From Rhodospirillaceae bacterium (lineage in GTDB: Bacteria > Pseudomonadota > Alphaproteobacteria > MPNO01 > UBA830): a DNA stretch of 33,865 nt. Shown piece after piece: positions 1 through 33,865 of this stretch. Where the stretch lies: the NCBI GenBank assembly GCA_002689465.1, contig NZGJ01000029.1:23848-57712 (forward strand), in the 5' to 3' direction. Numbering within the stretch: position 1 is the first letter of the stretch; each line of letters starts with the position of its first letter. The translations under genes were made by a program, and so were the position numbers. The notes below the pieces were generated by a model that worked only from the letters and a program-made list of their open reading frames with translations, ran no database searches and was not told the origin of the DNA.

Positions 1-38
1 CCCAGATGAATAAGGTATAGTTGCATGAAAGGTTGCGA

Positions 39-575
39 TTAGGGATAAATTTCTACGGTGGTGCCGTCATCCACCATCTTCCAGATCTGATCCATTTCGC
101 GGTTGGTTAACGCGATACAGCCCTGAGTCCAGTCTAGAAGCGGATGGCCGACATCCCTTGCACTCCAACTCGTCGGAAGGCCGTGAATCATGATTTGTCC
201 GCCGGGATCGACGCCCAGGTGACGCGCGCGCGCACGGTCCGTCCGGTTAGGATAAGAAATATGGAGAGCGCGGTAGAATTTTGATTTGTCCGAATCCAAA
301 CGATAATCGACGGTATATGAACCTTCGGGCGTTTTGGCATCGCCTTTTTGGACCTTTTGGCCCCTCGGGTAGCGACCCAGTGCGACACGAAACACCCTAA
401 TTACCCGGTCACCACGCATCAACACCAGCCGACGGTCGCCCTTGAGAACAACCAAAAGGTCAGCCTTCAGCGGTGTCAATAACGCAACATCGTTCACCTC
501 AGAATTAGCCCGGCCGCCGATCGATATCATAATCGCAAAAAAAAGCGTAATCAGCGTTCGCACTACCAGACCCAT
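39..575 (-). CDS. L,D-transpeptidase family protein (YkuD domain)
   Basis: Predicted 178-residue YkuD-fold L,D-transpeptidase, a periplasmic enzyme family that makes or breaks 3-3 peptidoglycan crosslinks or attaches proteins to the wall. The first ~24 residues are hydrophobic after MGLVVR and look like a signal peptide or anchor. The YkuD domain fills the rest: the conserved His lies in IMIHGLP (about residues 127-133) and the catalytic Cys is Cys153 in TQGCIALTN. The usual motif is SHGC; the TQGC variant occurs in many Gram-negative YkuD proteins. The length suits a single-domain enzyme with no LysM or peptidoglycan-binding domain. It is the last gene of the leftward group, about 100 bases beyond folA, and could be cotranscribed with thyA-folA. 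The family is clear; whether it crosslinks, attaches a lipoprotein or cleaves is not. Confidence 0.9.
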   Translation of the reverse strand: MGLVVRTLITLFFAIMISIGGRANSEVNDVALLTPLKADLLVVLKGDRRLVLMRGDRVIRVFRVALGRYPRGQKVQKGDAKTPEGSYTVDYRLDSDKSKFYRALHISYPNRTDRARARHLGVDPGGQIMIHGLPTSWSARDVGHPLLDWTQGCIALTNREMDQIWKMVDDGTTVEIYP

Positions 576-678
576 TTACCAAGGTTTACGGTTCAAAAAT
601 ATCTTTAGACTACAAGATCAAGGCATTGCAAATGGTACTCGATAACGCGGATCCACTTCACAAAAACGCCGACCTACG

Positions 679-1179
679 TCACACAGACGTGACCCGGTCT
701 AGAACAACAAAGGAATGGTCGTGGTCGTCGTTATTTCCTGCCGAAAATCTCTCGCGTGATGTTTCTACCCACTCCCGCCGCTCGAAGGCCGGGAAAGTCA
801 CGTCGCCAGCCACCACAGCATGCACCTCCGTAAGGTATATTCTCCCTGCCATGGTCAATGCCGCCTCGTAAAGTCCTGCCCCACCGATCACCATCACATC
901 ATCATCCGTCAAGGTTTCCGCATGGATAACAGCCGCTTTGAGACTGTCGAAAACGGCCACACCTTTTGCAGAAAATACCGGGTTGCGGCTTATGACAAGA
1001 TTAGATCGACCGGGCAAAGGCCGACCAATAGAGTCGAACGTTTTGCGGCCCATGATAATAGGCTTGCCCATTGTGACCGATTTGAAATAGCTAAGATCAC
1101 TGGAAAGCTTCCACGGCAATCTCCCGTCTCGTCCGATCACCCCGTTCTCCGCCACCGCGACAATCAAGCCGAGGGTCAC
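679..1179 (-). CDS. folA: Dihydrofolate reductase
   Basis: Reduces dihydrofolate to tetrahydrofolate with NADPH, regenerating the folate oxidised by thymidylate synthase. Family signatures: LIVAVAENGVIGRDGRLPW at the N-terminus, the acidic substrate-binding residue in KLSSDLSYFK, and the NADPH-binding IIMGRKTFDSIGRPLPGR. I chose the GTG at 1179 (166 residues, normal for FolA). The open frame continues to an ATG at 1275, but that adds 32 non-homologous residues running antiparallel-free through the end of thyA. GTG at 1179 lies four bases after the thyA stop, so translation is probably coupled; no strong Shine-Dalgarno is visible. A TTG at 1167 is a less likely alternative. The gene follows thyA in the classic thyA-folA pair. 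Confidence 0.93.
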   Translation of the reverse strand: MTLGLIVAVAENGVIGRDGRLPWKLSSDLSYFKSVTMGKPIIMGRKTFDSIGRPLPGRSNLVISRNPVFSAKGVAVFDSLKAAVIHAETLTDDDVMVIGGAGLYEAALTMAGRIYLTEVHAVVAGDVTFPAFERREWVETSRERFSAGNNDDHDHSFVVLDRVTSV

Positions 1180-1183
1180 AGCG

Positions 1184-1978
1184 TCAGACCGCGACGGCCG
1201 CCGGGATATGCGGGTGAAACCGGTACCCGTCGAGCGTGAAATCTTCATATTTAAAACCAAAAATATCGGTAACATCAGGATTTAGCGACATCGTCGGCAA
1301 TGGATAGGGATCACGCGCCAGTTGGGCATCGGTCTGTTCGACGTGATTTGAATATAGATGTGCATCGCCGAGGGTGTGGACAAATTCACCTGGCTCAAGC
1401 CCCGTTGCCTGCGCCATCATCAACGTCAGCAGAGCATAAGAGGCGATGTTAAAGGGCACTCCAAGGAAAATATCCGCACTACGCTGATAGAGCTGACAGG
1501 ATAGCTTCCCGTCCGCCACATAAAACTGGAAAAGGCAGTGACAGGGCGGCAGCGCCATCCTCTCGATCTCCGGCACGTTCCATGCACTCACGATTAATCT
1601 GCGCGAATTGGGATTATTCCTGATCTGTTGGATAACATGCGCGATCTGGTCGACTGTGGCGCCATCACCGGTTGGCCAAGACCGCCACTGCTCACCGTAA
1701 ACCGGTCCCAGGTCGCCACTCTCATCCGCCCATTCGTTCCAAATCGATACACCGTTTTTATTGAGGTACGAAATATTAGTATCGCCCTGCAGAAACCATA
1801 GAAGCTCGTAAATGATCGACCTAGTGTGAATCTTCTTGGTCGTGACCATTGGGAACCCATTGGCCAGGTCAAAACGCATCTGGTGGCCAAATACGCTATG
1901 TGTACCCGTGCCGGTCCGATCGTCTTTCCAGACGCCAGATTCGCGGACACGCCTCATCAGATCGAGATATTGCTGCAT
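1184..1978 (-). CDS. thyA: Thymidylate synthase
   Basis: Converts dUMP to dTMP using methylenetetrahydrofolate; cytoplasmic. At 264 residues it matches E. coli ThyA in length and layout. The catalytic cysteine is Cys146 in [14 protein letters not shown], preceded by the phosphate-binding arginines in [10 protein letters not shown] (around 126-127). The dUMP-binding segment [23 protein letters not shown] and the C-terminal [12 protein letters not shown] are also present. It is the first gene of the leftward group, followed four bases later by folA, which recycles its dihydrofolate product. It diverges from ssrA across about 75-80 bases. The start is the ATG at 1978, preceded by a modest purine stretch (GAGA). 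Confidence 0.97.
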
Positions 1979-2029
1979 GGCTCTCAGTTTTGTCCAAAAT
2001 CAATGCTCTGACCAACTTGCCGAGCTTCC

Positions 2030-2058
2030 TTTAATTTAAAGCCGAATCACCCTATATT
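2030..2058 (+). promoter_or_regulatory. Candidate ssrA promoter
   Basis: TATATT at 2053-2058 matches five of six bases of a sigma-70 -10 element. Seventeen bases upstream, TTTAAT at 2030-2035 is a poor -35. Transcription would begin near 2065, just before a short inverted repeat (AGCTGGC at 2064-2070, GCCAGCT at 2073-2079) and the tmRNA acceptor piece. Inferred from spacing and position only. Confidence 0.35.
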
Positions 2059-2063
2059 AGAAG

Positions 2064-2445
2064 AGCTGGCTTGCCAGCTATGGTGATAAACGACTTGTGG
2101 AATAAACGGAGTGGACCCGGGGGCAGTACCCGGCGCCTCCACCAAACGTCCGACTTGGCCGGCTCCGCATAAAGGGTCCGCATTCGGTATTGGGGGCGAA
2201 ACAGGATCGACACACGTGTAAAGACTTGTCTTTTGCCCGGTATGGTTCCGCCGTTAGCGGGCCGTTATTACAAGTGCCAATGATAACGATTTGGCCCTCG
2301 CTGCTTAATTAAGCAAGCGCGGTCCGGGGGGGCACCGGGCAACAGAAGCCCCTCCACTAATTTCCGTACTCGGTTTCCAATTAGGAACGACAGAGGGGCC
2401 CCTATGCGGCCCAAGCGGTTGCGCTTGCGGTTCCGGCCCGCATGA
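2064..2445 (+). ncRNA. ssrA: Permuted two-piece tmRNA
   Basis: Transfer-messenger RNA for trans-translation, in the circularly permuted order typical of Alphaproteobacteria: the acceptor piece comes first, the tag-coding piece second. The acceptor piece ends at 2144 with a T-arm (CCGGG and CCCGG around a seven-base loop, about 2117-2133) and 3' CGCCTCCACCA. The coding piece starts at 2192 with GGGGGCGAAACAGGATCGAC. Its first seven bases pair with CGCCTCC of the acceptor piece; the third pair is G-U, the alanyl-tRNA synthetase identity element. The segment 2145-2191 is the spacer removed by processing. The tag frame is 2276-2308. The coding piece ends in stem-loops, the last about 2404-2443. 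The 5' boundary of the acceptor piece and the exact 3' end are estimates. Confidence 0.93.
2276..2308 (+). CDS. tmRNA proteolysis tag reading frame
   Basis: Ten sense codons and TAA inside the tmRNA coding piece. The resume codon is GCC at 2276; the encoded peptide is ANDNDLALAA, so with the alanine carried by tmRNA the tag is AANDNDLALAA. The N-terminal AANDN matches the part read by SspB adaptors and the C-terminal LAA matches the part read by ClpX. At eleven residues it equals the E. coli tag in length and is shorter than the Caulobacter tag (fourteen residues). Confidence 0.9.
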   Translation, partial: ANDNDLALAA

Positions 2446-2461
2446 CATAAGAGTCCTCGCC

Positions 2462-2953
2462 ATGTCCGAAGATATGATGGATTATCAGTCAATGGTTGAG
2501 CGCGCGATGAAGAACGTCGTCCGCGATGCCCTTTCGAAGGTTGGCGAAGATGGGCTCCCCGGCGAGCACCATCTTTACATTACCTTCAAAACACAGGAGC
2601 ACGGCGTCGAGATCACCGACCGGCTGATCTCTCAATACCCTGAAGAAATGACGATTGTTCTCCAATATCAATTCTGGGGTCTCAAAATTTCTGAAGATGC
2701 GTTTGAGATTACTCTCAGCTTCTCAGGCACGAACGAACGCCTGTATATCCCATTCGATGCCGTGGTCGGCTTTGCCGACCCTTCAGTAAATTTCGGCCTT
2801 CAGTTCAAAACAGCCGAAGCCGGCGAAATCAAGCCAGGCGCGATGCAAGACATTGGCGACGCCGACACGCAGCCTTTGACAGAAGACCGTGAAGGCAACC
2901 AGATAACCGGCGAAGTAGTTGCGCTGGACGCCTTTCGCAAAAAGAAAACCTAA
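2462..2953 (+). CDS. sspB: SspB-like ClpXP adaptor, alphaproteobacterial type
   Basis: Predicted 163-residue adaptor that tethers ssrA-tagged proteins to ClpX for degradation by ClpXP. The N-terminal ~115 residues match alphaproteobacterial SspB (GEHHLYITFKT, QFWGLKI, LYIPFDAVVGFADPS, NFGLQF); this is the dimeric tag-binding domain. An acidic, probably flexible linker follows. The C-terminal tail VVALDAFRKKKT resembles the short ClpX-binding peptide of this family. The start at 2462 is only about 16-18 bases after the last tmRNA stem-loop, and I see no terminator between them, so cotranscription with ssrA is likely. A weak SD (TAAGAG) precedes the ATG. Confidence 0.93.
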   Translation: MSEDMMDYQSMVERAMKNVVRDALSKVGEDGLPGEHHLYITFKTQEHGVEITDRLISQYPEEMTIVLQYQFWGLKISEDAFEITLSFSGTNERLYIPFDAVVGFADPSVNFGLQFKTAEAGEIKPGAMQDIGDADTQPLTEDREGNQITGEVVALDAFRKKKT

Positions 2954-2983
2954 AACACTTCAAAATACCGGGGGGTTATCCCA

Positions 2984-4594
2984 ATGGTTGATGAGAATTT
3001 TCGCGAGATGTTCTCGCTCGGAGAAGACACCACGGAATATCGCAAACTGACATCCGATTTTGTCTCAACAGCAGAATTCGACGGCCTAGAAGTGCTCGTC
3101 GTCGATCCTGAAGGTATCAAACAGCTATCGGCTCAGGCGTTTTTCGATATCGCACATTACTTGCGACCAGGACACCTAGAACAGCTTAAGAAAATTCTCG
3201 ACGACCCCGAAGCGTCCGATAACGATCGTTTCGTTGCGCTCGATCTTTTGAAGAACGCCAACATTGCAGCCGGCGGGGTTCTGCCGATGTGCCAAGACAC
3301 GGGCACGGCCATCATCATGGCCAAAAAAGGTCAGAATGTCTGGGTAAAAGGCAATGACGAGGCTGCCATTTCAAATGGCGTCTTGAAAACCTATCAAGAG
3401 AGTAACCTGCGCTATTCGAACGTCGCACCGCTGTCGATGTTCCAGGAAGTGAATACCGGCAACAACCTGCCAGCACAGGTCGACATTTATTCTACAGAGG
3501 GCGATACCTATAAGTTTTTGTTCATCGCAAAGGGCGGGGGGTCAGCCAATAAAACATTCCTCTTCCAGCAAACACCTGCAGTCATGAACGAAGACCGGAT
3601 GGTTGCATTTCTGGATGAGAAAATCCGAACTCTAGGCACCGCCGCCTGCCCGCCCTATCATCTTGCGATCGTCATCGGCGGAACTTCGGCGGAGCTAAAT
3701 CTTAAAACAGTCAAGCTCGCTAGTACGCGCTATCTCGATAACCTGCCGACCCACGGAAACGAATACGGTCAGGCATTCCGCGATCAGAAAATGGAACAAA
3801 ATATTCTCGATCTGACCCGGCACATGGGCATCGGTGCGCAATTTGGCGGAAAGTATTTCTGCCACGATGTCCGCGTTATCCGTCTACCGCGCCATGGCGC
3901 CAGTGTGCCGATTGGGCTCGGCGTATCATGCTCGGCCGACCGGCAGGCTCTTGGTAAAATCACCAAAGAGGGTGTCTTCATCGAACAGCTGGAGATGAAC
4001 CCGGCAAAATATATGCCGGAAGTCCAACCGACACACCTCGCCGATGAAGTCGTCCATATCGACCTCAACCAGCCGATGGATGAAATTCGGAAAGTGCTTA
4101 GCGGCTGCCCAGTCAAAACCCGGCTATCGCTCACCGGTTCAATGATCGTCGCGCGCGATGCCGCCCACGCGAAAATCAAAGAACGCCTCGACGCTGGCGA
4201 AGAAATGCCAGACCATTTTCGCAATAACGCTATTTATTACGCCGGCCCGGCGAAGACACCTGCAGGCTATGCGTCAGGCTCGTTCGGGCCGACCACTGCA
4301 GGTCGAATGGATTCTTATGTGGAGGCGTTTCAGGCGAGAGGCGGCAGCCTCGTCATGCTGGCCAAGGGCAATCGCTCGAAGCAGGTCACCGAAGCCTGCA
4401 AAACATACGGCGGTTTCTATCTCGGGTCGATTGGCGGCCCAGCAGCACGGCTTTCGCAGGACTGCATCAAGAAAGTCGAGTGCATTGAATATCCCGAACT
4501 CGGGATGGAAGCAATCTGGCGGATCGAAGTTGAGGATTTTCCCGCCTTTGTCGTCGTTGATGACAAAGGCAACGATTTCTTCGCAAATGTCTGA
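2984..4594 (+). CDS. Fumarate hydratase, class I (iron-sulfur)
   Basis: Interconverts fumarate and (S)-malate in the TCA cycle using an oxygen-sensitive [4Fe-4S] cluster; cytoplasmic. At 536 residues it matches the fused alpha-beta FumA/FumB form. The three cluster cysteines are visible at Cys103 (MCQDTGTA), Cys222 (TAACPPYH) and Cys316 (GVSCSADRQ), at the same spacing as in E. coli FumA. The C-terminal beta domain carries GPTTAGRMD and KGNRSKQV. The start is the ATG at 2984, with the G-rich stretch at 2970-2975 as a plausible but displaced SD. It follows sspB after 30 bases and probably begins or continues an operon with the DNA glycosylase and reductase downstream. No sign of truncation. 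Confidence 0.96.
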
Positions 4595-4618
4595 GGGGAG
4601 AACCCACTTGGCCGCGGC

Positions 4619-5146
4619 ATGACGATACTTCCAGATATCTTCGAGAAAGGTTTAACAACGGTCTTTTGCGGCTCGGCAGCAAGTTCGGCGTCGGCGCGGC
4701 TTGGCGTGTATTACGCAGGCGCGGGCAACCGCTTCTGGCAGGCTTTATTTGTTGCAAGATTTACACCGACGCTCCTTGCACCCGCCGAATTTAGCGATCT
4801 ACCTGAATTCGGTATCGGCATCACCGACCTCGCCAAACATGAATCCGGCATGGATATTGCCTTGTCTTCGAATGCATATAACTCTGCTGCTCTTAAAAAA
4901 AAAATAAAAACCTGGGAACCCCGACATCTCGCCTTCACCGGCAAGCGGCCTGCCAGTATTTTCATGCTCGAAGCCTTGGGCGCAACGGTAAAAGAATACG
5001 GAGAGCAGGCGGTAACGATCGGCGCCACTCGTATTTTTGTGCTTCCCTCACCCTCCGGCGCGGCCCGGCGGTGGTGGTCGCCTGAGCCATGGATTAAACT
5101 CGGAGAAATTCATCAGGCTACCATCCGGCAGCGGGAGAACGGATAA
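4619..5146 (+). CDS. Mismatch-specific DNA glycosylase (Mug/TDG-like)
   Basis: Predicted 175-residue member of the uracil-DNA glycosylase superfamily, Mug/TDG branch, removing uracil or other deaminated/alkylated bases from mispairs. Motifs: LTTVFCGSAASSA (11-23), AGNRFWQALFVARFTP, FGIGITDLAK, LAFTGKRPAS and the DNA-intercalating motif VLPSPSGAARRWW. The N-terminal motif lacks the catalytic Asn of canonical GINPG; the variant is what I recall for alphaproteobacterial proteins carrying this name. A run of ten A residues (4895-4904) encodes part of LKKKIK. The start is the ATG at 4619, the only start codon after the fumarase stop in this frame; its SD is weak or distant (GGGGAG at 4594-4599). 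The stop overlaps the next gene by one base. Confidence 0.85.
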   Translation: MTILPDIFEKGLTTVFCGSAASSASARLGVYYAGAGNRFWQALFVARFTPTLLAPAEFSDLPEFGIGITDLAKHESGMDIALSSNAYNSAALKKKIKTWEPRHLAFTGKRPASIFMLEALGATVKEYGEQAVTIGATRIFVLPSPSGAARRWWSPEPWIKLGEIHQATIRQRENG

Positions 5147-6162
5147 TGAAATTTTGCGTGTTCGGCGCAGGCGCGGTCGGCGGTTTCGTTGGCGGTATGA
5201 TGGCGCACTCAGGGCAAGCCGACGTCTCGTTGATAGCCCGCGGCGATCACCTGGCGGCGATAAAAGCCAACGGGCTTTGCGTAAAACGGAATCATGCGGA
5301 CTTCACCGTGACTCCTGACGCAACAGATACACCTGCAGATCTCGGCGTCCAAGATGTCGTCTTCGTAGCCGTCAAAGCCCACGCCCTTGCAGCAGCAGCA
5401 GCCGCTATGCAACCGCTTATCGGTCGCGAAACGGTTGTGGTGGCGGCGCAGAACGGAATACCGTTCTGGTACTTCTACGGTCACGGCGGAAATCTTGACG
5501 GGCGAACACTGCAAACCGTCGACCCGGGCGGCATAATCGCCACGGCGATCGGTTGCCAGCGGACGATTGGCTGCGTGATCACGTCGAGCAATACCGTCGA
5601 AGCACCGGGTGTCGTGCGCAATATCGGCAATCAGGTATTCGCACTCGGTGAACCGGACGGTTCTCGCTCGGACCGGTTAGAAGCTATTAGCAACGCACTT
5701 GTCGAATGCGGTTTGGAGGCGCCTATGCCCGATCAGCTGCGCAACGAGGTTTGGCTAAAACTATGGGGCAACATCTCGTGGAGTACGATAGCAGCACTAA
5801 CGACATCTCGTCTCGGTCCGCTGGTCGAACAGCCCGACCTGCAACACCTTGGCGTCTCCATCATGGAAGAAATGCAGACTGTTGCAGAAGCAGTCGGCAT
5901 TACTTTCCGCGAGCGTATTGACAGCCGCATCGAAGGGACAAAGAGGGTCGCCGATCACAAGACGTCAATCCTCCAGGACCTTCAAGCTGGCCGTTATATG
6001 GAGGTTGACGGTATTGCGGGCGCAGTGATCGAAATAGCCCGCTTGATGAATATCGAAACCCCAATGATCGATCTTGTTTATGCGTTAATCCGTCAACTCG
6101 CCCGCGCAAGCGGCCAATACCCTGAGATCGATTTCGATCCGTTGGCGCCATCTGCTGCATAA
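5146..6162 (+). CDS. Ketopantoate reductase family protein (ApbA/PanE)
   Basis: 338-residue NADP-dependent reductase of the ApbA/PanE family. The N-terminal Rossmann fold has GAGAVGGFVGG (about 5-15); VAVKAHAL and AAQNGIPFWY form the rest of the cofactor domain. The helical C-terminal domain contains NEVWLKLWGNISWSTIAALT, with the conserved Lys, and EVDGIAGAVIEIARLMNIETP, both typical. PanE makes pantoate for coenzyme A, but many genomes carry several ApbA/PanE paralogues acting on other 2-oxoacids, and this genomic position (after a DNA glycosylase) does not point to pantothenate synthesis. The ATG overlaps the glycosylase stop (TAATG), so translation is coupled. It converges with the RidA-like gene two bases later. 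Confidence 0.9.
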   Translation: MKFCVFGAGAVGGFVGGMMAHSGQADVSLIARGDHLAAIKANGLCVKRNHADFTVTPDATDTPADLGVQDVVFVAVKAHALAAAAAAMQPLIGRETVVVAAQNGIPFWYFYGHGGNLDGRTLQTVDPGGIIATAIGCQRTIGCVITSSNTVEAPGVVRNIGNQVFALGEPDGSRSDRLEAISNALVECGLEAPMPDQLRNEVWLKLWGNISWSTIAALTTSRLGPLVEQPDLQHLGVSIMEEMQTVAEAVGITFRERIDSRIEGTKRVADHKTSILQDLQAGRYMEVDGIAGAVIEIARLMNIETPMIDLVYALIRQLARASGQYPEIDFDPLAPSAA

Positions 6163-6164
6163 GT

Positions 6165-6632
6165 TCAAATGAACTGGAAAACGCCTTCGACTTCAATAGC
6201 AACACCGAACGGCATAGACGCGACGCCGACTGCCGTTCGCGAATGCCTTCCCGGGTCGCCGTAAAGGTCGATAAAAAGCTCAGACGCGCCATTGAGCACT
6301 GCAGAAACATCGGTGAAATCAGGGTCGACGTTTATATAGCCTTTTATCCGAACCACTTCTTTGACACGATCCATATTGTCTAATGCCTCCTTGATGCACG
6401 CGAGCACCATCAGCGCACTCGTGCGCGCAGCAAGCTGGCCTTCCTCAAGAGTATATTCCCGCCCAACTTTGCCGATAAACGAAATTTCGTTTTCGATTCG
6501 AGGCACCTGACCAGAAACGAACAACAAATCGCCCGCTATCTTCCAGTTAAGGATTTTCGCAACCTTAGGGCTAGCAGCCACCGGCAGCGTGATCCCCATT
6601 TCCACAAGCTTGGCTTCAATATTTCGAGGCAT
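6165..6632 (-). CDS. RidA/YjgF family protein
   Basis: 155-residue RidA-superfamily protein of the longer ~150-residue subgroup. Family signatures: LLFVSGQVPR near residue 40, RVKEVVRIKGYINVDPDF, and HSRTAVGVASMPFGVAIEVEGVF at the C-terminus, with Arg132 in the position of the carboxylate-binding arginine of RidA. RidA deaminates reactive enamine/imine intermediates from pyridoxal-phosphate enzymes; members of this longer subgroup are poorly characterised, so the substrate is unknown. A strong SD (AAAGGAG) lies six bases before the ATG. The stop is two bases from the end of the convergent reductase gene; no terminator fits between them. Confidence 0.9.
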   Translation of the reverse strand: MPRNIEAKLVEMGITLPVAASPKVAKILNWKIAGDLLFVSGQVPRIENEISFIGKVGREYTLEEGQLAARTSALMVLACIKEALDNMDRVKEVVRIKGYINVDPDFTDVSAVLNGASELFIDLYGDPGRHSRTAVGVASMPFGVAIEVEGVFQFI

Positions 6633-7177
6633 AATTCACTCCTTTATCACTTTCCGACATAGATCAGGGCAATCATAAACTACAGATAAAACCGGATCGA
6701 ATTGACAAACAAAGTAATGGCGACGGTCGCGCCTTTATCAACTTGCATCACTGCCCAAGCCGAACTGGGAAATCCAAACAGCAAACACGGTCGTAAATGA
6801 CTGTTACCAGGAAGTTTTCTGGATAGCGTAAAAGTTGATGTGCCGGTCCGCAGATAGACTGTCAAACACAAAAAAGGGAGGCAGGAAGGGACTCCAAAAC
6901 GAGCTTGTCGCAAACGGTAGGCAGTCTTTTCCCGACAGAATCTGTAGGTGCAATCATGGCGTTCTAAAGCAAGGGTAGCGTTAATTTAGTGCGGAACGTT
7001 GGCAGGCTTGTTTGATAGGCTGGCCGCAATGAGAGGCCAAAGGAACGCCCCAAAAACTGCTTAGTTGGGCGTGGTCGACCCAAGATCGAGTGCCGAAATC
7101 GCCATCGTGGAGGCAGCGTGAGTTTTCGTAGAGACACCGGAAATGTATCCGCACTGGCCCGAAAATAGGGGTCGGTG
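6633..7177. other. Intergenic stretch without a convincing gene
   Basis: About 545 bases between the RidA-like gene and a doubtful small ORF. All reading frames on both strands are short and resemble no family I know; none has both a good SD and coding-like composition. The bases just left of 6660 carry the SD of the RidA-like gene. The rest may hold its promoter or decayed sequence. I see no tRNA or clear repeat here. Confidence 0.5.
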
Positions 7178-7348
7178 ATGTTGGGTAGCGTGGATATCAC
7201 ACAAGCGATCGCCGAAGGTGCCAATGAAATGAACGCGGTCTATCAGAAGGCAGCAACCATCGGTTTCGGCGGAACATCGCTGGAAAGTAAACAAAGGCTC
7301 CGGCTTCACGAAACGACACATCGGTCCCTGCCGGGCTTAAAAAGGTGA
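7178..7348 (+). CDS. Small hypothetical protein (doubtful)
   Basis: A 56-codon ORF starting MLGSVDITQAIAEGANEMN and ending LPGLKR. It has a possible SD (AGGGG about seven bases before the ATG) and stops four bases before the GTG of the RHH_4 gene, in a different frame. The first 35 residues look helix-forming and protein-like (EGANEMNAVYQKAATIGFGG); I recognise no family. It could be a real leader gene of the RHH_4 transcript, the tail of a decayed gene, or chance. Confidence 0.3.
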   Translation: MLGSVDITQAIAEGANEMNAVYQKAATIGFGGTSLESKQRLRLHETTHRSLPGLKR

Positions 7349-7352
7349 TCTA

Positions 7353-7592
7353 GTGCTAAAAAAACGATCCGTTACCATTGCCGGCCATAGAACTAGTATA
7401 TCTCTAGAAGACGAATTCTGGGGCGAGTTAGTCAGGATTGCTGGCGAAAGGCGGACCTCTCTTAACGGTCTGATTTCGGCCATAGATGAAGCCCGGACAA
7501 CAAACCTGTCTTCGGCAATTCGTTTATACGTCTTGAATGACCTCAAGAGAGCGGTGCACATTGCGCCGCAAATCCCCGAAGACGCTAGTTAG
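7353..7592 (+). CDS. Ribbon-helix-helix domain protein (RHH_4)
   Basis: 79-residue protein matching the RHH_4 family of small alphaproteobacterial ribbon-helix-helix proteins. The N-terminal strand KRSVTIAGHRTSISLE is the predicted DNA-contacting ribbon, followed by two helices (FWGELVRIAGERRTSLNGLISAIDEAR) and the conserved NLSSAIRLYVL. It presumably binds DNA as a dimer; targets are unknown. The start is GTG at 7353 with a strong SD (AAAGGTGA at 7341-7348). Its stop overlaps by three bases the stop of the AsmA-like gene on the other strand. In many alphaproteobacteria this family sits beside DUF4169 and a fumarase gene; both are in this window but are not adjacent. Confidence 0.88.
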   Translation: MLKKRSVTIAGHRTSISLEDEFWGELVRIAGERRTSLNGLISAIDEARTTNLSSAIRLYVLNDLKRAVHIAPQIPEDAS

Positions 7593-10500
7593 CGCGCTAA
7601 ATTCTTTAAAAGCCCCCTGATAAAATCTTTTGGTGTCGACTGACTTGGTACACCGCCGCTTTGATTTTCTCTTGGTACCAGTGTCTGATCCCGCCTTCCG
7701 ATACCACGTTGCATAATCCACGCCTGTAATGCCTGGAATTCAAACAGACGCCTCGGATTATCGGGCGCCCCAACAGCGCGAACACGGAACGGCGGCGCGC
7801 TCGTATGTTCCGTTAGGCGCAAATCTGCATAAATATCCATGTTCCAGTTGGGCAAATGAACAGTGCCTCGAGCGTTTCCAGCTCCAGCGTCAGCGGTCAA
7901 TGCCAGGTCATTCGTTGTTATGATCCCCTCAGTGATGTCGAAAGTACCCCTTAGGGATGAAAACTTGGTCTCGCCGCCTTCCATAGTTGAGGACACAACC
8001 CCCAGCAGGCCGCCTAGCTGCTTGATATTTTTCAATTTCTCGCTCGCTCTTTGCAGGTCAAAGCCTCTCGCGACGCCATTAACGATATCGATCATACCCT
8101 TTCCTGACAGCGCTTTGATCATATCATGCTGAGTTTTGCCACGCGCCGACAAGTCCATCCCGAAATTTAGGATGCCCGTCGCGATGTCGAATTCCGCCGC
8201 CTGAAACAGGGCTTTTCCAACATTTGCATTAGTGATAGTCAGCGACGTCGTTGCCGTTGGAACCCCTCGCCCATCGACTTTTCCACGCATCTCGAAGCCG
8301 CCATCAAAAATGGTGGCCGCGGCCCGGTGGATATCCAGTACCTTATCTTTGAGAATGGCAACAATCTGTGGCTGACCGATTCGAAAGGGATGATAGAGAA
8401 GCGCCTCGGCCCTGAGATCGATATTTGCGTCAATTAGACCCAAGACTTCCGTGTCTATACGATCTTTAGGCCAACGCTTCTTGGAAGTCGGTGCAGCACG
8501 AACACTGGTAGGCGTTTGTGCGCTTTGCCTGCCGCGACGCGCTTTCTGTGGCTGGCCGCTCCACGGCCACGCTCCAAAAAAATCGCTCAGCGGTATTGTT
8601 GAAGTGACCATAGCCAGCTTTAAATGGGGCCGCCTCGCGCCCGAATGAGCGGCACGATAGAAGCCTTGGCCCGAAACGCCCATGGGCCCGACGTTGCCGG
8701 ACAGCTCGGCGATCGTGAAGTTTTGTTCCGTCCCGACCAGTTTAACTGCCATGCTGAGCCCCCCAAGCCGGGAATTGGCCGGCCTGAATCCCGGATAGAA
8801 TGCTCTGACGAGGCGCACAAGGTTGGGGTGCTTTACATTGGCGCTTACGTCAAAATCTGGAACGGCAAGCGGTGTCTTGATCCTGCCGGCGACCCTGAAT
8901 GCGCCATCGTCTAGGTCGGCATTGAGGTCAAGCGCCACGGCGCGCTCATCGCCTTTGAGCGTCATTTTGACCCCAACTTGGCCGACCGTGAGACCGAGTT
9001 TTCCACCGGCAAAAAGATTGACCAGACGGGCAAATTCTGGGTGCTGAGCATCGAGAGAAATATCAACTGACTGCGAAGCCGACCATCCGGAAACCCCCCC
9101 GACAATCTTCGCATTTGCCTTACCGAGTTCAAGGTTCGCGTCCATTGTGATACCCGCCTCAGACACATCAGTCTGACTAGTCAAACGCATCTTACCGAGT
9201 TTGCGCAGGTAAACCGGCGGTTCGACCCTAGCGATTTGAAAAGCACCTGTGAGGTCGTCCGACGCCGCCGCAACAGTGCCTTTGAAAGCAGGTACACCCC
9301 CCAAACTCGACAAGGTTCCCTTAATCCGGGCACTGGTGCCAGCAAAGTTACGAACGCTGGCCTCGTGCAACCTCAGTACTCCGTTCACGAGCGTGCTGTC
9401 GATCCAAACGTCTTGAATAGCGACGTGCTGATAGCTTACACTACCAACCCGGAATATCAGGTTCGCGTCAAAACCGTTTAGGGCAGCGAGGAGCCCCGAC
9501 GTTTGGGTGTTACGCCTAGACGACTGTTGCGCTAATTGCGCGTTCGCAGGGCTCTCCATCGGCTGTTCCTGCAGCTCGGCAATGGCCGCTTTTCCAATAT
9601 AGGCATCGGCGTTGATCTGATCGATACTCAGACTGGCACCAAATGCGAGACGGTCGCGGAGCGCGACCGTCACCCCCCCACTCATACGCGACGCATCGAG
9701 TTGGGCCACGATATTAACCAACTGCATTTGTTCACCATCGCCGCTGATGTCACCGCTAATATTAAAGCGGCGAAGTCTGTCGGCGGGTACCTGCGCAGCA
9801 TTAACACCGGCCCAGCTGAGAAATCTTCGGAGGTCCATCGAGCGGATTTCGGCTTTGCCGACATAGCTCAACGCGCCCTTCGGGGTAGTGAGTTTGCCAG
9901 CCGCCGACAGTTCCGTCTCGCCCGAAAAAACCGCTCTCAGGGTATTAAGCCTCAGCTGCCCGCCCGCAAGAGACGCCGCGAGCCGCACGCCACGCACACG
10001 GCGCTGCATCGCGACGACCTCATCAATCTCTAGATCGAGATTCACCTCGACTTCAGTCGGCAGTTTCACCTCCGCATTCGGCAAAGATTTTGGACGCCCG
10101 GGCGTGGCTGTCGAAGCACCAGCCGGGTCTGCCGATGGTCCGACAATTGTCAGAGAATTCCCCGCCGGAGACATAAGGGAATCCGCGTCAATCGAAGGTA
10201 CACGCAAAGCGATATCTGCGCGCACGCCATCCTGCAGTTCAAGCTTAATACTACCGGTCGCCTTGGATCCGCCAAGCCGCAGGGTTATATCCTTTACCGT
10301 GACGACGTCACTGGAACCCTCGACAGTTGCAGAGAGGTTGAACGCCTGACCGAGCTGCGCAAGGGGCGTCGACGCATGAAGAGAAGCGAGGAGTGCGCCA
10401 AAGCTCTCGCCATTGCCGTTGAGCTTCGCGGATATAGTTGGGTTCGTTTCTAAGTCGGTGACGGTGCCCGAAAACCCGATTTCGGCCATCGTTCCTCGCA

Positions 10501-11218
10501 TGCCAAAAGTCATCCGGAACGCTACCGCGTGGTTCGCAACCAAAGGCCTGATAACCGCGCTTACGGTCAGCGGCGTGTCGCGCACCGTCAGCTCGCCGTT
10601 GAACTGAAACGGCCCCGTCAGAGACCCGGCAGAAACATCGGCCGTAAGGTTCTCGACCCGTTCAATCGTCTTCCTTATCGCATCCCGATAGACAATAGTA
10701 CCATTCTGGATCCTCAATACATCGAGTTTGAACGCTGACGGGCTGGTTGTCTGTTTCGACACTTCGCCGGCGGCGGCAGCGGCCGATTGTGGAGCCAAAC
10801 TGGAAGCACGGCCGACGTCACCCAAGGATTCTCTGCCGAAAACCCAGTTCCTCTGCCCATCAGCCAATTTCTCCAGCTCGATCACCGGGTCGATTAGCTC
10901 AACATGGCCGATTTCGATATTTCCCTGAATCAGGGGCAGGATTGCAACGCTCACACGCAACCCCCTGATAGAGACCATATGTGATGCGGTCGCACCCGGG
11001 ACATTCGACAGACGCACACCCGAAACTCTCAATCGCGGCACCGGCAGAACTGTGAACTCTAGGTCGCCAGTCAAGTCGAGCGTTCGGCCCGTCGCTTTGC
11101 GCACTTCGGCGGAAATTTCGGGCTTGTAGCCGTTCCAGTCGATCACACTCGGAACAATTAGGGCCGCCGCAACAACTAAAACAATCAAGCCAAGAAAGCC
11201 GAACGCCACCTTTTTCAT
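7589..11218 (-). CDS. AsmA family protein
   Basis: Large 1209-residue AsmA-like protein. Residues about 1-25 form one hydrophobic segment (MKKVAFGFLGLIVLVVAAAL) anchoring it in the inner membrane; DWNGYKPEISAEVRKATGRTLDLTGDL is the typical AsmA N-terminal start. The body is a long series of beta-rich repeats (GGSKATGSIKLELQDG, VDGRGVPTATTSLTITN), and the C-terminal AsmA_2-like region has LSGKGMIDIVNGVARGFD and GTVHLPNWNMDIYADLRL. AsmA-like proteins are thought to be periplasmic bridges moving phospholipids to the outer membrane, related to TamB/VPS13-type proteins. I chose the ATG at 11218, with SD GGGGAG, rather than the frame's first start at 11371, which adds 51 residues ahead of the signal anchor. 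It diverges from the DUF4169 gene. Confidence 0.9.
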   Translation of the reverse strand: MKKVAFGFLGLIVLVVAAALIVPSVIDWNGYKPEISAEVRKATGRTLDLTGDLEFTVLPVPRLRVSGVRLSNVPGATASHMVSIRGLRVSVAILPLIQGNIEIGHVELIDPVIELEKLADGQRNWVFGRESLGDVGRASSLAPQSAAAAAGEVSKQTTSPSAFKLDVLRIQNGTIVYRDAIRKTIERVENLTADVSAGSLTGPFQFNGELTVRDTPLTVSAVIRPLVANHAVAFRMTFGMRGTMAEIGFSGTVTDLETNPTISAKLNGNGESFGALLASLHASTPLAQLGQAFNLSATVEGSSDVVTVKDITLRLGGSKATGSIKLELQDGVRADIALRVPSIDADSLMSPAGNSLTIVGPSADPAGASTATPGRPKSLPNAEVKLPTEVEVNLDLEIDEVVAMQRRVRGVRLAASLAGGQLRLNTLRAVFSGETELSAAGKLTTPKGALSYVGKAEIRSMDLRRFLSWAGVNAAQVPADRLRRFNISGDISGDGEQMQLVNIVAQLDASRMSGGVTVALRDRLAFGASLSIDQINADAYIGKAAIAELQEQPMESPANAQLAQQSSRRNTQTSGLLAALNGFDANLIFRVGSVSYQHVAIQDVWIDSTLVNGVLRLHEASVRNFAGTSARIKGTLSSLGGVPAFKGTVAAASDDLTGAFQIARVEPPVYLRKLGKMRLTSQTDVSEAGITMDANLELGKANAKIVGGVSGWSASQSVDISLDAQHPEFARLVNLFAGGKLGLTVGQVGVKMTLKGDERAVALDLNADLDDGAFRVAGRIKTPLAVPDFDVSANVKHPNLVRLVRAFYPGFRPANSRLGGLSMAVKLVGTEQNFTIAELSGNVGPMGVSGQGFYRAAHSGARRPHLKLAMVTSTIPLSDFFGAWPWSGQPQKARRGRQSAQTPTSVRAAPTSKKRWPKDRIDTEVLGLIDANIDLRAEALLYHPFRIGQPQIVAILKDKVLDIHRAAATIFDGGFEMRGKVDGRGVPTATTSLTITNANVGKALFQAAEFDIATGILNFGMDLSARGKTQHDMIKALSGKGMIDIVNGVARGFDLQRASEKLKNIKQLGGLLGVVSSTMEGGETKFSSLRGTFDITEGIITTNDLALTADAGAGNARGTVHLPNWNMDIYADLRLTEHTSAPPFRVRAVGAPDNPRRLFEFQALQAWIMQRGIGRRDQTLVPRENQSGGVPSQSTPKDFIRGLLKNLAR

Positions 11219-11329
11219 CGAAACTCTCCCCGCCGGACGGTTGTTGTTTAAACATAGGCACGGAGCAGATATGTTTGCTCCTCTGACATAATAACCGATT
11301 TGCGATGTTTTTTTTAAGGACGCCAAGCG

Positions 11330-11521
11330 ATGACAGATGTCGTTAACCTGAACCAGTTTCGCAAGAACCAACGCCGCGCGGAGAAACAGCGCGCGGCGGA
11401 AGCCAATTGCGCGCGGTTCAGCCGCACGAAGGCCGAGCGGGGCGCCACCGACGCCTTACGGGCAGCCCGCAAAAAGTTACTGGACGGCAAAAAAATTTCG
11501 CCCGCAGCCGACAACTCTTAG
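11330..11521 (+). CDS. DUF4169 family protein
   Basis: 63-residue, very basic, arginine/alanine-rich protein matching DUF4169, an alphaproteobacterial family of unknown function. The signature is the N-terminal VVNLNQFRKNQRRAEKQRA followed by NCARFSRTKAER and a C-terminal LLDGKKI. It is probably one long charged helix. The ATG at 11330 has an SD (AAGGA at 11316-11320). It is separated from its usual partner, the RHH_4 gene, by the oppositely oriented AsmA-like gene. About 110 bases between its start and that of AsmA must contain divergent promoters. Function unknown. Confidence 0.88.
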   Translation: MTDVVNLNQFRKNQRRAEKQRAAEANCARFSRTKAERGATDALRAARKKLLDGKKISPAADNS

Positions 11522-11556
11522 ACCCAAAGCCACACCTTTTGCTTCTCGCAGCAAGG

Positions 11557-12942
11557 TTACAAAGAGATAATTTTCCCGGGGTTCATGAGGTTTAACGGGT
11601 CAATCGATTGTTTGACACTGCGCATCACGTCAAGGGCATCGCCATGCTCGGCGGCAAGCTTGTCGACCTTGCCGTGACCAACACCGTGTTCTCCCGAGCA
11701 TGTTCCGTCCATCTCGAGCGCGCGGGCAACCAGCCGGTCATTGAGCGCGACGGCGCGACCAACCTCTTCGGCATCGCCCGGATCAAGCACCATATCAACG
11801 TGAAAGTTTCCGTCGCCAACATGACCGACAATCGGTGCGACCAGGTTGGTTTCCTCGATATCCTTTCGGGTCTCCGCGATACATTCCGCCAATCGTGAGA
11901 TAGGCACGCATACATCGGTAGGCCACGCCTTCGCACCGGGTCGAAGCTGCATGTTGGCGTAATGGGCATCGTGACGGGCCTGCCACAGTTTGCTGCGGTC
12001 TTCCGGCCGAGATGCCGAGGCAAAATCAGCGCCTCCAAAATCGTCACTGATCGCGCGTACGTTTTCGATCTGCTCGGCAACGCCAGCTTTGGTGCCGTGA
12101 AACTCAAAGAATAACGTCGGGCGCTCGGCATAGCCGAGGTTGGAATACTTGTTCAGCGCGCGCATCTGCATCTCGTCGACCAGTTCAATCCGCGCAATCG
12201 GCACCCCCGACTGAATGGTTGTGATCGTCGTATTCACCGCATCGTCGACCGTCGGATAGGTACAGACCGCAGAATAGATCGTCTCGGGGATGCCGTAGAG
12301 CCGCAAGGTCACGTCAACAATGACGCCAAGCGTGCCTTCAGAGCCGACAAACAAGCGCGTCAGATCATAACCGGCGGATGATTTCCGCGCCCGTTTTCCG
12401 GTGCGGATATAACGCCCATCCGGCGTCACCGCGCCCAGCGACAGAACGTTTTCCCGCATCGTTCCGTAGCGCACGGCATTAGTGCCCGATGCCCTTGTTG
12501 CGGTCATACCGCCAATGGTGGCATCCGCGCCGGGATCGATGGGAAAAAATAGGCCAGTATCGCGCAGATGTTCGTTCAGCTGCTTTCGGGTCACGCCGGG
12601 CTCGACGGTAACATCCAGATCTTCCGCGTTGACGCTGAGGACTGCGTTCATCTGACATAGGTCGATACACACGCCACCCTTCAGGGCTGCGATATGACCT
12701 TCTAGCGACGTGCCTACACCGAAGGGAATAATCGGGGTGCGATGCTCCCTGCAGACATTGACAATCTCGATTATCTCTTCCGTCGTCTGTGGAAAAACAA
12801 CCGCGTCAGGCGCTTTAGGCGCGTGGTAAGATTCATCGGTGCCGTGGCGATCCCGGATCGCCTGGTTAGTCGTCAGACGGTCGCCGAAGCGCTGATTCAG
12901 AAAATCGATCGCCGTCTGGTTTCCGCCCACAGCACTGTCCAT
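11557..12942 (-). CDS. FAD-linked D-2-hydroxyacid dehydrogenase (GlcD/Dld type)
   Basis: 461-residue flavoprotein of the VAO/PCMH superfamily. The FAD-binding domain has IIPFGVGTSLEGH (about 77-89), PGADATIGGMTATRASGTNAVRYGT and VGSEGTLGVIVDVTLRL; the substrate domain ends with the family signature CSGEHGVGHGK and a C-terminal DPLNLMNPGKI. The family includes D-lactate dehydrogenase, the glycolate oxidase subunit GlcD and D-2-hydroxyglutarate dehydrogenase; the overall match is best to Dld/LDHD. No signal peptide or iron-sulfur domain is seen, so electrons probably pass to a quinone or soluble carrier. It is the last gene of the four-gene leftward operon, three bases after the DUF1445 gene. 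Given the neighbours a D-2-hydroxy acid derived from D-glutamate is a tempting but unproven substrate. Confidence 0.88.
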   Translation of the reverse strand: MDSAVGGNQTAIDFLNQRFGDRLTTNQAIRDRHGTDESYHAPKAPDAVVFPQTTEEIIEIVNVCREHRTPIIPFGVGTSLEGHIAALKGGVCIDLCQMNAVLSVNAEDLDVTVEPGVTRKQLNEHLRDTGLFFPIDPGADATIGGMTATRASGTNAVRYGTMRENVLSLGAVTPDGRYIRTGKRARKSSAGYDLTRLFVGSEGTLGVIVDVTLRLYGIPETIYSAVCTYPTVDDAVNTTITTIQSGVPIARIELVDEMQMRALNKYSNLGYAERPTLFFEFHGTKAGVAEQIENVRAISDDFGGADFASASRPEDRSKLWQARHDAHYANMQLRPGAKAWPTDVCVPISRLAECIAETRKDIEETNLVAPIVGHVGDGNFHVDMVLDPGDAEEVGRAVALNDRLVARALEMDGTCSGEHGVGHGKVDKLAAEHGDALDVMRSVKQSIDPLNLMNPGKIISL

Positions 12943-12945
12943 CCC

Positions 12946-13728
12946 CTATTCCTTCCCGGCGTCCGACAACAGGTCGGAAACGAACATGTAGCCAGGTGCA
13001 TGGGTGATCGCGATCCGGGGTTTTGCAATCAAAATGGCTTCCTGCGGGGTCACGCCACAGGCCCAGAAAACAGGAATTTCGCCGGCTTCTATGGTGACGG
13101 GGGCACCGTATTCGGGATTGTTTATATCACAGATGCCAAGCGCTTCCGCATCGCCGATCTGGATCGGCCCGCCATGCGCCATCGGGTATTGCTCGGTGAC
13201 GGAAGCAGCCCGCTCTGCATTTTCGGGCGTATAGGGCCGCATACTAACCACGAACGGTCCGATAAATTTCCCCGCCCCAACCGTCGGCTTTGTGGTCCGG
13301 AACATAGGCACGATACCAGTTTCCTTGATATGACGCGGCTCCAACCCGGCGGCGATCAGCGCTTCCTCGGCGGTGAACGAACACCCAAGTAGGAAGGTGA
13401 CGAAATTGTCTTCCCAGATATTGGTGATATCGGTGACATCCCCCACCGGCACCCCGTCGCGGAACACGCGGTACTGCGAAAGGTCACTGCGCACATCCGC
13501 CCCGGGAGCGCAGTTCTTGGGTTCCGGATCGCCGGCTGCTAGGATCTCGAGAATCGGGCAAGGCTTCGGATTATTTGCACAGAACTCTTTGAATTCTGCC
13601 GCATCCGTCCCCGGCAGGATGACCATGTTAGCCTGCACGTATCCTTGGGCGTGCCCTGATGTAGGGCCATCATAGTCGCCACTGCGGCAGGCAGCACGCA
13701 GATCGCCGGGTTTTTTATAGAAAGTCAT
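12946..13728 (-). CDS. DUF1445 family protein (putative hydro-lyase / D-glutamate cyclase-like)
   Basis: 260-residue member of the DUF1445 (YcsI) family. Visible family segments: [16 protein letters not shown] near residue 25, [17 protein letters not shown] (about 113-129), [21 protein letters not shown] and [15 protein letters not shown], followed by [12 protein letters not shown]. Database entries call it putative hydro-lyase; the mammalian mitochondrial homologue is a D-glutamate cyclase that makes 5-oxo-D-proline, and bacterial members often lie beside 5-oxoprolinase genes. Here the start codon overlaps the stop of the 5-oxoprolinase-like gene (ATGA), so the two are translationally coupled. 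That supports a role in D-glutamate/5-oxoproline metabolism; the exact reaction is inferred. Confidence 0.87.
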
Positions 13729-16700
13729 GGGGTGCCGTATCCTCCACCGCCCGGTGTCTCGATGACGTATATGTCGCCTTCATACACTTCCGTCGAATCC
13801 GTGCCGCCCTGTTCGGTGACGGTGCCGTCAGCGCGTTGGACGTAGTTGGAACCAACCTGTCCTTCGCCGCCTCCCTTCATGCCGTATGGCGGGATGACAC
13901 GGTGGCCGGATAGCATGGACGCCGTCATCTGTTCGCGGAATTTTAGCCGTCGGATAACCCCGTCGCCACCGCGATGCGCACCTGCGCCGCCGGACCCGCG
14001 CCGGATCTCGAAGGATTCCAGAACGACTGGAAAACGCCACTCAAGAATTTCCGGGTCGGTCAGCCGGGTGTTAGTCATATGCGTGTGCACAGCATCGGTG
14101 CCATCAAATTCCGCGCCAGCACCAGCGCCTCCGCATATGGTTTCGTAATATTGGTGGTTTGCATTACCAAAGGTGAAGTTGTTCATGGTTCCCTGCGATG
14201 CCCCCATCAGACCAAGTGCGCCGAGGATCGCGTCGGTGATCGCCTGAGAGGTTTCGACGTTCCCGGCTACAACGGCAGCGGGGTATTTGGGCCGCAGCAT
14301 GCAGTCTTCGGGCACGACTATATCGAGTGGTTTCAGACAGCCCGCATTAAGCGGGATATCCGAATCCACCATCAGGCGGAAAGTGTAAAGCACTGCCGCC
14401 ACCGCAACAGCGTGTGTGATGTTGAAATTGTTATCCTGCTGCGGTGACGTGCCGGTGAAATCAACCGTGGCCGAACGTGTTTCCGGATGGACCGTGATGG
14501 CGACTTTGACCTTCGCACCAAAATCCATCTCACATTCGAATTTTCCGTCCGACAGGCTTTCAATGACCCGACGAACGGATTCTTCCGCGTTGTCCTGAAC
14601 GTGTTTCATGTAGGCGAGGACGACGTCGAGGCCGAAATGTCCGACCATCTTGCGCAGTTCCTGCGCGCCTTTTTCGTTGGCCGCGATCTGAGCTTTGAGA
14701 TCGCCCAGATTATGATGGAAGTTCCGCGTCGGATAGGGCGCAGTAGTGAACAGCTCTTCTAACTCCTTTTCACGCAGACGTCCCTGATCAACGAGCTGGA
14801 AGTTGTCGATCAACACCCCCTCCTCATCGATATGCCGTGAATCCGGCGGCATCGACCCCGGTGTCTTACCGCCAATTTCGGCATGATGACCGCGCGACGC
14901 GACATAGAACAGGATGTCGTTACCCGCTTCATCGAAGACCGGGGTCATCACCGTTACGTCAGGCAGGTGCGTGCCGCCGTTATACGGTGCGTTTAACACG
15001 AACACGTCGCCCGGTTTCACGGTGTCGGCCCGTTCGCGCGTAATCGTCTGGACACTTTCGCTCATCGAGCCCAGATGCACCGGTATGTGCGGCGCGTTGG
15101 CGACAAGATTGCCATTATCGTCGAAGATCGCACAGGAAAAATCGAGCCGCTCCTTGATGTTCACCGAATACGAGGTGTTCTGTAAAACGACACCCATCTG
15201 CTCGGCGATTGACATGAATAGATTATTGAAAACCTCGAGCATAACCGGGTCGGCCTTGGTGCCGACGGCATGTTCCTGCGGGCGTTCCACAACACGGGCA
15301 ATCACCATGTGGTTCCGCGGCGTAATTTCCGCCTGCCAGCCGGGTTCAACGACGGTGGTCGCGTTGGCATCGATAATTACCGCCGGTCCATCGACGCGGA
15401 CACCGGGCGGCAGATCCTCACGATCGTACACAGCGGCCTGGCGACTCTCGCCGGCGGCATACATTACCGCATGTCCAAGCGGGTCGCCCGCCTCCGCATT
15501 CGGGTCGAGTGCCAGTTCCGCATCTTCGACATCCTGTCCACCGCCGATCACTTCGACCGTCAGCGCCTCGACGACGTTGTTTTTCTCCGGCGCGATGAAA
15601 CCGAATTGCTGCATATGGGCGGCTTCAAAGGCTGCCAGCATTTCAGTCATGGGTCCGAAATCAACGATCAGCGCCGTATCGGTGCCCTCGTAGCGCAGAT
15701 GCACTTTCGCAATCGACGAGATTTCATCTGCTCCAACACCCTGACCCTGAATATCTCGGTGACCTTCGAAGGCGAGTTCCCCAATCGCGGTTTCAAGTTC
15801 TGCGACTAGCGTATCAGTCAGCTGGCTCTCAACGGCGCGTTCGCGAATGACTCGGTGTTCAGCGAGCCCCATGCCATAAGCCGATAAAACGCCCGCAAAT
15901 GGGTGGACAAAGACCCTTGTCATGCCAAGGGCGTCGGCAACTAGACAGGCATGCTGCCCGCCGGCACCACCGAAACAGTTCAGGGTATAGTGCGTAATAT
16001 CGTAGCCGCGCTGGACCGATATCTGCTTAATCGCATTCGCCATGTTATCGACAGCAATCTTCAGAAATCCATCAGCAACCTCAACCGGGGAACGCTTGTC
16101 GCCGGTGGCGGCCTCGATCTCGGCTGCCATCGAGGTAAATTTTTGGCGGACAACTCTATCATCTAGCGCCTCGTCTGCCCCGGGACCGAACACCCGCGGG
16201 AAGAACTCCGCCTGGATTTTGCCCAGCATTACATTTGCATCAGTCACGCAAAGCGGGCCGCCGCGCCGGTAACATGCCGGCCCGGGATTCGCACCAGCGC
16301 TGTCCGGACCGACGCGATAGCGTGAACCATCGAAATGAAGGATCGAGCCACCACCGGCTGCAACCGTGTGAATGTTCATCATCGGCGCGCGCATCCGCAC
16401 ACCGGCGACCAGCGTTTCGAATGCGCGTTCGTATTCGCCGTCGTAGTGGGCAACGTCGGTCGACGTGCCACCCATGTCAAAGCCAATTATCTTTTCGAAT
16501 CCAGCCATGTGCGCTGTCTGGGCTGCGCCGACGATGCCGCCCGCAGGACCCGAAAGGATCGAATCCTTTCCCTGAAAAACCTGGGCATCAGCCAACCCTC
16601 CATTGGACTGCATGAACATCAGACGTGCATCACCCGTCTGCGCCGCCATGAGATCAACATAGCGCCGCAGTATGGGCGACACGTAGGCATCGACCACCGT

Positions 16701-17342
16701 GGTATCGCCGCGTCCGACAAATTTCATCAGCGGGCTCACCACATGCGAGACCGAAACCTGGGTGAAGCCGATGTCACGTGCGATCCCGCCAACAACTGCT
16801 TCGTGCTCATGATAACGATAGCCGTGCATGAAGCAGATTGCGATCGAGCGAATACCGTTATCATAGGCAGCCTGAATAGACTTCCGGGCGCCATCTTCAT
16901 CCAACGGCCTCATTACGTCGCCTTCGGATGACAGGCGCTCGTCGATCTCCACAACGGATTCATAGAGCAGTTCGGGCAACTCGATCCGGCGGGCAAAAAT
17001 ATTGGGCCGGTTCTGGTAGCCGATACGCAGTTGATCGGCGAAACCGCGTGTCACGGCCAACAATGTGCGTTCGCCCTTCCGTTCTAGCAGCGCATTGGTC
17101 GCGACCGTCGTGCCCATTTTGACAGCTTCAAGAACACCATCTGGCAGCGGCGCATCACCTACGACACCCAGCGTCTCGCGTATTCCATGCAGGGCGGCAT
17201 CCGTGTAGTGCTCCGGATTTTCCGACAACAGCTTGTGCGTGGTCAGCTTGCCGTCAGGCGCTCGGATCACGAAGTCGGTGAATGTCCCGCCACGGTCAAT
17301 CCAGAACTGCCACTTATCGGTCGATACATTCCCGTCGGCCAT
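13725..17342 (-). CDS. Fused hydantoinase A/B protein, 5-oxoprolinase-like
   Basis: About 1205 residues. The N-terminal ~695 residues are HyuA-type: [20 protein letters not shown] (ATP-binding, actin-like fold), [17 protein letters not shown], and a second phosphate loop [16 protein letters not shown]. From about residue 700 the HyuB part begins ([20 protein letters not shown]), with [14 protein letters not shown] and ending in ETPGGGGYG. This fused architecture is that of ATP-dependent 5-oxoprolinase (5-oxo-L-proline to L-glutamate), slightly shorter than the ~1290-residue eukaryotic enzyme; N-methylhydantoinases and related amidases share the fold, so the substrate is open. I prefer the ATG at 17342 (SD GGGAAGA); an in-frame ATG at 17360 adds six residues. 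Second gene of the operon, 72 bases after the amidohydrolase. Confidence 0.9.
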
Positions 17343-17414
17343 TAGATCATGTCTTCCCATGTATATTGGTAAGGACTTTCCGGTCCCCGTCTATCGCGTC
17401 CCGAAATTTCCGGA

Positions 17415-18374
17415 CTACATCTTCAGCAGTTTTTCAGCGTTTGCCGACAGCACTTTTTTCTTATCTTCGGGGCTAAGCGATATGTTCTCCATCCACTCGG
17501 TGCCCTGTATATTAGGGGCGAACGGATAGTCGACCGAGAACATGATCCGGTCGATACCCATTTCCATCATCGAACACACCATAGCCGGATCGGAGAAATT
17601 GCCAGACGTCGTAATATGGAAATGATTGCAGAATTTCTCTCGGAACGGATAGTCATTGTCCCGGGCAAGCGAGTCGCTGATGCGCCACAACAGAAACGGC
17701 AACCCCTCACCAAGGTGGCCGAGCACGATCTGGAGCTTCGGATATTCGTCGAACACCTCGCTCAGTACCATGCGGATACCGGCCGTCGCGGTCTCAACGG
17801 TGAACCCCCAGGCCGCAGTCAGAAGCGACGGGTATTTCGGCAGATAGTCGGCGTAATAGGCTCTGACGACATCCTGGTGCGGCACGGCGGGATGCAGATA
17901 AATTGGCACGTCTAGCGCCTCGGCACGCGCGAATATCGGCCAGTATTCCTTCCGGTCGATAAACTCGCCGTTGGTCAATCCGTGGATCATCCCACCCTTG
18001 AAGCCGTAATCCTTTACCGTGCGTTCAAGTTCATCGGCTGCCGCTTCAGGCGCCGGTGACGCAAGCGTCGCGAAACCAGCAAACCGGTCAGGATGGCGCT
18101 CGCACGTCTCGTTCAGACGGTCATTTGCAGCTATCGCCAGTCTGGTCGCGGTTTCGCCATCGAAGCGTTGAACCCCGGGCGCGCCCTGGGACAGAACCTG
18201 CACGTCGATTCCCGACGCATCCATTTCCCTGATACGCGTTTCATACAAGTCATCCATCTTGGCGCGAATAGGTGTGCCGGTGAAGCCTGATTTATCGTCG
18301 TACAGCGCTGCTATTTCTGGATCGAAATAGTGTTCTTCGATTGCAATGATCTTGTCGCCGCTTTTACTCGCCAT
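17415..18374 (-). CDS. Amidohydrolase/decarboxylase (ACMSD / gamma-resorcylate decarboxylase-like)
   Basis: 319-residue amidohydrolase_2 family TIM-barrel enzyme. The metal and acid-base residues line up with gamma-resorcylate decarboxylase: Glu13 and His15 (AIEEHY), His161 (IYLHPAVP), His220 (VLGHLGEGLPF) and Asp282 (FSVDYPF). Relatives decarboxylate aromatic acids (2,6-dihydroxybenzoate, 5-carboxyvanillate, 2-amino-3-carboxymuconate semialdehyde) or hydrolyse cyclic compounds. No signal peptide, so cytoplasmic. The ATG at 18374 has a strong SD (GAGGAG). It is the first gene of the leftward operon, with a partial palindrome 31-54 bases upstream that could be an operator. Its link to a 5-oxoprolinase-like enzyme is unexplained. 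Confidence 0.88.
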   Translation of the reverse strand: MASKSGDKIIAIEEHYFDPEIAALYDDKSGFTGTPIRAKMDDLYETRIREMDASGIDVQVLSQGAPGVQRFDGETATRLAIAANDRLNETCERHPDRFAGFATLASPAPEAAADELERTVKDYGFKGGMIHGLTNGEFIDRKEYWPIFARAEALDVPIYLHPAVPHQDVVRAYYADYLPKYPSLLTAAWGFTVETATAGIRMVLSEVFDEYPKLQIVLGHLGEGLPFLLWRISDSLARDNDYPFREKFCNHFHITTSGNFSDPAMVCSMMEMGIDRIMFSVDYPFAPNIQGTEWMENISLSPEDKKKVLSANAEKLLKM

Positions 18375-18404
18375 GGTCCGCTCCTCGTCGTTTGGTCTTT
18401 AATC

Positions 18405-18428
18405 TGGGCATTACGCGCGCTTTACCCA
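18405..18428. promoter_or_regulatory. Inverted repeat upstream of the amidohydrolase operon
   Basis: A 24-base partial palindrome with TGGG at one end, CCCA at the other and CGCGCG at the centre. It lies 31-54 bases upstream of the first ATG of the amidohydrolase-oxoprolinase operon, where a repressor or activator would bind. No regulator gene is adjacent. Inferred from symmetry and position only. Confidence 0.3.
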
Positions 18429-18708
18429 GCACATTGTATTTGTCGCCGAATGTATCAACCACAGGACGGTGTGTCAGCCTGACGCCCCTGAAAACTTTGA
18501 TGGCGCATATTGGCGCGGCAGGTAAATCGCAGCCCTATTACCGCGCCGATACCAAATGAGATCATTTAGCTTTAATATATACAGGCAATCCGCTGGTGGG
18601 TGACGGTTTTCCCAAGCTGAACGGACGTCATTTTCTCGCCACATTTTCGGCTAAAAAGAACGCGACCCCAGAACGAGGCCAAGGGTAGGCCCTTTAAAGA
18701 AAAGAACC
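18429..18708. other. Intergenic region between divergent genes
   Basis: About 280 bases upstream of the TerB-DnaJ gene, with no credible ORF. It contains an A/T-rich stretch near 18570-18585 (TTTAATATATACA) that could be a -10 region for the rightward gene, and a five-base-pair hairpin (AAGGG/CCCTT, about 18682-18695) just before that gene's start. I see no RNA gene. Confidence 0.4.
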
Positions 18709-19437
18709 ATGGCTCTTATCGGCAAAATCATCGGCGGTGCAGCAGGGTTTGCAATAGGTGGTCCATTGGGGGCGCTGGTCGGTGCGGCTGCAGGCCATGC
18801 TGTTGACCGGCTTCGGGGTTCCGACGAGGATGCCAGCGACAAGACGCGCCAGACCGCTTTCACAATTGCCGTAATTGCGCTTAGCGCGAAAATGGCGAAG
18901 GCCGACGGTCAAGTAACCCCGGACGAAGTTGAAGCGTTCCGCCAGATACTTCACGTACCGGAAGAGGAGCTAAAGAATGTCGGGCGCGTATTCGACGTCG
19001 CGCGCAAAGATGCCCGCGGCTTCGAGCCTTACGCCAAGCAGGTCGCAAAAATGTTCATCGATCGCCCCGCAGTGCTCGAAGAACTGCTGGATGCGCTATT
19101 CCACATAGCCAAAGCCGACCGCGTTATCCACCCTCAAGAGGAAGAATTTCTCCGGCAAGTCGCAATGATCTTCGGCTTTGATGAAGCAAAATTTGCTCGC
19201 ATTCGCGCGGGTCATCTCGGTGCGGACGCGTCGGACCCGTTCGCAATTTTGGGCGTCGTCCATGACGCGGACGATGCGGCAGTGCGCACGGCCTGGCGCA
19301 ACCTAATCAAGGAAAATCATCCGGACAAATTGGTTGCTGAGGGCATGCCACAGGATTTTATCGACATGGCTACAGCCAAGATGGCGACAATCAATGACGC
19401 GTGGAGCAAGATTCAAAAGCAACGCGGACTGAAGTAA
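18709..19437 (+). CDS. TerB-DnaJ domain protein (DjlA-like)
   Basis: 242-residue co-chaperone-like protein. Residues 1-30 are glycine/alanine-rich and hydrophobic (IGKIIGGAAGFAIGGPLG), resembling the glycine-zipper membrane anchor of DjlA. A TerB-like helical domain spans about 50-165, with AKADGQVTPDE and AKADRVIHPQEEEF, the two acidic motifs of the family. The C-terminal J domain (about 176-240) carries the His-Pro-Asp triad at 204-206 in KENHPDKL, so it should stimulate a DnaK-type Hsp70. DjlA-like genes commonly precede the AmpD-type amidase-rnpB-mraZ region in alphaproteobacteria, as here. The start is the ATG at 18709, with only a purine-rich stretch (AAAGAAAAG) as SD. Confidence 0.9.
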   Translation: MALIGKIIGGAAGFAIGGPLGALVGAAAGHAVDRLRGSDEDASDKTRQTAFTIAVIALSAKMAKADGQVTPDEVEAFRQILHVPEEELKNVGRVFDVARKDARGFEPYAKQVAKMFIDRPAVLEELLDALFHIAKADRVIHPQEEEFLRQVAMIFGFDEAKFARIRAGHLGADASDPFAILGVVHDADDAAVRTAWRNLIKENHPDKLVAEGMPQDFIDMATAKMATINDAWSKIQKQRGLK

Positions 19438-19468
19438 ACGCCGATGCCTGCAGAATCCTCCCGGCTGA

Positions 19469-19515
19469 GGCGGTGATGCCAGGGTCTGCGACAATGCAGA
19501 CGCTACCGTGCCGCC
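19469..19515 (+). terminator. Possible stem-loop after the TerB-DnaJ gene
   Basis: Inner stem GTCTGC (19484-19489) with GCAGAC (19496-19501) around a six-base loop, outer stem GGCGG (19469-19473) with CCGCC (19511-19515). It lies 32 bases after the stop codon and is followed by GGTCTTTATCATTT, which is only loosely T-rich. It could end the TerB-DnaJ transcript; the poor U-run makes this uncertain. Confidence 0.3.
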
Positions 19516-20090
19516 GGTCTTTATCATTTCCGCGGCCAACACCACCGCCATCACACCAAATTTAAGATGAGCGCGGCCATTGACCATTAATCGCGGCAAC
19601 CGCCTTTTCAATCCTCTTTAAAAATCGTTGATCAGCTTGCAGGGGGTTCGCAGGCCAATTAACTAAACGGAGGTATCTCTTATCTGCAGATGCGTGCCGT
19701 CAGGCAGGCAGGTCTCTCAACCCGATCCCGCTAGGCGTGACGTTTTCCGAAATCTTCAGGACCGACCGCAAAGCTTTTGGCGCACAGATAATCTAATACA
19801 ACAGCCTGTATAAGTTAAACTTGGAGAAGATTGGATGCCGTGGCGTCCTTGTTCTTCAGATCAATGAGTTGAACCGTCACCCCGTTGTGCGCATCACCCT
19901 CAGCGCTCAATCCCCGGACCAGCGTGATTGCGGCGCAGACCGACCTCAAACAAACGTTCCCCACCGCGCGATTGGGAGCGACAATCTGACCTTACCTCTG
20001 CTTCTCTTTTCTGCTTCAATTTGGGTGGTCTTTTCCCAGTATTCGCGATGTTCAGCAGCCGAACGATAACTCGGACTGAAGCTCTGCGAG
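19516..20090. other. Intergenic stretch without a convincing gene
   Basis: About 575 bases with no ORF I can support. The longest rightward frame (19821-20069, 82 codons, TTG start) matches nothing I know and lacks a good SD. I searched by eye for tRNA-like arms and found none. The region may hold an unrecognised small RNA or a long regulatory leader for the EamA gene; nothing in the sequence decides this. Confidence 0.4.
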
Positions 20091-20130
20091 AAATCTCCAG
20101 TTCCTTATATAAATCTCTGGTTCCTTACAT
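20091..20130 (+). repeat. Two tandem 20-bp repeats
   Basis: Unit 1 (20091-20110) is AAATCTCCAGTTCCTTATAT; unit 2 (20111-20130) is AAATCTCTGGTTCCTTACAT. They agree at 17 of 20 positions and lie directly end to end, 45-84 bases before the EamA start. A 20-bp period places both units on the same face of the helix, as expected for a regulator binding site. No binding protein can be named. Confidence 0.75.
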
Positions 20131-20174
20131 TAGCTGTTTGACTTCCCGCCCCTATCCGCGGAGTGTTCCGGTCC

Positions 20175-21062
20175 ATGAAACCTGCCCATATCGCCCTTGC
20201 TGTCCTCGTTATGGCTGTTTGGGCGTCCAATATCGCCGCTGCCCGGTTTGCAGCATCTGAAATTCCGGGCTGGGCGTTGATCACTGTCCGTATGATGGTG
20301 ATTGCGGTATCCCTGTTACCCTTCGTGTCAATCCCGCGCGGCTATATGTGGAAGATCTTCTGGCTCTCGGTAACCATGGGCACACTCCATTTTGGTCTGA
20401 TGTTTGTTGCGATCCAGCACATTTATGTCGGCACCGCAGCGCTGATCATTCAGACATCGGTTCCCTTTGCGCTACTACTTGCGCTACTCTTCTTTCGTGA
20501 GCGCTTTGGTTGGTACCGCGCCGCAGGGATTCTGATCAGCTTTTTTGGGGTAGCGCTTGTCGTTGGCGAACCACGACTGTCAGACAGTCTACTCTATGCA
20601 TTTATGGCATTGATATCGGCGCTGGCTTTCGGCGGCGCCAATTTGCAGCTGCGCGCGCTTGGCGGCGTCAGCGTCTTCGCAATCAACGGCTGGATGGCGG
20701 TATTCGCAATTCCGCAAATGACCCTAATGTCCATCCTATTCGAAACCGGTCAGTTCGAGTCCATGGCCAATGCGAGCCTGGAAACTTGGCTTGCCATCCT
20801 GCACATGGGCATCATCGTCAGCATCGTTGGCCATGGATTGTGGTACCAGATGGTCCCCAAGTATCAGACTAACCAGACCATGCCCTTTACACTACTGATC
20901 CCACTCTTCGGCGTGAGTATGGGCATTGTCCTGCTTGGGGAAACGCTCAATTGGCATATAATTGTCGGTGGGTTGATTATAATTTTTGGTGTGGCCATCA
21001 TTGTTTTTCGCGGCGAAACGCGCGACACGCCAGCAACACAGTGGGGAAGGTCGCTAGATTAA
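20175..21062 (+). CDS. EamA/DMT family transporter
   Basis: 295-residue inner-membrane protein with about ten hydrophobic helices in two EamA repeats (roughly residues 5-135 and 145-285), the drug/metabolite transporter architecture. Signatures: VMAVWASNIAAARFAASEIPG at the start of repeat 1, TAALIIQTSVPFALLLALLFFRERFG, and PFTLLIPLFGVSMGIVLLGETLNW in repeat 2. Family members export amino acids or other metabolites; the substrate cannot be read from sequence. I chose the ATG at 20175, with GGAG at 20160-20163 as SD; a GTG at 20163 would add four residues but overlaps that SD. It is followed four bases later by the amidase gene and is probably cotranscribed with it. Confidence 0.9.
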   Translation: MKPAHIALAVLVMAVWASNIAAARFAASEIPGWALITVRMMVIAVSLLPFVSIPRGYMWKIFWLSVTMGTLHFGLMFVAIQHIYVGTAALIIQTSVPFALLLALLFFRERFGWYRAAGILISFFGVALVVGEPRLSDSLLYAFMALISALAFGGANLQLRALGGVSVFAINGWMAVFAIPQMTLMSILFETGQFESMANASLETWLAILHMGIIVSIVGHGLWYQMVPKYQTNQTMPFTLLIPLFGVSMGIVLLGETLNWHIIVGGLIIIFGVAIIVFRGETRDTPATQWGRSLD

Positions 21063-21066
21063 GCAT

Positions 21067-21744
21067 ATGGATATCATTGAGAGAGCCTCCCCAAATGCGA
21101 ATGATCGCCCGGCAGGCGCTTGCATCGATATGGTCATTTTGCATTACACCGGGATGAAGACTGGCAAGGCAGCACTGGAACGACTTTGCGACGCGGATAC
21201 CGGGGTAAGCGCGCATTATCTGATCGACGAAGACGGTACTACCTATCGAATGGTCGCCGAGGCCCGCCGGGCCTGGCATGCCGGTTCCAGCCACTGGTCG
21301 GGCGCCGCGGATATCAACGACCGTTCACTTGGAATCGAGATTGTCAATCCGGGCCATGTTTTCGGTTACCGAGCGTTTCCCGAAACACAAATGCAAAGCG
21401 TCGAAGTGTTGCTTGCAGAGGTCGTTGCACGGCACCACGTTCCACCATCTCGCGTCGTCGGCCATTCGGATATTGCACCAACCCGCAAACAGGACCCTGG
21501 CGAACTGTTCGACTGGAAGCGTCTCGCCGATAAGGGGCTGTCGATTTGGCCAGAAGCGCCGGGTGATGCCGGCGACCCGGCAGATGCCCCTGGCCGCCTT
21601 GCCGAGATCGGGTATGATCCCAAAGCCCCACTTACCGATGTCGTTACTGCCTTTCAACGCCGTTTCGTGCCCGCCGGAGTCAACGGCATGCTTGATCAGG
21701 ACACCCTAGCGGCGATCGCCGCGGTTCACGTCTTAAACGGTTGA
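21067..21744 (+). CDS. N-acetylmuramoyl-L-alanine amidase (AmpD/AmiD family)
   Basis: 225-residue zinc amidase that cuts the bond between N-acetylmuramic (or anhydromuramic) acid and the stem peptide. The amidase_2 domain spans about 15-150; the zinc ligands are His26 (MVILHYTGM), His133 (VVGHSDIAP) and Asp143 (RKQDPGELFDW). A short peptidoglycan-binding_1-like domain occupies about 170-222 (DVVTAFQRRFVPAGVNGMLDQDTLAAI). There is no signal peptide, favouring cytoplasmic recycling like AmpD over periplasmic AmiD action, although the C-terminal domain recalls AmiD. It starts four bases after the EamA stop and ends just before rnpB, whose likely -35 overlaps its stop codon. Confidence 0.92.
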   Translation: MDIIERASPNANDRPAGACIDMVILHYTGMKTGKAALERLCDADTGVSAHYLIDEDGTTYRMVAEARRAWHAGSSHWSGAADINDRSLGIEIVNPGHVFGYRAFPETQMQSVEVLLAEVVARHHVPPSRVVGHSDIAPTRKQDPGELFDWKRLADKGLSIWPEAPGDAGDPADAPGRLAEIGYDPKAPLTDVVTAFQRRFVPAGVNGMLDQDTLAAIAAVHVLNG

Positions 21745-21746
21745 CG
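21741..21746 (+). promoter_or_regulatory. Candidate -35 element for rnpB
   Basis: TTGACG overlaps the stop codon of the amidase gene and lies about 30-35 bases before the predicted 5' end of RNase P RNA, the right distance for a -35 hexamer. The -10 position (around 21763-21768) is not a good match, so the assignment rests on spacing. Confidence 0.35.
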
Positions 21747-21775
21747 CGCAAAGCTTTTACCCCGAAGGTGTGATT

Positions 21776-22179
21776 GGTCCAGACGGTCGGATGGCCGCCT
21801 TTCGGCAATGGGGAAACCCGTCGGGGGGAGGAAAGTCCGGGCTCTACGGAAACACGGTGCCGGTTAATGGCCGGCGGGGGCGACCCCAGGGAAAGTGCCA
21901 CAGAGAGCAGACCGCCGTCTGTTTTGAGACGGTAAGGGTGAAAGGGTGTGGTAAGAGCGCACCGCGTCGCCGGTAACGGCGATGGCAAGGTAAACCCCAC
22001 CGGGAGCAAGACCGAATAGGGACGGCACGCGAACGATAGTTTGCAAGCGGGTTTCTGCGCTGCTGTCCGGGTGGGTCGCGATGAGGGGTCCGGTGACGGG
22101 CGCCCCAGATGAATGGCCATCTATCGTCTAGGTTTCGGTCTGGGCGTGGACAAAACCCGGCTTACAGACCGTCTGGACC
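21776..22179 (+). ncRNA. rnpB: RNase P RNA, bacterial class A
   Basis: Catalytic RNA of RNase P, which matures the 5' ends of tRNAs (and of tmRNA). The ends are set by a perfect 13-bp P1 helix: GGTCCAGACGGTC at 21776-21788 pairs with GACCGTCTGGACC at 22167-22179, giving about 404 nt. Conserved regions are visible: GAGGAAAGTCCGG at 21828-21840, CAGGGAAAGTGCCACAGAGA near 21887-21906, GGTAAACCCCACCGGGAGCA near 21990-22010, and ACAAAACCCGGCTTACAGA in the 3' part. It lies between the amidase gene and the dcw cluster, a familiar alphaproteobacterial position. Confidence 0.97.
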
Positions 22180-22263
22180 TGATATCTAACTTTGATAATG
22201 GCGTGAATTTCGCCAAACACAACCTTTGCTCCATGCTGACGCTCCCTTGGTGAACCCAAAATA

Positions 22264-22278
22264 GAACATAAAAAGAAC
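22264..22278. promoter_or_regulatory. Candidate LexA box (GAAC-N7-GAAC)
   Basis: GAAC, seven bases, GAAC: an exact match to the direct-repeat operator used by alphaproteobacterial LexA (GTTC-N7-GTTC on the other strand). It is in the untranslated region between rnpB and mraZ, about 140 bases before the mraZ -35. By base counting roughly one such match is expected by chance in a window this size, so position, not the match alone, makes it notable. No clear gene starts just after it on either strand. Confidence 0.4.
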
Positions 22279-22418
22279 AAAATGCTGCCATAATCGGTGG
22301 CTAAAGAATTGGTCATCCGAACTCGAGCTTAATTTTGAATGCCGCTGCAGCTCATGTAGCGACTTAAACGAATGCTTCTAAATATCTTTTCTTAACTGAT
22401 TCTTTACTACAAATAGCG

Positions 22419-22447
22419 TTGACTCCCATAGATACCCATGATATTCC
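22419..22447 (+). promoter_or_regulatory. Candidate dcw (mraZ) promoter
   Basis: TTGACT at 22419-22424 matches five of six bases of the -35 consensus. With a 17-base spacer the -10 is TATTCC at 22442-22447. The MraZ-type repeats begin at the end of the -35 and run through the -10, the geometry of an autorepressed promoter. Transcription would start near 22455 and leave a 5' leader of about 70 bases before mraZ. Confidence 0.55.
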
Positions 22448-22458
22448 ATATTGTCCCA
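22424..22458 (-). promoter_or_regulatory. MraZ operator: four TGGGN-type repeats, 10-bp spacing
   Basis: Read on the minus strand, four pentamers TGGGA, TGGAA, TGGGT and TGGGA are each separated by five bases. On the plus strand they are TCCCA 22424-22428, ACCCA 22434-22438, TTCCA 22444-22448 and TCCCA 22454-22458, exactly ten bases apart. MraZ of E. coli binds TGGGN repeats with this spacing in front of its own gene. Here they overlap the predicted promoter and are inverted relative to transcription. Confidence 0.75.
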
Positions 22459-22527
22459 AATACGTTAGAGGGACTTGGTTTCGTGCCGGTTCGCCGGCGG
22501 AAGAAAACAGGAAAGTCGGAGCGTCTC

Positions 22528-23001
22528 GTGACGTCGTTTATTTCAACATACGAGAACAAAGTAGACCGGAAGGGCCGCGTGTCGGTCCCAGCTGCCTATC
22601 GTTCGGTGCTGGGAACCGAGTCTTACCAAGGGGTTATCGCTTATCCCTCTATAACGCACAGCGTTATTGAAGCATTCGGGCGCGGGATGCTCGACGATCT
22701 GAATCAACGCAAGTTCAACCAGACGCTGGACGGTGGGGATTTTACCCAAGCGCTCATTGGCAGATCGGATGACGGCCTGGTCGAGACCGTCATGGCGATT
22801 TCGAGTGAACTGCCTTTCGACGGCGAAGGACGAATCATCCTCCCCGCCAGATTGATTAAACATGCCGGCATCACTGACCGCGCCACCTTTGTTGGGCGCG
22901 GCACGCGATTTCAGGTCTGGGCGCCGGGGGTTTATGAAAAACATCAAGCAGCAGAGGTCGAAGCACTCCGGGCCAAGCTCAGCGGCGGGGGTACGCTATG
23001 A
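22528..23001 (+). CDS. mraZ: Transcriptional regulator MraZ
   Basis: 157-residue DNA-binding regulator, first gene of the dcw cluster; it binds repeats in its own promoter as a ring-shaped oligomer. Two AbrB-like MraZ domains are visible: STYENKVDRKGRVSVPAAYR near residues 5-25 and ELPFDGEGRIILPARLI near 92-108, each with the DxxGR core. I chose the GTG at 22528 (SD GGAG six bases upstream), which puts the conserved FISTYENKVD at the N-terminus as in the family. The frame is open from an ATG at 22438, but that ATG is inside the operator and would add 30 unrelated residues. Its stop overlaps the start of rsmH (ATGA). Confidence 0.94.
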   Translation: MTSFISTYENKVDRKGRVSVPAAYRSVLGTESYQGVIAYPSITHSVIEAFGRGMLDDLNQRKFNQTLDGGDFTQALIGRSDDGLVETVMAISSELPFDGEGRIILPARLIKHAGITDRATFVGRGTRFQVWAPGVYEKHQAAEVEALRAKLSGGGTL

Positions 23002-23987
23002 CCTTAAAGGTGGGCGCCCCGACGAATTCCGAGCCCACCGACGGCCACGCGCCGGTGATGATTGACGAGGTGGTCGCGGCGCTGCAGCCGCGTGACGGTG
23101 GTCGTTACGTTGATGGTACTTTCGGTGCTGGCGGATACACCGCGGCAATCCTAGATGCCGCCGATTGCCGGGTCTGGGCGATTGACCGAGACACCTATGC
23201 CATAGCGGCCGCAGCAAAAATGGTCGACAAATACGCCGGACGCCTGACAGTGGTTGAAGGTCGCTTTGGCGACATGGTTGAAATTCTGTCGGGCGAGGGG
23301 ATAGAAGTAGTCGACGGGATAGCGCTTGATCTGGGCGTGTCTTCGATGCAAATCGATGATCCGAACCGGGGCTTCAGCTTTCGCCATGACGGCCCTCTCG
23401 ACATGCGGCAGGGCAATGACAGCTTGTCCGCGTCCGACCTCATCAATGGAGCAGATGAGGGTGTCTTGGCCGATATCATTTTTAACTACGGCGAAGAACG
23501 GCAGGCGCGGCGCATCGCCCGCGCGATCGTCAATGCGCGTGCCGACGCGCCTATTACCCGCACCGGACAGCTTGCCGATATCGTCCGCAATACCTACCGC
23601 GGGGGATCTTCTTCCAAGATAGATCCGGCCACCAAAACTTTCCAGGCCATCCGCATTCAGGTCAATGAAGAGCTGGACGAGTTGAAAAGCGGCCTCCGCG
23701 GGGCGGAAATCATGCTCGCACCCAGCGGAAGACTTGCAGTGGTGTCTTTCCACTCACTCGAAGACCGCATCGTGAAGGAATTCCTTCGCACGCATTCCGG
23801 CGAAATATCTAGAGCATCGCGGCACCTACCCGCGGCAATAAAAATAGGACCGGCACCGTGCTTCTCCCTGGTTCGCCGCGGCGCGCAGAAACCAAGCGCC
23901 AAAGAGACCACGCGCAATCCCCGTTCCCGGTCTGCACGGCTTCGGGTCGCGGAACGTACGTGTGCCCCACCCATGGGGGAGACCTAA
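22998..23987 (+). CDS. rsmH: 16S rRNA (cytosine(1402)-N4)-methyltransferase
   Basis: S-adenosylmethionine-dependent methyltransferase (also MraW) that modifies C1402 in the decoding centre of 16S rRNA. 329 residues, usual length. HAPVMIDEVVAAL opens the domain; the SAM loop is DGTFGAGGYTAAIL (about 36-49), followed by AIDRD, GIALDLGVSSMQIDDPNRGFSF and GPLDMRQG. The C-terminal half has KTFQAIRIQVNEELDEL and VVSFHSLEDRIVKEFL. The ATG overlaps the mraZ stop by four bases, so translation is coupled. Confidence 0.97.
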   Translation: MTLKVGAPTNSEPTDGHAPVMIDEVVAALQPRDGGRYVDGTFGAGGYTAAILDAADCRVWAIDRDTYAIAAAAKMVDKYAGRLTVVEGRFGDMVEILSGEGIEVVDGIALDLGVSSMQIDDPNRGFSFRHDGPLDMRQGNDSLSASDLINGADEGVLADIIFNYGEERQARRIARAIVNARADAPITRTGQLADIVRNTYRGGSSSKIDPATKTFQAIRIQVNEELDELKSGLRGAEIMLAPSGRLAVVSFHSLEDRIVKEFLRTHSGEISRASRHLPAAIKIGPAPCFSLVRRGAQKPSAKETTRNPRSRSARLRVAERTCAPPMGET

Positions 23988-23990
23988 CCG

Positions 23991-24443
23991 ATGCGAAGGG
24001 CCACTTTTCTATGGTCTATTCTCGCCATGTCAGTGGTGATTGGCTTGTTTGTGGTTAAGTATCGCGTGCAAAACCTCGAAGACCGGCTTAGCGCACTAAA
24101 CGCAAAGATCATCACCGACCGCGACGAAATACAGGTGATGCAGGCGGAATGGAGCTATCTAAATCAGCCTGCCCGTCTCGAAGCACTTAGTAAGCGTTTA
24201 TTAGGGATGGATACACCTGTGTCAGCACAGACGATATCGATGCAGGAACTCTTGGAAAATACAGCACTCGAGCCGTCCGATACGGGTGCCCTAACCGAAA
24301 TCACCGAGATAAAACAACTCAATGCCAAACCGGGAATTGAATGGGCTCCCGCCAAAAAAGTGGTTCCGGTCAGAGCGCCGACAGCGCCCGGCGGCGGCGA
24401 TTGGCTGAAACCAATTCTCGCCAAACTGAAGAAAAACCAATGA
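23991..24443 (+). CDS. ftsL: Cell division protein FtsL-like
   Basis: 150-residue bitopic membrane protein identified mainly by position between rsmH and ftsI. One transmembrane helix (about 7-23, FLWSILAMSVVIGLFVV) is followed by a periplasmic coiled coil (VQNLEDRLSALNAKIITDRDEIQVMQAEWSYLNQP, residues about 26-60) ending in the conserved aromatic/proline and LEALSKRLLGM segment. A proline-rich C-terminal tail of about 40 residues extends beyond the usual E. coli length. FtsL works with FtsB and FtsQ to activate FtsW-FtsI at the septum. It starts three bases after rsmH; its stop overlaps ftsI (ATGA). Confidence 0.88.
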   Translation: MRRATFLWSILAMSVVIGLFVVKYRVQNLEDRLSALNAKIITDRDEIQVMQAEWSYLNQPARLEALSKRLLGMDTPVSAQTISMQELLENTALEPSDTGALTEITEIKQLNAKPGIEWAPAKKVVPVRAPTAPGGGDWLKPILAKLKKNQ

Positions 24444-26155
24444 TCGGGAAGCGGCAAGCTTCCCCAGAAAAAATTCGCATAGAGGGTGATCGCAAGACCG
24501 CAATCGAAACCGGTCGTAACCGACTGATGGTCGCGGGCGCGTTGTTCGTCGCAGCGTTCTCAGTGATCAGTATCCGAGTCATCAATGTTTCGGTCTTTTC
24601 GGATAATAACGAGCCGCGCTACACGCGGAGCGTCTCAACAAGCGAAAAACACACCGGACGGGCTGACATTGTCGACCGCAACGGCATTCTTATGGCGACA
24701 AGCCTAAATACCGCATCTCTATTCGCCAATCCGCGGATAGTTCTCGACCCGGAACAGGCGGCAATCCGCTTGGCCACGGCACTCCCCGGTATCAACGTGA
24801 AATCTATTGAAAAGAAACTTAGGTCAAATCGGGGCTTCGTCTGGTTAAAACGCCATTTGACCCCCCGCCAGCAATATAAAGTCAACCGACTTGGTATTCC
24901 GGCGCTAAACTTCCAGCGAGAAGCGCGACGAATGTATCCACTGGGCTCGCTTGCATCTCATGCGCTTGGCTTTACCGATGTCGACAACAAAGGGCTGTCG
25001 GGGGTCGAACGCTACTTTGACAAGGAATTGCGTACCCGGCAGGGCAACATGGCTCTGTCGATCGATGTCCGCGTCCAGCATATAGTCGAACACGAACTTG
25101 GCCTTGCAATGAAGAAATTCAATGCCATCGGTGCTGCGGGACTTGTGATGGACGTCAACACCGGCGAAGTCGTCGCGATGTCATCACTGCCTAGTTTCGA
25201 CCCGAACCAGCCGGGCGTAATTGATCAGAGTCTCCGCTTTAACCGGACTACACTTGGCGTCTATGAGATGGGGTCTACGTTCAAGATATTTACCACCGCG
25301 ATGGCACTTGATGCCGGCACGGTCAGCCTGCACGGTGGATACGACGCGACAAGCCCCATCCGTATCGCGCGGTTCACGATCAGAGATTTTCACGCCAAGA
25401 AACGCTGGCTGTCGGTCCCTGAGATATTTATGTACTCATCGAATATTGGCACGGTAAAAATGGCGCTCGATGTCGGCATATCTGGCCATCGGAATTTCCT
25501 AGCCCGTATTGGGATGATGAAACCGGTCGGGATCGAGCTCTCTGAGACAGGGGCACCGCTCTTGCCCGATCGCTGGCGTGAAATCAACAGCATGACGATT
25601 TCTTTCGGCCACGGCCTAGCCGTTAGTCCGCTCCACCTCGTGGCTGGCGTATCGGCGATAGTCAATGGCGGCATATATCGCGCTCCGACGCTGGTTCGCC
25701 GCAGCCCGACCGATGTTCCTGCAGGAACGCGCGTCGTCAAAGCCGAGACATCTAACAAGATGCGACAGCTAATGCGCTTGGTTGTGGAAAACGGTACAGG
25801 GCAAAAAGCCGCGGCACCCGGTTATATCGTTGGTGGCAAGACCGGAACGGCAGAAAAAGTATTGGGTCAAAGCTACAAGAAAAAGGCTCTTATTTCGTCT
25901 TTCATCGCCGCATTTCCCATGCACAAACCGAGATACGTTGTTCTCGCCATGCTAGACGAAGCCAAGGGTAGAAAAGAGACATTCGGTTACGCAACGGGCG
26001 GCTGGGTTGCCGCACCCGTCGTCGGTGCAGTGGTACGCCGTATCGCGCCCGTTTTAGGTCTGCGCCCGATCAAGGATACCGATGCCGTCCGGGATTCCTT
26101 GTCGATCGATATTTCAACCAAAACATTTCTGGAGCCGCGGGTTGCGTCTCATTGA
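24440..26155 (+). CDS. ftsI: Septal peptidoglycan transpeptidase FtsI (PBP3)
   Basis: 571-residue class B penicillin-binding protein that crosslinks septal peptidoglycan with FtsW. A cytoplasmic tail is followed by one membrane helix (about 28-50, RLMVAGALFVAAFSVISIRV), the pedestal domain (GRADIVDRNGILMATSL, then GVERYFDKELR), and the transpeptidase domain with Ser279 in STFK, SSN at 333-335 and KTG from Lys467. I chose the ATG at 24440, which overlaps the ftsL stop (ATGA); the frame is open to an earlier ATG at 24341, but that lies inside ftsL and adds 33 unrelated residues. The 3' end contains the murE start. Confidence 0.96.
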   Translation: MIGKRQASPEKIRIEGDRKTAIETGRNRLMVAGALFVAAFSVISIRVINVSVFSDNNEPRYTRSVSTSEKHTGRADIVDRNGILMATSLNTASLFANPRIVLDPEQAAIRLATALPGINVKSIEKKLRSNRGFVWLKRHLTPRQQYKVNRLGIPALNFQREARRMYPLGSLASHALGFTDVDNKGLSGVERYFDKELRTRQGNMALSIDVRVQHIVEHELGLAMKKFNAIGAAGLVMDVNTGEVVAMSSLPSFDPNQPGVIDQSLRFNRTTLGVYEMGSTFKIFTTAMALDAGTVSLHGGYDATSPIRIARFTIRDFHAKKRWLSVPEIFMYSSNIGTVKMALDVGISGHRNFLARIGMMKPVGIELSETGAPLLPDRWREINSMTISFGHGLAVSPLHLVAGVSAIVNGGIYRAPTLVRRSPTDVPAGTRVVKAETSNKMRQLMRLVVENGTGQKAAAPGYIVGGKTGTAEKVLGQSYKKKALISSFIAAFPMHKPRYVVLAMLDEAKGRKETFGYATGGWVAAPVVGAVVRRIAPVLGLRPIKDTDAVRDSLSIDISTKTFLEPRVASH

Positions 26156-27602
26156 CCTGTTACCAAGAGAGGTCTCACAGGTGAACCTCGCAGTAGAACT
26201 GCGCGAAACTGAAATAACAGGATTGACTGCGGATTCACGCGCCGTCGAACCCGGTTTCCTGTTCGCGGCCTTGCCAGGTTCAGCGGTCGACGGCCGCATA
26301 TTTATAGGCGCAGCTATCTCTAAAGGAGCAGCAGCGGTCCTCGCACCAGAGGGCACCGACATCGCAAATGACAATGTCGCGCTAGTCACATCGAAAGATG
26401 CACGCGCCTCGCTCGCCCATATCGCTGCCACGTTCTACGCCCACCAGCCGGAGACTATCGCCGCTGTCACGGGGACTAACGGCAAAACATCCGTTGCGCA
26501 TTTTACCCGTCAGATTTGGTCAATGCTCGGCCACCGGGCCATTGCCATGGGCACGCTTGGAATGCAAATGCCCGACGGCAACATCAAAAAGAGCCTCACC
26601 ACGCCAGACCCCGTCACGCTGCATATCGACCTTGCCGCGCTTGCGCTTGAGGGCGTTGATCATGCCATCATGGAAGCGTCCAGCCATGGGCTCAAACAGC
26701 GGCGGCTCGACGGGGTAAGACTCCGCGCCGCTGCTTTTACAAATCTGTCACGCGACCATCTGGATTATCACCACACGATCGAAGCCTATTGGCAAACCAA
26801 GGCACGGTTGTTTAACGAACTTCTACCTGCCGATGGCATTGCTGTCCTCAACGCAGACGTCCCCGAGACGGCCGCTCTCGCTGATGCTTTCAAGGGCGAA
26901 GTGCTTTCATACGGTCAGGGTGGAAAAGAGTTGAATTTACAAATGGCTGAACCGTCCCAAAACGGGACAAGGATCGCGCTAAACGCCCTCGGGCACCAAA
27001 CTGATATTAATCTATCGCTGATAGGCGCTTTTCAGGTTTATAATGTTCTCTGCGCAGCAGGAATTGTCATCGCCTGCGGCGAGACGCATGAACGAGTTAT
27101 CGGGTGCCTGCAAAACCTAAAAGCTGTCCCGGGGCGGCTGGAACGTGCCGGTTCGGCGAGAGGTGGCAGTGTCTATATCGATTACGCCCATACGCCGGAT
27201 GCGCTTAAAAATATTCTTAACGCGATCCGCCCGCATACAACCGGCCGACTTATCGTGGTGTTCGGCTGCGGGGGCGATCGCGACCGTGGCAAACGCCCCC
27301 TTATGGGTCAAATCGCGAATAATTTAGCGGATATCATTGTCGTTACAGACGATAACCCGCGCTCGGAAAATGCCGACACAATCCGTAGTGAAATTCTGGC
27401 CGACGCTCCCGACATACATAATATTGGCGATCGCGAAACCGCAATTCGCGAGGCTGTTTCGATTCTGTCGGAAGGCGATACTATCGTCATCGCTGGTAAA
27501 GGGCATGAAACCGAGCAGATTGTCGGTAGCCAAACTCGCCCGTTTAACGACCTGCTCGTTGCCCGGACCGCGATCGCAGAAAGGGACGGGGTTATTTCAT
27601 GA
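26142..27602 (+). CDS. murE: UDP-MurNAc-tripeptide synthetase (meso-DAP adding)
   Basis: ATP-dependent ligase adding meso-diaminopimelate to UDP-MurNAc-L-Ala-D-Glu. 486 residues from a TTG start at 26142. That start gives MRLIDLLPREV, the usual MurE N-terminus, and has a good SD (GGAG at 26131-26134); it overlaps the ftsI end by 14 bases. An ATG at 26082 would lie deep in ftsI and is unlikely. The ATP loop is VTGTNGKTSV (Gly114-Lys115-Thr116), the lid region ASSHGLKQRR follows, and DNPR at 404-407 is the signature for meso-diaminopimelate rather than lysine. The stop overlaps murF (ATGA). Confidence 0.95.
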   Translation: MRLIDLLPREVSQVNLAVELRETEITGLTADSRAVEPGFLFAALPGSAVDGRIFIGAAISKGAAAVLAPEGTDIANDNVALVTSKDARASLAHIAATFYAHQPETIAAVTGTNGKTSVAHFTRQIWSMLGHRAIAMGTLGMQMPDGNIKKSLTTPDPVTLHIDLAALALEGVDHAIMEASSHGLKQRRLDGVRLRAAAFTNLSRDHLDYHHTIEAYWQTKARLFNELLPADGIAVLNADVPETAALADAFKGEVLSYGQGGKELNLQMAEPSQNGTRIALNALGHQTDINLSLIGAFQVYNVLCAAGIVIACGETHERVIGCLQNLKAVPGRLERAGSARGGSVYIDYAHTPDALKNILNAIRPHTTGRLIVVFGCGGDRDRGKRPLMGQIANNLADIIVVTDDNPRSENADTIRSEILADAPDIHNIGDRETAIREAVSILSEGDTIVIAGKGHETEQIVGSQTRPFNDLLVARTAIAERDGVIS

Positions 27603-29017
27603 CTGCCTCCGCACTGTGGACCGCAAGTGACGCAATCGAAGCAACTACCGGACAAAAAGTCGGTGATTGGGCGGCAACCGGGATTTCGATAGATACCCGT
27701 ACGCTGGAGACTGGAGATCTATTCGTTGCACTCTTGGGACCTAATTTCGATGGACATGACTTCGTTAAAATCGCTTTCGAAAACGGTGCGACGGCGGCGT
27801 TGGTATCCGAGGTCGGTCCACAGATTCTTAATGGTAAACCCGGCCTCATCGTCGCCGACACGCTGGATGCACTGCGAGCACTCGCTGCGGCGGGGCGCAC
27901 CCGAACAACGGCGAAGATTGCTGCGATCACAGGCAGTGTGGGCAAGACCGGCACAAAAGAGGCCCTGGCCCATGTTCTGGCACCTCAGGGCGCGACCAGT
28001 TTCAGCAGGAGCAGCCTGAACAATCACTGGGGCGTACCGCTTTCGCTCGCCCGCATGCCCGCCGACACCGACTTCGGCATTTTCGAAATCGGTATGAACC
28101 ATCCAGGTGAAATCACCCCTCTGGCGGGGCTGGCCCGTCCACACGTTGCGGTTGTAACCGCTATAGCACCGGCGCATATGGCCTTTTTCAAATCGCTGGA
28201 AGAGGTCGCGCGCGCAAAGGCCGAGGTTTTCTCCGGCCTCGACGGCGGTATCGCGATCATCAACCGCGATACCGAGCACTTCAACCTGCTCGCAGAAAGT
28301 GCCCTTGCAACTGGCGCGGCCAGCATCATCAGTTTCGGCCACAGTGCCAAAGCCGATATGCGTCTTATCGAGTGCCTTAGCGATACAACTGGTATAAGTT
28401 TAGAGGCGCGTTGGAACGGAAAATCCCTGAAATTCCGGGTCGGACAGCCAGGCTTGCACTGGGCCTATAACAGCCTTGCCGTGCTCGCGACAGTCGATGC
28501 ACTAGGCGGCAATATGGACGAAGCCGCTTCGGCGATGGCATCGCTTCCCAGCTTGCCTGGCCGCGGCGCCGTGCACGTGATCCGCTGGGGCAATGGCAGG
28601 ATCCGACTGATCGACGATTCCTATAACGCCAATCCCGAATCCATGAACGCCGCGCTCAAAACGCTCGGACACATGCCGAAAGACCGCGGACGCCGCGTCG
28701 CCATCCTCGGCGACATGCTCGAACTAGGCGAAATTTCTGCGGCGGCGCATGCCGAGCTCAAAACCCAAATTGCAAAAAACGATATCGACATCGTTTTCCT
28801 CGCTGGACCTGGAATGGCCGCCCTCGCCGATGTGCTTCCCTCAGCCAAGCTCGGGGGGATTTCCGACACGGTCGACGGGCTACTCCCGATTGTCCTATCG
28901 GGCCTGCAGGCGGACGACATCGTCAGCGTAAAAGCATCCAACGGGATCGGCTTGTGGAGCATTGTAAAACAACTCACTGCTGCTGCGCCGGTCAGGCACG
29001 CCGCAAACGATAGCTGA
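27599..29017 (+). CDS. murF: UDP-MurNAc-tripeptide--D-alanyl-D-alanine ligase
   Basis: Adds D-Ala-D-Ala to UDP-MurNAc-tripeptide, completing the cytoplasmic pentapeptide precursor. 472 residues, normal length. The N-terminal domain has GISIDTRTLETGDLFVAL, the ATP loop is ITGSVGKTGTKE (110-121), and the central domain has FEIGMNHPGEI and VVTAIAPAHMAFF. RLIDDSYNANPESM and AILGDMLELGE mark the C-terminal Mur ligase domain. The start codon overlaps the murE stop by four bases. mraY follows after 18 bases. Confidence 0.97.
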   Translation: MTASALWTASDAIEATTGQKVGDWAATGISIDTRTLETGDLFVALLGPNFDGHDFVKIAFENGATAALVSEVGPQILNGKPGLIVADTLDALRALAAAGRTRTTAKIAAITGSVGKTGTKEALAHVLAPQGATSFSRSSLNNHWGVPLSLARMPADTDFGIFEIGMNHPGEITPLAGLARPHVAVVTAIAPAHMAFFKSLEEVARAKAEVFSGLDGGIAIINRDTEHFNLLAESALATGAASIISFGHSAKADMRLIECLSDTTGISLEARWNGKSLKFRVGQPGLHWAYNSLAVLATVDALGGNMDEAASAMASLPSLPGRGAVHVIRWGNGRIRLIDDSYNANPESMNAALKTLGHMPKDRGRRVAILGDMLELGEISAAAHAELKTQIAKNDIDIVFLAGPGMAALADVLPSAKLGGISDTVDGLLPIVLSGLQADDIVSVKASNGIGLWSIVKQLTAAAPVRHAANDS

Positions 29018-29035
29018 AGCAGGAGACACGGATAG

Positions 29036-30124
29036 ATGCTTTACAACCTTCTGTTCCCGCTGGCGGATGACATCGGTGTCTTCAATCTGTTTCGCTATAT
29101 CACCCTGCGAACAGGTGGCGCCGTAATGACCGCTCTTTTTGTCAGCTTCGTTCTCGGGCCGGCGGTTATCCGCTGGCTCAAAAGCAAACAGACCGAAGGT
29201 CAGCCAATCCGTGAGGACGGCCCGCAAACGCACCTCATTACCAAAAAAGGCACGCCAACAATGGGCGGGGTGCTGATTCTGCTAGCCCTATGCATCGCAA
29301 CGCTGCTTTGGGCGGATCTGACCAACGGGTATGTCTGGGCGGTTTTGACTGTCACACTCGGCTTCGGGGCGATCGGTTTTGTTGACGACTACATCAAATT
29401 GACCAGACGATCTAGCAACGGCCTGCCAGGTCGTCTGAAGCTACTAGGACAGATCGTCATCGGCGCCGGCGTCACTATATGGATCACCAGCCTGTCGGAA
29501 GGTGCGCTCTCTACAGGCCTCGCGCTGCCCTTCTTCAAGGAACTGTTGGTTCCGCTTGGCTGGTTCTTTGTACCCTGGACCGTCATCGTTCTTGTCGGTG
29601 CGTCGAACGCGGTCAACCTAACCGATGGGCTTGACGGACTTGCGATCATGCCGGCGCTTATCGCCGCCGCATGTTTCGCACTAATCGCATATGTTTCGGG
29701 GAACTTCGTCTTTGCGGAATACCTACAGATTCATTTCGTGCGCGGCGCAGGCGAACTCGCCGTATTTTGCGGAGCGTTGGTCGGTGCCGGGCTTGGCTTT
29801 CTGTGGTACAATGCCCCGCCGGCAATGGTATTTATGGGCGACACTGGTTCGCTCGCTATCGGTGGCGCCCTCGGCGCAGTCAGTGTCGTCACAAAGCACG
29901 AAATCGTGCTCGCAATCATCGGTGGCTTGTTCGTATTAGAAACCGTTTCGGTGATCGTCCAGGTCGCATCGTTCAAGCTGACCGGCAAGCGCGTCTTCCG
30001 GATGGCACCGCTACATCATCATTTCGAACAAAAGGGCTGGGCGGAATCGACTATCGTGATCCGCTTCTGGATCATAGCCTCAATCCTTGCCCTGGTCGGC
30101 CTCGCAACGTTGAAGTTGCGGTAA
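29036..30124 (+). CDS. mraY: Phospho-MurNAc-pentapeptide transferase
   Basis: Integral membrane enzyme transferring phospho-MurNAc-pentapeptide to undecaprenyl phosphate, giving lipid I. 362 residues with about ten membrane helices. Diagnostic motifs: [13 protein letters not shown] near residue 69, the aspartates in GFVDDYIKL (about 115-117), [13 protein letters not shown] with its active-site aspartate, and [11 protein letters not shown] in the penultimate loop. The ATG at 29036 has an SD (AGGAG at 29021-29025). murD begins ten bases after the stop. Confidence 0.97.
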
Positions 30125-30134
30125 GTACACAAAC

Positions 30135-31526
30135 ATGATCCCCGTAACATCCCGTTTCTCACAACACATTGCGGTCTTCGGACTTGGCGGCTCCGGCCGC
30201 GCGACCGCGCATGCACTAATAGCGGGGGGGGCAAAAGTCACAGGCTGGGATGACAATGCCGATTCCCGGTCGCAAGCCGCCAACGAGAATGTTCCGATTG
30301 CCGATCTTGCAACCGCCGACTGGTCCGACTTCTCCGCGCTGGTGCTTAGCCCCGGCATTCCACTGACGCATCCCACACCGCATCCGGTGGTGACATGCGC
30401 GGTGGATGCTGACTGCTCTGTGATCGGAGATATCGAACTGCTCACAGAAAATATCAAGGCCGCGGTTCTCATTGGTATCACCGGCACAAATGGAAAGTCG
30501 ACGACGTCGGCGTTGTTGCATCACGTCCTGCAGACTAGTGGGGTCGCAGTTCAGATCGGTGGCAATTTCGGCCCACCCGCGTTAGGACTGAACCCACCGA
30601 CCGCCAACGAGACAGTAGTGCTCGAACTGTCTTCCTATCAGCTCGACCTCACGCACGCGGCGACCTTCGACATTGCTGTCCTACTAAATGTCACGCCAGA
30701 TCATCTCGACCGGCATGGCGGCATGGCGGACTATGTTGCCGCCAAGAAACGGATTTTCCGAACCGACCCAGGTACTGGCCGGCAAATCGCCGTGATCGGG
30801 ATTGATGACGAATATGGCCAGGATGCGATGCGCGAGCTAGCAGGCGATAACTCCTGGCAGGTTATTCCAGTTTCGATCGAAAACCCGGTCGTGGAGGGTA
30901 TCAGCGTGATCGACGGCGAACTTCACGACGCTGACGGTAACACCTGCAAAATCGGACATATCAGAGCGCTTCGCGGCAGGCATAACTGGCAAAATGCCGC
31001 CACGGCTTGGGCCGTCGCCCGCACGCGAGGGCTGACGCCGGCACAGATAGCAAAAGCGTTCAAAACCTATCCTGGTCTGCCCCATCGGCTGGAGGCCTTC
31101 GATGAAATCGACGGCATTCGCTATATCAATGATTCCAAGGCAACCAACGGTGAGGCCGCTGCTCGCGCAATTTCCAGTTTCGCGAACGTTTATTGGATTG
31201 CTGGCGGGGTCGCTAAGGAAGACGGGCTTGTCCCCACAGTGCCTTATCTCAAGCATGTTCGGCACGCGTTTTTGATCGGTGAATCCGCGGATGCATTTGC
31301 AACGATGTTGGAAGGCGAGGTGCCGGTCACGATATCAGGTGACCTTGCGACGGCTGTCAAAGATGCGCAACGCAGCGTCGCCAAAGACGAAGATCGTTAC
31401 CCGGATGCGCCTGTCGTGCTGTTATCACCTGCCTGTGCGGCCTTCGATCAGTACGAGAACTTTATGCAGCGCGGCGACCATTTTCGCGATCTCGTCGCCG
31501 CTCTTCAGACGGAAGGTGAACCGTGA
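30135..31526 (+). CDS. murD: UDP-MurNAc-L-alanine--D-glutamate ligase
   Basis: Adds D-glutamate to UDP-MurNAc-L-alanine. 463 residues. The N-terminal UDP-binding domain has AVFGLGGSGRATAHAL; the ATP loop is GITGTNGKST (about 114-123); the central domain has LELSSYQLD and LLNVTPDHLDRHG; the C-terminal domain has YINDSKATNGEAA and LLSPACAAFDQYENFMQRGDHF. In the cluster it sits between mraY and ftsW, the standard order. No clear SD precedes the ATG at 30135. The stop overlaps the ftsW GTG start. Confidence 0.97.
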   Translation: MIPVTSRFSQHIAVFGLGGSGRATAHALIAGGAKVTGWDDNADSRSQAANENVPIADLATADWSDFSALVLSPGIPLTHPTPHPVVTCAVDADCSVIGDIELLTENIKAAVLIGITGTNGKSTTSALLHHVLQTSGVAVQIGGNFGPPALGLNPPTANETVVLELSSYQLDLTHAATFDIAVLLNVTPDHLDRHGGMADYVAAKKRIFRTDPGTGRQIAVIGIDDEYGQDAMRELAGDNSWQVIPVSIENPVVEGISVIDGELHDADGNTCKIGHIRALRGRHNWQNAATAWAVARTRGLTPAQIAKAFKTYPGLPHRLEAFDEIDGIRYINDSKATNGEAAARAISSFANVYWIAGGVAKEDGLVPTVPYLKHVRHAFLIGESADAFATMLEGEVPVTISGDLATAVKDAQRSVAKDEDRYPDAPVVLLSPACAAFDQYENFMQRGDHFRDLVAALQTEGEP

Positions 31527-32647
31527 CAATTTTTGCGCGCTCCGACACGTCGACCCTCGGCCGCTGGTGGTGGACAGTCGACCGCTGGACGCTGGCCGCC
31601 GTCGGCGTATTGATAGCGTTTGGCATCATCATGGCACTCGCCGCCAGCCCGGCTGTCGCCGAACGTATCGGCCTCGATTATTTCTTTTTCGCTCGGCGCC
31701 AACTGATCTATTTGCCGATTGCGCTGGCGCTATTGATTGGCGGGTCTCTGCTATCACCACGCGGCGTGTTTCGCATGGCGACGATTACACTTATCGTCTT
31801 TGTTGTGTTGGTTATGGCAACGTTCATTTTCGGCACAGAAACAAAAGGTGCGACGCGGTGGATTGCGATTGGGCCGATGTCGCTCCAACCCTCGGAATTT
31901 CTTAAACCGACCTTCGCGGTCGTTGCCGCGTGGCTCTTCGCATCAGGCCGCTTGGGCGATCTTCCTCATGGATACTTGGTCTCCATCGGCGCCTATTGCC
32001 TGATTGTAGGGCTATTGATGTTGCAGCCCGATGTCGGTATGGCCATCGTAATTTCTGCCGTCTGGACATGTCAGTTCTTCCTCGCCGGTCTTCCGCTTTT
32101 CTGGGCGGTTGGCCTAGCCATCGGCGGTATCGCATCCTTTATCACCGCTTATTTTACATTCTCGCACGTTGCAAGCCGCATCGATCGATTTCTCGACCCC
32201 TCATCTGGAGACAGTTATCAGGTCGACCGGTCGCTCGAAGCTTTCATGAATGGCGGGCTGTTCGGCCGCGGTCCGGGTGAAGGCACCGTCAAGGAAGTCC
32301 TCCCCGACGCACATTCGGATTTCGTATTCGCCGTCGCGGGCGAGGAGTTCGGCCTTTTCGTCTGCCTGATAATTGTCTGCCTGTTCGGCTTCGTCGTTTT
32401 GCGCGGTTTCGCAAAAGCGCTACAGGAAACCGATCTCTTCGTTCTGCTCGCAACGTCCGGCCTCGTTGTTCAGTTTGGGCTGCAGGCGATTATCAATATG
32501 GGATCGACGTTACGGCTGATGCCGACGAAGGGCATGACGCTTCCGTTTGTCAGCTATGGCGGCTCCTCGCTGATCGCGATGGGTCTTTGTATCGGATTTC
32601 TACTCGCCCTCACTCGAAAACGGCTCGGCGCGGAGGTTCCACGATGA
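31523..32647 (+). CDS. ftsW: Septal peptidoglycan glycosyltransferase FtsW
   Basis: SEDS-family polytopic membrane protein that polymerises lipid II at the septum together with FtsI. 374 residues, about ten helices. Signatures: KGATRWIAIGPMSLQPSEFLK (about 108-128), LPDAHSDFVFAVAGEEFG (260-277, in the loop carrying the catalytic acidic residue) and the C-terminal FVSYGGSSLIAMG (about 342-354). The start is GTG at 31523, overlapping the murD stop (GTGA). Its position between murD and murG, rather than near mrdA, supports FtsW over RodA. Confidence 0.96.
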   Translation: MTIFARSDTSTLGRWWWTVDRWTLAAVGVLIAFGIIMALAASPAVAERIGLDYFFFARRQLIYLPIALALLIGGSLLSPRGVFRMATITLIVFVVLVMATFIFGTETKGATRWIAIGPMSLQPSEFLKPTFAVVAAWLFASGRLGDLPHGYLVSIGAYCLIVGLLMLQPDVGMAIVISAVWTCQFFLAGLPLFWAVGLAIGGIASFITAYFTFSHVASRIDRFLDPSSGDSYQVDRSLEAFMNGGLFGRGPGEGTVKEVLPDAHSDFVFAVAGEEFGLFVCLIIVCLFGFVVLRGFAKALQETDLFVLLATSGLVVQFGLQAIINMGSTLRLMPTKGMTLPFVSYGGSSLIAMGLCIGFLLALTRKRLGAEVPR

Positions 32648-33798
32648 CGGGCGCGGGTAATATATTTCTCGCAGCGGGTGGAACAGGGGGTCATGTATTC
32701 CCAGCCATCGCGGTCGCCGAAGAATTGATAGCGCGCGGCCATAAAGTTGCGCTCGCGACCGACGCGCGTGGCACAAGCCTTGGCAATTCGCTTGGCGCTG
32801 TAGAGGTTCACCAGATTAGTGCGTCGGGTCTTCATGGCGGACTGTTGGCAAAAGCAGGCGCGGCCGTTTCGATCGGTGTCGGTATATTGCAGGCGCGCCG
32901 GCTGTTCCGGAAGCGCCGGCCGGACTGCGTGATCGGCTTTGGCGGATACCCATCAGTGCCAACCATGATCGCCGCCACATCGCTGGGCCTGCCTACTATT
33001 ATTCACGAACAGAACGCGATACTTGGGCGCGCCAATCGCCTTCTATTGAAGCGCGCCAACGTCATTGCAACATCTTTTACCGAAACCTCAGGCATCGTCG
33101 GGACTGCATCCGACAATATCGTACTGACAGGAAATCCCGTTCGCGCGGCATTCAGCGCCATCCGAGATCAAGAATACCCGCCAATAGTCCCCGAGTACGA
33201 GGGGATCAAAATCCTTATAATGGGCGGCAGCCAGGGCGCGACGGTACTGAGCAAAGTAATCCCACGCGCCCTACTGGAAATGCCTGAAACGCTGCGCCGC
33301 CGTTTTGCAATCACACAACAATGCCGGGCCGATGATATAGATTCGGTGAGGAAGACATACGCCAAAGCCAAGGTGTCCGCCGAACTGGCAACGTTCTTTG
33401 ACGACGTGCCGGACCGTATTGCGGCAGCACATATAGTGATCAGCCGTGCTGGGGCATCCACCGTGGCGGAACTTGCCGAGGCAGGGCGCCCTGCAATCCT
33501 GGTGCCCTTCCCGCACGCAACGGATGATCACCAGACCGCCAATGCCCGCGCATTGGAGACCCGCGGCGCAGGCTGGCTAATCCCGCAGGACGGATTCACG
33601 CCCGATGCATTGATCATGCAGCTCGAGAATTTCGTAAACCTGCAGAACGTCCTCGTCGATGCAGCGAAATGTGCGCGCGATTTTGGCGGCATGTCAGCTG
33701 CCATCGCTCTCGCAGATTGCGCAGAAAAATTGATAGGTGTTAAACGAAATGGCGGCCTTGGGCCGAAGCCCGGCCGGGTTCGAAAGATCGCAGCATGA
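32644..33798 (+). CDS. murG: UDP-GlcNAc:lipid I N-acetylglucosaminyltransferase
   Basis: Peripheral inner-membrane glycosyltransferase converting lipid I to lipid II. 384 residues, somewhat longer than E. coli MurG because of a basic C-terminal tail. The first glycine-rich loop is AAGGTGGHVFPA (10-21), followed by VIGFGGYPSVPTMIAA and IIHEQNAILGRANRLL; the UDP-GlcNAc domain has GGSQGA (194-199) and ISRAGASTVAELAEAGRPAILVPFP. I chose the ATG at 32644, overlapping the ftsW stop and preceded by GGAGG at 32634-32638; the frame is open to 32587 inside ftsW. Confidence 0.96.
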   Translation: MTGAGNIFLAAGGTGGHVFPAIAVAEELIARGHKVALATDARGTSLGNSLGAVEVHQISASGLHGGLLAKAGAAVSIGVGILQARRLFRKRRPDCVIGFGGYPSVPTMIAATSLGLPTIIHEQNAILGRANRLLLKRANVIATSFTETSGIVGTASDNIVLTGNPVRAAFSAIRDQEYPPIVPEYEGIKILIMGGSQGATVLSKVIPRALLEMPETLRRRFAITQQCRADDIDSVRKTYAKAKVSAELATFFDDVPDRIAAAHIVISRAGASTVAELAEAGRPAILVPFPHATDDHQTANARALETRGAGWLIPQDGFTPDALIMQLENFVNLQNVLVDAAKCARDFGGMSAAIALADCAEKLIGVKRNGGLGPKPGRVRKIAA

Positions 33799-33865
33799 AG
33801 ACACTCCCCCTCAGCATCGGCACGATCCATTTCGTTGGGATCGGCGGGATCGGTATGAGCGGTAT
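33795..33865 (+). CDS. murC: UDP-MurNAc--L-alanine ligase, N-terminal fragment
   Basis: Only the first 23 codons are in the window. The peptide begins MKTLPLSIGTIHFVGIGGIG and matches the MurC N-terminus, where HFVGIGGIGMSG is the UDP-binding glycine-rich loop. MurC adds the first amino acid, L-alanine, to UDP-MurNAc. The ATG overlaps the murG stop by four bases. The gene is cut by the window end, not broken. Confidence 0.92.
   Translation, partial: MKTLPLSIGTIHFVGIGGIGMSG

Follow-up and report, generated by a model that had tools for sequence, protein, structure and literature searches.

A conserved ssrA-sspB gene order in Alphaproteobacteria and a putative sspB promoter between the two genes at a Rhodospirillaceae locus

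In the window analyzed here, a stretch of 33,865 nucleotides from a Rhodospirillaceae bacterium, the gene for tmRNA (ssrA), which attaches degradation tags to stalled proteins, is followed by sspB, the gene for the predicted adaptor that brings tagged proteins to ClpXP. This order raises the question of whether the RNA and the protein are made from one transcript, as the original prediction proposed, with excision of the tmRNA creating the 5' end of the sspB mRNA. The identity of both genes was confirmed. An alphaproteobacterial permuted tmRNA was found by Rfam at 2026-2358 (+), matching RF01849 over its full length (model positions 1-355 of 355) with 258.6 bits against a gathering threshold of 50, and the general permuted tmRNA model, RF04321, matched at 2082-2308 with 138.7 bits.

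The permuted order of the tmRNA was borne out by the position of its parts in the RF01849 alignment. The tRNA-like acceptor piece (2063-2144, +) ends in a CCA at 2142-2144, its 5' end being an estimate taken from the 82-nt piece of S. meliloti (PMC2873474). It is followed by an intervening segment that would be lost in processing (2145-2191, +), flanked by the CCA end on one side and the 5' acceptor strand on the other, and by the mRNA-like coding piece (2192-2358, +), whose first nucleotides, GGGGGC at 2192-2197, pair with a GCCUCC in the acceptor piece, the third pair being a G.U. The tag reading frame and its stop occupy 2276-2308 (+); ARAGORN reads ANDNDLALAA, giving a complete tag of A-ANDNDLALAA. 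The full-length match, permuted order, CCA end and tag frame are all shared with the two-piece tmRNAs of Caulobacter and Sinorhizobium, and although the coding piece is shorter than that of S. meliloti (about 167 nt versus 214 nt), nothing essential differs. The RNA is predicted to be cut into two pieces and to serve in trans-translation. Upstream, a TATATT at 2053-2058 (+) falls within the conserved region at the 5' side of RF01849 and is present at the 5' end of that model in 50 of the genomes checked; we infer that it is the -10 element of the tmRNA promoter, with a start site expected near 2064-2066. RNase P is expected among the enzymes that process permuted tmRNA. Elsewhere in the window, Rfam placed a bacterial class A RNase P RNA at 21779-22180 (+) with 303.7 bits.

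The sspB open reading frame (2462-2953, +) encodes 163 amino acids and matches PF04386 over the tag-binding domain (E=1.9e-42, 145.3 bits against a cut-off of 27). We take DUF1321 to be the former name of this family. The best solved relatives are 2nys from Agrobacterium (E=2.4e-36) and the SspB-alpha structures 2qas (E=1.6e-33) and 2qaz (E=1.7e-32), SspB-alpha being reportedly the proteolytic adaptor of Caulobacter described by Lessner and colleagues in 2007. The window protein matches the folded domain of all three, and only sequence differences from the known structures were seen. Its C-terminal tail, VVALDAFRKK, has the counterpart VVSLDAFRKK in 2nys; such a tail serves SspB in ClpX binding, the role predicted for it here. 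A gene with the ClpX zinc-binding domain is present in the same partial assembly, and an SmpB gene was not found in that assembly, which is 67% complete. The ssrA-sspB pair is ordinary housekeeping trans-translation equipment, and the window taken alone is an ordinary finding.

Its interest lies in the comparison with other genomes, since in most of the Alphaproteobacteria the RNA that carries the degradation tag adjoins the gene for its reader, and the tag sequence varies with the presence or absence of that reader. We sampled 191 alphaproteobacterial genomes from across the families of the class, no species being represented twice, and found SspB in 171 and the alphaproteobacterial tmRNA in 179. 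Among the matches listed, 131 genomes had both, and in 92 of these sspB followed the tmRNA within 300 nt and in the same orientation, in line with the predicted adjacency; in the remaining genomes the two were within 3 kb (16), on different contigs (12) or elsewhere (11). The median distance from Rfam end to Pfam start in the 92 adjacent loci was 102 nt. By our own estimate, two genes placed at random in a 3-Mb genome would be adjacent in this way with a chance of roughly 5e-5, and the observed frequency is far above this. The flanking genes vary more: thyA is found upstream in 31 of 70 named loci, fumarase follows in 12 of 72, and a simple pattern places the tmRNA within 0.9 kb of sspB in at least 52 of 78 named loci. 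The adjacency may already have been noted in the first description of the alphaproteobacterial SspB.

A functional pairing of tag writer and adaptor, also part of the original prediction, holds up, as does the conserved adjacency. Of the 97 genomes with a called tag and known SspB status, 91 have SspB, and 84 of these carry a tag starting with ANDN; of the six lacking SspB, a small group that includes two members of one genus, one does (Fisher p 7e-5). ARAGORN may have misread some of the unusual tags. This distribution suggests that the tag decays once its adaptor is lost, and ANDN would be the half of the tag that SspB should bind, for which its retention alongside SspB is indirect support. 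The non-ANDN tags of genomes without SspB (G164, locus L218; G046, L214; G092, L215; G112, L216; G127, L217) include, for example, AKSDYAEYALAA and ANESYAIAA.

Whether one transcript spans both genes depends on the 103-nt spacer between them (2359-2461, +). The last tmRNA stem-loop had been placed near 2443, but the Rfam match ends at 2358, and in the two closest relatives (L032 and L033) conservation of the tmRNA stops at about 2361. The hairpin at 2403-2443 therefore lies in the spacer; it was rejected both as a part of the tmRNA and as a terminator, its 5' arm not being conserved in L032 and L033 and no T run following it. The claim that no terminator is visible stood: a consensus scan found no intrinsic terminator in 2359-2462, no T run follows the window tmRNA as it does in some relatives with short spacers, the spacer is not more strongly folded than its shuffles (z -0.62), and the pairs obtained when the window, L032 and L033 spacers are folded to a consensus are mostly broken or unsupported. 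Since no intrinsic terminator is seen, read-through from ssrA is possible.

Contrary to the expectation that nothing else lies between the genes, the spacer carries a conserved, promoter-like element. When the window was aligned with L032 and L033, about 55 nt past the tmRNA could not be aligned and were followed by about 46 nt that are nearly identical up to the ATG. Addition of seven more distant MAG loci reduced the invariant positions to CTTGC-GT, TAA-A-T, a few single bases and the ATG. The SspB proteins of the ten loci are about 47-77% identical to that of the window, and the spacers are otherwise unalignable, giving a footprint consensus of CTTGCGGT-N16/17-TAAnAnT in the last ~46 nt ahead of sspB. 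The hexamers TTGCGG and TAAnAn are separated by 17-18 nt in these loci, with TAAnAn ending 8-10 nt before the ATG. Because the ten loci mostly have common gene neighborhoods, the conservation may partly reflect recent ancestry. In the window, this putative promoter (CTTGCGGT, 2424-2454, +) consists of TTGCGG at 2425-2430, N17 and TAAGAG at 2448-2453. The footprint reads as an sspB promoter that would start transcription at about position 2460 and yield an mRNA that is leaderless or nearly so; a Shine-Dalgarno core is absent before the window sspB. With a promoter-like element directly before the ATG and no Shine-Dalgarno core, excision of the tmRNA is not needed to make the 5' end of the sspB mRNA.

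Generic searches gave weak scores. A sigma70 scan found nothing in the window spacer, where the best promoter hit had p=0.09 only. For the long spacers pooled, a fixed promoter matrix gave z=1.5, with 13 of 200 shuffles equally good, and expectation maximization (EM) scored 28.3, the null being 19.0 +/- 4.5 with a maximum of 28.2, so that the pooled promoter signal is modest; EM on the short-spacer loci was uninformative, locking onto the tmRNA 3' end. A search over all genomes for a general leaderless -10 signature gave no significant TA enrichment at the leaderless distance (p=0.12), and a search of the genome for further copies of the motif returned the sspB site only, no more than a reversed control. 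The heat-shock sigma factor RpoH was considered as the reader of this motif and not adopted. More than 60% of sigma70 -10 elements in several alphaproteobacteria lack a T at -7 (PMC8407463), which makes TAAGAG acceptable as a -10 element. In addition, for the DUF1321 gene ZMO1504 of Zymomonas mobilis, the single or predominant mapped start leaves a 5' UTR of 0 nt (PMC7566282); the comparison with the window sspB, whose transcription is likewise predicted to begin at its start codon, covers family name and start site. Finally, clear sspB promoters are present in some other lineages with long spacers, for example TTGACT-N16-TAGTCT in L059, L060, L088 and L104.

The relatives differ in how much room they leave for such a promoter. 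We read 81 adjacent loci in full, picking start codons by rule, so that single spacers may be off. The distance from tmRNA end to ATG was at most 45 nt in 31 of them (~38%; minimum 8 nt, in one locus) and at least 60 nt in 42. Shine-Dalgarno cores were enriched in the tight group (20 of 31 versus 11.4 +/- 2.2 in shuffles) and not in the loose group (19 of 42 versus 16.6 +/- 2.8). This and the following comparisons of loci treat genomes as independent although some are related. A TTTTT occurred within 12 nt past the tmRNA 3' end in seven of the 31 tight loci, against 0.5 expected from shuffles, and might act as a leaky terminator. In these seven genomes (G005, G169, G179, G017, G068, G091 and G047) the T run comes right after the last tmRNA helix and sspB follows 22-41 nt on. 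The first 8 nt past the tmRNA have a pyrimidine fraction of 0.87 where no sspB follows and 0.62 where it does (p=3e-6; 16 versus 81 loci, excluding one locus truncated at a contig end and three that have an additional 3' hairpin), and the pyrimidine-rich tail of the former is terminator-like. Plain T runs were also tried as a mark of non-adjacent tmRNAs and did not separate the groups, whereas pyrimidine content did. The three loci with an extra hairpin, of a form like GGGGAGC..CAACAGAAGCTCCC, past the Rfam end are L193 (G004), L195 (G011) and L207 (G138), in which sspB is not adjacent; because the hairpin follows the Rfam end, the RF01849 model ends too early there.

The reading that we favor for the window, and consider reasonably probable, gives each gene its own promoter, with some read-through in addition and with products that act together. 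The ssrA gene would be transcribed from the TATATT promoter at 2053 and its RNA processed into two pieces, while sspB would be expressed mainly from the conserved TTGCGG-N17-TAAGAG element (2425-2453) as an mRNA that is leaderless or nearly so; ssrA read-through, with no intrinsic terminator in between, would add some further sspB mRNA. The tmRNA would then add A-ANDNDLALAA to its substrates, and SspB would bind the ANDN half and carry the protein to ClpX. A closely overlapping account, which differs in the share ascribed to read-through, has leaky transcription from the strong ssrA promoter supply basal sspB expression, with regulated expression coming on top from the promoter of sspB. This account has nearly even chances: it fits both the missing terminator and the conserved promoter-like element, and the TTTTT near the tmRNA 3' end of the seven short-spacer loci would suit a partial terminator, but the window has no such T run.

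It is rather unlikely that the window instead holds a single RNA-protein operon, in which a precursor from the ssrA promoter has the tmRNA cut out of it, leaving an sspB mRNA with a leader of ~100 nt and coupling the amounts of writer and adaptor. The E. coli ssrS-ygfA dicistron, with the 6S RNA encoded ahead of a protein, is a precedent for a stable RNA and a protein encoded in tandem on one strand; in the window, sspB apparently has a promoter to itself. The lack of an intrinsic terminator in the window spacer favors an operon, as do the tight loci with their enriched Shine-Dalgarno cores, the lack of such enrichment in long spacers, and the terminator-like tails of tmRNAs that have no sspB after them. 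The window, however, is of the long-spacer form, with a promoter-like footprint before the ATG and no Shine-Dalgarno core, and the tmRNA precursor of S. meliloti is reported to be unstable, which would limit the sspB yield from such a precursor (PMC2873474). The prediction of one transcript thus holds in part: the spacer is open to read-through, but a separate sspB promoter is probably present at 2425-2453, and a shared transcript, plausible in the tight-spacer relatives, is possible but not needed in the window. We think it improbable that the conserved 46 nt are an RNA element, acting in translation control or as a processing site, rather than a promoter. They would also sit in any read-through leader, and CCCTTG..CAAGGG pairing is possible in L040, L041, L046 and L055; this pairing is absent from the clade of the window, however, and neither the poorly supported three-sequence consensus fold nor the shuffle-like folding of the window spacer speaks for such an element.

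Taken together with the favored two-promoter reading of the window, the relatives seem to follow two transcriptional architectures under one conserved gene order. In the tight loci, the 8-45 nt past the tmRNA are too few to hold a separate promoter, so that co-transcription is hard to avoid. We tentatively propose, giving the idea slightly less than even chances, that sspB mRNA is derived by processing in tight loci, while loose loci, including the window, have gained or kept a promoter abutting the ATG and produce leaderless sspB mRNA. If so, a single promoter in the tight loci would set a ratio of high tmRNA to low SspB. Loci in which the pair must share a transcript and loci in which sharing is unneeded form a natural comparison, through which a possible co-regulation of tagging and degradation capacity becomes testable in cultured species.

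A class I fumarase gene (2984-4594, +) begins 30 nt past sspB in the window, and an ssrA-sspB-fumarase transcript with fumarase as a further member is possible. A class I fumarase likewise lies 30-70 nt after sspB in L032, L033, L036, L040, L041, L042, L044, L046 and L055. In most of this set, the window included, thyA and folA lie upstream of ssrA, and in the window they are divergent.
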